A stretch of 64,000 bases of DNA, from assembly GCF_022347785.1 (NCBI RefSeq), contig NZ_JAKRGA010000003.1:310001-374000 (forward strand), written 5' to 3'. The number at the start of each line of letters is the position of its first letter. Positions within the stretch are counted from its first letter, which is position 1. Source of the DNA: Psychrobium sp. MM17-31 (GTDB lineage: Bacteria; Pseudomonadota; Gammaproteobacteria; Enterobacterales; Psychrobiaceae). The notes under the pieces were generated by a model. The model saw nothing but the letters and a program-made list of their open reading frames with translations. It searched no databases and had not been told where the DNA came from. Made by a program: the position numbers and the translations under genes. Below, piece by piece: positions 1 to 64,000 of this stretch.

Positions 1-1766
1 CGCCCACTGACATCTTTACAGTTCACTTTAGTGGCAAGTGAATCATCAAGTACCTTGTTAGATTCCGTTGGCCATAATTGCACATGCGCCGACTGAGGTG
101 CTTGCACGTCAATATCAGGCATAAGATAACCATGGCTCATTGCACCTAACAGCTGCTCACTGGCGAATTGCCACTTAGGTTCAACGTCAATGATTTGCCA
201 AAGCTGGTTATGACCGTTGAAATATTCATTCAGTTGACCATCGTCATCTTTGCTCAATTGAGCTAACCGCTGCTCTGTCGTTTTACACTCTTGATCTAGC
301 AACGCGATGCGCTGATTGACACTCGCCAAGGCTTTTTCATTATCACTTAAAAACTGGCGCAATGATTGTTGTTTGCTCTGAAGATCTTGTGACTCACCTT
401 CGTGTTGTAAAACAAGGTGTTTCGCTTGTTGATATCGCTCATCGCAAGCGACAGGATCGAGTGCTTGTTGCTGCTTCGCGAGATTGACGCGTTTTTCATT
501 GAGCAGCTCGATTTGGCTATTGGTCTTAACCCGCTGACTATTGAGTCCTTCGAGTCGTTGTTTCAATAATTGTTGCTCAGCGACAATCTGCTGGCGCTCG
601 TTGCCTAAGGCAAACAATTTCGTTTCAATCGATTCGAGCGATTGCTCTTTGTCTGTTAGCAACTTTTTTTGGCTATCGACGTTATCTTTTTGCGGCGCCA
701 GTTCAGCCTGCTGTTGCTCGATTTGCGTCATATGCTGACTAATCAGCGCGTCAATATCGCTAATTTGCTTGTCGATTGATGCTTTCTTATGAGTTAACTG
801 TTCAGATAAATGCTGACTCTGACTTTGCGCCTGAATTAGATGCTCGATATTGAGAGATAAGCTTGTAATATCAGTTTGATGCTGATGATACGATTCATTG
901 GCTTGATTTAGTTGTGCTCGTAACGCAGTGAGCTGTGATTCTGTATCAGAATCTAGCTGCGCCGCGCCATCTGCATCTTGTTCGATTTCAGCTAAGGCTT
1001 GTTCACCGCTAATTAGATTTGCTTGCGTTTGTTCTAACTGGCGGCTAAACGCCTGCCAACGATTGACGACAATATCTGTTTGCAGTTGACGCTCTTGCGC
1101 TTTTAATGCGGTATATTCTTGTGCGTCTTTGGCTTGTGTTTCTAGCGAGTCGATTTGAGTTTTAAGCGCAACATGCAGATCGCCTAATCGCTCTAGATTA
1201 TCGCGACTGTTTTTGATTCGATTTAGCGTATCGCGCTTGCGCTCTTTATATTTACTAATACCTGCGGCATCTTCAATAAAGCCACGTAGCTCCGCCGGTT
1301 TTGACTCGACAAGGCGAGAAATTGTGCCCTGCTCGATAATTGAATAACTACGCGGGCCTAAACCTGTCCCGCTTAGCAAATCTGCAATATCGCGGCGGCG
1401 ACATTTCTGACCATTGACAAAATAATCGGATTGTCCTTGACGAGAAACTTGGCGTTTTATTGCGATATCGCTAAATTGCTGCCACGGACCTTGAGCGCGA
1501 CCTTCGCTGTTATCAAACAGCAATTCAACACTCGCCACAGACACAGGCTTGCGCGCATTAGAGCCGTTAAAAATAACGTCACTCATGTCATCGCCACGGA
1601 GGTTCTTAGCACTGGATTCACCAAGTACCCAGCGCACAGCATCGATAATATTGGATTTACCACAGCCATTTGGGCCCACCACAGCACTTAGCGACTGCGT
1701 AAAAGGGATCACTGTCGGATCGACAAATGATTTAAAGCCCGCAAGTTTGAGATGTTTTAAGCGCAT
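1..1766 (-). CDS. smc: Chromosome segregation protein Smc, N-terminal part (cut by window edge)
   Basis: An open minus-strand frame begins MRLKHLKLAGFKSF and runs off the left edge, giving about 588 of the usual 1130-1180 residues. The N-terminal ATPase head is clear: a Walker A loop GPNGCGKSN near residue 32, the conserved RWVLGE and LRG segments after it, and the loop GLGPRSYSIIEQG further on. A long Gln/Glu/Leu-rich coiled coil follows, and the frame is entering the hinge where the window ends. Smc is the ATPase of the Smc-ScpAB condensin complex that compacts and segregates the chromosome. It is divergent from cysZ, an order common in Shewanella and relatives, where zipA and ligA usually lie further downstream (outside the window). 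Identity is secure; the full length cannot be checked. Confidence 0.96.
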   Translation of the reverse strand, partial: MRLKHLKLAGFKSFVDPTVIPFTQSLSAVVGPNGCGKSNIIDAVRWVLGESSAKNLRGDDMSDVIFNGSNARKPVSVASVELLFDNSEGRAQGPWQQFSDIAIKRQVSRQGQSDYFVNGQKCRRRDIADLLSGTGLGPRSYSIIEQGTISRLVESKPAELRGFIEDAAGISKYKERKRDTLNRIKNSRDNLERLGDLHVALKTQIDSLETQAKDAQEYTALKAQERQLQTDIVVNRWQAFSRQLEQTQANLISGEQALAEIEQDADGAAQLDSDTESQLTALRAQLNQANESYHQHQTDITSLSLNIEHLIQAQSQSQHLSEQLTHKKASIDKQISDIDALISQHMTQIEQQQAELAPQKDNVDSQKKLLTDKEQSLESIETKLFALGNERQQIVAEQQLLKQRLEGLNSQRVKTNSQIELLNEKRVNLAKQQQALDPVACDERYQQAKHLVLQHEGESQDLQSKQQSLRQFLSDNEKALASVNQRIALLDQECKTTEQRLAQLSKDDDGQLNEYFNGHNQLWQIIDVEPKWQFASEQLLGAMSHGYLMPDIDVQAPQSAHVQLWPTESNKVLDDSLATKVNCKDVSG

Positions 1767-1956
1767 TTAAAGGCTGAAGTAATAAAAAAGACTCCGCATT
1801 ATGGCACAGCTCTATTTTGTAAGTCAGCTTATCAGGGCTTATTTGATTAAATTTGTTACAGTTTTTCTAATATTACCGTCAACACGACTACCGAATAAGC
1901 AATTAACAATTTATACTGCCAATCATTATCCAGTCACCACATAAAAGAGTTTTAAC

Positions 1957-2724
1957 GTGTTTGATAAATCACGCAGTGGCGCAAGCTACTTCTTAAAAGG
2001 ATTTGAGTTGATCCAAACCAAAGGTCTACGCACTTTTGTAATAGTGCCATTACTTGTCAACTTAGTCCTATTTAGTGCCGCCTTTTACTATCTTTATCTG
2101 CAGCTTGAAGATCTATTTGCCTACATCAATGGCTATTTACCAGATTGGTTATCATGGCTTAACGTAATCCTGTGGCCAATCGCCATCATCATTGTTTTGG
2201 TGGTGTTTTCGTTTATCTTTAGTTCGGTCGCCAATTGGATAGCAGCACCTTTTAACGGCTTGTTAAGCGAAAAAGTAGAGTGTCACCTCACCGGAAAACC
2301 TGCACCAGAGAGCTCATTTAAAGAGTTGATGGCAGATATTCCCCGCACCCTTGGCCGCGAGTGGACGAAGTTGGTGTACTACATTCCAAAAGCACTTGGC
2401 TGTTTGATTTTATTTTTCATCCCGTTAATCGGCCAAACTGTCGCACCAATCTTGTGGTTCTTATTTAGCGCGTGGATGATGTCGATTCAATACTGCGATT
2501 ACCCATTTGATAATCACAAGCGTAGCTTTACCATTATGCGCGACCAACTAAAACAAGATCGCGGCAGCGCCTTGTCGTTCGGGTTTATGACGACCCTATT
2601 CTCGATGATCCCAATCGTAAACTTTATTGTGATGCCAGTTGCCATCTGTGGCGCGACCGCAATGTGGGTGGAACGTTATCGCGAGCATCACCTCAACAAC
2701 GACAGCTTGGCTGAGTGGAAATAA
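1957..2724 (+). CDS. cysZ: Sulfate transporter CysZ (EI24 family)
   Basis: 255-residue inner-membrane protein. The start MFDKSRSGASYFLKGFELI and the four or so hydrophobic segments (about residues 28-50, 65-95, 145-175 and 205-230) match the CysZ/EI24 family, which imports sulfate for cysteine synthesis. Length is typical of CysZ (about 250). The ATG at 1957 is the first in frame. It follows a short, AT-rich divergent promoter region shared with smc. No sulfur-regulon operator was recognised upstream. Confidence 0.92.
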   Translation: MFDKSRSGASYFLKGFELIQTKGLRTFVIVPLLVNLVLFSAAFYYLYLQLEDLFAYINGYLPDWLSWLNVILWPIAIIIVLVVFSFIFSSVANWIAAPFNGLLSEKVECHLTGKPAPESSFKELMADIPRTLGREWTKLVYYIPKALGCLILFFIPLIGQTVAPILWFLFSAWMMSIQYCDYPFDNHKRSFTIMRDQLKQDRGSALSFGFMTTLFSMIPIVNFIVMPVAICGATAMWVERYREHHLNNDSLAEWK

Positions 2725-2890
2725 CCAAAAGCCAAATCGTCCTAAACTAGCGCGCTTACACAGCGCGCTTTTTGTAAGAAAGTGTAAGAAATATCGCTGT
2801 AAGCTGACATTTTACCAACATCTTTTGACTAACCCATTGCCCCAGTTTCCTTGATAATGATTCCAACAAAACGAACAAGGAAACGAATCC

Positions 2891-3247
2891 ATGAAAGCAC
2901 TTATTCCAGCACTAGCTATCTTATCGCTAACCGCTTGTAGCGCAATTCCATTGCAACAATCGGCAGCTCAAGTCCGTCTAACTCACACCGAGCCAACCAA
3001 TTGTAAGTTTTTAGGTGACGTAACAGGCAATCAAGGTGATTTTTTCACTGGTGGATTCACCTCAAACGCTGATTTAGAAACTGGTGCACGAAACGACATT
3101 AAAAACAAAGCTAACGCCATGGGCGGCAATGTTGTTTACCTGCTGACACAGCGCGCCGGTCAAACAGGTAGTTATGGTGATGAGTATGGCGGTACTCAAC
3201 AAACCAACGTCACGCTAAGTGGTAACGTTTATCACTGCAATGAGTAA
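2891..3247 (+). CDS. Small DUF4156-type lipoprotein
   Basis: 118-residue protein with a type II signal peptide: a hydrophobic stretch ends in the lipobox LTAC, with the acylated Cys at residue 16. The mature part contains NxVxL-type strands and the segments CKFLGDVTGNQGD and ARNDIKNKANAMGGNVVYL, which match the DUF4156 / RcsF-like fold of small outer-membrane lipoproteins. The role is unknown. A good ribosome site (AAGGAAACG) lies just before the ATG. A strong bidirectional hairpin terminator lies directly downstream, shared with the convergent fadJ. Confidence 0.8.
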   Translation: MKALIPALAILSLTACSAIPLQQSAAQVRLTHTEPTNCKFLGDVTGNQGDFFTGGFTSNADLETGARNDIKNKANAMGGNVVYLLTQRAGQTGSYGDEYGGTQQTNVTLSGNVYHCNE

Positions 3248-3274
3248 CTAGCTAGGTAACAACATCAATAACAA

Positions 3275-3312
3275 AAAGGCCGCTAACTGATTGTCAGTTA
3301 GCGGCCTTTGTC
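3275..3312. terminator. Bidirectional intrinsic terminator between the lipoprotein gene and fadJ
   Basis: Perfect 16-bp stem (AAAGGCCGCTAACTGA, 3275-3290) with a 3-nt loop and its complement at 3294-3309. A-rich sequence on the left and T-rich sequence on the right let it act in both directions, which suits two converging genes. Confidence 0.85.
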
Positions 3313-3328
3313 TTTCCATTAAATAAAA

Positions 3329-5440
3329 TTAGTAAAAGGTCTTATCGTTTTCACTCATTTCTAGTAACAACTCAGACGGAGCGAAGCGATCGCCGTGTTG
3401 TGCTTGATAATCTTTTAGCAATCGAACCACTTCAGTGACACCGAGTTTGTCGATATAGCTAAACGGACCAGCGAGGAACGGTGGGAAACCAATGCCGAAA
3501 ATAGCACCAATATCGCCATCGCGAACATTGCTAATAATGCCCTCTTCTAGACAACGAGTCGCCTCATTAAGCATTTGAATGACACAGCGCTGAGCTATTT
3601 CTTTGCTTGGCGTTTCTTTGCTAGGCGTCACGCCTAATACCTTGTAAACGCTTTCATCAACCAGCTTCTTGCCTTTAGCCTTCTTGTCATAACGATAGAA
3701 GCCCTTACGGTTTTTCTTGCCTTTGCGATCATCGTTTAACAATGCATCAAATGCAGCAGGCGCTTTAAAGCGATCTCCTAACTCAGCTTCTAAAATTGGG
3801 GAAATCTTAGAGCCTACATCAATGCCAACTTCATCAAGTAAAGTCACTGGACCAACAGGGAAACCAAACTCAACTAGCGCTTTGTCGAGCGCCTCAATAG
3901 AGTCGCCTTCCATTAACACATTGGCAGCTTCATTCACGTATAAACCCAGAATACGATTAACGTAAAAACCAGCACCATCTTTAACTACGATTGGCGTTTT
4001 ACCTTGCTTCTTAGCAAAGGCAACAGTCGTTGCAATAGTTTGCGCTGAAGTCGTCTCATGGGCGATAACTTCAACCAGTGGCATTTTATCTACTGGTGAG
4101 AAGTAATGCAGACCAATCACGTTCTCTGGTCTCGCCGCGTGCTCTGCAATCTTACCAATTGGTAGTGACGAGGTGTTTGACGCGAAGATCGTATGCTCAC
4201 CACAATGCTCTTCAACGTCCTTAACCATTTGGTGTTTCAGCTTAAGATCTTCAAATACCGCTTCAACCACGATATCGACATCCTTTACGCCGCGATAATC
4301 AACAGTACCCGTTAGATTATTCATTTTCGATTCTAATTCAGCGCGGGTAATAAAACGGCGCTTGAATTTCTTGTTCAACAGGTCATAACTGTATTTAAAC
4401 GCTTGGCTAATACCATCGTGAGAAATATCTTTAATACGCGTCGGGATGTTCGCTTTAATCGCCGTAACATTAGCGATGCCACCACCCATTAATCCGCCAC
4501 CAAGCACCATGGCTTTGTTGACTTTCTCTGGCTGTGCGTCGCTGCCCGTCTCTTTTTTCATTTCTGTCGTTGCAAAGAATAACTGACGCAGCGCTTTTGA
4601 CTCATCTGTCATCACCAAATCAGCAAAGTGTGAAGCTTCAACTTCTAACCCTTTACTGCGACTTTCATTAAGCCCTTTGCGAACACAGTCAATAATTTTT
4701 AACGGCGCTGGGTAATGACCTTTGGTTTTTGCCAATACAGACTTTTCAGCCTGATTAAACATCAAGTTGCGACCAGCACTCGTCGCTTGTAATAGCGCAT
4801 TAACTTTGTCTAGTTTAGGCTTAGCGCGCTTAACTTTTTTGCTCGCCAGTTTAAGTGCCGCCTCAAGCAAAATTGTTTTTGGCACGACATCGTCAACTAA
4901 ACCCGCCTTTTTCGCTTGTTTAGCGCGTAATTGCTTACCAGTAAGCATCATATCTAATGATTTAGCGACACCGACTAACGCTGGAAGGCGCTGTGTACCA
5001 CCACTGCCTGGCAATAAACCAAGCTGAACTTCAGGAAGACCTAACACTGTTTTTGCATCATCAGTACAAACACGTGCATGACAGGCCATCGCAAGCTCTA
5101 AACCACCACCAAGACAAGGGCCATTAATTGCGGCAACCACTGGCACTTTCATGTTTTCGATGCGATCAAACATTTGCTGTCCCATGCGAGAAATCGATAA
5201 CACATCGTCTCTACTTTGACAGCTGTCTAACATGGTAATATCAGCGCCAGCGATAAAGTTATCTGGCTTTCCCGAAATCACAACCACGCCTTTAAGAGCG
5301 CTATTTGCTTCAAGTTCGTCTAATACTGTTGTCATTTGCTCGCCAAACTCGGCGCGCAATGTATTCATTTTCTCACCAGCGACATCCATGCTGATGATGG
5401 CGATGTTATCGTCGTTAATTGTTGTGGTGAATGTACTCAT
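3329..5440 (-). CDS. fadJ: Fatty acid oxidation complex alpha subunit FadJ
   Basis: 703-residue bifunctional enzyme. The N-terminal half is an enoyl-CoA hydratase/isomerase (crotonase) domain with GPCLGGGLELAMACHAR and GLLPGSGGTQRLP. The second half is a 3-hydroxyacyl-CoA dehydrogenase with the NAD-binding motif LGGGLMGGGIA near residue 315, VVEAVFEDL, SNTSSLPI and LHYFSPVDKMPL. Together they catalyse the hydration and oxidation steps of beta-oxidation. Length and the fadI-fadJ order match FadJ rather than FadB, which is usually encoded with fadA. The start overlaps the fadI stop by one base (TAATG) and has a strong GGAGG site inside the fadI end, so the two are translationally coupled. Confidence 0.95.
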   Translation of the reverse strand: MSTFTTTINDDNIAIISMDVAGEKMNTLRAEFGEQMTTVLDELEANSALKGVVVISGKPDNFIAGADITMLDSCQSRDDVLSISRMGQQMFDRIENMKVPVVAAINGPCLGGGLELAMACHARVCTDDAKTVLGLPEVQLGLLPGSGGTQRLPALVGVAKSLDMMLTGKQLRAKQAKKAGLVDDVVPKTILLEAALKLASKKVKRAKPKLDKVNALLQATSAGRNLMFNQAEKSVLAKTKGHYPAPLKIIDCVRKGLNESRSKGLEVEASHFADLVMTDESKALRQLFFATTEMKKETGSDAQPEKVNKAMVLGGGLMGGGIANVTAIKANIPTRIKDISHDGISQAFKYSYDLLNKKFKRRFITRAELESKMNNLTGTVDYRGVKDVDIVVEAVFEDLKLKHQMVKDVEEHCGEHTIFASNTSSLPIGKIAEHAARPENVIGLHYFSPVDKMPLVEVIAHETTSAQTIATTVAFAKKQGKTPIVVKDGAGFYVNRILGLYVNEAANVLMEGDSIEALDKALVEFGFPVGPVTLLDEVGIDVGSKISPILEAELGDRFKAPAAFDALLNDDRKGKKNRKGFYRYDKKAKGKKLVDESVYKVLGVTPSKETPSKEIAQRCVIQMLNEATRCLEEGIISNVRDGDIGAIFGIGFPPFLAGPFSYIDKLGVTEVVRLLKDYQAQHGDRFAPSELLLEMSENDKTFY

Positions 5441-6750
5441 TATTCAACCTCCAGAACCATAGCCGCACCAAGACCACCAGCAGCACATGCTGTTGTTAGG
5501 CCCAGTCCGCCGCCACGGCGTTTTAATTCGTTCAATACTTGCGTGATTAAGCGGGTACCTGTTGCTGCAAACGGATGACCGTATGCCAGTGAACCACCCA
5601 TCACATTAAATTTCTCCATATCGATTTGACCAATCGCTTTATCACGACCTAAATGGCGCTGGGCAAAGAGATCTGATTCGAACATCTTCATGTTAGCTAG
5701 CGCTTGTGCAGCGAATGCTTCGTGCATTTCAATTAGCGTAAGATCTGATAACTCAATGCCGGCGTTAGCCAAAGCTTTTGGTGTAGCAAACGATGGGCCC
5801 ATTAACATATCTTCCCACACGTCAATTGCCGAAAATGCAAAGCTCTTAATGTAGCCAAGTGGCTGATAACCTAACGCTTTAGCTTTGTCTTCACGCATCA
5901 TGATAATTGCTGACGCGCCATCGGTAAGTGCCGTTGAGTTTGCTGCCGTTACAGAGCCGTGTTTTCTGTCAAATACAGGTCGTAACTTGGCGTAGCCTGC
6001 AAGTTCTGAATTAGTACGCACCGTATTATCTTGACTAATATGGCCGCTGTAAGGAGCAACGTGAGCCGTCATTACCTCGTTATCGAGTAAGCCTTTTTTC
6101 CAGCTCTCAGTGGCTAGGGTATGTGAACGATGAGCAAGTGCATCTTGATCTGCGCGGCTGATACTGTGAGTTTTGGCCATTTGCTCAGCAGTTTGTCCCA
6201 TTGACAATCCGGTAGAGTACTCTGCGACCGCAGGAGGCACTGGCAATAAATCTTTCAACGATAGGCGTTTGAAGATATTTAAACGCTGACCTAAAGTACG
6301 TGCTTTGTTTAAATCGACTAATGCGCGACCTAACTTTTTTGATACACCGATAGGCAATACAGATGAGCTATCAGCACCACCAGCGATCCCGATATCACTA
6401 GTGCCGGATAAAATCGATTCTGCAACATTGGCAGCTGACTGAAATGAAGTGGCACAAGCACGCGAAACGCTGTAAGCATCAGTGGCAATATTCATGCCAG
6501 TACCAAGCACGATTTCTCGGGCAATGTTTGGCGCTTCTGGCATTTGCACTACTTGGCCATAGACCAAGAGATCCACCAATTTAGGATCTAACTCACTGCG
6601 GGTTAGCAATTCGTTAACCACTGTCTTTCCTAGATCTAAGGCTGGAACGCCGTGGTAGGCCGTTGCTTGTTTAGCGAATGGTGTTCGCAATCCATCGACG
6701 ATGGCAATACGTTGCCCGTCTTTAGTGGTGAGATCTTGCTTAGAATTCAT
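5440..6750 (-). CDS. fadI: Acetyl-CoA C-acyltransferase FadI (3-ketoacyl-CoA thiolase)
   Basis: 436-residue thiolase, the beta subunit of the FadIJ complex, which cleaves 3-ketoacyl-CoA to acetyl-CoA and a shortened acyl-CoA. Visible motifs are the nucleophile loop [13 protein letters not shown], the histidine loop [16 protein letters not shown], and the second active cysteine in [11 protein letters not shown] near the C terminus. The ATG has a GGGAG ribosome site 9 bases upstream. It is the first gene of the fadIJ operon. A FadR-like operator lies about 90 bp upstream, which fits repression of beta-oxidation genes in the absence of fatty acids. Confidence 0.95.
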
Positions 6751-6838
6751 TATTGACTCCCGAAAATTAGCCGTTTAACAGATTGTAAAAACTAAATTTC
6801 AAACGACTATTTAAAATTTTTAACGACTCACTATAACC

Positions 6839-6855
6839 CACAGGTCAGACCACGA
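6839..6855 (-). promoter_or_regulatory. FadR-like operator upstream of fadI
   Basis: On the minus strand this 17-mer reads TCGTGGTCTGACCTGTG. It contains TGGTCTGACCTGT, a full match to the core TGGTCNGACCTGT of the enterobacterial FadR operator. It sits about 90 bp before the fadI start in the divergent fadI/moxR region, a sensible place for fatty-acid-responsive repression. No fadR gene is in the window. Confidence 0.65.
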
Positions 6856-7061
6856 CAAGATGTAATTTAACGCACATCTGTACACAAAGTGTTCACTTGA
6901 TAGAAATTTGGAACTTTTTGAAACAAATCCTCTCAATACACCATAATTCCAATGGGTTATCCTGTTGACGTATTGCGTCATTTTTGGATCAATAACCCCA
7001 ACAAAATTTTCAACCGTCCCAATGCGATTTGTTACGGACAATAAATAGGTATAAAAACAGC

Positions 7062-8021
7062 ATGACCGCCATCAGTAAATTTGAACAGCTCAAGGCATAT
7101 CTCGATACCCAAATTCTCGGCCAACCTGAACTCACTCAATCGATGTTGGTTTGTCTATTAGCTGATGGCCACATCCTCGTTGAGGGACCACCGGGACTTG
7201 CAAAAACCCGTGCCATTAAATCTCTAGCAGATGGTATCGATGGCGATTTTCACCGCGTACAATTTACGCCAGATCTATTACCGGCCGACTTAACAGGTAC
7301 AGACATTTATCGCCCAGAAACTCACGAGTTCGAGTTTCAGAAAGGACCGCTGTTTCACAACTTGATCCTTGCGGATGAAATTAACCGTGCGCCGGCAAAA
7401 GTACAATCTGCCTTATTAGAAGCAATGGCTGAGCGCCAAATTACCGTTGGCCGTACCACCTATCAATTACCGGATCTGTTTTTAGTAATGGCGACGCAAA
7501 ACCCAATTGAGCAGGAAGGAACCTATCCCTTGCCTGAGGCGCAGCTAGATCGCTTCTTAATGCATGTTGCCATCGATTACCCAGGCGCAGAAATTGAGCG
7601 TGAGATCCTTGCCCTTAACCGCAATGAAGCACTGAGTAAGGCAACTGTTGAAGCACCTGAGCTGAGTCAGGCTGAAATCGTAGACGCCCGTAACGCCTGT
7701 TTAGAAATCTACCTCGCGCCGCAGCTTGAGGAATACATCGTTCAGATCATTATGGCAACACGTCGTCCAGAGAATATCGATCCACAACTTAAAGATTGGA
7801 TTACCTTTGGCGCCAGCCCACGTGCAACCATCGCACTTGAGCGCTGTGCACGAGCGCGCGCATGGCTGCACGGTCGTGATTTTGTGAGCCCTGAGGATAT
7901 CATCAGCGTGACACCTAATGTATTACGTCATCGTCTGCTCCTTAGTTATGAAGCAGAATCAGAAGGCATTAACGCCAGCATGGTGATTGATAAAATATTA
8001 ACTATGGTGGCAGTACCTTAA
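7062..8021 (+). CDS. MoxR-family AAA+ ATPase
   Basis: 319-residue MoxR ATPase. Walker A is in VEGPPGLAKTR, Walker B in LILADEINRAP; then come MATQNPIEQEGTYPLPEAQLDRF (sensor 1 region) and SPRATIALERCARARA (sensor 2). MoxR proteins act as chaperone-like ATPases working with VWA-domain partners, which are encoded just downstream. The frame is open to a TTG at 7029, but the ATG at 7062 is preferred because homologues begin close to this Met and the upstream 11 residues look unconserved. It heads the moxR-bat operon, with only 1 bp to the DUF58 gene. Confidence 0.92.
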   Translation: MTAISKFEQLKAYLDTQILGQPELTQSMLVCLLADGHILVEGPPGLAKTRAIKSLADGIDGDFHRVQFTPDLLPADLTGTDIYRPETHEFEFQKGPLFHNLILADEINRAPAKVQSALLEAMAERQITVGRTTYQLPDLFLVMATQNPIEQEGTYPLPEAQLDRFLMHVAIDYPGAEIEREILALNRNEALSKATVEAPELSQAEIVDARNACLEIYLAPQLEEYIVQIIMATRRPENIDPQLKDWITFGASPRATIALERCARARAWLHGRDFVSPEDIISVTPNVLRHRLLLSYEAESEGINASMVIDKILTMVAVP

Positions 8022-8022
8022 T

Positions 8023-8988
8023 ATGACGGCTTCGTTTCCACCGTTTAGCGATGGCATCAACCTAACAATTAAAGAGCTGCTGGAATATCGCGGCCGCAGT
8101 GCCCTGCTCGATTTGTCTGCCAAAAACCAAATCAAATCTCATATGGCAGGTACGCTTGTCGCTAAAACCAAAGGTCGCGGCATGGAATTTGACGAAGCGC
8201 GCCATTACCAAGTCGGCGACGATATTCGAGCCATAGACTGGCGCGTTACAGCGCGAACAGGTAAAACCCACACCAAAATCTACCGCGAAGAGCGGGAACG
8301 CCCTGTGGTATTACTGGTCGATTTTTCACACCAGCAATTCTTCGGCTCGCAAATGCTGTTAAAGTCGGTGCAAATTGCCCATCTGGCCTCGTTGATATCA
8401 TGGTCCGCAGTAGCCAATGGCGATCGCATCGGCGCGCTCCTCTTTAACGATAACGATCATCGCGAGCTAAAACCTCGCAACCGTCATCATGGCGCATTAG
8501 GCGTGATTGAATACTTGGTGAAACTTCACAACCAAGGATTAGAGTCCTTTAAGCGAAACGAAACCAATCCACAATCATTCGAGAAGGCATGTTTGCGTCT
8601 GCGCCGAGTCGTAAAGCCTGGCAGTTTAGTATTTTTACTGTCGGATTTTAGTGGTCTCACCTCTAAAGCCATTAAGCAATTGCAGTTGTTGTCGCGCCAC
8701 AATGAGATTATTGGCTGTCAAATTACCGATCCCTTAGAGCATAATTTACCCGACGAGCTATCGGGAGCACTGGCTATTACCGATGGTGTAAATCGGACAG
8801 AGTTTTTACTCAACAACAAACGCCGTCAGCAATACGCCCTGCATCAGTCGACCTTGCTCGATGAACGGGCGCAAACCCTTAAAAAGCTTAAGATCCCTAT
8901 GTTGAATTTCTCTGCACACTTGCCATTACTTGATCAGCTCAACCAGCGATATAGTCGCCAAACTACAGCGGAGAGTAGCAATGATTAA
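8023..8988 (+). CDS. DUF58 domain protein (Bat operon)
   Basis: 321-residue soluble protein. The DUF58 signature GRGMEFDEARHYQVGDDIRAIDWRVTARTG lies at about residues 52-81 (key residues E, R, D and W of the YxxGDDxRxIDW segment). A degenerate VWA-like fold follows (VVLLVDFSHQ, LVFLLSDFSG). DUF58 proteins are regular members of MoxR-Bat operons; the biochemical role is not settled. The ATG follows the moxR stop by one base, and the 3' end overlaps the next gene by 8 bp, so expression is coupled. Confidence 0.9.
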   Translation: MTASFPPFSDGINLTIKELLEYRGRSALLDLSAKNQIKSHMAGTLVAKTKGRGMEFDEARHYQVGDDIRAIDWRVTARTGKTHTKIYREERERPVVLLVDFSHQQFFGSQMLLKSVQIAHLASLISWSAVANGDRIGALLFNDNDHRELKPRNRHHGALGVIEYLVKLHNQGLESFKRNETNPQSFEKACLRLRRVVKPGSLVFLLSDFSGLTSKAIKQLQLLSRHNEIIGCQITDPLEHNLPDELSGALAITDGVNRTEFLLNNKRRQQYALHQSTLLDERAQTLKKLKIPMLNFSAHLPLLDQLNQRYSRQTTAESSND

Positions 8989-9469
8989 TTCAACGTTGTT
9001 AATGTCTGCTGCCGTTGCGCCGCAGTTACACGATATCGTCGTGCCAGCAAAACCGGGGATCTGGCCACTTGCCATCGGTTGGTGGTTATTGATAGCCCTA
9101 GTTGTATCTTTATTGGGCATCGCGATTTCACATTTCATGAGCCATCGCCACCGCTGGGCAATTAAACGCCTTGCGTTAGAGAAACTCCCTAATTGTGAAA
9201 GCTGCGATGACATTAATCAGCTGCTTAAACAAGTCGCCATTCATTATTGCCCAGCGCAAAACATCGGCCCATTAACGGATAAACAATGGACTGACTTTTT
9301 GGCCAAGAATTTACCCAATGCCCAACACGAAACATTAAACGACATTCACCAAGCGCTCTATCGCCCAGAGCATGCGCAGTACAAAGCGCAATACCAAACG
9401 CTAGCAAAACATTGGCTTAGCAATCTGAGTAACACCACAGTCAATGAGATGAACCATGCTGTCATTTAA
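8981..9469 (+). CDS. DUF4381 family membrane protein (Bat operon)
   Basis: 162-residue protein with one transmembrane helix (GWWLLIALVVSLLGIAISHF, about residues 27-46) after a short periplasmic N terminus containing VVPAKPGIWPLAIGW, the usual DUF4381 entry. A charged cytoplasmic part ends the protein. Function unknown. The ATG at 8981 overlaps the DUF58 stop (ATGATTAA); an upstream in-frame start at 8930 is rejected because it lies well inside DUF58. The gene overlaps batA by 14 bp. Confidence 0.85.
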   Translation: MINSTLLMSAAVAPQLHDIVVPAKPGIWPLAIGWWLLIALVVSLLGIAISHFMSHRHRWAIKRLALEKLPNCESCDDINQLLKQVAIHYCPAQNIGPLTDKQWTDFLAKNLPNAQHETLNDIHQALYRPEHAQYKAQYQTLAKHWLSNLSNTTVNEMNHAVI

Positions 9470-10424
9470 TTTTCCCTGGATATTTATCGCCCTGCCGCTG
9501 CCATTATTAGTTTATTTCCTAATAAAACCAACACAGCAACCGCAACTATCCGCACTCAAAGTCGCCAATAATCGTGCGTTTCCGTCCGTAAGTGAGACCA
9601 CTAGCAATAAATCAGCAGCCAAGTTAGTTGCCAGTACTTTGGTATGGCTGTTATTAATCGTTAGTAGCGCCCAACCAATGTGGATTGGCGAACCAATTAC
9701 GCAACCAACCCAAGCACGTGAACTCATTTTAGCCGTGGATTTGTCAGCGTCGATGCAAGAAGATGACATGAAACTCAACGGCCGCTATGTGGATCGTTTA
9801 ACCATGGTTAAATCGGTATTGGCAGACTTTATAGCAAAACGACAAGGCGATCGCATTGGCCTTATTTTGTTTGCAGATAACGCCTACGTGCAAGCGCCCC
9901 TCACCTTCGATTTAACCACAGTACAAACACTGTTAGACGAATCATTTCTAGGCTTGGTTGGCCAACGTACCGCCATCGGTGAAGCTATCGGTCTAGCGGT
10001 AAAACGCTTCGACAACAAAGAAGACAGTAACAGAGTGTTAGTTCTACTAACCGATGGTGAAAACACTGCGGGCAGTATTTCTCCCGAGCAAGCACTCGAA
10101 CTTGCCATTGCTAAAGACGTCACCATTTACACTATCGGTGTCGGCAGTGAAAACAACCGTCAATTTGGCTTTTTTAATCGCAGTACGGGTGTCGATGAAG
10201 AGTCCTTAACGGATATCGCGCTAGCCACCAATGGCAAATTCTTTAAAGCTACCGATAGCGATCAGCTAGAAGACATCTACAGCCAATTAGATGCACTGGA
10301 AAAAATCGAAGCCAACGAGCAAACGATGCGCCCACAACAAGCCTTGTTTTATTGGCCGCTTGCCATTGCGATGCTAATTGTCGGCCTCCTTCTCGTAAGC
10401 GTTATCATCAGGGAGCAAAAGTAA
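9456..10424 (+). CDS. batA: BatA-like VWA domain membrane protein
   Basis: 322-residue protein: an N-terminal helix (FIALPLPLLVYFLI), a second helix about residues 60-72, a periplasmic von Willebrand A domain and a C-terminal helix (YWPLAIAMLIVGLLLVSVII). The MIDAS metal site is intact: DLSASM (DxSxS), the Thr in RTAIGEA and the Asp in LLTDGENT. Aerotolerance-type (Bat) proteins pair with MoxR ATPases in envelope stress processes. The start ATG lies inside the DUF4381 end and the stop overlaps the next start (TAATG). Confidence 0.9.
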   Translation: MLSFNFPWIFIALPLPLLVYFLIKPTQQPQLSALKVANNRAFPSVSETTSNKSAAKLVASTLVWLLLIVSSAQPMWIGEPITQPTQARELILAVDLSASMQEDDMKLNGRYVDRLTMVKSVLADFIAKRQGDRIGLILFADNAYVQAPLTFDLTTVQTLLDESFLGLVGQRTAIGEAIGLAVKRFDNKEDSNRVLVLLTDGENTAGSISPEQALELAIAKDVTIYTIGVGSENNRQFGFFNRSTGVDEESLTDIALATNGKFFKATDSDQLEDIYSQLDALEKIEANEQTMRPQQALFYWPLAIAMLIVGLLLVSVIIREQK

Positions 10425-12382
10425 TGGAAACATTAATGACAGATTTTCATTTTTTACGCCCGTGGTGGTTAGTCGCTATTATTCCTTTAACTGTATTGAT
10501 ATTGTTAGCCATTAGAGCGCAGCGCCGTCAGGGCCAATGGCATCAGGTTTTACCCGCACATTTGGCCAAGTTGTTAATCGTCGAAAGTGGCGCAACGCAA
10601 AAAAAACAATCAGGTTTTGCGTTATGGCTTGCCGCGTTAATAGCCACGATAGCTATGGCAGGCCCAACATGGGAGCGCATCGAGCAGCCGTTGTTTAAAG
10701 TTAAACAAGCGCAGATTGTGATAGCGGATATGTCATTATCGATGTATGCCACAGATCTCGCGCCAAATCGTTTAACCCGCGCTAAATTTAAAATCAAAGA
10801 TCTTATCAATCGTCTAAGCGAAGGTGAAACAGGCCTTATTGCCTATGCTGGCGATGCTTTCGTCATCAGTCCAATGACCCAAGACGTTGCAAACCTTAAT
10901 AACCTTCTGCCGGCTTTGAATCCACAGATTATGCCAGTGTATGGTTCGGATCCTACTGTCGCTGTCGAACGCGCACTCGAACTTCTGTCACAAACCCAAT
11001 ACAACCAAGGTCAACTCTATCTGGTTACCGATGGTATGGAGCCGGGTGACGCCCGCGCCATTACTCAGCTTGTTAAAAACACTAAATACACCTTGAATAT
11101 TCTTGGCGTTGGCACGGCTAAAGGCGCGCCAATTAAGCTACCCAACGGACAGCTGTTAAAAGACGATGCTGGCAATATTGTAATCCCTAAATTACAGGCC
11201 AACATCCTGCGAAATCTCGCCAGCACCCTTTCCGGCCGCTACAGCAATTTAACCAACGATCAGTCGGATATCGATTACCTCACCCAAACACTAGCGCCAG
11301 ATGAGATTGACGACGAGGCACGCGACAAACAGTTCGGTGACGAATGGCATGAGATGGGACCTTACCTTGTTCTGCTGATTCTACCATTTGCATTATTTGC
11401 GTTTAGACGCGGCGCACTGGCGGCAATCGTCGGTGTTATTTTCCTAGGGCAACTTGCACCACAACCAGCCTTCGCCACCACACCAGTGAGTGATAAGTCA
11501 GCACAGCTACCAAGCACGCAGCAAGTACAAGAGAAACTAACTCAGCGCACGACAGAATCTAGTTGGTGGAACAATCTATGGCAGAGTAAAAATCAGCGCG
11601 GCTACGATGCTTACCAAGCGCAAGATTTTGAACAGGCATTAAGCGATTTTAATGATCCACAATGGCGCGGCGCAGCTCATTATAAAAATGGCAATTATGA
11701 ACAAGCCCTCAGTGCTTTTGAACAAGACAAAGCCCCTAAAGGCCTGTTCAATCAAGCCAACGCACTTGCCAAAATGGAGCGAATCGATGACGCCATTCAA
11801 CGTTTAGAATCGCTAATAAACCAACAGCCTGACTTCCCCAATGCCAAGGAGAACCTTGAGATCCTCAAACAAATGCAGCAGCAACAGCAGCAAGACCAAT
11901 CGGGACAAGGTCAAGGCAAGGATCAGAATCAGCAACAACAGAACGGTAAAGATGCTCAGGACGGCGAGCAACAAGATGGCGATAACCAGCAATCTCAAGA
12001 GCAGTCTGGCGATGGACAGTCTCAGCAAAGCGAACAACAAGAAGGTGATGCCCAGCAAAGCCCACAACAAAACGAGCAGCAAAGCCAACAAAATGCAAAA
12101 GATCAAGACGGTAAAGAACAAGAGCAAACTCAGCAGCAAGGTCAGCAACAGCCGTTAACCGACGAAGAAAAGGCTCAGCAACAACAAGCGCAGCAAGCGG
12201 CACAGCAAAAACAGCAGATGTTTAACGAAGACAATTTAACGCCTGAGCAATTGCAACGCCTCAATCAGCTAGTGAAAAAGATCCCTGACGATCCTTCCCT
12301 GCTATTAAAAAACAAAATGGCGGTGGAAGCCCGTAAACGTCAGTATCAACGAGTGACAACTAAGGAACGTAAAAAGTGGTAA
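10424..12382 (+). CDS. batB: BatB-like VWA domain protein with TPR repeats and Gln-rich tail
   Basis: 652 residues combining two Bat modules. Residues about 1-330 are a membrane-anchored VWA domain with MIDAS motif DMSLSM and LVTDGMEPG, plus helices near residues 12-30, 60-75 and 310-350. A TPR region follows (YDAYQAQDFEQALSDF, YKNGNYEQALSAFE, NQANALAKMERIDDAIQRLE), as in BatC. Residues about 485-600 are low complexity, dominated by Gln with Asp, Glu, Gly and Ser. The conserved C terminus is EDNLTPEQLQRLNQLVKKI. The start at 10424 has AGGGAG upstream and overlaps the batA stop; a Met 12 bases further is also possible. The BatB-BatC fusion is common in gammaproteobacteria. Confidence 0.88.
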   Translation: METLMTDFHFLRPWWLVAIIPLTVLILLAIRAQRRQGQWHQVLPAHLAKLLIVESGATQKKQSGFALWLAALIATIAMAGPTWERIEQPLFKVKQAQIVIADMSLSMYATDLAPNRLTRAKFKIKDLINRLSEGETGLIAYAGDAFVISPMTQDVANLNNLLPALNPQIMPVYGSDPTVAVERALELLSQTQYNQGQLYLVTDGMEPGDARAITQLVKNTKYTLNILGVGTAKGAPIKLPNGQLLKDDAGNIVIPKLQANILRNLASTLSGRYSNLTNDQSDIDYLTQTLAPDEIDDEARDKQFGDEWHEMGPYLVLLILPFALFAFRRGALAAIVGVIFLGQLAPQPAFATTPVSDKSAQLPSTQQVQEKLTQRTTESSWWNNLWQSKNQRGYDAYQAQDFEQALSDFNDPQWRGAAHYKNGNYEQALSAFEQDKAPKGLFNQANALAKMERIDDAIQRLESLINQQPDFPNAKENLEILKQMQQQQQQDQSGQGQGKDQNQQQQNGKDAQDGEQQDGDNQQSQEQSGDGQSQQSEQQEGDAQQSPQQNEQQSQQNAKDQDGKEQEQTQQQGQQQPLTDEEKAQQQQAQQAAQQKQQMFNEDNLTPEQLQRLNQLVKKIPDDPSLLLKNKMAVEARKRQYQRVTTKERKKW

Positions 12383-14070
12383 TCAAACAACAATTCTCTC
12401 TTGAGCACAAAACTGAATTAGCGTCATGGTTGCGCTGTGCGTTACTGATTGTTATCGCTTGTTTGACAATACTGCTTAGTCATACAGCAAATGCAATCAC
12501 CACCTTGCGGGCTGAAGTTGATCGCAATCCAGCAATGGCAGGCGAAACCTTTATCCTAAATGTAGTCGCCGATGATTCAGTCAATAGAAATACGCTAGAT
12601 ACTAAAGCGTTACTAAAGGATTTTATTGTTGGTCAAACGTCTGTGTCCTCTAATACCCAAATTCTCAATGGCAGCATGTCGCAGCAAACGACATGGCGTG
12701 TGGCTTTAATCGCCCGTAATCCGGGGGACTACACCATTCCTTCGTTAACCGTTGATGGCATCAGCAGTCAACCTATTGCCATGAAGATTATTCCGCAAAC
12801 ACAAAGTGCGCAGGAGAATCAGGAAGTAAAACTCGATGCCACTATTTCTGCCACCACTAGCTATATTGGTCAGCCGCTGATTTATACGATTAAGCTCTAT
12901 ATCGGCACGCGCCTACAACGAGCTAATTTACAAGAGCCAAGCCTGATTGGTGCTGATGTTGTGCAAATGGGTGAAGATACAGATGCCAGTGAAATCGTTA
13001 ACGGCAAGCGTTATCGCACTATTACTAGACGCTATAGCATTAGCCCAACGCAAGCTGGCACCTTTGATTTACAAGGCAGTATATTTCGCGGCGATATCAG
13101 CCAATATGGTTATGGGCGCTCTAAGCCAGTTACCTTACTCGCGAATAATGAGACCATTACAGTTAAACCAATACCAACAGATTTCCCTGGTCAATGGTTA
13201 GCGTCTGAAATAGTGACTATAGAAGATGATTGGGAACAGCAAGAAACTTATCGCGTTGGTGAGCCTATCACCCGCACTATCACATTATCTGCAGCTAACA
13301 TAGCAACAGAGCAGCTACCAGATTTAACTATTGATAACGGCACTGATGTCCAAAGCTACCCAGATAAACCTGAACTTAAAACCGGCTTTAGTGGCAACAC
13401 GCTAATCTCGCAGGTAATTCAGAAACTCGCGCTAATTCCGAGTAAAGCAGGTACAGTGACCTTACCCGAAATCAAGGTGCCGTGGTTTAATGTCTCGACT
13501 GAGCGTGTTGAATGGGCAACAATTGCCGCCAAAACCATTACTGTTGCCCCAGCTAATCAGACACAGCAGCAAGTTGAAACACCTATCCAGCAGCCACAAC
13601 AAGTAACACCGCCGCAACAGCAAACGCCACAGGTAGTTAGCGTCGCTGCCCAATTAAACATCATCTGGCCGATTAGCGTCGCTACGCTTGCATTGCTTGT
13701 GATTTTGTTAGGGATTTATAGTTTGAAACTACGCACAAGATTGAATAGCGACACGCCAGCTGTCACAAAATCAGTTGAAACATCAACGGCGAGTTATGCT
13801 ACACTCATCGCCGCTTTAGAAAAAAATGACGTTGGCAACGTCATGAAATTATTACCATTGTGGTTAAATAGTGATTTCAACTTACGGCTGTCAGATCCAG
13901 TGGTTGTCGACAGCACTATCACCGAACACTATGAACGACTCGCTGGCGAGCAATACAGCAAGCAACCACAAACGGGCAATTGCCAAGCGCTAAAGCAAAG
14001 CGTCATCACATTTATGAAGAATTACAAAGTGACGACAAAACCATCACTAGATGGGCTATACAAAAATTAA
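12376..14070 (+). CDS. batD: BatD-like oxygen tolerance protein
   Basis: 564-residue envelope protein: signal peptide (LRCALLIVIACLTILLSHTANA, cleaved near residue 40), Ig-like beta-rich repeats typical of BatD (TLRAEVDRNPAMAGETFILNV; ATISATTSYIGQPLIYTIKLY; YRVGEPITRTITLSA), a Gln/Pro linker around residues 395-415, one transmembrane helix (about 425-447) and a cytoplasmic tail. The only reasonable start is GTG at 12376, inside the batB stop region with AAGGAA upstream; no in-frame ATG exists before the signal peptide. It completes the bat set. The exact function is unknown; it is thought to act with BatA and BatB at the membrane. Confidence 0.87.
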   Translation: MVIKQQFSLEHKTELASWLRCALLIVIACLTILLSHTANAITTLRAEVDRNPAMAGETFILNVVADDSVNRNTLDTKALLKDFIVGQTSVSSNTQILNGSMSQQTTWRVALIARNPGDYTIPSLTVDGISSQPIAMKIIPQTQSAQENQEVKLDATISATTSYIGQPLIYTIKLYIGTRLQRANLQEPSLIGADVVQMGEDTDASEIVNGKRYRTITRRYSISPTQAGTFDLQGSIFRGDISQYGYGRSKPVTLLANNETITVKPIPTDFPGQWLASEIVTIEDDWEQQETYRVGEPITRTITLSAANIATEQLPDLTIDNGTDVQSYPDKPELKTGFSGNTLISQVIQKLALIPSKAGTVTLPEIKVPWFNVSTERVEWATIAAKTITVAPANQTQQQVETPIQQPQQVTPPQQQTPQVVSVAAQLNIIWPISVATLALLVILLGIYSLKLRTRLNSDTPAVTKSVETSTASYATLIAALEKNDVGNVMKLLPLWLNSDFNLRLSDPVVVDSTITEHYERLAGEQYSKQPQTGNCQALKQSVITFMKNYKVTTKPSLDGLYKN

Positions 14071-14118
14071 CTCCATTATTTTTGAAAATAATGAAAGTTT
14101 TAAAAAGGGTTAGCGGTC

Positions 14119-14640
14119 TTGAAGAAAGATAACGAACTAAAAAAGCAATATGAAGCCCTTGTTGCCCAATATCATACTGATTTATATCGATATGGTTATT
14201 GGTTAACCAAAGATAAACAAGTCACTGAAGACATCGTTCAGGAAACTTTTTTAAGGGCGTGGCGTGCTATTGAGCAGCTACAAGACATCAAAGCAGCTAA
14301 AGGCTGGTTGATAACTATATTGCGCAGAGAAAATGCGCGTCGATTTGAGCGCAAACAGTTATCCTTAGTCGATATTGATGATTACAGCGTTGCCGACGAT
14401 GATGAGTCACAACAGCAAACATCTATCGAAAAAGAAGAGCTACATGAAGCAATCAACATGTTAGCGGATGATTATAAAGAGCCTTTGATTATGCAGGCGA
14501 TGTTTGGGTTTAGCGGCGAAGAAATTGCCAGCCAGCTAAATTTAAATAAAAACACTGTCATGACTAGACTCTTTAGAGCAAAGAAACAATTAGCAGAGCT
14601 TATAAAAAGCAATGCAGTAAGCAGGACTGCGGAAAAATGA
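14119..14640 (+). CDS. ECF-type RNA polymerase sigma factor
   Basis: 173-residue sigma-70 family protein. Region 2 is YRYGYWLTKDKQVTEDIVQETFLRAWRAIEQL (about residues 22-54) and region 4 is a helix-turn-helix (FSGEEIASQLNLNKNTVMTRLFRAK, about 132-156). The best start is TTG at 14119 with AGGG upstream. The following gene starts within its stop codon (ATGA) and encodes a membrane protein of the DUF3379 family, the usual partner and probable anti-sigma factor. It lies 48 bp after batD, so it may be co-transcribed with the bat operon or control it. Confidence 0.92.
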   Translation: MKKDNELKKQYEALVAQYHTDLYRYGYWLTKDKQVTEDIVQETFLRAWRAIEQLQDIKAAKGWLITILRRENARRFERKQLSLVDIDDYSVADDDESQQQTSIEKEELHEAINMLADDYKEPLIMQAMFGFSGEEIASQLNLNKNTVMTRLFRAKKQLAELIKSNAVSRTAEK

Positions 14641-15374
14641 AACCATTAGATTTTTACGATTTAGCTATTGCCGATCCCCACAATAGCGACCCCGACTTCT
14701 TAGAAGCGGTGGCAAAGGATCCGGCGTTGGCGCAAATCGTTGCCGAAGCAAAGGAAAACGATAAACTCTTCCAAGAGTTTATCTCGGATATTCCTGAGCC
14801 TTCAGCAGAGCATCTAGCGGCAATACAGGACATTTGTAACACGCCTGCGTTAGACAACGTTACGCCAATGCCAAAGCGCCAAATCAATCGCTTTAAGCCA
14901 TACCTAGCGATTGCAGCATCATTTGCGATTATGGCGGTTAGTATGTTTATGCTTAGTGGCAATAATCACTATAACCACAACTTAATGGACCATGCCCTAT
15001 CACACACTGAGCACGGATTACCATTTGCTGGCGCAACAGACACCAACCCGTCGTTACATCGAGTGAATCAACAACTAGCGGTGTATGGTGCCAAACTATC
15101 CAACGTCGATAACGTGCTTTGGTCAGCTCATTGTGATTTCGAAGGTGTGGCAAGTGCCCATTTGGTTTACCAGAATCACACACAAAAAGTGAATGTGTTT
15201 TTAGTACCTAAATCGCAAAAGTTTGATGAAATTAAAGCGAAATTTGGCAACGAGCAATTTGACGGTTCAATTACCGAACTAGAAGAAGGCTATTTAGTGA
15301 TTGTTGGTCCTAAAAACTCTGATATCACTAGCTTTAAGTCTAATATGGAAAGCCAATTAGATTGGTCAATTTAG
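14637..15374 (+). CDS. DUF3379 membrane protein, probable anti-sigma factor
   Basis: 245 residues: an acidic cytoplasmic N-terminal part (about 1-85), one transmembrane helix (YLAIAASFAIMAVSMFMLSG, about 87-106) and a periplasmic C-terminal domain rich in His and Asn. This topology and its 4-bp overlap with an ECF sigma gene suggest an anti-sigma factor. The fold matches DUF3379, found with ECF sigma factors in Alteromonadales. It shows no zinc-binding HxxxCxxC anti-sigma motif, so any inhibition would use another interface. Confidence 0.8.
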   Translation: MKPLDFYDLAIADPHNSDPDFLEAVAKDPALAQIVAEAKENDKLFQEFISDIPEPSAEHLAAIQDICNTPALDNVTPMPKRQINRFKPYLAIAASFAIMAVSMFMLSGNNHYNHNLMDHALSHTEHGLPFAGATDTNPSLHRVNQQLAVYGAKLSNVDNVLWSAHCDFEGVASAHLVYQNHTQKVNVFLVPKSQKFDEIKAKFGNEQFDGSITELEEGYLVIVGPKNSDITSFKSNMESQLDWSI

Positions 15375-15409
15375 TGGCAATTACTCCTTAATGCGATACA
15401 ATCGCATTG

Positions 15410-15672
15410 GGGCCTGTTTATCTTTTGAGGATGAATTTTGTGCAATTGACAAGGCTTTTTCGCAAGGCATGAGGAGCGACGCCTAGTTTACCTAGGCGAA
15501 CGACGAAAAACGCCGCGAAAATGTCTTGTCATTGCATACGAAGGACAGCGTTTGTTCGTGATTTCTACGGCGTTATCGCCTGCTAGCTTAGCCCACTAAG
15601 CGTCGCAGGCTCTGCCTTGTATAAAACCCGAACAATTCGCTGCAAAAACCTTCAAAAAAGATAAACAGGCCC
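15410..15672. mobile_element. 263-bp MITE-like element with 17-bp terminal inverted repeats
   Basis: GGGCCTGTTTATCTTTT at 15410-15426 is repeated perfectly inverted at 15656-15672. Between them are an internal palindrome (CGCCTAG-TTTAC-CTAGGCG, about 15480-15497) and no plausible gene. Similar GGCCTGTT-ended intergenic repeats are, from general knowledge, frequent in Alteromonadales. No clear target-site duplication was seen, so mobility is inferred from the structure only. Confidence 0.6.
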
Positions 15673-15683
15673 GAATAACTGCG

Positions 15684-15714
15684 AAACACCGAAGTTATTA
15701 CTTCGGTGTTTTTG
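15684..15714 (+). terminator. Intrinsic terminator downstream of the sigma/DUF3379 genes
   Basis: Stem AAACACCGAAGT (15684-15695), loop TATT, and its complement 15700-15711, followed by T-rich sequence. It lies just after the inverted-repeat element and 40 bp before putP. Confidence 0.75.
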
Positions 15715-15753
15715 TTTGTAACGTCCTTTAACTAAAAATAATAAGAATAAACC

Positions 15754-17205
15754 ATGACTATTGAACTCCCCATTCTCGTCACTTTCATATTTTATTTAGC
15801 CTGCATGCTCATGCTTGGCTTATACGCTTACAAAAAAACCAATAATCACAGTGATTACATTCTCGGTGGTCGCAGCCTAAGTCCTAGTGTCGCTGCGCTT
15901 AGTGTTGGTGCATCCGATATGTCTGGCTGGTTGTTACTCGGCCTACCTGGCGCAATTTACGTAAGTGGTGTCAGCGAAGTGTGGATCGGCATCGGTCTAG
16001 TGGCCGGCGCTGCGCTTAACTGGATGTTTGTTGCCAAGCGTTTAAGAGTTTATACCGAAGTCGCTGGCGATGCCCAAACCTTGCCAGACTTCCTTGCCAA
16101 CCGCTTTGGTGATACTGGCTTATTAAAAACCGTTGCTGCTATTGCTATCTTAGTATTTTTCACATTCTACACAGCCTCAGGTCTAGTGGGCGGTGCTATT
16201 TTATTTGAAAAAGTATTTGGCCTTGATTACACCATGGCCCTGCTCATCGGTACTTTCATTATTGTTTCCTATACCTATGTCGGTGGATTTTTCGCGGTAA
16301 GTTGGACAGATTTCTTCCAAGGCATCTTGATGTTATTGGCATTAATCATCGTCCCAGCAGCGATGTTCGTTGAAATCGGCGGTAGCGAAGCAATGACAAC
16401 CGCCCTACCAGAGAAAATGTTTGATATATCTCCAACAACCGGTGCTATCGGTTTAATTTCATTACTCGCGTGGGGCCTTGGCTATTTCGGTCAGCCACAC
16501 ATTTTAGTGCGCTTTATGGCGATTGCTAAACCAAGTGATGTGGCAGTATCGCGTAACATTGCCATGGGCTGGATGATCTTAGCCTTATGTGGAGCGTTAG
16601 CCACTGGTCTTGTTGGCGCGGCTTATTTTGCCGAGCAACCACTTGATAATCCGGAGACCGTGTTTATTTTCTTAAGTAAAGTGGCATTTAATCCTTGGGT
16701 ATCAGGCATTCTTATCGCTGCAATTCTATCTGCCATCATGAGTACCGTTGATTCCCAATTACTGGTAAGTTCAAGTGTGATCAGTGAAGATATTTACCGT
16801 CCGTTTGTTAACCCTAAAGCCACCGATAAAGAACTTATGCTTGTAGGTCGCTTAGCGGTAATTAGCATCGCCGCTATTGCTACCATTATTTCCCTTGATC
16901 CTAAATCTAATGTCCTTGGCCTTGTGGGTTACGCATGGGCTGGTTTTGGCGCGGCATTTGGCCCTATGGTCATCTTGTCACTATACTGGCGCAGCTATAA
17001 CAAATTTGGCGCAATAGCATCGATTATCACAGGTGCCCTCACCGTGATCATTTGGAAGAACCTTGAAGGTGGCTTATTCGACCTTTATGAAATTGTACCG
17101 GGCTTTGTGTTTGCATTAATCACAGGCGTTGTCGTTAGCATCATGACTGCAAAAGAAGACGCACAGCTTAACCAACAATTTGATGAGTTTGAAAAGTCTC
17201 TATAA
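15754..17205 (+). CDS. putP: Sodium/proline symporter PutP
   Basis: 483-residue transporter of the SSS family with about 13 membrane helices. PutP hallmarks are LGGRSLSPSVAALSVGASDMSGWLLLGLPGA (about residues 36-66), LLAWGLGYFGQPHILVRFMA and SAIMSTVDSQLLVSSSVISEDIY. It imports L-proline with Na+. Length is close to E. coli PutP (502). It stands alone, with a terminator behind it; no putA is in view. Substrate is inferred from family resemblance and is fairly sure. Confidence 0.92.
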   Translation: MTIELPILVTFIFYLACMLMLGLYAYKKTNNHSDYILGGRSLSPSVAALSVGASDMSGWLLLGLPGAIYVSGVSEVWIGIGLVAGAALNWMFVAKRLRVYTEVAGDAQTLPDFLANRFGDTGLLKTVAAIAILVFFTFYTASGLVGGAILFEKVFGLDYTMALLIGTFIIVSYTYVGGFFAVSWTDFFQGILMLLALIIVPAAMFVEIGGSEAMTTALPEKMFDISPTTGAIGLISLLAWGLGYFGQPHILVRFMAIAKPSDVAVSRNIAMGWMILALCGALATGLVGAAYFAEQPLDNPETVFIFLSKVAFNPWVSGILIAAILSAIMSTVDSQLLVSSSVISEDIYRPFVNPKATDKELMLVGRLAVISIAAIATIISLDPKSNVLGLVGYAWAGFGAAFGPMVILSLYWRSYNKFGAIASIITGALTVIIWKNLEGGLFDLYEIVPGFVFALITGVVVSIMTAKEDAQLNQQFDEFEKSL

Positions 17206-17221
17206 CAATTCAAATACTCAG

Positions 17222-17247
17222 CCGCTAACAAGAGTTAGCGGTTTTTT
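17222..17247 (+). terminator. Intrinsic terminator of putP
   Basis: Stem CCGCTAAC (17222-17229), loop AAGA, complement 17234-17241, then a run of T (17242-17247). Confidence 0.85.
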
Positions 17248-17356
17248 AATCTTATACATTATCTTTCGTTACCTTTTCTAAAACACTAAGCCCACATATG
17301 GCCCAGCGCTGCTTGAATATCCACAGCAATTTTTCTAATTATTGGTAACTAACGAC

Positions 17357-17389
17357 ACAAAAAAAAGCAGCACCATCGTTGGCACTGCT
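17357..17389 (-). terminator. Intrinsic terminator of purF
   Basis: On the minus strand: 10-bp stem AGCAGTGCCA / TGGTGCTGCT with two G-U pairs and a 4-nt loop, followed by eight T. It lies 40 bp after the purF stop. Confidence 0.8.
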
Positions 17390-17428
17390 CCTCAGGAATT
17401 TACTAACTAATCCAATTGGATTTATCGA

Positions 17429-18946
17429 CTAGTTTGCTTCGTTGTGAAGATCAATATTAGATATTTCAGCCTTGGCTTCAGTCGCGGCTTTGGCGCTGTC
17501 ATTGCGCAGGCCCGTAATTTCATCTAGATACTCTTGACTAATATCACCCGTCACATAACGCCCGTTAAACACTGACGTTTCAAAAGCTTCAATCTCAGGA
17601 TTCTCGTCGCGTACTGCCGAAATCAAATCCTCAATATCTTGGTAAATCAAATCATCAGCGCCGATTTGCTCGGCAATTTCATCCATTTCACGGCCATGAG
17701 CAATCAATTCTGTTACTGATGGCATATCGATGCCATATACATTCGGAAAGCGAATTTCTGGTGCTGCAGATGCAAAATACACCTTATTAGCGCCAGCTTC
17801 GCGCGCCATATCGATGATTTGCTCAGACGTTGTACCACGCACGATCGAATCATCAACCAGTAATACGTTTTTACCTTTGAACTCGCTCTTAATTGCATTT
17901 AGCTTACGACGCACTGACTTACGGCGCATCTTTTGACCAGGCATGATAAAGGTACGGCCAATGTAACGGTTTTTCACAAATCCTTGACGGTATGGAATAT
18001 TTAACTCGCTGGCAATTTCTAAGGCGATATCACACGACGTTTCTGGGATAGGAATAACCACGTCAATATCAAAATCTTCCCACTGACGAGCAATTTTTTT
18101 ACCGAGCTTCTTACCCATGTTAAGACGAGCTTGGTATACAGAGATTTTATCGATAAACGAATCTGGACGAGCAAAGTAGACGTATTCGAAAATACACGGC
18201 GCGTATTGGGCGTTCTTCGCACACTGTTGCGTGTGTAGATGGCCTTGCTCGTCAACATACACTGCTTCACCAGGTTCAACGTCACGCAAAAAGCTAAAAC
18301 CAAGTGCATCAAGTGCAACGTTTTCTGACGCTACCATGTACTCTACTTCGCCTTCTTCTTCTCGCTGACCTAACACTAATGGACGAATACCGTAAGGGTC
18401 GCGAAACGCAATCATACCGTGACCAATTACTAAGGCCACCGCAGCGTAAGCACCTTGTAACAAGGCGATGGTACGAGCAACACTGTCAAAGATCTCTTGC
18501 GGTGACAGTTTCATCGCCGGATTAACCGATAATTCATGGGCTAATACGTTTAGAAGAATTTCTGAATCTGAATTGGTATTGATGTGACGACGAGCGACGT
18601 TAAATAAATAATCTTGCAACGCGCGTGAGTTAGTCAGGTTACCGTTATGGGCTAGCGAAATACCAAATGGTGAGTTGACGTAGAACGGCTGTGCTTCGGC
18701 CGATGTTGAAGTTCCCGCCGTTGGATAACGAACGTGGCCAATACCGCTGGTGCCCTGAAGACGCTTCATGTGTTTTTGCTCAAACACATCACGCACTAGA
18801 CCATTAGCTTTGCGTAAACGAAAATTACCTTCGTCTACAGTACAGATACCTGCGGCATCTTGCCCCCGGTGCTGTAGCACCGTTAACGCATCATAAAGTG
18901 ATTGGTTTACAGGACTATAGGCAACAATACCAACGACACCACACAT
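17429..18946 (-). CDS. purF: Amidophosphoribosyltransferase PurF
   Basis: 505-residue enzyme that makes 5-phosphoribosylamine from PRPP and glutamine, the first step of purine synthesis. The N-terminal glutaminase nucleophile is Cys2 (MCGVVGIV). The glutaminase domain includes [11 protein letters not shown] and [11 protein letters not shown]. The PRPP loop in the C-terminal half is [15 protein letters not shown]. Length equals E. coli PurF (505). It is encoded 35 bp after cvpA, the same order as in E. coli, and ends at a clear terminator. Confidence 0.97.
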
Positions 18947-18981
18947 AAATTTTCCCCTCTCAACAATGTTGAGTTAGTTAA

Positions 18982-19479
18982 CTAAGCTTGTTGTTTAATG
19001 AAGCTCGAGTTTTCTTTTAAAAACTCGAAGAACCATTCGATAACACCGCCAAATTCAGGAATAAGGACAGAATTCTTCCACCAATCTGAATTTGATAATG
19101 TTGTAAATGAATCTATTGCAAAGAGTACCGCAGCAACGATTAGCACACCGCGCAGAGCACCGAAAACTACACCTAGCATGCGATCTGTACCTGACAAGCC
19201 AGTACGAATAACCAACTGAGCAATAACGTAGTTACCTATTGCACCAATAATCAGAGTACAAATAAATAGCGCGACCACTGCACTTGCATTTCGCACCATA
19301 GGATCGTCTATTTGAGTTAGGAACGCAGCGAGATCTGCGTAAAACGTACTGGCAATAAAAAACGCAGCAACCCAAATAACCAATGATAATGCTTCTTTTA
19401 CAAAGCCACGGGCCAAACTAATCAGTGTCGATAAACCAATGATGATCAATATCGCAAAATCTATCCAAATCATCTTCAT
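18982..19479 (-). CDS. cvpA: CvpA family membrane protein
   Basis: 165-residue protein with four transmembrane helices (about residues 5-25, 30-50, 65-90, 103-123). It begins [28 protein letters not shown], the CvpA signature. The E. coli homologue is needed for colicin V production and envelope homeostasis. It precedes purF in an operon. An AAGGAG ribosome site lies upstream of the ATG and next to a weak PurR-like palindrome. Confidence 0.92.
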
Positions 19480-19495
19480 TTATGTGACACTCCTT

Positions 19496-19507
19496 GCAAA
19501 TTTGTGC
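19496..19507 (-). promoter_or_regulatory. Weak PurR-like site before cvpA-purF
   Basis: GCAAATTTGTGC matches 9 of 12 core positions of the PurR operator core GCAAACGTTTGC and lies 17-28 bp before the cvpA start. In E. coli the cvpA-purF operon is PurR-controlled. The match is imperfect and the position overlaps the leader, so this is tentative. Confidence 0.25.
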
Positions 19508-19711
19508 GAATTTTACCAACTTTATAAAAAATTCCTAGCATAAGTTTCCTCTTTTCTCTTAATTGATTAAACAATAACAAACAGTGGACATAAGGTACCA
19601 TATAAGATATTGTTTTTAATCATTTTAATAATTATTTGTACCCTGTGTCAGGTTTCGTAAAACTCGGACTTAAGTCATGGTCATGCGAATAAAACACAAG
19701 AAAATGAAGTC

Positions 19712-19741
19712 AAAAAAATAGCCGCTACAGTGAACGGCTAT
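19712..19741 (-). terminator. Intrinsic terminator after the SPOR-domain gene
   Basis: On the minus strand: stem ATAGCCG, 10-nt loop, CGGCTAT, then seven T. It lies just after the stop of the SPOR-domain gene. Confidence 0.8.
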
Positions 19742-19755
19742 CCTTGATTCAAAAA

Positions 19756-20406
19756 CTATTGGATTGGATTATATTTTTCGATGACGCCTGCCTCTTTAAA
19801 GGCTTTTTTCAACTTAGGCTGCATCGCTCGTAGTTTCTTTTTACTAAGCTCAGGACCAACGTAAACTTTATTAGTGACGCCAGAGCGCGGCACTGCTGGT
19901 ACACTGTAGGCGGTAAATCCTTGCTTTCGTAGCTTTTTAACTAGCGCGTTTACGTTGTTAGGATTACCAAAGCTTCCCATACGAATTACCCACCCTTCAG
20001 CTTTGATCGCAGGTTTAGTCTGAATCTTCTTAGCTGAAGATGTCACAACGGTTGACTGTTTAGCCGCGTCATTCACTTGCTCGGCTTTCGCTGATCCAGT
20101 CTTTTGTTGACTAAGCTTTTCTTGAATCGGCTTTTCAGAAGCAGCTGTTGCTGCAGCGGTTTTCTCAGTGACAATAACTTCGCTTTCAGTTTGCTTAGGC
20201 TCAATTGTTTCTTTCTTGGCCGCTGGCGGCTTATCCAATTGAATCTTACTCACATCCGGCTGTTGATGCGTTGGTTTATCAGGAATAGTCACAAACGCTT
20301 GACGTTGCGATTGCTTCTCTCCGTCAAATATTTTTGGTAAGAAAATAATCGCCAGCGCAAATAGTACAATTGCCCCTACTACGCGATTTTTAATTTGATC
20401 ACTCAC
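19756..20406 (-). CDS. dedD: SPOR domain protein, DedD-like
   Basis: 216 residues: a cytoplasmic start, one transmembrane helix (RVVGAIVLFALAIIFLPKIF, residues 8-27), a long Lys/Gln/Thr/Ala-rich periplasmic linker, and a C-terminal SPOR domain (about 135-216; WVIRMGSFGNPNNVNALVKKL ... KVYVGPELSKKKL). SPOR domains bind denuded septal peptidoglycan, and DedD supports cell division. The folC-dedD-cvpA-purF order matches E. coli. Terminated by the hairpin immediately downstream. Confidence 0.9.
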   Translation of the reverse strand: MSDQIKNRVVGAIVLFALAIIFLPKIFDGEKQSQRQAFVTIPDKPTHQQPDVSKIQLDKPPAAKKETIEPKQTESEVIVTEKTAAATAASEKPIQEKLSQQKTGSAKAEQVNDAAKQSTVVTSSAKKIQTKPAIKAEGWVIRMGSFGNPNNVNALVKKLRKQGFTAYSVPAVPRSGVTNKVYVGPELSKKKLRAMQPKLKKAFKEAGVIEKYNPIQ

Positions 20407-20476
20407 TTGATGTCCCTAAATCTACAACGATTTTATAAGCAGCCACTATAAAATAAAATGGCAGCCTAAGCTATTG

Positions 20477-21721
20477 TTAATATTGCTCTAACACGGCAGC
20501 TACAGTAAAGAACGAGCCAAAGACTAGGATCAAATCATCTGTGTTAGCCACTGCTTTTGCCGCGTTCAATGCTTCATTAACTGTTTCGAACTTTTGCGCG
20601 TCTTCCACACCTAATGACGCGAACAACTGATCGCTACTTGCACCGCGCTCGCAATCGAGGCCAGCAACGTACCATTGGTGGGCAAAGGGCTTAATTACCT
20701 CAAGGGTTGAAGCACTGTCTTTATCACCGAGCATCGCACAAACCACATGTACCTTAGCTGCGTTTTGGCGCGCTATCCAAGCTGCAAGGTAGCGCCCTGC
20801 TTCCGGATTATGGGCAACATCAAGATAGATAGCGGGTTCACTACCAATCTGCTGTAAACGGCCATTGAGACTGGTATTGGCAATAATCTCTTCGATCTTG
20901 CTATCAGGTAACTGTAATCCAAGCGCTTCAAATGCCGCCAAAGCAGTCGCTGCATTGGTCATGGGTAGCTTGGTATACGCTAAGTTACAATAGCTGTGAC
21001 TTTTACCTTTGAACTGCCAATGCTGTTCGAATGCGTCGAAGCTAAAATCTTTACCCTTGTAAGCAATGTCACAAGTTAATTCTTTCGCCTTTTCCACCAT
21101 AGGCTGAGGCGGGTTTGGTTCACCACAAATGACCTTTTGATTGGTTCTAAAAATGCCAGCTTTCTCGTACGCAACCATTTCACGGGTATTACCGAGCCAA
21201 CTTTGATGATCTAAATCGATTGAAGTAATAATGGCTAAATCAGCATCAACGATATTCGTGGAATCTAAGCGGCCACCCAATCCAACTTCTAAAATCACAT
21301 AATCAACGTTCGCCTGTTTCATTAAGAACAGTGCCGTTAGGGTGTTCACTTCAAAATAAGTTAACGCAATATCACCACGCGCTAACTCAATCGCGCGAAA
21401 CGCCTCAATGTGTGCGTCGTCTGCTAACTCTTGATGGTTAATGCGAACTCGCTCGTTATAACGAATAATATGCGGTGAACTAAATACACCTGTTGTGTGG
21501 CCACTGGCTAAGATAAGTTGCTCTAAATAAGCACAGGTTGAACCTTTACCGTTGGTGCCGCCAACGAGGATAACGTTATTGAGATCGTTAAGAAGATTCA
21601 TTCGATTGGCGACTTCGCGTACGCGATCTAGTCCCATTTCGATTTCTTGGGGATGGATGGATTCTAAATAAGACAGCCAATCGCTGAGGGATTGGCTGTT
21701 GGTATTAAAGCTTTGATTCAT
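20477..21721 (-). CDS. folC: Folylpolyglutamate/dihydrofolate synthase FolC
   Basis: 414-residue Mur-ligase-like enzyme that makes dihydrofolate from dihydropteroate and adds glutamates to folates. The ATP loop is VGGTNGKGSTCAYLEQ (about residues 52-67). Other conserved segments are FSSPHIIRYNERVRIN, LEVGLGGRLDSTNI and YLDVAHNPEAGR. Length is typical (422 in E. coli). It lies 44 bp downstream of accD and 70 bp before dedD in the same conserved block. Confidence 0.96.
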   Translation of the reverse strand: MNQSFNTNSQSLSDWLSYLESIHPQEIEMGLDRVREVANRMNLLNDLNNVILVGGTNGKGSTCAYLEQLILASGHTTGVFSSPHIIRYNERVRINHQELADDAHIEAFRAIELARGDIALTYFEVNTLTALFLMKQANVDYVILEVGLGGRLDSTNIVDADLAIITSIDLDHQSWLGNTREMVAYEKAGIFRTNQKVICGEPNPPQPMVEKAKELTCDIAYKGKDFSFDAFEQHWQFKGKSHSYCNLAYTKLPMTNAATALAAFEALGLQLPDSKIEEIIANTSLNGRLQQIGSEPAIYLDVAHNPEAGRYLAAWIARQNAAKVHVVCAMLGDKDSASTLEVIKPFAHQWYVAGLDCERGASSDQLFASLGVEDAQKFETVNEALNAAKAVANTDDLILVFGSFFTVAAVLEQY

Positions 21722-21765
21722 TATTCATTCCGCTAGCGTTATCTAACCAGAATGAACAATGGCCC

Positions 21766-22644
21766 TTAATTCACTTCTTGAGGAATCGCTGGCTGGTCAG
21801 TCATTTTGGCTAATAAACGCGCAATAGTATTTCGCATTTCTCGACGGTCGACAATCATATCAATTGCGCCCTTCTCAAGCAAAAATTCACTGCGTTGGAA
21901 ACCTTCTGGCAGCGTTTCTCGAACAGTTTGTTCGATTACGCGTGGGCCAGCAAAACCGATAAGCGCTTTAGGCTCACCAATATTAATATCACCTAGCATC
22001 GCCAAACTTGCAGAAACACCACCCATCGTTGGGTCGGTTAATACTGAGATGTAAGGAATACCACGCTCGCTTAAACGATTTAAGATAGCGCTTGTCTTAG
22101 CCATTTGCATGAGTGACATTAACGCTTCTTGCATACGCGCACCGCCAGATGCAGAGAAACACACTAGTGGAATGTTTTTATCTAAAGCAACTTGAGCTGC
22201 TGCAACAAAACGAGCACCTACTACAGACGCCATTGAGCCGCCCATAAAGCCAAACTCAAATGAACATGCAGCAACTGGCATACCTTTTAAGGTACCTTCC
22301 ATTGCCACCATCGCGTCTTTCTCGCCAGATACTTTCTGTGCTGAACTGATGCGATCTTTATATTTTTTAGTGTCTTTAAATTTAAGTAAATCTTGCGGCT
22401 CAAGATCTAAACCTAGTTCACTTGCGCTACCATCATCTAAAAACGCTAACAGACGCTTACGTGCGCTAATGCGCATGTGATGGTCACATTTCGGACATAC
22501 TTCTAGGTTACGCTCTAACTCAACGCGGTAAATGATTTGATCACAAGAACCACATTTACTCCAAACACCCTCAGGAATGTTATGTTTACGTTGATTTGAG
22601 ATGCCTGTAGGCAGCATCTTTTCAATTTTTTCTATCCAGCTCAT
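21766..22644 (-). CDS. accD: Acetyl-CoA carboxylase carboxyltransferase subunit beta
   Basis: 292-residue subunit of the carboxyltransferase that moves CO2 from biotin to acetyl-CoA in fatty acid synthesis. The N-terminal four-Cys zinc finger is [20 protein letters not shown] with PKC after it (about residues 31-55). The carboxyltransferase core contains [15 protein letters not shown] and [22 protein letters not shown]. Length is close to E. coli AccD (304). The context (truA upstream, folC downstream) is the standard gammaproteobacterial order. Confidence 0.97.
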
Positions 22645-23029
22645 AAAAGATCCGTGAAATTTAATAATTCATAAAACACTTAAACCGGTAATTTAATGAC
22701 TAACGCACATAGACGTTGTTTCGATTACCGTCGACCCAACTAACACCATTGAATACTCAAACATAATAAAAGTAATTCATTATCGTCATTTCGCAACAAA
22801 TCATTACAATTTTCGAATATTTATCGACACTTTTACATCAATTGTCCATAAAAAAGACACCGTTTATTGAATAAAAAGCTTACAAAGGGTTAGTTAAGTA
22901 CTAAAACTGGCGACATTAAACCATATTCTCAAGGGTAAAAGACATAAATAACTGGTCTTACCCTTACGACTAAGTGATGATTTTGCCGCGATCGTTCAAC
23001 AAGTTAAGGACAACCGCCGAAGATCTCGC
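22645..23029. other. Intergenic region between truA and accD, no gene seen
   Basis: 385 bp, AT-rich, without a convincing ORF or RNA. It holds a bulged hairpin (22931-22965; GGGTAA / TTACCC arms) with no T-run on either side. The accD promoter must lie here, but no clear -35/-10 pair can be named. Confidence 0.5.
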
Positions 23030-23812
23030 TTATTGAACAAATAATGGACCTACTGCAGGCCGTGGGAGTTCAAATGTTTCTGGATATTCTACTTCTACTA
23101 GGTATAGACCTCCAGCTTTAGCCATTGGCGGTGCAAGAGCGCGATCTTTTTGCGCTAAGAATGTCAATGGAGCATCGGTCGGCAATTCCCCCTCGCCGAC
23201 TTTTATTAAGGTACCAACGATGTTACGCACCATGTGATGTAAAAAGCCGTTAGCTTTGATATCTACCACGATATATTGGCCTATACGCTCAATAGTAAGA
23301 TGTTTAATTTCACGCACCGGGGAATGTGCCTGACAGTGAAGTGCACGATAGGATGTAAAATCATGTTCGCCAACGAAATGTTTGCCCGCTTCAATCATTA
23401 GCGATTCATCAAGTGGCTGGTAATAGTGACTAAGGCCACTACTTAAAATTGCTGGTCTTAGTGCGCCATTGCTAATAATGTAACGATAACGACGATTAAA
23501 GGCGCTAAAGCGGGCGTGAAATTCATCTGGCACCCGCTTAACCCATCGAATAGCGATATTGTCGGGTAAGATAGCGTTTACACCTAAGGTCCATCCGCGA
23601 TCGTCGCGCTCTGCCGTGGTATCGAAATGCACTACCTGTCCAGTGCCATGCACACCAGTATCTGTACGACCAGCACATTGCACCGTAATTGGTTCATTGG
23701 CAATTTTCGACAGGGCTTTTTCAAGCACTGCCTGTACAGAAATCACGTCTTTTTGACGTTGCCATCCGTAATATGCTGAACCGTCGTATTCGACACCTAA
23801 TGCTATGCGCAT
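23030..23812 (-). CDS. truA: tRNA pseudouridine(38-40) synthase TruA
   Basis: 260-residue enzyme that converts U38-U40 of tRNA anticodon arms to pseudouridine. The catalytic motif is [18 protein letters not shown], with Asp at about residue 52. The start [20 protein letters not shown] is typical. Further conserved segments are YRYIISNG and [17 protein letters not shown]. Length is close to E. coli (270). It follows fimV after a terminator, so it probably has its own promoter in that 100-bp gap. Confidence 0.96.
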
Positions 23813-23834
23813 AATTTTAAAACCAACTGAAAAA

Positions 23835-23868
23835 ATAAAAGCGCATTATCGGATAATAATGCGCTTGT
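23835..23868 (-). terminator. Intrinsic terminator of fimV
   Basis: Stem AAGCGCATTAT (23839-23849), 6-nt loop, complement 23856-23866. On the minus strand it is followed by TTTTATTTTTTC. Confidence 0.8.
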
Positions 23869-23912
23869 TTAAAGAGGACTTATCTAAATATTCGTCCCTT
23901 AACACAATTAAG

Positions 23913-26900
23913 CTAATGCTTAAGTCGCTTCATCAGCTTTTCGACTTCTTTTATTTGCGACTCATCGCCTGACTGCTTAACTTGCTCCAGCATATCGCGG
24001 GCGCTATCTTCGTCATCAATTTCCAAATAAGCACGTGCTAAGTCGAGTTTTTTCGATGCGCCGTTTGGATCATCATCAACATCGATGCCACCGGTTTCTG
24101 GCAACATTTCAGGAAACTCATCAAGACCAATATCTAAATCAACGTTTTGATACGGCTCAGCTTCTTGCTCGTTCATCGCCGACTCATCAAGCAACTTATC
24201 GATGTCGATAAAACTATTTTCTTGCTCGAACTTAGGAAGTTGTTCACTTAATTGCTCTTCAGCATCGAGCAAATCAACCGCTGGTTCCTTGATATCATCG
24301 AGCTGAGCTACGCTATCAGCTAACGTACTGTTTACCGGTGCTGCCACCGACTCTTGCGTTGACGGTTCAATCACAGCTTCTTCATCAAACTCGGCCATCG
24401 ATTGTGTTAGATCTGCGTCATCTAACTCTATGGCGTCGCTATTAATAAACTCATCAAGCTCAACTGCCGCTTGCGCAGTTTGTGGCTCAGCTGATGTATC
24501 AAGCATGCTGTCTAACGCATCAACGAGATGTTGTGCTTCTTGGCTTGGTGCAAGTTCTTGCGGTTGCTCTATGGCCAACTCAGGCGTTGGTTCACTCGAT
24601 GCTACTGGCTCGATAAAGTCATCAAGCGATTCGAGCGCTTGTGCTAAGTTTTGCTGCTCGGCATCACTCAACCCACTATTACTTTCGGCGGAATCAGTTA
24701 CTTGTGCAGTTTGTTCGCTAAAAAAATCTTCCTCAGTAGCATCTTCAGTCATCAGATAAGGCTCATCTACCGTATCTAATTGTGACAACTGCTCAAGAGT
24801 ACTGATTGGTCTGTCATCTTGTTCTGGGGCAGCTAAAGAATCAGTTTCAGTTAGTAGTTCATCTAGCCCCTCTGGCGCAACAACCTCTTCTTCAACTTCA
24901 AGTGTTAACGGCTCAATATCATCTTCTGGCAGTTCAAGATCGGGTTGTGACGCACCACCAAGCAGTGAATCAATGTCTTCGACATCTGAAACCGTGCCAG
25001 TTGACTCCGCCGACGTATCAACCGTCTCTTGTGAAACAAGCTCGTCTGTTTCGGCTAAACTCTCTGTTTCCGAAAGCAGTGCATCAATATCATCAACGGC
25101 AACATCAGCTGCTGGTTCTACAGCATCTTCTTCAACCAATTCGTCAGTTTCCGCTAAACTCTCTGTTTCCAAAAGCAGTGCGTCAATATCATCAACTGCA
25201 ACATCAGCCGCTGGTTCAACTGCATCTTCTTCAACAAGTTCATCGGTTTCTGCTAGCAGTGCATCGATATCATCAACTGCAACATCGGCTGCTGGTTCTA
25301 CAGTATCTTCGTCAACCAATTCGTCAGTTTCAGCTAAACTCTCTGTTTCCAAAAGAAGGGCATCAATATCATCAACAGCAACATCGGCCGCTGCTTCAAC
25401 TGCATCTTCTTCAACAAGTTCATCGGTTTCTGCTAAACTCTCCGTTTCCAAAAGAAGTGCATCGATATCATCAACTGCAACATCGGCTGCTGGTTCTACA
25501 GTATCTTCTTCAACCAATTCGTCAGTTTCCGCAAGAAGAGCGTCAATGTCATCAACCGCAACATCGGCTGCTGGTTCTGTAGCATCTTCTTCAACCAATT
25601 CGTCAGTTTCCGCAAGAAGAGCGTCAATGTCATCCACTTCAACCGGTGCATTAGCTTCATCTAGCAATGCATCAATGTCATCCACTTCAACCGGCGCGTT
25701 GGCTTCGTCTAGCAATGCATCAATATCATCCGCTTCAACTGGCGCGTTGGCTTCATCTAGCAACGCATCAATATCATCTGCTTCAACTGGCGCGTTGGCT
25801 TCGTCTAGCAATGCATCAATATCGTCAGCGTCTACAGGTGCGTTAGCTTCGTCTAGCAATGCATCAATATCATCTGCTTCAACTGGCGTGTTGGCTTCAT
25901 CTAGCAGAGCGTCAATGTCGTCTGCGTCAACAGGTGCGTTAGCCTCGTCTAACAAGGCATCAATATCATCTGCTTCAACTGGCGCGTTGGCTTCATCTAG
26001 CAACGCATCAATATCATCTGCTTCAACTGGCGCGTTGGCTTCATCTAGCAGAGCGTCAATGTCATCTGCGTCAACAGGTGCGTTAGCCTCGTCTAACAAG
26101 GCATCAATATCATCCGCTGCAACTGCATCATTGGCTTCATCCAACAGCGCATCGATATCATCGTCACTTGTTAATTCGTCGGCATCATCAACTTCTAATT
26201 CGTCGGCTTGGGCCAATAACGCATCGATGTCATCGGTGCTAACAATTTCATCAGAAAGATCAGGATCACCTTGTGCCTCTTCCTCTTCAAGCTCATCAGC
26301 TTGTGCCAAAAGCGCTTCTAAATCGTCTTGAGCTAAAATCCCCTCATCTTCTTTAGGAGCTTCTTCTTGGGTAACCTCTTCTTCTGGCTCTGGTAATTCA
26401 GAACTGTCATCTAGTTGAATTTCATCGAGATCAGATGGCACTAATAATTCATCATCTTCATCGCCATCTGACAACAGATCATCATCAAGATCTGGTAAAT
26501 CATCAATGTCACTGATTTCTAAAAGATCATCGTCTTCATCACTGATCAACAGATCGTCATCAGCATCTACTTCCAACAAGTCATCTTCGGTTTCGAGATC
26601 AGGAACCGCATTATCATCTGCTGCAGTTTTCGCTTCTGTTGGCTCTTCAGGCGCTGGCTTATGACGACGTACTAACCAAAAGAAAACACCCGCCATAATA
26701 CCAGTGGATAGTAAGCTGAAAATGGTGCCGATAACCCAACCGTTGTTAAGTAGCGAATCGTGCTCCATATCTTTCGCAAGTTGAATTTCTGCTAATTCGT
26801 CTTTCAACTCTGCTAATTCTTCGTGAGCTTGCAGATCTAAAGCTTCTTGCGTCTGCATTTCTGCAAGCTTGTCATCAAGAGCCTTAATTTGCTCTTTTAA

Positions 26901-27572
26901 TGCCTGATTTTCTTTAATCAACAGCTGCATATCTGTCATCGCTAGCGCAAGCTGCTCTGATAGTCCAGGATTTTCCTGCTGCACTGGCGTTACGTTCGCG
27001 CTCTGGTCATCAGTATCTGACTGTTCAGGCCCTTTCTCATCAACAAATTCCGGTTTTTTCTCAACTGGCTCAGGTACTACAACCGTTGGTTTAGTCTGTT
27101 GCGTTTGAGTCTGTGTATTTGTTGTGGCTGGTGGTTTCGATTCAGTGGTCGGCGACACAGTTCGCGGAGCAGGACGGCTATTCGTCTTAAGTTGATCGTT
27201 ATTGGCAATGCGAAGTTTGGCTGCGGCGTCAGTGATGCTTTCAATATCTGATTGAGATGGAATTGTCAGCGTTGAACCACTAATAATTGAATGAATGTCG
27301 TTGTTTTTAAAAGCATGAGGATTTGCCATGAATATGGCAATTAAAACTTGATCAACGGTTAGTTTAGGATCTGGGCGATGGTTAAATGCGATACGCCACA
27401 AGGTGTCAGTTGTTTTTACTGGACCATAAGTTGCCGTTTTATTCTTGCCGGCCACCTTGTTATTGGGGCCAACTAGCTCAATAGGCTTAGCCGCAACATC
27501 TGCTGCGATAAACACGGAAAAAACGATACAAGTCGATATACAGGTACTTATTAAACGATTCATAAAGTCCAT
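23913..27572 (-). CDS. fimV: FimV-family peptidoglycan-binding polar hub protein with acidic repeats
   Basis: 1219 residues. In order: signal peptide (about 1-28), FimV N-terminal/LysM-like region (YGPVKTTDTLWRIAFNHRP ... ANPHAFKNNDIHSIISGSTLTIP), a Pro/Thr linker, a coiled coil (about 205-265), one transmembrane helix (NGWVIGTIFSLLSTGIMAGVFFWLV, about 277-301), a very long Asp/Glu-rich cytoplasmic region, and the conserved FimV C-terminal domain (KKLDLARAYLEIDDEDSARDMLEQV). FimV organises the cell pole and type IV pili or flagellar proteins. The ATG at 27572 has AAGGGA upstream. The acidic region is built from tandem repeats (separate entry). The position between usg and truA is conserved. 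Confidence 0.94.
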   Translation of the reverse strand: MDFMNRLISTCISTCIVFSVFIAADVAAKPIELVGPNNKVAGKNKTATYGPVKTTDTLWRIAFNHRPDPKLTVDQVLIAIFMANPHAFKNNDIHSIISGSTLTIPSQSDIESITDAAAKLRIANNDQLKTNSRPAPRTVSPTTESKPPATTNTQTQTQQTKPTVVVPEPVEKKPEFVDEKGPEQSDTDDQSANVTPVQQENPGLSEQLALAMTDMQLLIKENQALKEQIKALDDKLAEMQTQEALDLQAHEELAELKDELAEIQLAKDMEHDSLLNNGWVIGTIFSLLSTGIMAGVFFWLVRRHKPAPEEPTEAKTAADDNAVPDLETEDDLLEVDADDDLLISDEDDDLLEISDIDDLPDLDDDLLSDGDEDDELLVPSDLDEIQLDDSSELPEPEEEVTQEEAPKEDEGILAQDDLEALLAQADELEEEEAQGDPDLSDEIVSTDDIDALLAQADELEVDDADELTSDDDIDALLDEANDAVAADDIDALLDEANAPVDADDIDALLDEANAPVEADDIDALLDEANAPVEADDIDALLDEANAPVDADDIDALLDEANTPVEADDIDALLDEANAPVDADDIDALLDEANAPVEADDIDALLDEANAPVEADDIDALLDEANAPVEVDDIDALLDEANAPVEVDDIDALLAETDELVEEDATEPAADVAVDDIDALLAETDELVEEDTVEPAADVAVDDIDALLLETESLAETDELVEEDAVEAAADVAVDDIDALLLETESLAETDELVDEDTVEPAADVAVDDIDALLAETDELVEEDAVEPAADVAVDDIDALLLETESLAETDELVEEDAVEPAADVAVDDIDALLSETESLAETDELVSQETVDTSAESTGTVSDVEDIDSLLGGASQPDLELPEDDIEPLTLEVEEEVVAPEGLDELLTETDSLAAPEQDDRPISTLEQLSQLDTVDEPYLMTEDATEEDFFSEQTAQVTDSAESNSGLSDAEQQNLAQALESLDDFIEPVASSEPTPELAIEQPQELAPSQEAQHLVDALDSMLDTSAEPQTAQAAVELDEFINSDAIELDDADLTQSMAEFDEEAVIEPSTQESVAAPVNSTLADSVAQLDDIKEPAVDLLDAEEQLSEQLPKFEQENSFIDIDKLLDESAMNEQEAEPYQNVDLDIGLDEFPEMLPETGGIDVDDDPNGASKKLDLARAYLEIDDEDSARDMLEQVKQSGDESQIKEVEKLMKRLKH
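25095..26175 (-). repeat. Tandem coding repeats inside fimV (16-aa and 27-35-aa units)
   Basis: About eleven copies of a 48-bp unit encoding ANAPVEADDIDALLDE-like 16-mers (roughly 25620-26170) are followed, in gene direction, by about seven longer units built on TDELVEEDAVEPAADVAVDDIDALL, some with an 8-residue LETESLAE insert (roughly 25095-25620). Every unit keeps the core DDIDALL. Copies differ mostly at silent positions and at Asp/Glu and Ala/Val choices, so they should be prone to copy-number change. Confidence 0.85.
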
Positions 27573-27935
27573 CTTGGTCCCTTGTTAATTGGATTACTAA
27601 CCAACCGATTTTTATAATTATTTTAACTGTTTAACAAACGGCCAATGGGAGCCAATTACCTTCACAGCATCAAAATTTTTATCTGAATATTAGTGCGTTA
27701 TATTATCAGTAAAAATTTGTAAGCCAAGCGCTTAATGACAATTGGTCATAATAATTAATGATTTTATCAGTCAGTGTTAAAAATACGTCAAAGCATTGAC
27801 CTAATCATCTGTGCAAATAATAAGCCAAGCTTATTGCAACTGACTAATGGTCGGTAAACGTTAGTCGTTATTTGAAGCAAAAAAAAGCCGTGATGTTTGT
27901 GACATCACGGCTTTGTATATTTGATAATATGTTGA
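27573..27935. other. fimV upstream region, no gene seen
   Basis: 363 bp between the usg-like gene and fimV. Contains the terminator of the usg-like gene at its right end; the rest is AT-rich leader and promoter sequence for fimV, with no ORF or RNA gene recognised. Confidence 0.5.
27880..27914 (-). terminator. Intrinsic terminator of the usg-like gene
   Basis: Perfect 13-bp stem AAAGCCGTGATGT (27884-27896) with a 5-nt loop and its complement at 27902-27914; on the minus strand it is followed by seven T. Confidence 0.85.
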
Positions 27936-28946
27936 TTAGTAAAAATCGCGAACTAGCATTTCTGCAATTTTAACACTGTTTAACGCACCAGTTGTTTTAA
28001 CGTTATCACTCACACTCCACAGGTTTACCGCATGTGGATGAGATGTATCTTCGCGTAAGCGACCTACATGAACCATATCACTGCCAGAGGCGTCATCAAT
28101 TTGGGTTGGAATGTACTCACCGTCAATTTCAACTGGCTCTACCATCATTAACCACTCACGAATTTGGTCAACATCAATTGGCTGACCTAATTCAATGTTA
28201 ATGCTTTGACCGAGACCGTAAAACACTGGTGTCATAACAGCAGTTGAGTTAATCGCGATGCCTGCGTCACCAAGTAACTTAATACTTTGTTCGCGCAGCA
28301 TAGCTTCGATATCAGTTTCGCCTTCATCTAACACCTTACCTACTGTTGGCAAAATGTTGAAAGCGAGCTGTGACGAAAACGGATTATCTTCAACGGTTAA
28401 GCCGTTAAGCAGTTTGCCACATTGACGCGCAAGTTCATTGATGCCTAAATCACCGGCACTCGATACCGAATGATGACTGGTGACATTAATGCGCGTTATG
28501 CCTACTTGATCGTAAATTGGCTTTAACACCGTCCATAATTGAACCACACTTGGCGTTGGGCTCAAGATGATATTTGCATTGCGAAAATCAGCAATGGCAT
28601 TGCCGTTGATGTGTGGAATAACCATTGGGATTTCTGGTCGCTCGATAAATGCATTAGTGCTATCGATAATAGCTGCGCCGGATTCTGCGGCTATTGGTGC
28701 ATATTTTAACGATACTTCATCGCTATGGCAGAAAAACACAATGTGCAACGTCGACCAATCAACGTCTTTAGCATCTTTTACTGATAACGACTTACCATTA
28801 AATAGCGCTGTATCCTCGTCTGTAACTTCTACATCAATCGGCAGTAACGTGTCGATGGCAAAGTCACGCTCACCTAGGGTTTCTATAATCGCCTTACCCA
28901 TAGCGCCGTTTGCACCAACTACACCTACATTAAATTGCTCAGACAT
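27936..28946 (-). CDS. usg: USG-1-like protein, aspartate-semialdehyde dehydrogenase homologue lacking the catalytic Cys
   Basis: 336 residues with the ASADH fold: an N-terminal NADP-binding segment (VGVVGANGAMGKAIIETL) and the dimerisation domain (VTSHHSVSSAGDLGINEL). Where true Asd enzymes carry the catalytic cysteine in a NPNCTT-type loop, this protein reads SPTPSVVQL, so it is probably not an active dehydrogenase. That is the character of USG-1, encoded between pdxB and truA in enterics, matching the position here. The start at 28946 is chosen for the GGGGAG site 8 bases upstream; an in-frame ATG at 28964 adds six residues. Confidence 0.85.
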   Translation of the reverse strand: MSEQFNVGVVGANGAMGKAIIETLGERDFAIDTLLPIDVEVTDEDTALFNGKSLSVKDAKDVDWSTLHIVFFCHSDEVSLKYAPIAAESGAAIIDSTNAFIERPEIPMVIPHINGNAIADFRNANIILSPTPSVVQLWTVLKPIYDQVGITRINVTSHHSVSSAGDLGINELARQCGKLLNGLTVEDNPFSSQLAFNILPTVGKVLDEGETDIEAMLREQSIKLLGDAGIAINSTAVMTPVFYGLGQSINIELGQPIDVDQIREWLMMVEPVEIDGEYIPTQIDDASGSDMVHVGRLREDTSHPHAVNLWSVSDNVKTTGALNSVKIAEMLVRDFY

Positions 28947-28989
28947 TGTTTGCTCCCCAGTCATTCAATAAGTCATCCAAATAAAAAAG

Positions 28990-30114
28990 CTAAATCGTAT
29001 TAAAACCAAGACCGCGCAGCGTCGCTGCGTCAGTTTCATTAGCCGCGTGCACGGTAATTGCACTAAATTCGCGGCGCACTTTATACTGTTTTCGTAAATT
29101 ATCAAAGCCTTTCGCCGATAAACCGTGCGCCCGCACAAGTTCATCATCATCGCGTACGTCGTAGACTAAGGTTACTAACTGCTTAATATCTTCGACAGTA
29201 AGCGCCTGTTGCAGCTTAATATCACTGACATTAGCTTTAGGTAGTAGAGAAACAAGGGATTTCTCTGGCACTTTATTGGCTAATTCACACCAGCGTTGAT
29301 ACAACATATAAGTGCCACGCGCCTTGCCTTCAAATGAATAACCCGCAATATGCGATGATGCGATATCAACTTTATTGAGTAACGATTGATTAATCTGTGG
29401 CTCGTTTTGCCACACGTCCATAACGGTGATGAGCTCTTTGCCGGTAGCCAATAGCTTGTCTAATGCTTCGTTATCGATTACATCGCCACGACAGCTGTTG
29501 AGTAAGATCGTGTTGTCCGATAATTGTGATAGGCGCTGTTCGTCAAATAAATGATAAGTTGGATATTCGCCTTCTTTAGTCATTGGCACATGCAGCGAAA
29601 TGATGTCGGCTTTCATTACCTCATCCATCTCACGGTAGTCCCCAGCTGCACCAGCATCTTTAAGCGGCGGATCGCAAAAGAAATGCTCAATAGACAGAGC
29701 GGTCAAAATCTTTGCCAGCTGTTTACCGATATTACCTGCGCCAACAATAGCAACGCGTTTATCTTGCAATTCAAATCCTTTACGACTGGCGAGTACTAGC
29801 AGAGAGCTTAGTACATATTGCGCGACGCCTATCGCATTACACCCCGGCGCATTGGTCCAAGTAATGCTGCGTTTATCTAGACAGGCTCCATCAATGTGAT
29901 CAAGCCCAATGGTCGCTGAGCCAACAAAGCGCAGCCTGTTGGCTTTAGCAATCAATTCGCTATTGACCTTAGTGATTGAGCGCACTAGCAGCACATCGAC
30001 GTCAATCAGATCATCAGCGACAATCTCGCGTCCTGCTTTAAAGGTAATATTAGAAAAATCACCGAATAACTCAGTGACGTATGGCATATTCTCGTCGGCT
30101 AATACATTGATCAT
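28990..30114 (-). CDS. pdxB: Erythronate-4-phosphate dehydrogenase PdxB
   Basis: 374-residue D-2-hydroxyacid dehydrogenase of the DXP-dependent pyridoxal phosphate pathway. Features: the N-terminal segment NVLADENMPYVTELFG, the NAD loop VAIVGAGNIGKQLAKIL (about residues 120-136), the active-site region NSCRGDVIDNEAL, and the catalytic His segment ASSHIAGYSFEGKARGT, which is diagnostic of PdxB together with the extra C-terminal domain. Length matches E. coli (378). The gene order pdxB-usg is conserved. Confidence 0.95.
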   Translation of the reverse strand: MINVLADENMPYVTELFGDFSNITFKAGREIVADDLIDVDVLLVRSITKVNSELIAKANRLRFVGSATIGLDHIDGACLDKRSITWTNAPGCNAIGVAQYVLSSLLVLASRKGFELQDKRVAIVGAGNIGKQLAKILTALSIEHFFCDPPLKDAGAAGDYREMDEVMKADIISLHVPMTKEGEYPTYHLFDEQRLSQLSDNTILLNSCRGDVIDNEALDKLLATGKELITVMDVWQNEPQINQSLLNKVDIASSHIAGYSFEGKARGTYMLYQRWCELANKVPEKSLVSLLPKANVSDIKLQQALTVEDIKQLVTLVYDVRDDDELVRAHGLSAKGFDNLRKQYKVRREFSAITVHAANETDAATLRGLGFNTI

Positions 30115-30170
30115 TAAGGACTCAACTTAGAATGGGAAAGACAGAAAAACAGGTGTGGATTGTAGCAGCT

Positions 30171-30677
30171 TTAACGCGAAGTTCGAATGCGACGATCAAA
30201 TATTTCCTTAAGATCAAGCATCTTGACGTTACAGCGCGGTAATAGAACTACAAATGAGCTGTATTCACCTAGACGCTTCTTTTCTTCTAGCGCAAACTCA
30301 TGGATATTAACGTCAACTGCTTGATCTTTACGATTTGCGTTAAGAGACATGATGTAGTCGTATGTTCTAACCTTAATGATCAATTTTCTGTCTATATAAC
30401 TGTCTATAAACTGATAAGTTGCTATGTCACCCCAACTAATTACTTGGCCTGGTATATTAATCCCTAAATGATTCAGCGACATAAAGAACTTAGGTTTGAT
30501 TAATGTCTTTACAGAGGTTATTAGTATCCCTAGTGATATCAATAATCCCACTATAGAAATGAACGTATCTTGTTGCCATGAGGTTAGTGCAAACATTGCA
30601 AAGCCGATACTAAATAAAATAAGACACATCGCCGCTGTTTTAGATTCTCGAACTTCAATCATTCCCATCACCCACAA
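30171..30677 (-). CDS. Hypothetical two-helix membrane protein
   Basis: 168 residues or slightly fewer, with two hydrophobic helices close together (AAMCLILFSIGFAMFALTSW and ISIVGLLISLGILITSV), then a soluble part of about 110 residues (ISWGDIATYQFIDSYIDRKLIIKVR) resembling the membrane-plus-PH-like layout of many small bacterial proteins. Not recognised beyond that. The start is uncertain: ATGs at 30677, 30668 and 30662 are all in frame. It lies directly behind the alpha/beta hydrolase gene, with 3 bp between, so it is probably its operon partner. Confidence 0.6.
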   Translation of the reverse strand: MWVMGMIEVRESKTAAMCLILFSIGFAMFALTSWQQDTFISIVGLLISLGILITSVKTLIKPKFFMSLNHLGINIPGQVISWGDIATYQFIDSYIDRKLIIKVRTYDYIMSLNANRKDQAVDVNIHEFALEEKKRLGEYSSFVVLLPRCNVKMLDLKEIFDRRIRTSR

Positions 30678-30680
30678 TAA

Positions 30681-31184
30681 CTACAGCAAGGATCTCGTCA
30701 AAAACTGCGAGAATAATTCTTCGACGGTTTCCAATGAAGAATTTAGTCGATGGTCGCCATCAATCAAATGCAGTGAACATTTGGCGGTCTTGGCGTAACG
30801 AATCGAATGTTCGGGTGCGATAACATCATCTGACCAGCCGTGGACTATTTCGATATTGGGCGCAGTTGAATATTCCTGTACTTGATAACCGTCGATATAA
30901 AGCGCTGGCGCGAGTAAAAACACCCCTTTAATTTTTGAATTGGTTTGACTCGATGCTACCAGTGATACATAACCGCCCATACTTGACCCTACTAGAATTA
31001 GATCGTCACTTTGTTGGGCAAGTACCTCAGCTAATCGTGCAACCCGCTCATCGGGATCTAAAGTATTGGTGTAATCGATGCTATCAACGTCGCAGCCGAA
31101 AGACTTAGCGATATCAGCTAAGCGTTTTATTTTCGAACCCCAAGGACCACTTTCTTTACCGTGGGAGAAGATTATTTTTGTCAT
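30681..31184 (-). CDS. Alpha/beta hydrolase, YqiA/RBBP9-like esterase
   Basis: 167-residue small serine hydrolase. The nucleophile elbow GSSMGG lies at about residues 67-72, the acid is in HGWSDDVI, and the His in DGDHRL, completing a Ser-Asp-His triad. The start MTKIIFSHGKESGPWGSKIKRL holds the oxyanion segment. Size and motifs resemble RBBP9/YdeN and YqiA-type esterases; the substrate is unknown. No signal peptide, so cytoplasmic. Confidence 0.8.
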   Translation of the reverse strand: MTKIIFSHGKESGPWGSKIKRLADIAKSFGCDVDSIDYTNTLDPDERVARLAEVLAQQSDDLILVGSSMGGYVSLVASSQTNSKIKGVFLLAPALYIDGYQVQEYSTAPNIEIVHGWSDDVIAPEHSIRYAKTAKCSLHLIDGDHRLNSSLETVEELFSQFLTRSLL

Positions 31185-31202
31185 GAATTACTACCGTAGT
31201 AA

Positions 31203-31805
31203 TTAGTTTTGAAAATTAGAAACTTTCGTGCCAGCAATGTAATCATGTAAGCAACGACGCTCTTTACCAAAAATAAATAATGGGTTAACAATACCTACAA
31301 TTAATTGGCCAATAAATGGAATTAACGAAATTACATGCAAAATCAAAATTCGTTTGAGGAAAACCGTACTAAGACTTGCTTTAGTTCCATCGAGATTCTC
31401 AATTCTAATACCCACTAACTTTTTACCTATGGTTTGACCATAATGATGTATCAAGTAACCTTGGATAATTAGAAAAGTCGTTAAACCATAAACAAAGCCA
31501 AGCGCTTGTTGACCAATAGTTAGAGAATTAAGAGTTTCCAGCCCCCAATAGATAAACAACGGAAGTGAAACTCCGACGCCAATCAAGCCATCAATCAACG
31601 CCGCTACAAAACGGTCTCCACGACTAGCTAAAGTCCCATCTGCTTTTTGATTTGAGTCCTCGGCATCCACCGCTTCTCTTTTCTTGATTAACGAATCAAT
31701 CTTCGCTCCTCTATCTGGGTACTGTTCGCGGTCAATATTGCGCTGCGCATCATATAATTCTGCTAACGAATATGTCGAAAAGTCGATTTCATTATCTTTA
31801 TTCAT
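31203..31805 (-). CDS. RDD family membrane protein
   Basis: 200 residues. A charged N-terminal 70 residues is followed by an RDD domain: the Arg-Asp signature in RGDRFVAALIDGLIGVGVSLPLFIYWG, a second helix (IGQQALGFVYGLTTFLIIQGYLI), the GQTIGKKLVGIRIENLDGT loop, and a third helix (IPFIGQLIVGIVNPLFIFG). RDD proteins are small membrane proteins of unclear or transport-related function. It lies 18 bp upstream of the hydrolase gene. Confidence 0.8.
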   Translation of the reverse strand: MNKDNEIDFSTYSLAELYDAQRNIDREQYPDRGAKIDSLIKKREAVDAEDSNQKADGTLASRGDRFVAALIDGLIGVGVSLPLFIYWGLETLNSLTIGQQALGFVYGLTTFLIIQGYLIHHYGQTIGKKLVGIRIENLDGTKASLSTVFLKRILILHVISLIPFIGQLIVGIVNPLFIFGKERRCLHDYIAGTKVSNFQN

Positions 31806-31889
31806 ATCATTCCTTGTTGGCTATTTTCTTTACTAATGAATTAATTTTAATCGTGAATTACAGTGTTCGCCAATAGTAACTATTAATGA

Positions 31890-31924
31890 AAAAAGCCACC
31901 TAATTCGCATTAGATGGCTTTCAT
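31890..31924. terminator. Intrinsic terminator downstream of fabB
   Basis: Hairpin with arms AAAGCCACCTAAT and ATTAGATGGCTTT (one mismatch) around a TCGC loop, T/A-rich on both sides; it follows the fabB stop on the minus strand. Confidence 0.7.
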
Positions 31925-31950
31925 CAATTAACAGCGTTTAAACGCCTTAA

Positions 31951-33165
31951 TTATTTTTCAAACTTTTGAAAAACTAATGTCGCGTTAGTGCCGCCGAAGC
32001 CGAAGCTGTTTGACATTAATGTCTTCAATGGTTTTTCTTGTAGCTCGGTAACTACTGGTAAACCTGCTGCTTGTTCATCTAATTCTTCAACGTTAATTGA
32101 TGGTGCAATGAAGTCGTTTTCCATCATTAATAATGAGTAGATAGCTTCATGTACACCAGCTGCGCCTAGTGCGTGACCAGTTAGCGATTTTGTTGAACCG
32201 AATGCTGGGATTTTGTCACCGAATAGTTCTTTGATAGCGCCAAGTTCTTTCACATCACCCACTGGTGTTGAAGTACCGTGCGTATTGATGTATTCGATAT
32301 CGCCATCAGTCGTTGCCATCGCTTGTTGCATACAACGTACTGCACCTTCACCTGATGGAGCAACCATGTCGTAACCGTCAGATGTTGCACCGTAACCTAC
32401 AACTTCAGCGTAGATGTGTGCGCCACGTGCCAATGCGTGCTCAAGTTCTTCAACAACGACCATACCGCCACCGCCAGAGATTACGAAACCATCGCGGTTT
32501 GCATCATAAGTACGTGACGCTTTTTCTGGTGTTTCGTTGTATTTAGTCGATAGTGCGCCCATCGCGTCAAAGCCCATAGCTAATGTCCAATCAACTTCTT
32601 CGCCGCCACCAGCAAATACGATGTCTTGTTTGCCAAGTTGAATCTGCTCTAGTGCGTGACCAATACAGTGTGCAGAAGTCGCACAGGCTGAGCTGATTGA
32701 GTAGTTAATGCCTTTAATCTTGAATGGCGTTGCTAATGTCGCTGATGTGGTGCTCGACATGATTTTTGGTACTAGGTAAGGACCAACACGCTTAACGCCT
32801 TTTTCGCGAAGCTTGTCTGCACTAATGACTTGGTCAGATGAAGACGCACCGCCACTACCGGCAACTAAACCTGTGCGAACGTTAGAAACCATTTCAGGGG
32901 TTAACTTTGAATCGTCAATTGCTTGTTGCATTGCAACGTAAGCGTACGCTGCTGCATTACCCATAAAGCGCATTGCTTTACGATCGATGTGCTCACTAGG
33001 ATCTAAATCGATGTTGCCCCACACTTGGCTGCGAAGGCCAATTTCTTTGAATTGCTCTGAGTAGCTAATACCACTGCGACCATCGCGCAATGATTGAGTT
33101 ACTTCTTCTGCGTTATTACCAATACTTGATACAACGCCTAAACCTGTGATTACGGCACGTTTCAT
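31951..33165 (-). CDS. fabB: 3-oxoacyl-ACP synthase I FabB
   Basis: 404-residue condensing enzyme for fatty acid elongation, needed for unsaturated fatty acids. The catalytic Cys is in [14 protein letters not shown], and the two His are in [11 protein letters not shown] and [10 protein letters not shown]. The start [18 protein letters not shown] is typical of FabB; the in-frame ATG 11 codons upstream (33198) is rejected because AGGA lies 9 bases before the ATG at 33165. Length matches E. coli FabB (406). Single-gene unit, divergent from mnmC. Confidence 0.96.
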
Positions 33166-33256
33166 TTTAAATCCTGTTGTTTCATAAACTGCCCGCATTG
33201 TAATAACTTTCTATTAACTTAGTGGTCAGCTTTCATAGCCAATTTAATCAATTTCG

Positions 33257-35359
33257 ATGATATACTACGCGATATTTTGTATCACGAGTATTAAACATTT
33301 GTTTAAACAGCAAAAAAATTGTCTTTCAGCCGCTAAATTAAGCTGGAATGACAACGGAGAGCCGACCTCTGTTGAATTTAACGACATCTATTTCAACACC
33401 GCCGATGGCCTTGATGAAACGACTTATGTTTTTATTGAGCAAAACAAACTTCACGAGCGCTGGTTACAAACCGACAGTGCCAGTTATGTCATTGCCGAAA
33501 CAGGCTTTGGTAGTGGCTTAAACTTTCTGGTGACGTGGCAGCATTTCAAGCATTTTAGAGCGCACAACCCAAACCACCCGTTAAAGCGCTTATACTTTAT
33601 TAGTTTTGAAAAATTTCCGCTAACACAGGGCGACTTAATCAAGTCACACCAGCGTTGGACTTCTCTATCCAAGCAAGCAACTGCACTGCAAAGTCAATAT
33701 CCACCAGTATTAGCAGGTTGCCATCGTATGCCCTTCGCTTTAGATGACGACAATAGTCAGATCATTCTCGATTTGTGGTTCGGAGACATCAAAGACACCA
33801 TCACCCAAGTTTCAACGCCGCCAGAGGGCATTGTCGATTCGTGGTACCTCGATGGCTTTGCGCCTAGCAAGAATCCCGAGATGTGGAACCAAAACCTCTA
33901 TAACAACATGGCGAAGCTGTCTAAACACAATGCGTCGATGGCCACATTTACCGCTGCTGGCGATGTCCGTCGCGGCTTGCAACAAACTGGTTTTGTGATC
34001 AAGAAAGCCAAGGGTTTTGGTAAAAAGCGTGAAATGATCACTGGGCTGTTTGAGCGCACCGACAAATACACCAATCACAATCCGTGGTTTTATCGCCAAG
34101 GAGTTACACAGTTCCCCCATAGTAATGAAGGCGCTTCAACACCATCGCGCATAACCATTGTCGGCGGCGGCGTTGCAAGTGCAACATTAGCCCTCGCCTT
34201 AGCAAAACGCGGTATCAGCAGTGAAGTATTGTGTAAAGATCAATCCTTAGCTTGCGGTGCGTCAGGTAATCGCCAAGGCGGTTTTTATCCGCTAATCAAT
34301 GGTCAGCACGATTTATTGTCTCAATTTTATGCGCCCGCGTTCTTGTATGCAGCCAATCGTTATCATGACATTATCCAACGCAACCCAGAGGTCGGTAAGC
34401 TATGCGGCGTACTGTCATTAGATCATGAAGAAAAACAGGCCAAAGCCCATAGTAAAGTAATTGACTCAGCAATCTTTCCCAAGGGGTTGGTAGAACAATT
34501 GACCGCCGGGCAAGCTAGCACATTGAGCGGTATCGCTATCGAGCATAACGCACTGCACTTTCCTACTGGCGGCTGGGTATCTCCAAAATCATTAACCAGT
34601 GAGCTGATTAAACTTGCTCAGCAGCATAGCGAGGTTGTAGTTCGCTATAACTGCCAAGTTGAATCGATAAACTTCGTCGAAGATAATTGGCAAGTGAATA
34701 TCACTGCTCAATCGCCACTTAAGGCTGACATCCTCGTGTTAGCTGCGGGCCATGAAATAGCCAACTTTGCACAATGTCAGCATTTGCCATTCTACGCGAC
34801 GGCCGGACAAGTCAGTCACCTCAATTCAACGGAGACTAGCGAGAAACTTAACAAAGTGCTTTGCTATCAAGGATATGTCACGCCAAGTCATAATGGTTCA
34901 CACAGTCTTGGGGCCAGCTTTAATCGCGATATTAGCGGCTATGACGTGAACGATATTGAGCATCAGCAAAACCTCGATAAGCTTGAAATCGATGTCCCAA
35001 CACTTTTCACAGAAATTAATAATAATGTGAATGGCGGCAAAGTTGGCGTGCGCTGTAGCGTCAAAGATCATCTGCCGATGGTGGGAAATGTGCCAGAATA
35101 CAATGCGACCAAAACGCTTTATAACGATTTATACAAAGGCAAACCCGCCCATCATTATGAAAATTCCCCCATCGAGTCGCAGCTATTCATGCTAGGCGGC
35201 TTAGGTTCTCGAGGTTTGTGTTCTGCCCCGCTGCTCGCAGAAGTATTAGCTTGTCAGCTAACTAACGAGCCAATGCCAATGTCACAATCGCTGTTAGATC
35301 AATTAAATCCAAACCGTTACTGGATAAAGCAACTAAAGAAACACAATGTCGACATTTAA
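33257..35359 (+). CDS. mnmC: Bifunctional tRNA wobble-uridine modification protein MnmC
   Basis: 700-residue two-domain enzyme that finishes mnm5s2U34 in tRNA. The N-terminal methyltransferase (DUF752; AETGFGSGLNFLVTWQ, DLWFGDIKDT, WYLDGFAPSKNPEMW) covers about residues 30-265. The C-terminal FAD oxidase (ITIVGGGVASATLALALAKRG, CGASGNRQGGFYPL, LGGLGSRGLCSAPLLAE) covers about 285-685. The start is uncertain: the ATG at 33257 lacks a ribosome site, and a TTG at 33299 (LFKQQ) is an alternative. Its last 41 codons fall in the first copy of a 163-bp tandem duplication. Confidence 0.95.
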   Translation: MIYYAIFCITSIKHLFKQQKNCLSAAKLSWNDNGEPTSVEFNDIYFNTADGLDETTYVFIEQNKLHERWLQTDSASYVIAETGFGSGLNFLVTWQHFKHFRAHNPNHPLKRLYFISFEKFPLTQGDLIKSHQRWTSLSKQATALQSQYPPVLAGCHRMPFALDDDNSQIILDLWFGDIKDTITQVSTPPEGIVDSWYLDGFAPSKNPEMWNQNLYNNMAKLSKHNASMATFTAAGDVRRGLQQTGFVIKKAKGFGKKREMITGLFERTDKYTNHNPWFYRQGVTQFPHSNEGASTPSRITIVGGGVASATLALALAKRGISSEVLCKDQSLACGASGNRQGGFYPLINGQHDLLSQFYAPAFLYAANRYHDIIQRNPEVGKLCGVLSLDHEEKQAKAHSKVIDSAIFPKGLVEQLTAGQASTLSGIAIEHNALHFPTGGWVSPKSLTSELIKLAQQHSEVVVRYNCQVESINFVEDNWQVNITAQSPLKADILVLAAGHEIANFAQCQHLPFYATAGQVSHLNSTETSEKLNKVLCYQGYVTPSHNGSHSLGASFNRDISGYDVNDIEHQQNLDKLEIDVPTLFTEINNNVNGGKVGVRCSVKDHLPMVGNVPEYNATKTLYNDLYKGKPAHHYENSPIESQLFMLGGLGSRGLCSAPLLAEVLACQLTNEPMPMSQSLLDQLNPNRYWIKQLKKHNVDI

Positions 35360-35562
35360 ATTACAACACTTTGCAATCGAGCAATCTGTCAATGCGATGG
35401 CAGAAGTATTAGCTTGTCAGCTCACCGATGAGCCAATGCCACTGCCACAATCGCTGTTAGATCAATTAAATCCAAACCGTTACTGGATCAAGCAATTTAA
35501 GAAACACAATGTCGACATTTAAATTACAACAATTTGCCATCAAACAATCCGTCAATGCGATG
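35237..35562 (+). repeat. Diverged 163-bp tandem duplication of the mnmC end / methyltransferase start
   Basis: Copy A (35237-35399) and copy B (35400-35562) both begin GCAGAAGTATTAGCTTGTCA and end GTCAATGCGATG. By hand alignment they differ at about 14 of 163 positions (roughly 91 percent identity), without gaps. Copy A holds the real mnmC 3' end plus a first methyltransferase start; copy B holds a second mnmC tail plus the functional methyltransferase start. Confidence 0.93.
35346..35522 (+). pseudogene. 58-codon chimeric ORF made by the tandem duplication
   Basis: Starting at the first methyltransferase ATG, the frame reads MSTFKLQHFAIEQSVNAM and then passes without a break into a MnmC-like tail (AEVLACQLTDEPMPLPQS ... 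KKHNVDI, stop at 35520-35522). So 18 residues of the methyltransferase N terminus are fused in frame to 40 residues of the MnmC C terminus. It has no complete domain and is probably a by-product of the duplication. It keeps translation coupled from mnmC to the real methyltransferase gene, because its end overlaps the start at 35509. Confidence 0.7.
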
Positions 35563-36225
35563 AAGGTATGCACTGACAGCCTGATTTTTGGTGCACTAAC
35601 GCCAGTTGAAAACGCGGAGCGTGTGCTTGATATTGGCGGCGGCACAGCAATTTTATCACTAATGGCAGCGCAGCGCGGCGCTAAACACATCACCTGTGTC
35701 GAATTAATGACTGCGAGTAGTCAAGAAGCTAGTGACAATGTGAACAACTCACCTTGGTCAGCCAGAATCTCGGTAATCAATTGCGATATAAATAATTTCG
35801 AAAGTGACGATACGTTTGATGTCATCATCTCCAACCCGCCGTTTTTTGATAATCACTTAAAAAATGACGATAACTTACGCAATACGGCGCGCCATACAGA
35901 TACCCTTAGCTACCAACAATTGTTAACAAAGGCTAAAGCACTCCTGAGGGATGATGGGGTTATTTCACTGCTCCTTCCCGTGCATACAATTGAAGCTATT
36001 AACGAGATATGCAATACACTTCAATTAGTTATAACAAAGCGCTGTGATTTAATTACTATCCGTGGTGGCGTTGCTAAAGTCACCGTATTGGAAATCCGTA
36101 ATCTTGCCAATGGCAGTTTCGCGCAAATGCCCGCTGTCAATACGATTACCGTCTATAATGCTCATCAGCAATATAGTGAACAAAGCGCTCGTTTATTAAA
36201 GAATTTTTTGTTACGGTTTGCCTAA
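35509..36225 (+). CDS. trmN: tRNA1(Val) adenine-37 N6-methyltransferase TrmN6-like (YfiC)
   Basis: 238-residue SAM-dependent methyltransferase. Early conserved segment FAIKQSVNAMKVCTDSLIFGA, SAM motif I VLDIGGGTAILSLMAAQRG (about residues 39-57), and the N6-adenine catalytic motif NPPFF in VIISNPPFFDN (about 107-111), as in TrmN6/YfiC, which modifies A37 of tRNA-Val. It is next to mnmC, another tRNA modification gene. Its start region is the second copy of the tandem duplication, so its ribosome site lies within duplicated mnmC sequence. Confidence 0.88.
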   Translation: MSTFKLQQFAIKQSVNAMKVCTDSLIFGALTPVENAERVLDIGGGTAILSLMAAQRGAKHITCVELMTASSQEASDNVNNSPWSARISVINCDINNFESDDTFDVIISNPPFFDNHLKNDDNLRNTARHTDTLSYQQLLTKAKALLRDDGVISLLLPVHTIEAINEICNTLQLVITKRCDLITIRGGVAKVTVLEIRNLANGSFAQMPAVNTITVYNAHQQYSEQSARLLKNFLLRFA

Positions 36226-36271
36226 TCTCAATTTCAGCCTATAGCTTGCCATCGTCCAAAGGAACAGCATC

Positions 36272-37603
36272 TTGCAAGAACGTACTACTGACTTAGTGAA
36301 TTGGTTTCGTCAATCAGCCCCTTATGTGAATGCCCATCGTGGCAAAACTTTTGTCATCATGCTCGGCGGTGAATGTATCGCTCATGACAATTTCTACAAC
36401 ATCGTAAACGACATTGCCCTACTCAACTCGCTTGGCATTAAGATAGTTGTAGTTTATGGCGCACGACCGCAAATTGAAGCACGACTCAAAGAGCACGGCA
36501 TTGACAGCAACTTCCATAAGCAAACACGTATTACTTGTGACGCTGCGTTTACACAAATCAAACAAATCGTTGGTCAACTGCAGTTTGAAATTAACGCCCA
36601 GCTATCAATGGGTCTAATCAATACGCCGATGCAAGGGGCAAATATCAACGTCGTCAGTGGTAATTTCATTACAGCCCAACCGATGGGCATCGTCGATGGC
36701 ATCGATTTTTGTCACAGCGGCCGAGTTAGACGTATCGATACCCAAGGTATTAAACGCCAGCTTGATCAACAAGCTATCGTCCTTGTTTCAATTATCGGCT
36801 ATAGCGCCACAGGTGAAAGTTTCAACTTAAGCGCCGAAGAAATTGCTACTCAGTTATCCATTAAACTCGGCGCCGATAAAATGATTGGTTTTGCGTCTGA
36901 GCGCGGTGTACTCGATGATAATGGTCAGGTGTTATCAGAATTATTGCCAGATCAAGCAGCAGAGCGCCTTACTAAACTCGAATCAGAAGGCCGAGTGCTT
37001 AGTGGCACAGCTACTTATTTACGCGCGGCGATTGCCGCCTGTAAAGCCGACGTCGCTCGCAGCCATCTAGTGAGCTATCAACTCGACGGCGCACTATTGC
37101 AAGAGCTATTCTCACGCGACGGTATCGGTACCCAAATCGTGATGGCGAGTTCAGAGCAATTACGTCAAGCCACCATCGATGATATCGGCGGCATTATGGA
37201 TTTGATCAAGCCACTAGAAGAGCAAGGCTTATTGGTAAAACGCTCTCGTGAACAATTAGAAATGGATATTGATAAGTTCTCTATTGTGATGCGTGATGGC
37301 TTAGTCATCGGATGTGCGGCGTTATATCCAGCAAAAGACAACAAAATTGGTGAAATGGCTTGCGTTGCCACCCATCCCGAGTATCGTAAGGCCTCGCGTG
37401 GTGACTCCATCGTTAAAGCAATCAGTAATCAAGCCATTAAGCTTGGGTTAACCCAACTCTTTGTATTAACTACCAGCTCGATACACTGGTTTAGAGAACG
37501 TGGCTTTAACCCTGTTTCTATCGACCAATTACCGGTGGAGAAACAAGTGATGTACAACTACCAGCGCAACTCGAAAATACTTATAAAGGATCTCACAGCC
37601 TAA
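36272..37603 (+). CDS. argA: Amino-acid N-acetyltransferase ArgA (N-acetylglutamate synthase)
   Basis: 443 residues: an amino-acid-kinase-like domain (about 1-290; [28 protein letters not shown]) joined to a GNAT acetyltransferase domain (about 295-440; [42 protein letters not shown]). This is the classical ArgA layout, catalysing the first step of arginine synthesis, normally inhibited by arginine through the kinase-like domain. Length matches E. coli ArgA (443). Start is TTG at 36272 with AAAGGA 12 bases upstream. Confidence 0.95.
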
Positions 37604-37633
37604 GCGCTGCGAGAATAACGAACAGCCGAAAGC

Positions 37634-37987
37634 ATGAAACACCTTAAAAAGATCCATCGCGCCCCAGTTCGCGTCTCCCGCATTCAAGGCAGACGTATGC
37701 GAAATAATTTCCGTCGCACGATGATCGATTTAAAAATTGCCCTCGCCCAAGAAAAAGAAGAAACAGTAGAAATGCTGCAAATCTATGGCAAAGGCATCAA
37801 GGGTCAAGCGGATAAGCAAGATTTAAAAGTGGCCCACGCTCAATTCTTCGATATTCTTAAAGGATTGGGCTTGGGGGTGTTTGCTATTTTACCTTTCGCA
37901 CCTATCACCATTCCGGTAATTATCAAACTCGCCAAAGCGGTTGGCGTCGATGTTTTACCGAGTTCGTTTAGTCAAAAAGATAAATAA
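37634..37987 (+). CDS. Small LETM1-like protein
   Basis: 117 residues, basic N terminus (HLKKIHRAPVRVSRIQGRRMRNNFRR), an amphipathic middle and a hydrophobic segment (LGLGVFAILPFAPITIPVIIKLAKAVGVDVLPSSF) that resembles the conserved part of LETM1 family proteins (PFxxxxxPxxxKLxxxxGxxxLPSSF). Function in bacteria is unknown. It follows argA by 30 bp and ends at a strong terminator, so it is probably the last gene of the mnmC-trmN-argA unit. Confidence 0.65.
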   Translation: MKHLKKIHRAPVRVSRIQGRRMRNNFRRTMIDLKIALAQEKEETVEMLQIYGKGIKGQADKQDLKVAHAQFFDILKGLGLGVFAILPFAPITIPVIIKLAKAVGVDVLPSSFSQKDK

Positions 37988-38005
37988 GTCGAGATAGTCA
38001 TATAC

Positions 38006-38035
38006 AAAAATGCCAGCAAGTTTGCTGGCATTTTT
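38006..38035. terminator. Bidirectional intrinsic terminator
   Basis: Stem AAAAATGCCAGCAA (38006-38019), 2-base loop, complement 38022-38035; serves the LETM1-like gene on the plus strand and the ThrE-like gene on the minus strand. Confidence 0.85.
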
Positions 38036-38043
38036 ATTTGTCG

Positions 38044-39270
38044 CTAAAGTGATCTGGAAGGTCTTAAAACAACACTTGAGAATATCAATCCCGCCACTAA
38101 TGACATGAAAATCAAAAACGACTGCGTGCCTATAGAATCTACCGCTAAGATCTGCTGTCCAGACACTACGGTATTTAATCCAATATATACCTTACTTCCC
38201 GGGACTAGAATCACTAAGCCCTGTAGTGACACCAAAATAGCTGGTGCGTTAAACACGCGAGAATAGAAATTACTGTAGATACCAACACAAAACGCACCGA
38301 AGAATGCCCCTAAGGCAACGTCAAAATACGTCGCAGCAACAGAGCTCATCCCAAAGGCGATAAAACCAGATAAAATACCCCACGGCGAATCTTTAAGGCG
38401 AATTTTGAACATCACCACGAGACTTGAGCCGAGCAAGAACACGGCAAACCATGATGTCCACGCTGGAACTTGTTCTGGCTGCACAAAGGTTGCGTCTCCC
38501 CAAACCATGCCGCCAATAGCAAAGCCTAACACTGCACCGAAATACAGCTTAAACAGCAACATAATGGCATCCATAATACGGGCAGTGCCCGACATTAAAT
38601 CTCGCGCCGCAAGTTCCCTCAATCCTAGCGTTAATGCCAAACCGGGAATAAAAGCGATAATGCTCGACAGCACCACCAACGACTTATTGATTTGCGGATC
38701 AAAATGCATAATCCCTGCGACACAAAATGCAGAGACTAATGATACTAAGGGCTCTAGCATCTTGCTAACACCCTTAGAAATGGACGCCCAATAGACAAAT
38801 AAGTACACCACCAAGCTCATGATGAACGACCAAATAACATCGTTCCAACTAGTTGCCATCAACATGGCAAAGGCGCCACCAGAGACACCAAAAGCGACAA
38901 AAGATACAGGATGAGAATATGGATCAGGTTTATTTTGAATTTCTTCAAGACGCTCGATTGCATCAACTAACGTACGCTGACCACTCGCTAACTCATCCAC
39001 TAACTCATCAGTACGGGCCAAAGAGCCCAAATCTAAATCCCCCGGCTTAACCCGCACAACATAAAGCTGTTGCTGTTCGTGTTCACCAAGTTGCCACAAC
39101 GCAAATGTCAGCGATGTTGGCGTCACAATAAACGAGCCTCCCATGCCAAGAATTGCCGTTACATTGAGTAAGTGCGCCTCTAGTCGATATGCGGGCGTAC
39201 CGAATTTATGCAAGGCTTTGCCAAGATTAATAATGAATTTTCTACGCTGTGAAAACGGCGATGACGTCAC
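38044..39270 (-). CDS. Threonine/serine exporter family protein (ThrE-like)
   Basis: 408-residue membrane protein. The N-terminal soluble part (RRKFIINLGKALHKFGTPAYRLEAHLLNVTAILG) is the DUF1212/ThrE domain. About ten membrane helices follow in two blocks (ThrE and ThrE_2), including FIPGLALTLGLRELAARDLMSGTARIMDA. Related proteins export threonine and serine (ThrE) or, when split in two, succinate (YjjPB). This one has both halves fused, like ThrE. Substrate not determined from sequence. Confidence 0.82.
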   Translation of the reverse strand: MTSSPFSQRRKFIINLGKALHKFGTPAYRLEAHLLNVTAILGMGGSFIVTPTSLTFALWQLGEHEQQQLYVVRVKPGDLDLGSLARTDELVDELASGQRTLVDAIERLEEIQNKPDPYSHPVSFVAFGVSGGAFAMLMATSWNDVIWSFIMSLVVYLFVYWASISKGVSKMLEPLVSLVSAFCVAGIMHFDPQINKSLVVLSSIIAFIPGLALTLGLRELAARDLMSGTARIMDAIMLLFKLYFGAVLGFAIGGMVWGDATFVQPEQVPAWTSWFAVFLLGSSLVVMFKIRLKDSPWGILSGFIAFGMSSVAATYFDVALGAFFGAFCVGIYSNFYSRVFNAPAILVSLQGLVILVPGSKVYIGLNTVVSGQQILAVDSIGTQSFLIFMSLVAGLIFSSVVLRPSRSL

Positions 39271-39586
39271 GATCTTTTCCCAAATAAAAGATGGTTTAAC
39301 CTGTGTTATGACCAGATTAGACTTTAGTTGAATTAATACACTCTACGCTTGGTTTGCATATCATGGCAAGTCTTTGATCACAAAGGAGCAAGTATAAAGT
39401 TGGAGGACTTGTTGCGACGTTGCAAATTTGGGGGCGATTGTAGAGATTTAAAGCGAGGTGTAAAGCGTTTTTTAATGAATAATTGATGAAAAATAGCCAT
39501 AAAAAAAGACGAGCTGTTTAAACTCGTCTTTTTATGAATTCTTCATCATTTTAACTTATTGAGAGGCTCAACAAGTTAGATAAGCA
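39271..39586. other. Intergenic region with the cold-shock gene terminator
   Basis: 316 bp between the cold-shock gene and the ThrE-like gene. It contains a hairpin (arms AAAAAGACGAG 39503-39513 and CTCGTCTTTTT 39523-39533) that fits an intrinsic terminator for the cold-shock gene. No ORF or RNA gene was recognised in the rest; it should hold the ThrE-like gene promoter. Confidence 0.6.
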
Positions 39587-39793
39587 TTAAAGTGCTTTGA
39601 TGTTTTCAGCTTGTGGGCCTTTTTGACCTTCAGTAACTACGAACTCAACTTTTTGACCTTCAGTCAATGTTTTGAAACCTTCGCCAACGATGTTGCGGAA
39701 GTGAGCGAAAACGTCTGGGCCGTTTTCTTGTTCGATGAAACCAAAACCTTTAGCTTCGTTAAACCATTTTACTGTACCAGTAGAAGTAGACAT
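39587..39793 (-). CDS. Cold-shock protein, CspA family
   Basis: 68-residue OB-fold protein with both RNA-binding motifs: KGFGFI (RNP1) and DVFAHF (RNP2), preceded by [10 protein letters not shown]. These proteins melt RNA secondary structure and act as RNA chaperones or antiterminators. Length and sequence are typical of CspA/CspE; in many marine species similar genes are constitutive. About 150 bp upstream shows a small hairpin (CCCTC-AACAC-GAGGG, 39822-39836), suggesting a structured 5' leader as in cold-induced csp mRNAs. Confidence 0.95.
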
Positions 39794-40107
39794 AATATAT
39801 TCCTATTCAATATGAATTAAATCCCTCAACACGAGGGTGTTTTAGCTGAAAGTGCGACTAAATATTTATCGAAACAGGCGAGGTGTCAGACACAACGAGT
39901 GATACATAAAAATTGAGGTAACCTTAAAGCGGCTCTGACTATAAAGAACTAATGTGAGCTTCGTCAAGAAATTTTTAGCGATAATGTATACTCACCGCAA
40001 TACTCGCTTTGATTTTGCGCAATATTCGACTTTTTATCCCCTTGCCATCAAACATCCCTAGGTTTATCCTCTATGCTTTCTCGAAACATCTATGTAAGGC
40101 CTTTCTA
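39794..40107. other. Divergent leader region of the cold-shock gene
   Basis: 314 bp between the cold-shock gene and the aldolase start. The left half is the probable long 5' leader of the cold-shock mRNA, with a CCCTC/GAGGG hairpin. The right half carries the aldolase promoter and AAGG ribosome site. The frame is open upstream of the aldolase (from 40009), but those residues do not look like part of the enzyme. Confidence 0.4.
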
Positions 40108-40875
40108 GTGCATCCTTTGCCAACACTTAATCTCAAAGATAAAGTCTCTCCAGAAGAATGGAAAATTCGCGTCGATCTCGCTGCTTGTTATCAACTCGTT
40201 GCCCACTTTGGCTGGGATGATCTCATCTACACCCATTTGTCAGCACGCGTCCCTGGTACCAATCATTATTTGGTTAATGCATTTGGCTTAACGTTCGAAG
40301 AAGTAACCGCTTCTAACTTAGTGAAGGTGGACTTAGACGGCAATATTATCGACGAGTCGCCATTCACCATTAACCCTGCAGGTTTTACCATACACAGCTG
40401 CATTCACGAAGTACGGAAAGATGCTCACTGCGTGATTCACCTGCACACCAATGAAACTATTGCCGTTGCCACCCAAAAAGACGGCCTACTGCCCTACAGC
40501 CAGTATTCAATGTTTTCATTGTCATCACTCAGCTATCACGGTTATGAAGGCCTTGCAGTAAACGATGACGAGCGCAAGCGTTTGCAAGATGATCTAGGCA
40601 CTAACAATCACATGCTGCTAGTTAACCACGGAGGTTTAACCGTTGGCCCGACCGTCGGCGATGCGTTTATGCGTATGTACGATTTACAACGCGCCTGTGA
40701 AATCCAATTGATGATTCAATCGGCGAACCAACCGAGTCAGTTGGTAGAGCAATCCATTCAGGACAATATCTACAAACAAGCCAATGTCGTACACAGCGGC
40801 TCGACTGGTGGCCAACTTGCTTGGCCTGCCATGCTGAGAAAAGCATACAAAATTAATCCAGACTTTGCACAATAA
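40108..40875 (+). CDS. Class II aldolase/adducin family protein
   Basis: 255 residues. The family fold is shown by RVDLAACYQLVAHFGWDDLIYTHLSARVPG, the metal-binding His pair in VIHLHTNETIAVA and the third His in LLVNHGGLTVG. Members include fuculose-phosphate and ribulose-phosphate aldolases/epimerases and some sugar-acid enzymes. GTG at 40108 with AAGG upstream is chosen over a TTG at 40009. It lies 40 bp before an enolase-superfamily dehydratase, so it may process the dehydrated sugar acid or a related intermediate. The precise substrate is not clear. Confidence 0.75.
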   Translation: MHPLPTLNLKDKVSPEEWKIRVDLAACYQLVAHFGWDDLIYTHLSARVPGTNHYLVNAFGLTFEEVTASNLVKVDLDGNIIDESPFTINPAGFTIHSCIHEVRKDAHCVIHLHTNETIAVATQKDGLLPYSQYSMFSLSSLSYHGYEGLAVNDDERKRLQDDLGTNNHMLLVNHGGLTVGPTVGDAFMRMYDLQRACEIQLMIQSANQPSQLVEQSIQDNIYKQANVVHSGSTGGQLAWPAMLRKAYKINPDFAQ

Positions 40876-40915
40876 GCGCAGAAAGACTGGCATCTATCAG
40901 ATTACGGAGAATTAC

Positions 40916-42091
40916 ATGAAAGTAACCCACGTTGAAGTCTTTGACATTCACTGCCCTGAGCGTCCGGCTTGGAATCCAATTTTTGTGCGCATCCATACCG
41001 ATGAAGGGATTAGCGGAGTCGGTGAAGCAGGTCTTGCTTATGATTTAGGTCATAGCGCAGCGGCGCATATGATCAAGGAAATGGCAGAAGCCTTTTTAAT
41101 CGGTCACGATCCATTCCAAACAGAACAACTTTGGTCACGTATGCTGCGTGAGAGCTTCTGGGGATTAGGCGGCGGTCCAGTGATTTATGCTGCAATGAGT
41201 GCCATTGATACAGCACTGTGGGACATTAAAGGTAAAGCGCTTAAACTGCCTGTTTATCAGCTGCTAGGCGGAAAGGTGAACGACGAACTTCGCACCTATG
41301 CATCACAGCTGCAATTTGATTGGGACAAAGAGTTCAAAGCCCTCGCCCACCCAGAGCAATACGCCGAAGCCGCTCTTAAGGCGATAGCCGAAGGCTATGA
41401 TGCGGTAAAAGTTGACCCTATCATGTACAACAAAGATGGCGAAACCTACTACGATCGCACCAACATCATTGGCCGTGGTGAAATGAAACTCTATCGCGCT
41501 CGTATGCATGCAATCCGCGATGCCGTTGGCGATGAAGTAGACATTATTTTCGAATGTCACAGCCTGCCAGGCGCCACTACGGCAATCCAACTGGGTGAAA
41601 TCGCTGAAGAATTCGATTGTATGTACTACGAAGAGCCAGTGAACTACTTAAATCACTCGCTCCATAGCAAGGTAGCAGATAAGGTCGATGTGCCTATTGC
41701 AGGCGGAGAGCGTTTATATAATCGCTGGCAAGTACGCCCTTATCTTGAAGAGCAAAGTGTTGATGTGCTGCAACCTGATATAGGTCTGTGTGGTGGTTTT
41801 ACTGAAACCAAGAAAGTCTGTGATTACGCCGATATTTTCGATGTGCGCATTCAGGCTCACGTGTGTGGGGGGCCAGTAGCAACAGCAGCTTCATTGCACT
41901 TAGAAACAGCTATTCCTAATTTCTTAATTCACGAACATCACACCTATGCCATCAAGCAATGGAACCGCGAGCTGTGTTTGCAAGATCCACAGCCAGTCAA
42001 TGGTAAATTCAAAGTCAGTGAAGAGCCGGGTATTGGTATTGAGCTAAACGACGAGATTGTTTATCGCTCGCCGCACATGACAATTAAATAA
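40916..42091 (+). CDS. Enolase-superfamily acid-sugar dehydratase (mandelate racemase / galactonate dehydratase type)
   Basis: 391-residue protein with an N-terminal capping domain and a C-terminal barrel. Metal ligands appear as Glu in IFECHSLPG, Glu in YYEEP and Glu in IAGGER. The His two residues after the first ligand (ECH) and the late His in AHVCGGPVATAASLH resemble the D-galactonate dehydratase group of the superfamily. Probable role: dehydration of a sugar acid to a 2-keto-3-deoxy acid. Start ATG at 40916 has CGGAGA upstream. Neighbours suggest a galactose- or fucose-type substrate. Confidence 0.78.
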   Translation: MKVTHVEVFDIHCPERPAWNPIFVRIHTDEGISGVGEAGLAYDLGHSAAAHMIKEMAEAFLIGHDPFQTEQLWSRMLRESFWGLGGGPVIYAAMSAIDTALWDIKGKALKLPVYQLLGGKVNDELRTYASQLQFDWDKEFKALAHPEQYAEAALKAIAEGYDAVKVDPIMYNKDGETYYDRTNIIGRGEMKLYRARMHAIRDAVGDEVDIIFECHSLPGATTAIQLGEIAEEFDCMYYEEPVNYLNHSLHSKVADKVDVPIAGGERLYNRWQVRPYLEEQSVDVLQPDIGLCGGFTETKKVCDYADIFDVRIQAHVCGGPVATAASLHLETAIPNFLIHEHHTYAIKQWNRELCLQDPQPVNGKFKVSEEPGIGIELNDEIVYRSPHMTIK

Positions 42092-42112
42092 CCTGGCAGC
42101 GGTTTAAATAAG

Positions 42113-42967
42113 CTATAAACCCAGCTTATAAAGGCGATTGGCATTATCAAATGCTAATCGCCTTTTTGTTTCTATAGGTAAAGTTAGCTGCTGATAACCT
42201 TGCCATAACTCATGATAAGGTTGGCTAAACAAGGTCAGCGGAAAATTGCTTGCAAACAATACCCGCTGATCGCCAAAGGCTTCTATCAGCGCACTCGTTA
42301 CTTTAGACACCTGCGCCATGTCATATTGCCGTTCCACCATTTCCCAGCCAGAGGCTTTAATGTGAACATTATCATTTCGTGCCAATGTTTTAGTTTGTTC
42401 TAACCACGATACATACTCATTTCCATTCAGCGGTGCAAAACAAGTATGACTTAAGATAATAGTTAACGCACTACACTGGTTAGCCATGTCAGATAAAGCG
42501 CTTACGGCAGCGGCATCAGTCGCCGCGATTTGTGTTTCAAAAATAAATTGGTGATGACTTAAACACTGCAAATTAGTCGACGTATTGGGATGAGATAGAA
42601 TATCGACGGCTTCATCATCAAAGATATGACGAACACCAACCACGGAATCTAGTTTGAGATAACGAGCCATTAGCTCGTTAAAGACTTGCGGCGGTGCAGT
42701 TAAATCGACGCAAGCAATGCTTTTAAAGGGCATGGTCACAGTGGCTTCAAGCCACTCAATTTCTCGCCAAGGTTGCTCGTTATCAAATCCAGCTTCAACA
42801 TGAACGAATCCGCTTGGCTGGCAACCAGTTGCGAGTAAATCAGATTGATCAAAATCGCGATTAATGGTCGCTTTGTCCGGCCACTGCGGCGGGTTATTAG
42901 GCTTGAGCCAACCGTAATCTCCCAAGTTGCGATCAAATAGATGAATATGTGGATCAATAAACTTCAT
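42113..42967 (-). CDS. Amidohydrolase-family sugar lactonase-like protein
   Basis: 284-residue TIM-barrel protein of the COG3618 group. It starts KFIDPHIHLFDRN, giving the metal HxH motif. Later conserved segments are GVRHIFDDE, FIFETQI, HIKASGWE and LFASNFPL. Characterised relatives hydrolyse sugar lactones such as L-fucono-1,5-lactone. It lies 31 bp downstream of an SDR dehydrogenase on the same strand, so together they could oxidise a sugar to the lactone and open it. Confidence 0.75.
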   Translation of the reverse strand: MKFIDPHIHLFDRNLGDYGWLKPNNPPQWPDKATINRDFDQSDLLATGCQPSGFVHVEAGFDNEQPWREIEWLEATVTMPFKSIACVDLTAPPQVFNELMARYLKLDSVVGVRHIFDDEAVDILSHPNTSTNLQCLSHHQFIFETQIAATDAAAVSALSDMANQCSALTIILSHTCFAPLNGNEYVSWLEQTKTLARNDNVHIKASGWEMVERQYDMAQVSKVTSALIEAFGDQRVLFASNFPLTLFSQPYHELWQGYQQLTLPIETKRRLAFDNANRLYKLGL

Positions 42968-42998
42968 TGCCCTATTACCCTTACTGCCTTATTGCTTT

Positions 42999-43727
42999 TT
43001 ACTGCGTCGTATAGCCACCGTCAATGGTTTGAAGACTGCCAGTGATAAAGCCAGCCTCATCGCTCGCTAAGAAATAAGCAAAATTTGCCACTTCTTCCGG
43101 TTGGCCTAGTCTGCCAAGTGGCTGTAATGCTTCTTCTTCACTGTGCACCTGTGCTTTGTTCGCGCCACTGCGTAAACAATAGTTATCGATAGCCTTGTGA
43201 TATAGCGGCGTTTCAATAGTACCAGGACACAATGCGTTCACACGAATATTATAGCTGGCGTAATCAAGCGCCGTGGTTTTCGCCATCGATGCGAGTGCGT
43301 GTTTAGAAAGGTTATAGGCGAATGAATTGCCTTTTGCGATCATCGATTGATCTGAGCCGATGATCACAATCGCGCCCTGTTGATTCGATTTCATGCTTGG
43401 CAAAGCGCCTTTAATAGACCAATACGCGCCTTTTACGTTGATATCGAAAACACGGTCAAAATCTTCTTCTGAGGTATCTTCGATGTTACCTGAGAAATGA
43501 ATACCCGCATTACAAATAAGCGCGTCTATGCGACCGTGCTCTTCGCCAATTGATTCAATATGAGACATAACCTGTTCGCCATCACGCAAATCACATTTAA
43601 TAAAGTGACCGACAATGCTTGGCGTAATATCGAGGTTGTAAACGAGATAATCGTTATCGAGGAACTTTTTAACGGTGGCGAGGCCAATACCGGCTGAACC
43701 ACCGGTAACAATTGCAATTTTTTGCAC
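42999..43727 (-). CDS. Short-chain dehydrogenase/reductase, probable sugar dehydrogenase
   Basis: 242-residue SDR. NAD(P) loop TGGSAGIGLA (residues 8-17), CNAGIHFSG, catalytic Tyr and Lys in YNLSKHA, and the C-terminal DEAGFITGSLQTIDGGYT. Family and context (a lactonase and a sugar-acid dehydratase nearby) suggest NAD(P)-dependent oxidation of a sugar such as fucose or galactose to its lactone. This is inferred; SDR substrates cannot be read from sequence. It precedes the lactonase-like gene in the same direction. Confidence 0.78.
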   Translation of the reverse strand: MQKIAIVTGGSAGIGLATVKKFLDNDYLVYNLDITPSIVGHFIKCDLRDGEQVMSHIESIGEEHGRIDALICNAGIHFSGNIEDTSEEDFDRVFDINVKGAYWSIKGALPSMKSNQQGAIVIIGSDQSMIAKGNSFAYNLSKHALASMAKTTALDYASYNIRVNALCPGTIETPLYHKAIDNYCLRSGANKAQVHSEEEALQPLGRLGQPEEVANFAYFLASDEAGFITGSLQTIDGGYTTQ

Positions 43728-43840
43728 GTGAAATGCTCTTTTATAGTTAAAACCTTAGTTGATGGCTATTGTAGCCAAGTCACATAAAAGAGCAAATCGA
43801 TGCCTAGTGATGATCTGCGTTATTAGGATTTATAGCGGCA

Positions 43841-45004
43841 TTAAATTAAGCGAACGCCATCTTCTGCGCTACACAGATAGATTGACTCTTTTAATCCTGT
43901 CGCCGTGTGATAACTCGCCTCAATCACATCACAAACAACTGGCACTAAATGCTGTGGCAACAATGCAACCACACAACCACCAAAACCGCCACCAGTCATG
44001 CGCGCACCGCCCTGTTCTCCCAGCTGATTATTAATTAAATCAACCAACAAATCGATTTCACTGGTAGTAATTTCAAAGTCATTTTTCATGGATAAATGAG
44101 ATTCACGCATCAAACGCCCCATAGTTTTCAAATCACCACTCACTAAAGCGTCTGCTGCATCTAAAGTACGTTGGTTCTCATAAATAACGTGCATTGCGCG
44201 GCGCATAATCACATCATCTAAACCGCCTTTATCCGCTTCAAAGGTTTCAACACTAACATCTCTTAGCAACTCAACATTAAAATGTTTGGCTGCCGCTTCA
44301 CATTGCTGGCGTCTCGTATTGTATTCACTATCTACCAAACCGCGTTTAACATTTGAATTAACGATAAGCACTGCGGTATCTTTTGGCATTGAGATAGCAC
44401 GTGTTTCAAGGTTTCGGCAATCAATAAGCAGCGCGTTTTGCTGCTCGCCACAGGCCGAAATTAACTGATCCATAATACCGCACTGGCAACCAACAAACTC
44501 GTTTTCGGCTTGCTGTCCAATCAGCGCTAATGTCTTTGGCTCTATATTACGGTCATTAACCTCACTAATCACTTTAGCGACAGCCACTTCCAATGCCGCC
44601 GAAGAGCTTAAGCCCGCACCTTGCGGGACATTGCCAGAAATCACCATATTAACGCCGCTGGTAAGCGAATATTGCTTTGTCATTACATCAACAACGCCGC
44701 GCACATAGTTAGACCAAAATTGCTGATCGTTCATCGCAATAGGCTCAGAAATGTCAAACTCATCTCGCTGATTGCCATAGTCTGCTGCAATAGCAACGAC
44801 ACGGTTATCATTGCGCGGCGTGAACGCAATCAACGTTTGATAGTTGATAGCGCACGGCAGCACAAAACCGCCGTTATAGTCGGTGTGTTCGCCAATCAGA
44901 TTGACACGGCCAGGAGCGCAAACGATCTGCGGCTGCTTGTCAAAATGTTGATTAAAAATCTCGATAAGCTTTGTTTGTTGAGATTGGGTGTGTTGATTTT
45001 GCAT
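43841..45004 (-). CDS. galK: Galactokinase GalK
   Basis: 387-residue GHMP kinase that phosphorylates galactose at C1. Galactokinase signature CAPGRVNLIGEHTDYNGGFVLP (about residues 29-50), ATP loop VPQGAGLSSSAALEVAV and the C-terminal MTGGGFGGCVVALLP. Length is near E. coli GalK (382). It is the last gene of galE-galT-galK on the minus strand, 28 bp behind galT. Confidence 0.97.
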   Translation of the reverse strand: MQNQHTQSQQTKLIEIFNQHFDKQPQIVCAPGRVNLIGEHTDYNGGFVLPCAINYQTLIAFTPRNDNRVVAIAADYGNQRDEFDISEPIAMNDQQFWSNYVRGVVDVMTKQYSLTSGVNMVISGNVPQGAGLSSSAALEVAVAKVISEVNDRNIEPKTLALIGQQAENEFVGCQCGIMDQLISACGEQQNALLIDCRNLETRAISMPKDTAVLIVNSNVKRGLVDSEYNTRRQQCEAAAKHFNVELLRDVSVETFEADKGGLDDVIMRRAMHVIYENQRTLDAADALVSGDLKTMGRLMRESHLSMKNDFEITTSEIDLLVDLINNQLGEQGGARMTGGGFGGCVVALLPQHLVPVVCDVIEASYHTATGLKESIYLCSAEDGVRLI

Positions 45005-45032
45005 ACGGATACTGCTGATAAAAATACTAGAA

Positions 45033-46052
45033 TTAAAAACAAGCGCGTAAACGCTCGGCTGCGCTTTCTACCGTTAAATCTCGCTGAGATTCAGCCATCA
45101 TTTCATAACCGACCATAAACTTTTTCACAGTCGCGCTGCGTAATAATGGTGGATAGAAATGACAATGCATCCGCCAATGACTGTTATCTTGACCGTTTTC
45201 AGGCCCACAATGCCAACCCATTGAATACGGGAAACTGCAATTAAACAGCTTGTCATACGCGCTAGTAATCGCCTTCATCGCCTGCGCCAATGATGCTTTT
45301 TGCTCGCCTGTTAATTGGTTAAACCCAGTAACGTCGTCCTTAGCAATAATCATGGTCTCAAAGGGCCAAGCTGCCCAATAAGGCACCACAATCAACCAGT
45401 GGGCATTATCAAATAATACGCGCTCTTTAGTCGCCAATTCTCGCTCAGCATAGTCGGCCAACAAAGATGTGCCATGTTTTTGATAATAGCTGCGCTGGTT
45501 AGCGTCAGATAACGCTATTTGCGTTGAAAGGTGCTCGTGGGCCCAAATCTGCCCGTGGGGATGGGGCTGAGAGCAGCCCATTACACTGCCCTTATTTTCA
45601 AACACGTGAACACATTGATAACGCTGACTTAACTCGCGGTAATACGCTTGCCACGTATCAACCACATGAGAAATATCATCAACCGACATCTGGGCTAACG
45701 ATTTGTTGTGCTCTGGTGAGTAACAAACAACGTGACATTCTCCACTTGTTTCCTGTGCTTGAAACAAATCATCTTGTTCAAGTTGTGTAGAAGACTGGTC
45801 ATTGGTGAGTGCACCAAAATCATTAAGGAACACAAAGGTCTTGTCGTAATTAGGATTAACCTCACCATTTGCGCGCTCATTGCCAGCACAGAGCGGGCAA
45901 CTTGCATCATAACTTGGTGTGTCATCAACCACAGGTGCTTCTGTCGCCCCTAACCATGGTCGATTATTACGATGCGGCGATACAAGAACGTAATTTCCTG
46001 TCAGTGGGTTTCTACGACGATGTGTCCCCACTGGTGTAACAACTTGGTTCAT
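45033..46052 (-). CDS. galT: Galactose-1-phosphate uridylyltransferase GalT
   Basis: 339-residue enzyme of the HIT superfamily that exchanges UMP between UDP-glucose and galactose-1-phosphate. Active-site motif HPHGQIW (His nucleophile), a CPLCAGN zinc-binding segment near residue 55 and THRRRNPLTGNYVLVSPHRNNRPW at the start are typical. Length is near E. coli GalT (348). It begins directly after the galE stop (TAAATG). Confidence 0.97.
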   Translation of the reverse strand: MNQVVTPVGTHRRRNPLTGNYVLVSPHRNNRPWLGATEAPVVDDTPSYDASCPLCAGNERANGEVNPNYDKTFVFLNDFGALTNDQSSTQLEQDDLFQAQETSGECHVVCYSPEHNKSLAQMSVDDISHVVDTWQAYYRELSQRYQCVHVFENKGSVMGCSQPHPHGQIWAHEHLSTQIALSDANQRSYYQKHGTSLLADYAERELATKERVLFDNAHWLIVVPYWAAWPFETMIIAKDDVTGFNQLTGEQKASLAQAMKAITSAYDKLFNCSFPYSMGWHCGPENGQDNSHWRMHCHFYPPLLRSATVKKFMVGYEMMAESQRDLTVESAAERLRACF

Positions 46053-47063
46053 TTACTCTAAACCCTTTGGGTAATTGGTTTGCCAACGCCATGTATCGTC
46101 GGTCATTGATTTGAGGTCGTGCTTGGCGTGCCAGTTTAGTATTTGTCTGGCCTTGCTGGCATCGGCATAATTTGATGCAACATCGCCATCGCGACGCGGA
46201 CAGATTTTATAGGCAATTTCTGTTTGAGCTGAGGAAGAAAACGCCTTGACCATATCCAGCACCGAATAACCTTGGCCAGTACCAAGGTTATAGGCGTGAA
46301 AACCACTATCTTTGACATGAACATCAAACGCAGCGACGTGGCCAGACACTAAGTCTTGCACGTGAATATAATCGCGAACACCTGTGCCATCATGTGTATC
46401 GTAGTCGTCGCCGAAAATATTAAGATACTCTCGAATTCCGACGGCAGTTTGCGCTATATACGGCATTAAATTATTAGGAATTCCCTTAGGGCTCTCGCCT
46501 AATTCACCACTAGGATGCGCACCCACGGGATTGAAGTAACGTAATGCAATCGCCAACATCTTTTCGTTAGCAGCACAGTAATCTTGCAACACGCGTTCAA
46601 CCATCACCTTGGTCCAGCCATAAGGATTGGTAGAGCTAATCGGATGTTTTTCATCGAGTGGTAAATATTGCGGATCGCCATAAACAGTGGCCGATGAAGA
46701 AAACACTATGCGCTCTACACCGCATTTAGCCATCGTTTCTAACATCGCCACAGTATTACTAACATTATTGCGATAATAAGCTAACGGCTGCTCAGTCGAC
46801 TCGCCAACGGCTTTTAATGCGGCAAAATGAAAGACACCTTCAATATTGTGGTCAGTCAGAATTTGCTGCATCAATGCATCATCACCGATACAGCCGCGAT
46901 AAAACTCAAACGAATGTCCAGTAATCTTGGACAGCTGTGTTAACACCGCTTCACTGGAATTACTGAGATTGTCGATAATCACTGGCGTATAACCAGCTTG
47001 GTGAAGCGCGATAACGGTGTGACTACCAATAAAGCCCAACCCACCTGTTACTAAAACATTCAT
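46053..47063 (-). CDS. galE: UDP-glucose 4-epimerase GalE
   Basis: 336-residue extended SDR that interconverts UDP-glucose and UDP-galactose. NAD motif VTGGLGFIGSHTV at the start, catalytic Ser in FSSSATVYGDP and the YxxxK pair in NPYGWTK. Length is near E. coli GalE (338). The frame is open to a TTG four codons earlier (47075), but the ATG at 47063 matches homologues and has GGA 10 bases upstream. First gene of galETK; about 400 bp upstream has no gene. Confidence 0.97.
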   Translation of the reverse strand: MNVLVTGGLGFIGSHTVIALHQAGYTPVIIDNLSNSSEAVLTQLSKITGHSFEFYRGCIGDDALMQQILTDHNIEGVFHFAALKAVGESTEQPLAYYRNNVSNTVAMLETMAKCGVERIVFSSSATVYGDPQYLPLDEKHPISSTNPYGWTKVMVERVLQDYCAANEKMLAIALRYFNPVGAHPSGELGESPKGIPNNLMPYIAQTAVGIREYLNIFGDDYDTHDGTGVRDYIHVQDLVSGHVAAFDVHVKDSGFHAYNLGTGQGYSVLDMVKAFSSSAQTEIAYKICPRRDGDVASNYADASKARQILNWHAKHDLKSMTDDTWRWQTNYPKGLE

Positions 47064-47463
47064 TTTATTTTCCAAATTTCAAATTCTGATTTTTAGCATT
47101 ATAAAATTATATATACCGAAAGTTTAACTAAGCGCCTAGCTGTAGGTGTTTATTTGCATTCTGTCTATGGCCGAGTGCGCCAAAAAACTCCCGTCATTTA
47201 TCGCCTTAAATTAGAAATTGCCCAAAATAAAAATCAAGGATGATTTTTAAGTATTTGCCGCAGGGATGCGGATCAAATACGCTTTTGACAAGGCAATTTG
47301 TCATTTAAGAAATAGCGATAAATTTGCGGGTCGCCTTTCTTTTGGTTACTTTTCTTTGGCGACGCAAAGAAAAGTAACTGGTGTGCTATCACCTTTATCC
47401 AATATACAGCGATACCCAATTAGCACACCAAACAGCTTCACTACACTAAAACTTTCTCTGCGT
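47064..47463. repeat. Intergenic region with widespread hairpin repeat
   Basis: 400 bp between the sugar symporter and galE. It contains a 14-bp perfect inverted repeat (GTTACTTTTCTTTG 47345-47358, loop GCGACG, CAAAGAAAAGTAAC 47365-47378) within the phrase CTTTCTTTTGGTTACTTTTC. From general knowledge this TTTGGTTACTTTTCTTTGGC-type repeat occurs in many gammaproteobacterial genomes. The right part near 47075-47130 should hold the galE promoter. No gene is supported. Confidence 0.6.
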
Positions 47464-49023
47464 TTACCACCAAGCACTGTAAAATGCGATTAAAATAGCG
47501 ATAACAGCAACTGTTGATACATTAAACCCAGCTGTAGTTTTAAAACTTACACCATCTAAATCAACCGCATTGTCTTGCACTTTATTTTCAAACAGCGATA
47601 CCACAACGGCGATTGCAAGGCAGCTTAAGAAGACAATACCGACGCGATCCATAAACGGCAGGGTTGGCCATGCGTATTTGAAGACAATCGATAATACAAA
47701 CGAGCCTATTGCCGCGGCTAATCCTGCATTGGCAGTGGTTTTCTTCCAGAACATACCTGAGATAAATAACACCACGATGCCCGGCGTAAAGAAGCCAGTG
47801 AATTCTTGAATGTATTGGAATGCTTGATCGAACTGACCTAATAATGGTTTGGCCACCAGCATCGCAATCACTAATGCAGAGAAACTAACAATACGGCCGA
47901 CTGTCACATAATGTTGCTCTGAGCGTGGCTTAGCGTCGGATTTATATAAATCCATGGTAAAGATAGTTGCGATACTGTTGGTCATTGATGCCAGTGACGA
48001 AACTATTGCCGCTACCAATGCCGCAAACACTAACCCTTTAAGGCCGACAGGCATTAAATTCATTAACTGAGGGTAGGCTTGATCTGCGCGCTCTAATTCT
48101 GGCAATAAAATCACTGCTGCAATACCCGGCAATACCACAATCACTGGCATTAACAGTTTTAAGAACGCAGCAAAGGCAATACCCTTTTGCCCTTCTTCTA
48201 AGCTTTTCGCCGCCAAGGTACGCTGAATAATGTATTGGTTAAAGCCCCAGTACGATAGGTTCATGATCCACATACCGCCAACTAATACCGAAAGTCCCGG
48301 TAAGTCGATGTAATGAGGATGATCTTTAGCTAAGATCATGTCGAACTTTTCAGGTGCTTGGTCAGTGAGCGCCGCGAAACCAGCGACAATACCGTTGCCC
48401 TGCCCGATTAAATCTAACGCCGTGTATGATAAGAACAAACCACCGAAGATGAGCAACACAACTTGAATAATGTCGGTAAAAGCAACCGCTTTTAAGCCGC
48501 CATAAAGTGAGTAAGCAACAGAGAATAGACCTAAGAAAATCATGCCTGCCATCAAATCCACACCTGTGATGGTGTTAATGGCGAGCGCGCCCAGCCATAG
48601 GATTGCTGTTAGATTGACTAACACATAAACGCCAAGCCAAAACACCGCCATCGTCACCCGAACACGCGAATCAAAACGCTGCTCAAGGAATTGCGGCATG
48701 GTGTAGATTTTCTTTTCAAGGAAAATCGGCAGACAGTATTTACCGATAATCATTAAGGTGATGGCTGCCATCCACTCATAGGATGCGATGGCTAAACCAA
48801 TCTTGAAGCCTGAACCAGACATGCCAATAATTTGTTCGGCGGAAATATTGGCGGCAATGAGTGAGGCACCAACTGCCCACCACGGCAGGCTGTTGCCTGC
48901 TAGAAAATAGTCGTTGGCATCTTTTTCATGACCCGCTTTTTCCCGTGATACATAAATGGCAACACCAATTAGCCCCAATACGTAGGCAATAAACACTACA
49001 ATATCAATCGTATTTAAACTCAT
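47464..49023 (-). CDS. Sodium/sugar symporter of the SSS family (vSGLT-like)
   Basis: 519-residue transporter with about 14 membrane helices. SSS signatures are DYFLAGNSLPWWAVGASLIAANISAEQIIGMSGSGF (about residues 38-73), SLYGGLKAVAFTDIIQ and AALVAAIVSSLASMTNSIATIFTMDLY. It resembles the Vibrio Na+/galactose transporter vSGLT in the N-terminal region. With galM upstream and galETK downstream on the same strand, galactose is the probable substrate. A LacI-type palindrome lies about 100 bp upstream of its start. Confidence 0.9.
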   Translation of the reverse strand: MSLNTIDIVVFIAYVLGLIGVAIYVSREKAGHEKDANDYFLAGNSLPWWAVGASLIAANISAEQIIGMSGSGFKIGLAIASYEWMAAITLMIIGKYCLPIFLEKKIYTMPQFLEQRFDSRVRVTMAVFWLGVYVLVNLTAILWLGALAINTITGVDLMAGMIFLGLFSVAYSLYGGLKAVAFTDIIQVVLLIFGGLFLSYTALDLIGQGNGIVAGFAALTDQAPEKFDMILAKDHPHYIDLPGLSVLVGGMWIMNLSYWGFNQYIIQRTLAAKSLEEGQKGIAFAAFLKLLMPVIVVLPGIAAVILLPELERADQAYPQLMNLMPVGLKGLVFAALVAAIVSSLASMTNSIATIFTMDLYKSDAKPRSEQHYVTVGRIVSFSALVIAMLVAKPLLGQFDQAFQYIQEFTGFFTPGIVVLFISGMFWKKTTANAGLAAAIGSFVLSIVFKYAWPTLPFMDRVGIVFLSCLAIAVVVSLFENKVQDNAVDLDGVSFKTTAGFNVSTVAVIAILIAFYSAWW

Positions 49024-49124
49024 GATTTCTCTCTTTTTATTATTATCAAACTGATACTAATTGCAGTGTTACCTCAGCATTAATTAGTAAAAACTTAAAA
49101 CAAATAGATAAAAAACCAAATGCT

Positions 49125-49134
49125 TAAACGTTTA
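49125..49134. promoter_or_regulatory. Candidate LacI/GalR-family operator before the sugar symporter
   Basis: TAAACGTTTA is a perfect 10-bp palindrome with the central CG typical of LacI/GalR operators, about 100 bp upstream of the symporter and just after galM. No such regulator is encoded in the window, so this is tentative. Confidence 0.35.
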
Positions 49135-49142
49135 CTTGTAAT

Positions 49143-50021
49143 CTAAGGCAACACTAATTCAATTTTTTGACTAATACGATGCGACGCGCCTGGCGCTAAC
49201 GGCGTAATACCGTGTTCAATCGCTTTGTCCTTTGCCATCGTCAGTGCATTAGCGCAATGACTAATCGGCTCGATACAAATGAAATCCCCCGCTGGCGGAC
49301 GATACATCACCGTATAATTACATCCTGTACTCGATAACTTGGCGCGAATACCAGTATCCGTCCACACCACTTCATGATCGACACTATCGTTAATCAGCAC
49401 ATTATCGATGATCATGTCATTGGCAACTGCCCCCTGTTCGCTCAATAACTCCGCTGGCGAATCAGTTTTTCCTATCGGCAACAGCGTTTCATCCATTTGC
49501 CACATTTTACTAGCAGCCACTTTAACCCGCGTATGCTCGTTAATCGCAAAATATGGATGTAAACCTAAGCCGCTTGGCATTTCACTATCGCTGTGATTGG
49601 TGGTGGTTAACGTTAAATTTAATGTTAAATCCACCAACTCATAACGTAATTCAACCTCATAGTCCCACGGCCATTCATCGCTGCTGTGTTTATAAATCAA
49701 CACCAAACAATCGTCGGTTTGAGATTTCACCTGCCACTGGCTTTGCCACGCTTTACCGTGCAGCGCATGCGGCTGAGGTGGTAAGTTCGGCGTTAATACG
49801 ACACTTTTGTCATCCCAACTAAAACGTCCGTCTTGGACTCGGCTGGCAAAAGGTGCCAATGGAAAAAACGCCATGCCGTGAATATCTTGTGCAGCGATAC
49901 TGTCGCGAAATACAAGATGATTTTGTCCCTGTGCGTTAAGCGTAAACTGTCTTACTGCACCGCCAATTTGTGGGCATACAACTAACCGTAAATGGTCATT
50001 TTTAATAATTACATCATTCAT
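49143..50021 (-). CDS. galM: Aldose 1-epimerase family protein
   Basis: 292 residues of the galactose mutarotase fold. Key pieces are FFPLAPFASRVQDGRF, HALHGKAWQSQW (catalytic His region), SGLGLHPYFAIN (second His) and CIEPISHCANALTMAKDKA (Glu region). It interconverts alpha and beta anomers of galactose or related hexoses. The ATG at 50021 (MNDVIIKND) is preferred over one 14 codons upstream because homologues begin here, but no strong ribosome site decides it. It heads the gal gene series. Confidence 0.85.
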   Translation of the reverse strand: MNDVIIKNDHLRLVVCPQIGGAVRQFTLNAQGQNHLVFRDSIAAQDIHGMAFFPLAPFASRVQDGRFSWDDKSVVLTPNLPPQPHALHGKAWQSQWQVKSQTDDCLVLIYKHSSDEWPWDYEVELRYELVDLTLNLTLTTTNHSDSEMPSGLGLHPYFAINEHTRVKVAASKMWQMDETLLPIGKTDSPAELLSEQGAVANDMIIDNVLINDSVDHEVVWTDTGIRAKLSSTGCNYTVMYRPPAGDFICIEPISHCANALTMAKDKAIEHGITPLAPGASHRISQKIELVLP

Positions 50022-50297
50022 TTTTGGGCCCAACCACAACTGGCAATCAAAAATTGCATACAATATACCTATATATTTATCGTTTGATAACTAAAATTTT
50101 CGTTTATCTTAAAGAAAAATTCTTTAAACAGATATTTAAAATTCATTGATTTACAAGAATTTACTAATATTCGAAGATTTATCAATAAAACCGATTAGTA
50201 GACCCACCTTGTTAATCGAATCTTTCGAGGGAAAAATGCAAACGACTGAAAAGTATGATAGTTATAAACTCTACTTCTCTTTACGACTGCCAATATC

Positions 50298-51056
50298 ATG
50301 AAAAAAGTGCTTATTCCGCTACCTAAACTAGGATTCGACCCCAGTGAGGCGGCAATCCCTTGGCTGCTTATGACTCAAGCGGGCTTTGAAGTTACTTTTA
50401 TAACACCTGATGGCAGTGTGTCAGCGCCGGATCCACGAATGCTTCATGGTCATAACCTTGGCGTATTAAAACCTGTTCTTGGCGCTCGCAAAGATGCCGC
50501 ACAAGCTTGTAAACAAATGCTGGTTAGCAATGATTTTATAAATCCGTTGGCTTATGACAATGTAAAAAGCAGTGAATATGATGCGCTATTGCTACCCGGT
50601 GGACATGACAAAACGGTAAAGGATTATTTAGAGTCATCAATACTCCAGCAAATCGTGGTGGATTTTTTCAGAGATGAAAAACCTGTCGCTGGCGTTTGTC
50701 ACGGCATTTTAGTTGCCGCACGCAGCATCAATCCAGAGACAAGAAAAAGCGTGTTATACGATTATCAAACAACCGCACTGTTAAAATCGCAGGAGTTGTT
50801 AGGCTACAACTTAACCCGTTTGTGGCTTGGCGATTATTACCTCACCTACCCTGAAACTACCGTCGAAGATGAAGTAAAAGCCTGCCTCAAAGACGAAAAG
50901 CAATTTCAGCATGGACCATTTGCAATAGCGCGCGATACACCTGAAAAACTGGGACGCGGATTTATTGTCAAAGACAGGCATTACCTCTCAGCGCGCTGGC
51001 CGGGGGATATTTACAATTTATCGTTTGAATTTATCGATATGATCCGCAGCGCATAA
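50298..51056 (+). CDS. DJ-1/PfpI family protein
   Basis: 252-residue class I glutamine-amidotransferase-like protein. Nucleophile elbow GVCHGILVAAR (Cys about residue 133) and the strand ALLLPGGHDKTVKDYLE before it. The N terminus KVLIPLPKLGFDPSEAAIPWLLMTQAGFEVTFITPDG is typical. Members include glyoxalase/deglycase and chaperone-like proteins (Hsp31 group); substrate unknown. It is a single gene, divergent from galM and ended by a strong terminator. Confidence 0.85.
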   Translation: MKKVLIPLPKLGFDPSEAAIPWLLMTQAGFEVTFITPDGSVSAPDPRMLHGHNLGVLKPVLGARKDAAQACKQMLVSNDFINPLAYDNVKSSEYDALLLPGGHDKTVKDYLESSILQQIVVDFFRDEKPVAGVCHGILVAARSINPETRKSVLYDYQTTALLKSQELLGYNLTRLWLGDYYLTYPETTVEDEVKACLKDEKQFQHGPFAIARDTPEKLGRGFIVKDRHYLSARWPGDIYNLSFEFIDMIRSA

Positions 51057-51084
51057 TTATCAACTCCAAAGATCTTACCCCATA

Positions 51085-51120
51085 AAAAAACTCACGACGC
51101 TTACACGCCGTGAGTTTTTT
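51085..51120. terminator. Bidirectional intrinsic terminator
   Basis: Arms AAAAAACTCACG (51085-51096) and CGTGAGTTTTTT (51109-51120). It serves the DJ-1/PfpI gene and the convergent polyferredoxin gene. Confidence 0.85.
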
Positions 51121-51143
51121 AATTGCGATTTTATAAAATCAGC

Positions 51144-52985
51144 TTACTTCATTAATGCTTGTTGTTGCTCAACACTCATTACATTAACAATGTTTACCGT
51201 TTCATCTTTCTTGGTAGGATCGATAACCACAGGTGTTGTGCCATTCTCAAGCTTAAGCACACCACGTGGACATACTGACGAACACACACCACAGCCAACA
51301 CATGAAGCACGTACAATGTCTTCACCGCGCTGGGCGTATGAACGAACATCGATACCCATTTCACAGTATGTCGAACAGTTACCACATGAAATACACTGTG
51401 CACCATTTGTTGTGATACGAAAGCGCGATTTAAAGCGCTGGATAATACCGATGTACGCCGCAAGCGGACAACCAAAGCGACACCACACACGGCTACCCAT
51501 TTTCGGATAGAAACCTGTACCGATTACGCCCGAGAACAATGCGCCAATAAAGAAACCATAAGCACTACGCAGCGAATAAGTTTCTATACCCATCACCGAT
51601 TTTACGCCCGTAAAGTAGGTGTAAAGCGCTGCGCCTGTCATCACGATGGCAAAAACTAAAACGCTGTGAATGACCACGCGCTCGACACGCCATGCCGTTA
51701 ATGATTTATCTGATAATTGACGGTAAGGATCGCCAGCGGTTTCTGCTAAGCCGCCACAACCACATACCCACGAACAATACCAACGCTTACCAAAGAAATA
51801 AGTAAACACAGGCACGCCAATCACAAACAAGGTAATGCCCCACACCAACATAAACATGCCGATGCCGCCACTTGAACTTAGGCTATCGAGATTCCACGCA
51901 TCGAAGAAATCGTAATCCAACGGCCACATGTTTTTTAAATCAGTCGATGGTTGATTTAGACGACTTAAAATCTCCGGCAAAATAAAGGCAAAACACGATT
52001 GGAAAAAGATAATCGAGCTAGTTCGCGCAATGTGATATTTACTGTGACGATATTTGATAAACATTCGCACGCCCATTACCACAATAGCCAAGGTGTAAAT
52101 CAAACCATAAATCGACCACGAGCCAGCGCCTTTTCCGTTGATTGCCACAAAAAACGGATCAACCAAGGATACCCACTCCACAATATATTCAGGGAAGAAG
52201 TACAACGCGATATACACGGCCACTAAGAAAAACAACACCAACATGCCAACCAAGCCGCCGTTGGTGGCTGAGTTTTTAAACACATCGTTGTTTTTAATGC
52301 CCGCAGGCCCCGTGTACTTCTCAGGAATGATGTACATTAGCGCGCCGATAGTTCCCAAGATAATCGACAAGAAGAAAAATAAGCTTGCATTATTAGCCAC
52401 AACTGACGTCGAAGAGCTTTTCACAATCGCATAGATATATTGGCCAATCGCCCATGAATCAATGCGCTTCTCAGGGTTCACCTTTTGATTGATCTCAGCT
52501 GACTTCTCATTAAGCACCTGCTCAATTTCCGCCAGTGGCTTGCCTTGATTACCCGCTAACCAGCCAGTGTAATCGGTGAGTTTCTTAATTTTAAAGGCCG
52601 CGTAATCATCATTAGTGTTAAACACCTCTGATAACATCGCTAAGTCGTAATAGCCCTTGGCCGTTACCTTAGCCATAATCGCCGCAATGTCATTACTCGA
52701 TAAATGATAACGCTCATACACCGTATCGTTGTATGTTGAAAACGTCTTACGCACGCCTTCCACAAACACAAATTTATTGCTCTCTGGCTCAGTCATAAAC
52801 TGCGACAAATGCGGCGCAATTAATTCACGATGCGTCGAATTACCAATCGAGCTCTTTAACGACTCGTCAGTAATTTGAAATTGATTCACAAACAACATGC
52901 CAATAAACACCAGCATGCCCACTAAAAACATCGCCATACCCGATTTTCGAACAGGCGCGATCCACGCTAAATTATTGTTATGCAT
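51144..52985 (-). CDS. Polyferredoxin-type 4Fe-4S membrane protein (NapH/NosR-like)
   Basis: 613 residues: an N-terminal helix (about 15-33), an extracytoplasmic region of about 160 residues, then about eight helices. Two Cys-rich membrane-proximal motifs follow (CSWVCGCGG and CRFGCP), as in NapH/NosR/CcoG. The C-terminal cytoplasmic ferredoxin part has two 4Fe-4S motifs (CISCGNCSTYC and CVGCGVCSSVCP). This suggests electron transfer across the inner membrane. It overlaps the FAD oxidoreductase gene by 8 bp, so the two form one electron-transfer unit. The final acceptor is unknown; no nap, nos or nir genes are nearby. Confidence 0.8.
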   Translation of the reverse strand: MHNNNLAWIAPVRKSGMAMFLVGMLVFIGMLFVNQFQITDESLKSSIGNSTHRELIAPHLSQFMTEPESNKFVFVEGVRKTFSTYNDTVYERYHLSSNDIAAIMAKVTAKGYYDLAMLSEVFNTNDDYAAFKIKKLTDYTGWLAGNQGKPLAEIEQVLNEKSAEINQKVNPEKRIDSWAIGQYIYAIVKSSSTSVVANNASLFFFLSIILGTIGALMYIIPEKYTGPAGIKNNDVFKNSATNGGLVGMLVLFFLVAVYIALYFFPEYIVEWVSLVDPFFVAINGKGAGSWSIYGLIYTLAIVVMGVRMFIKYRHSKYHIARTSSIIFFQSCFAFILPEILSRLNQPSTDLKNMWPLDYDFFDAWNLDSLSSSGGIGMFMLVWGITLFVIGVPVFTYFFGKRWYCSWVCGCGGLAETAGDPYRQLSDKSLTAWRVERVVIHSVLVFAIVMTGAALYTYFTGVKSVMGIETYSLRSAYGFFIGALFSGVIGTGFYPKMGSRVWCRFGCPLAAYIGIIQRFKSRFRITTNGAQCISCGNCSTYCEMGIDVRSYAQRGEDIVRASCVGCGVCSSVCPRGVLKLENGTTPVVIDPTKKDETVNIVNVMSVEQQQALMK

Positions 52986-54324
52986 TGGCGTGCCCCTTAG
53001 TGAAACGTTTGGTAAGCCATCTTAATGGAGAAAGTTTGAGTTGATTGTCAGGATATTGCTGATTAAAGGCCTCAACGATATCGCTTTCATAACGAGTGAA
53101 AAACTCGGGATCGAAATTAGCATCACGCAAGTTTTGCAGCACGTATTTCAACGTGCAGCCATTGGCGAGCCAATTTTCCCACACGCTATGGCGCATACGT
53201 ATGCCAAAGGTATTAACCCCGGTGACTTGCTGCGTGTCATCTTGGTAATTAATGCGCAAACAAATATCATCGGTTGGATGCTGCCAATAAAACGATGAAA
53301 TGCCCTCAATCGGCTCGTTAAACACAAAACCATAGGTTTGATATTCGATATCGAAAAACTTCGCCGAGTTAAACCACACGCCGCGCTCATACATGGTGCG
53401 CTCACCGGCAATGGTTTGTGCTAAGGCTTCACCTTGCATCTTACCCGTGTACCACAACGGCTCGATTCGATTGCGACCATCTTCAACTTCGATTTCGGCA
53501 CAATCCCCTACTGCGTACACATCAGGAACTTTGGTTTCTAAATAATCGTTGACTAAAATCCCACGACCAACAGGAATGTTAGACTTTTCCACCACGCCAA
53601 TGTTCGGATGAACACCAGCCGACAAGCCAACCATGTCACAAGCAATCTCTTGCCCAGTGCTAGTAATTACCGAACTAACACGGCCATCGCTGCCCGCCTT
53701 AATTTCTTTAAGCTCAGTTTCAAAATGGAATTTTACGCCGTGAACTTCGGCGTGTTTTTGAATAACCTGCGCTTCACCGTTAGGCAGAATGTTGCCCCAA
53801 AAACGATCTTCACGCACAAGAAAAGTCACCTCAATGCCGCGCGATAACAACATTTCTGCCATTTCGACACCAATCAAGCCACCACCAACTAAGACCGCGT
53901 GTTTAGTATGCCGACAGTTTTCTTCCATCAATTCTAAATCTTGATAGTTAAACAGCGTTTGTACGCCCGGTAGGTCCTGCCCCGGCCAGCCAAATTTATT
54001 TGACTTAGAGCCTGTCGCCAACACAAGTTTGTCGTAATCAACCGTCTCACCAGAGGCTAGCGTTAATACCTTGTCGTCAGTATTAATGTCTTGTACAAAA
54101 TCTTGCTTTAAATCGATGCGGTTCTTAGCCCAGAAATGATCTTCATAAGGCTTGGTGTGTTCATACTTCATGTGGCCCATGAATATGTACATCAGTGCGG
54201 TGCGGGAAAAGAAATGCTCGGTTTCAGCGGAAATAATCAATATTTCCATATCACTGCGCTTGCGCACATGACGAGCCACAGTGACGCCAGATACGCCATT
54301 GCCAATAATAACCAGCTTGCTCAT
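52978..54324 (-). CDS. FAD-dependent NAD(P)-disulfide-type oxidoreductase
   Basis: 448-residue flavoprotein with two Rossmann motifs: VIIGNGVSGVTVARHV at the start (FAD) and AVLVGGGLIGVEMAEMLLSRG about residue 145 (NAD(P)H), plus the second FAD motif VYAVGDCAE. It resembles rubredoxin/nitrite reductase-type NADH oxidoreductases but has no fused Fe-S or nitrite reductase domain. The gene starts the two-gene unit with the polyferredoxin, so it probably feeds electrons from NAD(P)H to it. Confidence 0.82.
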   Translation of the reverse strand: MSKLVIIGNGVSGVTVARHVRKRSDMEILIISAETEHFFSRTALMYIFMGHMKYEHTKPYEDHFWAKNRIDLKQDFVQDINTDDKVLTLASGETVDYDKLVLATGSKSNKFGWPGQDLPGVQTLFNYQDLELMEENCRHTKHAVLVGGGLIGVEMAEMLLSRGIEVTFLVREDRFWGNILPNGEAQVIQKHAEVHGVKFHFETELKEIKAGSDGRVSSVITSTGQEIACDMVGLSAGVHPNIGVVEKSNIPVGRGILVNDYLETKVPDVYAVGDCAEIEVEDGRNRIEPLWYTGKMQGEALAQTIAGERTMYERGVWFNSAKFFDIEYQTYGFVFNEPIEGISSFYWQHPTDDICLRINYQDDTQQVTGVNTFGIRMRHSVWENWLANGCTLKYVLQNLRDANFDPEFFTRYESDIVEAFNQQYPDNQLKLSPLRWLTKRFTKGHANA

Positions 54325-54770
54325 ATAAAATTAATCTCCATCATTGCGATATTTTCTATCCCACACCACTTACTTAACGGCTTGCCCTTCTATCTTTAGG
54401 CAAATCCAATACTGGTTTACGGCCAGTGTTATTTACTGTTAGCTATCTTCTAATAAGAGTTCTATGTTGAAAGCTTTGTTTGCCAACAGTAACTTAAATA
54501 ATGGGTTGTTTGTGGAATAAAAAATCTATTCTACGTGCGAGGAGACCGAGTTCTTCACAAAAGTATTACAATTTTTGGAAATTTATTTTTATGTTTAACA
54601 GAACTTCTTGAAAATGATGTTACTTCTATATTCTCAAGATTTGAAAGGATCTAAGTAGAGATGTTGATAATTACAAAACCATAGCGTGTGAGCTGCACCT
54701 GGCAGCAATAAATTAAATCTAAAATTTAGATTTACAGTCCGTAATTACCAACTTTCAAATAGTAATATAA
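54325..54770 (-). ncRNA. Gene-free hairpin-rich region downstream of the RT operon, candidate cognate ncRNA
   Basis: 446 bp with no supported ORF. On the minus strand, reading on from the 664-aa RT, it shows a 9-bp palindrome (54715-54733, AAATCTAAA / its complement), a GC-rich hairpin GCTGC-CAGGT-GCAGC (54692-54706), a CACAC tract (54686-54690) right after it, and a 10-bp stem with a 14-nt loop (54606-54639). DRT systems are known to use a nearby ncRNA. The position, strand and structure make this the best candidate, probably about 54560-54770, but expression is not shown by sequence. Confidence 0.4.
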
Positions 54771-56765
54771 CTAATATGGGCTGCGCAAATCTTTTTTCAT
54801 TAAAACTTGCGCTAAATTATTGTCTTTCCATGTAAAAAACCATTCTTTATCACAAACCATATTAAAGACTTCACTTGAATTTGATTCAAAATTGACTTCT
54901 TTACACAATAGTTCAAACAGTTCTTTTTTAAACAATTCAGAAAAATATGGACAACTAAGAACGTCAAACGCTAAGCAAGTCAGTTCTGTATCTACTTTTA
55001 TTTCTTCGGACTTAGTCAATCGTTCGAAAATATAACTTTCTAGAAATTTAACTATTTTAGGATTTGAATGTCTAATAAATCCTACTAACACCATTATCTG
55101 GAAATAACCTAAATCTTGATTCTTATTAACAAACCCAATTTTATTTTCATCTAAATATCTTAGGTTAAATAGGTCTAAAATCATCTCTTCATTTATAGGA
55201 TATTCTTCCAAATTAGTTCTAATACCAATCAATAAATTCAATGTTTCAATGCTATTTGCTTTACCCTTAACTACCATTTTTGATAACAGTAGCTTTGATT
55301 CATCATATATCTTTTTACGTATTTCATCTTTAAATTCAGCAACCCTAAACTTGGTTAAATTATTCAGCCGAACTATCAGCTGAGTGATGATATAAGTTGT
55401 TCTGACACGAATATCCATACTATATACAAAAAATGATACTTCGATTGCTAATAAAATGACCTTCTTGATTTCATTTGCATCATTTTCTTTTATCGACTCT
55501 ATAACGGAATCATTTTCTAACAGTCTGAAAAGTCTTCTTCGTATTTCAGCTAAAGTGTAACCTGACAGGCTTTCATAGTTAACATCGTTAACTTTTACAA
55601 TTTTTTTCAAATTCTTTATAAATCTATTGGATTCTCGACTAGGGCTATTTAATCTTATATTAATCTTATCTTCGCTTGACTCCTGATCGTTCTTTTCAAA
55701 TGAATTAAAAACATCTCGAACTAAGGACTTACAATCCATCTTGGCAATTGTTAATCCAGTAATAAACGGTACAGTCCAATACTCTGTTTTCGATTCATTA
55801 ATGAATAATTTGTATTTTTCTAACTCATCTTTGACCAAGATTAGAATATCAGATGATTGAGAATCATTTTGTGTGTATAAGAAATAATCATCAACATACC
55901 TCCTAAGGGTGTAGTCACTACCAAAAGAGAATCCTAACTCAGATTTCACCCTATCAATTATATTTAGATCTAATTCTTGAAGTATTATCTCTGCGTAGAT
56001 ACGAGAGAACTCTGGACCAACAATGATTCCACTAGATTCTAAATAATTAGCATTTTGCATTATCGTTTGAAATCTATGTTCAAATGAATATGACACATTA
56101 TGTTTTTTAGCAAAAGGCTTTGATTTAACAGCCCATGCTAAAGTTGGCGTATAAATATTATGAAAGCATTTGGATATATCAAATCTAGTTAAATGCTCGA
56201 ATTTTTTCTCTATACGATGGGATTCATAAGAATCATAAAACTTGTACAAGAAATTATACTTCTTATAGGTAAAATATGAGCTTGCAAATTTAGACGTTTG
56301 CTCAAAAGCTTCTGATTCTGTTTCCACACTTTCAGCCTTACCTAGCTCACAACCTGCAGATAGATCAACTAACTCTTTCTCATAGAACCTGCTCGCAACT
56401 CTGTGAGGCGCTCTTAAAGATATAGGGCTTTTACTACAAAGTTCCGTAATCAACGAATCATAATCCCTATAAAACTCTGTTATTTTGTTTTGAATCGAAG
56501 GATGTGGGACAGACAACAGACGTTTGCTAATAGAGTTTTTATTGATCCTATAATTATATGGCTTTGTATACTCGCCATAGTCAAAAAAGTTTTTAAGGAA
56601 TCTATCGTAAACAGTGGGGTTATAATCTTTTTTCTTGCGATTGCCTAAATCTCTTAGGTAAAAATATAGTCCTTCATTCAAAAATGTTATTGGTACTTCG
56701 TATGGTAGTGTTTCGGTAAGCATAACCCTTAAATGATCGTACTTATCAATTTTAATTTTAGCCAT
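54771..56765 (-). CDS. Reverse transcriptase, DRT type 3 second RT (UG8/Drt3b-like)
   Basis: 664-residue protein. RT palm motifs: FDISKCFHNIY (motif A, Asp at 196), SGIIVGPEFSRIYAEIILQELD (motif B region, about 245-266) and RRYVDDYFLY (motif C, catalytic YVDD at 290-293). An alpha-helical C-terminal region of about 350 residues, without recognised domain, follows, as in Abi/UG-type RTs. No retron msr/msd arrangement or group II intron maturase domain is seen. It starts directly after the stop of the 411-aa RT (TAAATG). The pairing with a smaller RT matches DRT type 3, whose two RTs belong to groups UG3 and UG8; assignment to UG8 is by size and layout. Confidence 0.8.
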   Translation of the reverse strand: MAKIKIDKYDHLRVMLTETLPYEVPITFLNEGLYFYLRDLGNRKKKDYNPTVYDRFLKNFFDYGEYTKPYNYRINKNSISKRLLSVPHPSIQNKITEFYRDYDSLITELCSKSPISLRAPHRVASRFYEKELVDLSAGCELGKAESVETESEAFEQTSKFASSYFTYKKYNFLYKFYDSYESHRIEKKFEHLTRFDISKCFHNIYTPTLAWAVKSKPFAKKHNVSYSFEHRFQTIMQNANYLESSGIIVGPEFSRIYAEIILQELDLNIIDRVKSELGFSFGSDYTLRRYVDDYFLYTQNDSQSSDILILVKDELEKYKLFINESKTEYWTVPFITGLTIAKMDCKSLVRDVFNSFEKNDQESSEDKINIRLNSPSRESNRFIKNLKKIVKVNDVNYESLSGYTLAEIRRRLFRLLENDSVIESIKENDANEIKKVILLAIEVSFFVYSMDIRVRTTYIITQLIVRLNNLTKFRVAEFKDEIRKKIYDESKLLLSKMVVKGKANSIETLNLLIGIRTNLEEYPINEEMILDLFNLRYLDENKIGFVNKNQDLGYFQIMVLVGFIRHSNPKIVKFLESYIFERLTKSEEIKVDTELTCLAFDVLSCPYFSELFKKELFELLCKEVNFESNSSEVFNMVCDKEWFFTWKDNNLAQVLMKKDLRSPY

Positions 56766-58001
56766 TTACCAACATCCCTTTATCTTCCTACTCATTTTCC
56801 TACTAAATTTGTTCATAACTCTATTTTCAAAGCCGAATTTAAAAGACATTCTTTGCAATCGCTCTAGTCTTCCATATTTTTTATTGCATGATGAATCGTT
56901 ATGATTTCTTAGCATTGCTAACGCTTTTACTATATGAGGACACTTACTAACAAATAGACTCTGATAGAATCTATCTAACTCTTTTATTTGGTGGTAGGTA
57001 GTGATTAATGGGTAATTGTAATAGATACCAGACTTAAGTTTTGTCCGTTCAACATCACCAATAATATATTGATTTCCAGTTAAAAATTTTATTCTCGACT
57101 CTAATAAATCAAATGTTCGTGTCCGATTGTATGAACGAAATGCTTTATGCAACCTCGTCTTGATCTTATTAATCTTTTTCTCACTAATTTCGACAGATAC
57201 ATCCCGAGGGAGACTTTCAGACGTGACAGATTTAAAGCTAATCTTATACCCCAAATAGTCAATTGGTTTAGGGGGATTAGCACTAATATTTGGGTCGTAC
57301 AAATATGTTTTTTCATTAAATTCAAGATTCAAATCTAAATCTGATAGTAACTTTGATAGTGATTCAACTAGCTCAGTAGGATTACAGGTACAAAATATTA
57401 TCATGTCATCTACATACCGGGCATAGTAATAGACTCCTTTCAATTTTCTAGCTTTAGAATCAAAATTCCTCAATCCTATTTCCGATAACGTAGCGCTAAG
57501 AGAAATACCTCTAGGTAATCCAGTTAAGTTTCGTATACTTGACTCTTCATCGAATGATTTTAGTATAATTCTACTTTGATGTGATAAAAGGTACTCTTCT
57601 TGAATAAGTTTTACGATCTTTTTACGATCAATTTCTTCATAAAAGTTCTTAATATCTAATCTAACAACTGAAATAGGCTGCGAATCCTTTAAGAGAGAAA
57701 TAGCCTGCTTTACAATGGCATGGCGATCAGATGTTTTTACTTTAAACAATCTCTTAATATTATCGTTTAATTTTTTCAAAACTAATTCATCTTCTGCACT
57801 CGCACAATCAAATCCGTGTTTTTTCCCTACCTTTTTGGAAATGAAATTATCGAATTTATAGCTTGAATCTGTAAGTTTATCGTTAATAGTGGCATAGACG
57901 CGATTGTACATCCTGTCACTTTCATCGCCTCGATGAAATTTTTGAAAAGTTCTACCTTTAATAAGCTTTAGATTTTTAATGCTGATAGATTGGTTTAGCA
58001 T
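56766..58001 (-). CDS. Reverse transcriptase, DRT type 3 first RT (UG3/Drt3a-like)
   Basis: 411-residue RT. Motif A is VVRLDIKNFYEEI (Asp at 116), motif B GLPRGISLSATLSEI (161-175), motif C YYYARYVDDMIIF (YVDD at 196-199), and thumb-side segment IDYLGYKISF follows. A C-terminal 150 residues of basic helical sequence could bind RNA. A strong AAGGAGAG site lies 8 bases before the ATG. It sits 23 bp after the membrane-protein gene and abuts the 664-aa RT, so the three are one operon. Its AT content is clearly higher than that of core genes, suggesting acquisition. A lone intron maturase is unlikely because no maturase domain or intron structure is seen. Confidence 0.82.
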   Translation of the reverse strand: MLNQSISIKNLKLIKGRTFQKFHRGDESDRMYNRVYATINDKLTDSSYKFDNFISKKVGKKHGFDCASAEDELVLKKLNDNIKRLFKVKTSDRHAIVKQAISLLKDSQPISVVRLDIKNFYEEIDRKKIVKLIQEEYLLSHQSRIILKSFDEESSIRNLTGLPRGISLSATLSEIGLRNFDSKARKLKGVYYYARYVDDMIIFCTCNPTELVESLSKLLSDLDLNLEFNEKTYLYDPNISANPPKPIDYLGYKISFKSVTSESLPRDVSVEISEKKINKIKTRLHKAFRSYNRTRTFDLLESRIKFLTGNQYIIGDVERTKLKSGIYYNYPLITTYHQIKELDRFYQSLFVSKCPHIVKALAMLRNHNDSSCNKKYGRLERLQRMSFKFGFENRVMNKFSRKMSRKIKGCW

Positions 58002-58024
58002 ATTAACTCTCCTTGTTTCTGCAG

Positions 58025-58672
58025 TTAGTTATCCGTAATTTGATTTTTTCCTTTAAATATTGTGTCTTCTTTATATGCTAAAAAATGAAAATATACTTCG
58101 TATTCCATATGGCCTTGAAATGTCTGCGCCCTCTTAATGAATCCCAAACCTAAAACAAGAAAAAATACTGAAATTATCCCAGTATCCAATCTCATATCTG
58201 TAAGAAAAATAATGGCTGGAAATAAACCTCCAACTAAAACTCCTATACTCCTATAAAATCCAAATCTCGCCAAAAAGACAGATATATTAGAGTTAATAAA
58301 ATTTTTCTCTATCGTTGCCTTGCAGAATCGATATTTTTGCCTGTCTCCCAAATTATCAGGCAAATGCTTTTCAACTAATGGCATTAAATCTTTTAGATTT
58401 CTCGCTTTTCTTCTTTTGAACCATTTACAATGGCGTTCTAACAACTTTAAGGCCATATTACTAATTGGTTCAAAAAGCATCCCCATCAAAAGAGCAATTA
58501 GCGGAAAGAAAACAACTCCAACAAGCCCTAGCGCAACAATATTTTTTATCGCACTCTTTATTTCTAGAAAATCAAATGCAAAAGCATAAATAAGTGCAGA
58601 AAGAAATATAGTAAATCCAATCAGCATATACGTAAAAACATCCCAAAACCCAAGTTTTATGTTATCAATCAA
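58025..58672 (-). CDS. Four-helix membrane protein at the head of the RT operon, function unknown
   Basis: 215 residues with helices at about 12-32, 42-66, 130-150 and 158-175, a charged cytoplasmic-type loop between helices 2 and 3 (LLERHCKWFKRRKARNLKDL), and a polar C terminus. Not recognised. The start is TTG at 58672, with TAAGG 9-13 bases upstream; no in-frame ATG lies near. It is 23 bp upstream of the first RT on the same strand. Its place in a defence-type operon suggests a membrane-acting effector or regulator, but this is inference. Helix pairs recall 2TM effector families (such as SLATT) without a clear match. Confidence 0.65.
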   Translation of the reverse strand: MIDNIKLGFWDVFTYMLIGFTIFLSALIYAFAFDFLEIKSAIKNIVALGLVGVVFFPLIALLMGMLFEPISNMALKLLERHCKWFKRRKARNLKDLMPLVEKHLPDNLGDRQKYRFCKATIEKNFINSNISVFLARFGFYRSIGVLVGGLFPAIIFLTDMRLDTGIISVFFLVLGLGFIKRAQTFQGHMEYEVYFHFLAYKEDTIFKGKNQITDN

Positions 58673-58797
58673 CCTTCTAGCCTTATTAAATTTTAAACTT
58701 TACACCTCAGATACTCTACCACGTTAGCATTATTCAAAGTACAAAAATTAATGCTTTAAACCAAAACTTTAAGACGTGTCTTCGTCTACGGTTGGAA

Positions 58798-59241
58798 TTA
58801 TGGTGAAACATGAATAACCGCCAGCATATCCTCGTCATCTTCATCCATACCCACTTCGGAAAAGCCAAAGCTGGCGTAAAAATCTTTAGCGACAGGGTTG
58901 TTTGGGTTGTAGCAGATTTCAATTTCACGAATAGCTGTATCGGTCTTTATTTCTGCTAGCGCCAATTCGAGAGCGAAACGACCGATGCCCTGTTTTTGGA
59001 ATTTTTCATCAACCATAAAACGCCAGATGGAAATTTTGCTTGGTGTTTCTTTTACCCACATAAAAAATCCAACGACATTGCCTGCTTGATAAATCGCGCG
59101 AGTAACATAACCTTCGTTAAACTGGGCTTCGACTAACGACCACATATTACAAGCAACAAAGTCTTGCTGAGATTCTGCAACATCGAGATCGCACACGGCT
59201 TCATAGTTAGCTTTGATGATTGGCTTTAGAGAAATGTCCAT
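58798..59241 (-). CDS. GNAT family N-acetyltransferase
   Basis: 147-residue acetyltransferase. Acetyl-CoA loop in EKFQKQGIGRFALELALAEI (QxxGIG) and the C-terminal motif NPVAKDFYASFGFSEVG. Likely acetylates a small molecule or protein; the substrate is unknown. The ATG at 59241 lacks a good ribosome site. It lies between the RT operon and the AGCS symporter and has core-like base composition. Confidence 0.85.
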   Translation of the reverse strand: MDISLKPIIKANYEAVCDLDVAESQQDFVACNMWSLVEAQFNEGYVTRAIYQAGNVVGFFMWVKETPSKISIWRFMVDEKFQKQGIGRFALELALAEIKTDTAIREIEICYNPNNPVAKDFYASFGFSEVGMDEDDEDMLAVIHVSP

Positions 59242-59518
59242 ATAGATAAATATTGATTTATAAAAGCAGTACCATAAAAGATAATATTTGATAAAACAAT
59301 GTATTAGTGAACAATATCTTGTTAACTAACCTTTCTATTTAAACTTGTCACGATTGATTAGCGATTTCACGCGGTGGTAAACAGCAACAAAGAGTGCGTT
59401 CAAATCACAAACAACCTGCCCAATTAACCACCAACAAAGCCTTTCAGCCACTTATTAGACCAATTTCCAACCGCTAGTTGTGGTAGATTAGCGCCAATTT
59501 TTTTGTTGGTAGGTAATT

Positions 59519-60934
59519 ATGTTAGAAACTGCTGTTGGTTTTATTAACACATTATTGTGGGAAACGGTGCTTATTTATGGCCTCGTAGGTGCCGGGATCT
59601 ATTTTTCATTTAGACTCGGTTTAATTCAAATAACCCATTTCACTCATGCGTTTGGCTTGCTTAAGATTAGTCGTCAAGGCGGCGCAGATGGTCTGTCGTC
59701 ATTTCAGGTATTTTGTACCAGCATGGCGGCACGCGTTGGTGCGGGCAATATGGCGGGTGTTGCCGTAGCCATTAGTACAGGCGGCCCCGGTGCTATATTC
59801 TGGATGTGGCTAATTGCCTTTTTAGGTATGGCGACTTCGATGGTTGAGTCGACACTAGCGCAAGTTTACAAAGTAAAAGATCAAGAAGGTCAATTCCGTG
59901 GCGGCCCGGCCTATTACATGACAAAAGGTCTTGGTCAGCGTTGGATGGGTATTCTGTTTTCGTTATCGTTAATTGTTGCGTTCGGTTTAGTATTTAACGC
60001 CGTACAAGCGAACACCATCAGCGGCGCTGTCGCAGATGTATTCTCATTCGATCCCCTTTACATCGGCATCATCATTTCGATTGCTAGCGCATTCGTGATT
60101 ATCGGTGGCCTTAAAAAAGTAGCCAAAGTATCTGAAATCATTGTGCCTGTGATGGCAGTGCTTTATCTACTAATTGCTTTTATCGTAGTCGTGTTAAACA
60201 TCGAAAAACTACCACAAGTATTTATGCTGATTATTAACAGCGCCTTTGGCTGGCAAGAAGCGGCAAGCGGCGGTGTGGCTTATGCGGTAGCACAAGCGAT
60301 GAAAGCTGGTATCGCCCGTGGGTTGTTCTCAAACGAAGCAGGTATGGGTAGCGCAGCGAACGTCGCAGCCAGTGCAACACCAAATCCAAATCACCCTGCC
60401 TCACAAGGTTTCATTCAAATGATTGGCGTATTCTTCGATACACTCATCATTTGTACCGCAACCGCAGCAATCATCTTGCTAGCAGGCGAAGTATCAAGTA
60501 GTGGCGACGGCATTGTGTTAACCATTAACGCACTAGAATCACACGTTGGCAGCTGGGGCGGCTTCTTTGTTGCTGGCTCTATCTTGCTATTTTGTTTCAC
60601 CTCAATCATCGCCAACTACAGCTACGCCGAAACGAATATCCTGTTTTTATCGAACAACAACACGCTCTATCTAACCCCATTTAGAATCGCCGTTGTTGGT
60701 ATGATTATGTTTGGCGCAGTCTCAAAAATCGACATCGTATGGGCACTGGCCGACGCCTCAATGGGATTAATGGCGCTAATCAACCTTATCGCACTAATAC
60801 TGTTATCTGGTTTAGCCGTAGCGGTGATTAAAGATTATCAGGTGCAACATAAATCAGGTAAAACACCAAAATTCGCCGCTAAAGATTTCCCACAACTTAA
60901 GGGGAAAGTAGAAAAAGGTATTTGGGACGAATAA
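59519..60934 (+). CDS. Sodium:alanine/glycine symporter (AGCS family)
   Basis: 471-residue transporter with about 11 helices. AGCS signatures are SSFQVFCTSMAARVGAGNMAGVAVAISTGGPGAIFWMW (about residues 60-97), GGPAYYMTKGLG and GIARGLFSNEAGMGSAANVAASA (about 263-285). It imports alanine or glycine with Na+. A ribosome site (TAGGTAAT) is close to the ATG. Base composition is like core genes. No glycine riboswitch was recognised in the 277 bp upstream. Confidence 0.93.
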   Translation: MLETAVGFINTLLWETVLIYGLVGAGIYFSFRLGLIQITHFTHAFGLLKISRQGGADGLSSFQVFCTSMAARVGAGNMAGVAVAISTGGPGAIFWMWLIAFLGMATSMVESTLAQVYKVKDQEGQFRGGPAYYMTKGLGQRWMGILFSLSLIVAFGLVFNAVQANTISGAVADVFSFDPLYIGIIISIASAFVIIGGLKKVAKVSEIIVPVMAVLYLLIAFIVVVLNIEKLPQVFMLIINSAFGWQEAASGGVAYAVAQAMKAGIARGLFSNEAGMGSAANVAASATPNPNHPASQGFIQMIGVFFDTLIICTATAAIILLAGEVSSSGDGIVLTINALESHVGSWGGFFVAGSILLFCFTSIIANYSYAETNILFLSNNNTLYLTPFRIAVVGMIMFGAVSKIDIVWALADASMGLMALINLIALILLSGLAVAVIKDYQVQHKSGKTPKFAAKDFPQLKGKVEKGIWDE

Positions 60935-61351
60935 CTGCCCTTTCGCTGAGTAATAAAGCAATAAAGATTAAAGCCTCGTTGGTGAAAACTTGCGGGGCTT
61001 TTTAGATCTAACACTGAGAAACTCAGTCTAAATACCAATCAGAACGAGTGGCACATCAACCATTTTATTTGCAACGCATCAACGTGTATGCTCTCTCCAT
61101 TCAACTCTTCTTTAATTATTTGATTTAAAAAAGTTATAGATTTTTATCGTGCGTCATACATTGCATGAGCATGCAGTGTATGACGCCATGAACGGTTTGC
61201 CCAACGAAAAGTCATGTAAAAATGTATCAAGTAGTTTTAACAATTGATTTATCAGTAGCTTACTGTTAGTTTTTTCTGCACAAATTTAAAATAAAGCGTT
61301 GTTTATATTGTACATACACGATAAACACACTGTTATATTTACCGGAGAATT
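60935..61351. other. Intergenic region with weak terminator and long palindrome
   Basis: 417 bp, AT-rich. Near the left end is an imperfect hairpin with T-run (about 60969-61003; AAAGCCTCG / CGGGGCTTT), a likely terminator of the symporter gene. At 61151-61186 lies a 17-bp stem with a 2-nt loop (GCGTCATACATTGCATG and its complement, one G-U pair) not followed by T. No ORF is supported. The ribosome site CCGGAGA before the PIN-domain gene is at the right end. Confidence 0.5.
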
Positions 61352-62134
61352 ATGCGCGTAACATTCGATTCTAATGTATGGGAAAAAGTCGTTTCAAATG
61401 AATATATTGAAAGTAAAGATCTCTCTTTAATAAGACAATCAATTGAACAACGGGTCATAGAGCCATATATATGTGAAGTAGCACTGTCTTTAGAGTCAAT
61501 AATGAAAAAAGAGCGTTTAAATCATGCTTCAAATCGCCAACTAAAAATTGAAGTTGTATCAAGTGAATGGAGAGATAATAAATACAAAGGTGTGATTGGA
61601 ATAGGCCCTGATAATGATACACATCCGGGAATCCCCTTAATTTTAAAACATAAGCTTGAGTTAGCGAAAGATCTAGGCTTCAAAGTACTACCAATGACGA
61701 ATATAGGAACCGCTAGAGCTAAAGACATAAATGAGAGCTTAAAAATAGGCTTTTCATCCACGGATGACTTTTGGGTTTATGCAGAAAAACTTGCGGAATG
61801 CGGTGATTTTATTTCATCTCTAGAGTGTGGGTTCTCAGGTTATGAAAATTTACTTAAAAAATATAAAATTAAAACATCACCTCACCTTATGTTAAATAAG
61901 TTAGCCACGAAAACAGAGAAGAAAAAATTCGCACAAGCTGTTGCTGAATGGTCAGATGGTGATTCATTAGCTGCTCATTATGCGTATGACAACGATATTT
62001 TTTGTACAAATGATTTTGGTAAAGGTGCAGGAAAAGCATCTGTTTTTTATCCTGAAAATTTAAATGTTTTGTCAAAAAAATATAATATGAGAGTTGTTAG
62101 TGTGGGTGAACTTGCAAGTATAATAAGCACTTAG
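61352..62134 (+). CDS. PIN-domain protein (putative RNase)
   Basis: 260 residues. PIN-like acidic residues are visible: FDSNVWEK (Asp6), SDGDSLAAHYAYDNDIFCTND (Asp202/Asp204 and the terminal Asp221), the pattern DxxxxxxA...FxTND seen in PIN nucleases, plus a central helical region with Glu48. No antitoxin gene is adjacent, so it is probably not an ordinary VapC. The sequence is AT-rich compared with core genes. A CGGAGA ribosome site precedes the ATG. It stands just before an attC-like sequence and the DUF6602 gene, in a small accessory patch. Confidence 0.6.
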   Translation: MRVTFDSNVWEKVVSNEYIESKDLSLIRQSIEQRVIEPYICEVALSLESIMKKERLNHASNRQLKIEVVSSEWRDNKYKGVIGIGPDNDTHPGIPLILKHKLELAKDLGFKVLPMTNIGTARAKDINESLKIGFSSTDDFWVYAEKLAECGDFISSLECGFSGYENLLKKYKIKTSPHLMLNKLATKTEKKKFAQAVAEWSDGDSLAAHYAYDNDIFCTNDFGKGAGKASVFYPENLNVLSKKYNMRVVSVGELASIIST

Positions 62135-62219
62135 AACTGAATAAAAAAAACAGTCGGTTAGGTTACGCTTCGCTGCACATTTTAGCCAACCATTTTTGTC
62201 CGATTAATTGGGCGTTATG
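62135..62219 (+). other. Degenerate attC-like recombination site between the PIN and DUF6602 genes
   Basis: The 3' end TTAATTGGGCGTTATGT (62203-62219) is typical of the R' side of integron attC sites. Upstream, GGTTAGGTTA and TAGCCAACC can pair with a one-base bulge around an AT/GC loop. The left (R'') end is poorly conserved, so it is a worn or truncated attC. Recombination boundary would be after the G of GTTATGT at 62213. Confidence 0.5.
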
Positions 62220-62235
62220 TTTCTAAGGAGTAACA

Positions 62236-62982
62236 TTGATAGATCAATCATTTCAATTTATCGCAGAAGAAGTTCAGCTTAAGTTTAATAAGATCTCTGC
62301 TTACACTAATCATGGGCCAAGTATTGGTGCATATAGAGAAGCAATTATTGAAGAGCTCATAGAGAACTTTATATCTGATCGCTTCTCTATAAAGACTGGT
62401 TTTATCTACGATCCGAATTCTGAATTTTCATCTAAGCAAATGGATATTCTAATCATTGATGAAAACTTTCCTGCGGCATACTTTTTAAAAACGTCAAACT
62501 TTGTGGTTGCAAGCAAGGAAGCTGTTGTATGTGCAATAGAAATAAAATCAAATCTCACAAAGGCTAACTTAAAAGACATCTGTGAAAAATGTACATCGGT
62601 TAAAAAAATATCTAAAGACATTGATTTTATTGGGTTTTGTTTCAAATCTTCAATTGGGAATGAAAGCTTGCCTAATGCCTATAGTGAACTCATGTTCTCA
62701 GAAACGCACTATTCTGATCTCATCACAGTTTTAGGGAGAGGCTCTATTCTAAAGCTAGGTCAAGGTACCTTTTATGAAAAGGATGAAGATGAAGCTGTAC
62801 ATCACAGGCTCACGTGGAGCCCCACACCTGATTTCTATACATCTGAATTAAAAATATTTTTGTCCTATATTATGAAATCATGCTTCTCTAGAGATGAAAA
62901 AACTGAACATCCATTGGAAAGGTACAAACCGAGTCTTGGTTTGATTCACAATAAAAAGTTTGTATTCGGAACCGAAACATAA
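62236..62982 (+). CDS. DUF6602 family, nuclease-like protein in a gene cassette
   Basis: 248 residues. The N-terminal HGPSIGAYREAIIEELIENFISDRFSIKTGFIYD and the core SKQMDILIID ... EAVVCAIEIKSNLT form a PD-(D/E)xK-like pattern (Asp70, Glu102-x-Lys104). This matches DUF6602, a family often seen near defence genes; the biochemical function is unknown. The start is TTG with AAGGAG 7-12 bases upstream, close behind the R' end of the upstream attC, as usual for cassette genes. A second attC-like site overlaps the stop. Confidence 0.7.
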   Translation: MIDQSFQFIAEEVQLKFNKISAYTNHGPSIGAYREAIIEELIENFISDRFSIKTGFIYDPNSEFSSKQMDILIIDENFPAAYFLKTSNFVVASKEAVVCAIEIKSNLTKANLKDICEKCTSVKKISKDIDFIGFCFKSSIGNESLPNAYSELMFSETHYSDLITVLGRGSILKLGQGTFYEKDEDEAVHHRLTWSPTPDFYTSELKIFLSYIMKSCFSRDEKTEHPLERYKPSLGLIHNKKFVFGTET

Positions 62983-63052
62983 CAAGGCACTCAATAGAAC
63001 AAAAAACAGTTGGTTTCTGTTCTATTGAGTGCTTCTTAGCGAGGCGTTAATC
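62977..63052 (+). other. attC-like site of the DUF6602 cassette
   Basis: Starts ACATAAC (62977-62983), the exact complement of GTTATGT at the front of the same cassette (62213-62219), as expected for the R''/R' halves of one attC. A 15-bp inverted repeat follows (GCACTCAATAGAACA 62987-63001 and 63018-63032), and the site ends GAGGCGTTAATC. The right side has about 12 extra bases between the stem and GCGTTA, so it is not a perfect attC. No T-run, which argues against a terminator. Confidence 0.55.
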
Positions 63053-63105
63053 CCAAACAACCACTTCAAAACACCCAAAGTAAATTTCACAAACCCCAGA
63101 AAAGC

Positions 63106-63140
63106 AAAAAGCCGCCTAATTATAAAATTAGGCGGCTTTT
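63106..63140. terminator. Intrinsic terminator downstream of tRNA-Ser
   Basis: Arms AAAAGCCGCCTAAT and ATTAGGCGGCTTTT around a short AT loop, A-run on the left and T-run on the right. It follows the tRNA-Ser gene on the minus strand. Confidence 0.8.
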
Positions 63141-63147
63141 CTAAATA

Positions 63148-63238
63148 TGGCGGAGAGATAGGGATTTGAACCCTAGAGGGGCTATTAACCCCTGCCGGTT
63201 TTCAAGACCGGTGCATTCGACCACTCTGCCATCTCTCC
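63148..63238 (-). tRNA. tRNA-Ser(UGA)
   Basis: 91 nt on the minus strand from GGAGAGATGGCAGAGTGG to CTATCTCTCCGCCA. The acceptor stem GGAGAGA pairs with TCTCTCC, with encoded CCA at the end. The anticodon loop CTTGAAA gives anticodon TGA. The long variable arm (CAGGGGTTAATAGCCCCT) is the serine class II feature; the T-loop GTTCAAATC is standard. A terminator lies 8 bp downstream. It flanks the cassette-bearing accessory patch. Confidence 0.97.
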
Positions 63239-63349
63239 AGCGGGGGTGTATAATATAGAAACCATTTTTCATTGCAAGCGAAATTCGTTAATAATTAAAA
63301 AATATAAACTATTTGATTATTTTACGGTCAACTACGTACAAAGTGGCTA

Positions 63350-63364
63350 TGTCATATTATGACA
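63350..63364. promoter_or_regulatory. Palindrome near the Bax-inhibitor-1 promoter
   Basis: TGTCATATTATGACA is a perfect 7-1-7 palindrome. ATGACA at its right end could be a -35 box, with TATAGT (63380-63385) 15 bp further as -10. Operator function is a guess. Confidence 0.25.
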
Positions 63365-63429
63365 TTTAAAAAGTTATGCTATAGTCATCCCAACTTTCAA
63401 ATTACAATTTGTAAAACACGGAGTCTTAT

Positions 63430-64000
63430 ATGGAACATCGTACTACTTATAGCGCGTCTCAAGAGTCAGCGCTGCAAACCAACAAGGTATTACGCAATAC
63501 CTACTCTCTTCTAGCTATGACGCTAGCTTTCAGTGCTGTTACTGCGTTCATCAGCACATTCTTAAACATGGGCACTATCGGTTACTTCGGTTTCTTTATT
63601 GCTGGCATGGTTAGCTTATTCATCGTTCATAAGAAAGCAGACAGCGCGCAAGGTCTGCTTTGGACATTCATCTTCACTGGCTGTATGGGTATGGCATTAG
63701 GACCAATCCTTAACACTTACCTAGCGATGAGCAACGGCGGTGAAACGATTATGCAGGCTCTTGGCGGCACAGCATTAATCTTCTTCGGTTTATCTGCTTA
63801 CGCGTTAACAACTAAGAAAGACTTCTCATTCATGGGCGGCTTCTTAACTGTTGGTTTAATCGTTGTTCTTGTTGCTTCAATCGCTAACATCTTCTTTGCA
63901 GTACCAGCGGTTTACTTAGCACTACGCGCAGCTATCGTATTATTAATGTCTGGTTTCATCCTGTTCGATACTTCACGCATCGTTAACGGCGGCGAAACTA
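63430..64000 (+). CDS. Bax inhibitor-1/YccA family membrane protein, N-terminal part (cut by window edge)
   Basis: 190 residues are visible of an expected 220 or so. After a short soluble start (MEHRTTYSASQESALQTNKVLRNTY) come six hydrophobic helices, ending in ALRAAIVLLMSGFILFDTSRIVNGGET, whose FDTSRIV is the conserved BI-1 signature of this part of the protein. Members act as membrane Ca2+/H+ leak or protease-regulating proteins (YccA interacts with FtsH in E. coli). The ATG at 63430 has GGAG 9 bases before. The C terminus lies outside the window. Confidence 0.93.
   Translation, partial: MEHRTTYSASQESALQTNKVLRNTYSLLAMTLAFSAVTAFISTFLNMGTIGYFGFFIAGMVSLFIVHKKADSAQGLLWTFIFTGCMGMALGPILNTYLAMSNGGETIMQALGGTALIFFGLSAYALTTKKDFSFMGGFLTVGLIVVLVASIANIFFAVPAVYLALRAAIVLLMSGFILFDTSRIVNGGET

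Follow-up and report, generated by a model that had tools for sequence, protein, structure and literature searches.

A diverged 163-bp tandem duplication at the mnmC/trmN6-like junction of Psychrobium sp. MM17-31 and the case for its mosaic origin

The mnmC/trmN6-like junction

The window analysed here is a 64,000-nucleotide stretch of a contig of Psychrobium sp. MM17-31. Near its middle two tRNA modification genes meet across a direct duplication. The features at this junction are as follows (a slash inside a sequence marks a join).

33257-35359, plus strand: mnmC, an open reading frame for the bifunctional tRNA mnm5s2U34 enzyme, 700 aa; NCBIfam NF002480, Pfam Methyltransf_30 and DAO
35237-35399, plus strand: copy A of the 163-bp unit; its mnmC tail is functional and its trmN6-like head (18 codons) redundant
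35346-35359, plus strand: 14-nt overlap ATGTCGACATTTAA in copy A, holding the mnmC stop and the start of a fusion ORF
35346-35522, plus strand: fusion ORF of 58 aa, in frame in translation, with an MnmC_Cterm match at residues 18-53
35399-35400, strand not applicable: junction between the copies, GCGATG/GCAGAAG, with 0 bp of microhomology with either flank
35400-35562, plus strand: copy B of the 163-bp unit; its mnmC tail is redundant and its head (18 codons) is that of the working trmN6-like gene
35509-35522, plus strand: 14-nt overlap ATGTCGACATTTAA in copy B, holding the fusion-ORF stop and the start of the working trmN6-like gene
35509-36225, plus strand: open reading frame for a putative trmN6-like tRNA methyltransferase, 238 aa; NF047853 TrmN, Pfam MTS

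MnmC is a clear member of its family, scoring 739.5 bits against NF002480, where the cut-off is 540. The 238-aa methyltransferase matches NF047853 TrmN strongly (171 bits, E 3e-50) but does not reach the curated cut-off of 350, so judging by sequence we call its product TrmN6-like.

The two copies adjoin in the same orientation and in register. They are identical at 149 of 163 positions (91.4%), with 14 substitutions and no indels, and a self-BLAST (E about 1e-62) agrees. An earlier note, made from the letters of the window, had described two adjoining copies at about 91% identity with about 14 differences and no gaps, and the count bears it out. A search of the whole 4.17-Mb genome finds this tandem structure only once. 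The unit takes in 41 codons at the mnmC end, stop included, and 18 codons at the start of the trmN6-like gene. Because it spans the gene junction, copy A carries an intact mnmC end and copy B an intact methyltransferase start, so neither gene has lost anything. The same note had assigned these two ends to the two copies in this way, and the two open reading frames confirm it. A second match to the MnmC tail falls in copy B.

The note did not mention the 58-codon fusion ORF. It is made of both redundant halves, an 18-aa trmN6-like head and a 40-aa MnmC tail joined at a codon boundary, and it starts in one 14-nt overlap and ends in the other. Since it links both overlaps, the hand-over of ribosomes between the genes is probably preserved, and the downstream gene probably remains translationally coupled to mnmC by way of this ORF. 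No RNA structure beyond that of shuffled sequences was found at either 14-nt overlap (z 0.1-0.3), and promoter matches within the 163-bp unit were at chance level, with no excess.

The locus in related genomes

The comparison set consisted of 10 genomes of the genus, the only genus of its family represented. The nearest relative, G007 (also L017), shares about 71% nucleotide identity at the locus; it is single-copy there, and its 14-nt overlap is identical. For G002, G004 and G008, mnmC and a trmN6-like gene are neighbours without an overlap, and a check of the ancestral state found a single copy in these three genomes as in G007. In G005 and G006 mnmC and the trmN6-like gene are on separate contigs, and outside the genus they are not adjacent among the order-wide matches inspected. 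The earlier note had called for such a comparison and had set against its own reading a pattern in which relatives all carry the two copies. That pattern is absent because the nearest relatives are single-copy.

G007 is equally distant from both copies, with 49 differences from A and 49 from B. Polarising the nucleotide sites on G007 leaves six that are informative, three for A and three for B, which is not decisive. Three amino-acid sites are informative in the same way (S/P, L/F, H/Q), and at all of them G007 matches the functional halves. A search for closer relatives among plasmids, genome contigs and viral contigs found none, and no donor lineage was found for either copy, the nearest relative being only about 71% identical.

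Divergence before or after the join?

Eight of the differences between the copies are synonymous and six non-synonymous, a synonymous-biased and conservative set, with dN/dS of 0.18 in the mnmC tail and 0.12 in the trmN6 head. As for their clustering, the longest identical run is 43 nt (P 0.17), and close pairs of differences have P 0.04. In codon simulations decay of the redundant halves gave 8-10 amino-acid differences and selection on both copies gave 3-6, against the 6 observed; under decay in place the probability of 6 or fewer is 0.03-0.17.

A second test scored the changes against profiles of about 31 MnmC tails and about 34 TrmN6-like heads, mostly from the same order. It takes mutation to be equal in the two copies and the fusion ORF to be free of stops. 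Had the redundant halves decayed, they should have lost about 22 log units, but they lost 3 (P 0.003-0.008 across the settings used), a result that rests on 14 changes and on profiles drawn largely from distant homologues. With two functional copies the observed loss or a smaller one occurs in 76-86% of runs. Joint closeness to the observation favours the model of two functional copies over decay by about 11 to 77 fold, and under that model an import, two strains joined in assembly and ongoing selection on both copies in place look alike. A decayed duplication requires redundant halves that are free of constraint at the protein level, and these halves do not show that pattern. The divergence fits selection in both copies. 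We offer the case as a worked example of how a tandem duplication that was born diverged, as a mosaic, can be told from one that decayed in place by profile-scored simulation of its redundant halves.

Other gene-end duplications

A scan for local repeats in 864 kb of the same genome, sampled in stretches, found three further diverged gene-end duplications besides tRNA arrays and repeats within genes.

L098:15732-16262 (contig C3, about 609.7-610.3 kb), minus strand: rplS 3' end with its intrinsic terminator, three tandem copies, period 184-192, 84-90% identical
L097:11480-11780 (contig C3, about 585.5-585.8 kb), minus strand: pnp 3' end with its terminator, two copies, 86% identical
L114:17403-17706 (C1 157403-157706), minus strand: 3' end of a GGDEF/EAL-type gene with the start of its neighbour, 82% identical

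Like the mnmC/trmN6 pair these are short and direct, take in the 3' end of a gene and are 82-90% identical among themselves. They differ in carrying gaps, stops or terminators, whereas the pair studied here is free of indels and lies across two genes that overlap. In the EAL-domain gene it is the redundant copy that has gaps and stop codons. At pnp the leftover tail, rather than the working gene, matches the G007 pnp 3' end at 5 of 5 differing bases in the last codons, which suggests that the working pnp end was replaced. Repeats of the rplS tail are found at the same place in G009 (97%) and G001 (79%), and each looks local.

Scans of G013, G063 and G002 gave non-coding or gene-end repeats in similar or greater number. 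Gene-end tandem duplications are not rare, since they occur in this genome, in controls and in relatives. They may arise by more than one process, and within the genus they appear to be neutral enough to persist. This matters for annotation, where they can give spurious small fusion ORFs, and it counsels caution in calling diverged repeats special. A search of the literature on repeat dynamics and on tyrT-type repeats found nothing useful. Of the other kinds of repeat, the window holds an in-gene array at 25018-26162 of related 48-, 81- and 99-bp repeats that are 75-90% alike, and six tRNA-Asp genes stand in tandem elsewhere in the genome (L088:19506 to L089:186).

A probable mosaic origin and its rivals

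We believe the mnmC/trmN6 duplication is a small, mostly ordinary recombination scar of a known kind. That it joins diverged mnmC-trmN6 versions from two related lineages seems to us somewhat better than an even bet. The genome would at some point have taken up, or carried for a short time as a tandem, another mnmC-trmN6 segment whose source was a related lineage differing by about 9% in its DNA; the import, its donor and its direction are what we infer. A non-homologous join would then have placed the mnmC tail of one version directly behind codon 18 of trmN6 in the other. This join could have been made directly at entry, by homology-facilitated illegitimate recombination, or through a deletion inside a tandem merodiploid. 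The leftover halves would be the ORF that runs from the mnmC stop overlap to the trmN6 start overlap. A pair that was diverged from the outset is expected to be more stable than an identical pair.

The earlier note had also proposed recombination with DNA of a related strain. The dN/dS values and the simulations support that origin, which is unproven, but the joining site it named, a short similarity between GAAGTA and GAAGGTA, has to be given up. The mnmC flank reads CTGCTC/GCAGAAGTATT, the trmN6 flank reads GCGATG/AAGGTATGC and the actual join is GCGATG/GCAGAAGTATT, with no base in common on either side. Pairing at GAAG would have removed GCA and given GCGATGAAGTATT, so the similarity is not the joining point; GCA-GAAG is retained after GCGATG.

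Events of this sort are documented. Merodiploids arise from transformation (PMC3784515) and partial duplications arise from incoming DNA (PMC3240628). They resemble the present case in having adjacent direct copies and intact genes, and in them foreign and resident sequence can stand side by side, but the documented cases are usually longer and fresh, while here only 163 bp are left. Homology-facilitated illegitimate recombination would be similar in joining foreign DNA by homology on one side and without it on the other. However, its illegitimate junctions usually show 3-10 bp of microhomology (PMC3240628); the junction here has none, which counts against a mosaic, and the homologous side is not visible. 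The genome has members of the ComEC and DprA families, but both also match in E. coli and are no proof of competence.

One rival explanation is an old local tandem duplication, by slippage or unequal exchange, whose copies began identical and diverged in place while the redundant halves were free to decay. We consider it unlikely, but it has arguments on its side. Duplications of this class, differing in age, are present elsewhere in the genome (rplS, pnp and the EAL-domain gene), and the gene-tail duplications elsewhere in the genus look local, as the rplS repeat of G009 does, which weighs against a mosaic. At 3 of the 3 amino-acid sites that the outgroup informs the deviant residue lies in the redundant half, as some later decay would have it, and one of these is an L to F change at a position where 26 of the 28 homologues scored have L. 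Against this, the amino-acid changes are too few and too conservative, and the redundant halves have neither an indel nor a stop, while the decayed EAL-gene junction duplication has gaps and stops at 82% identity. An identical start would also be hard to keep long enough. Identical 101-bp tandem repeats in E. coli are deleted at high frequency (PMC8378479), so it is harder to accept that a duplication that began identical lasted until its copies were 9% apart.

An assembler that joined, end to end, contig ends of co-present strains about 9% apart would produce a false tandem with the same pattern as a mosaic. It would account for the adjacency, the absent microhomology and the functional-looking divergence of both copies. 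We nevertheless judge it quite improbable, because the locus lies inside an 884-kb contig, the reported contamination is 0.04%, and the 864 kb scanned hold no comparable functional-looking duplication at 91%; the in-frame join would also be a one-in-three coincidence.

It is more doubtful still that a local duplication was kept with both copies under selection, for example with the 58-aa product serving as a coupling relay or a peptide. The in-frame fusion, the lack of a stop or indel and the retention of both overlaps speak for it. However, the fusion is absent from the relatives examined, RNA structure and promoter matches show no excess, and a relay does not explain why the MnmC tail sequence itself would be needed. 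We give very little credence to the stronger claim that selection keeps the fusion ORF as a translational relay from mnmC to the methyltransferase, a scar turned into part of the operon. An in-frame fusion is expected about 1 time in 3 by chance.
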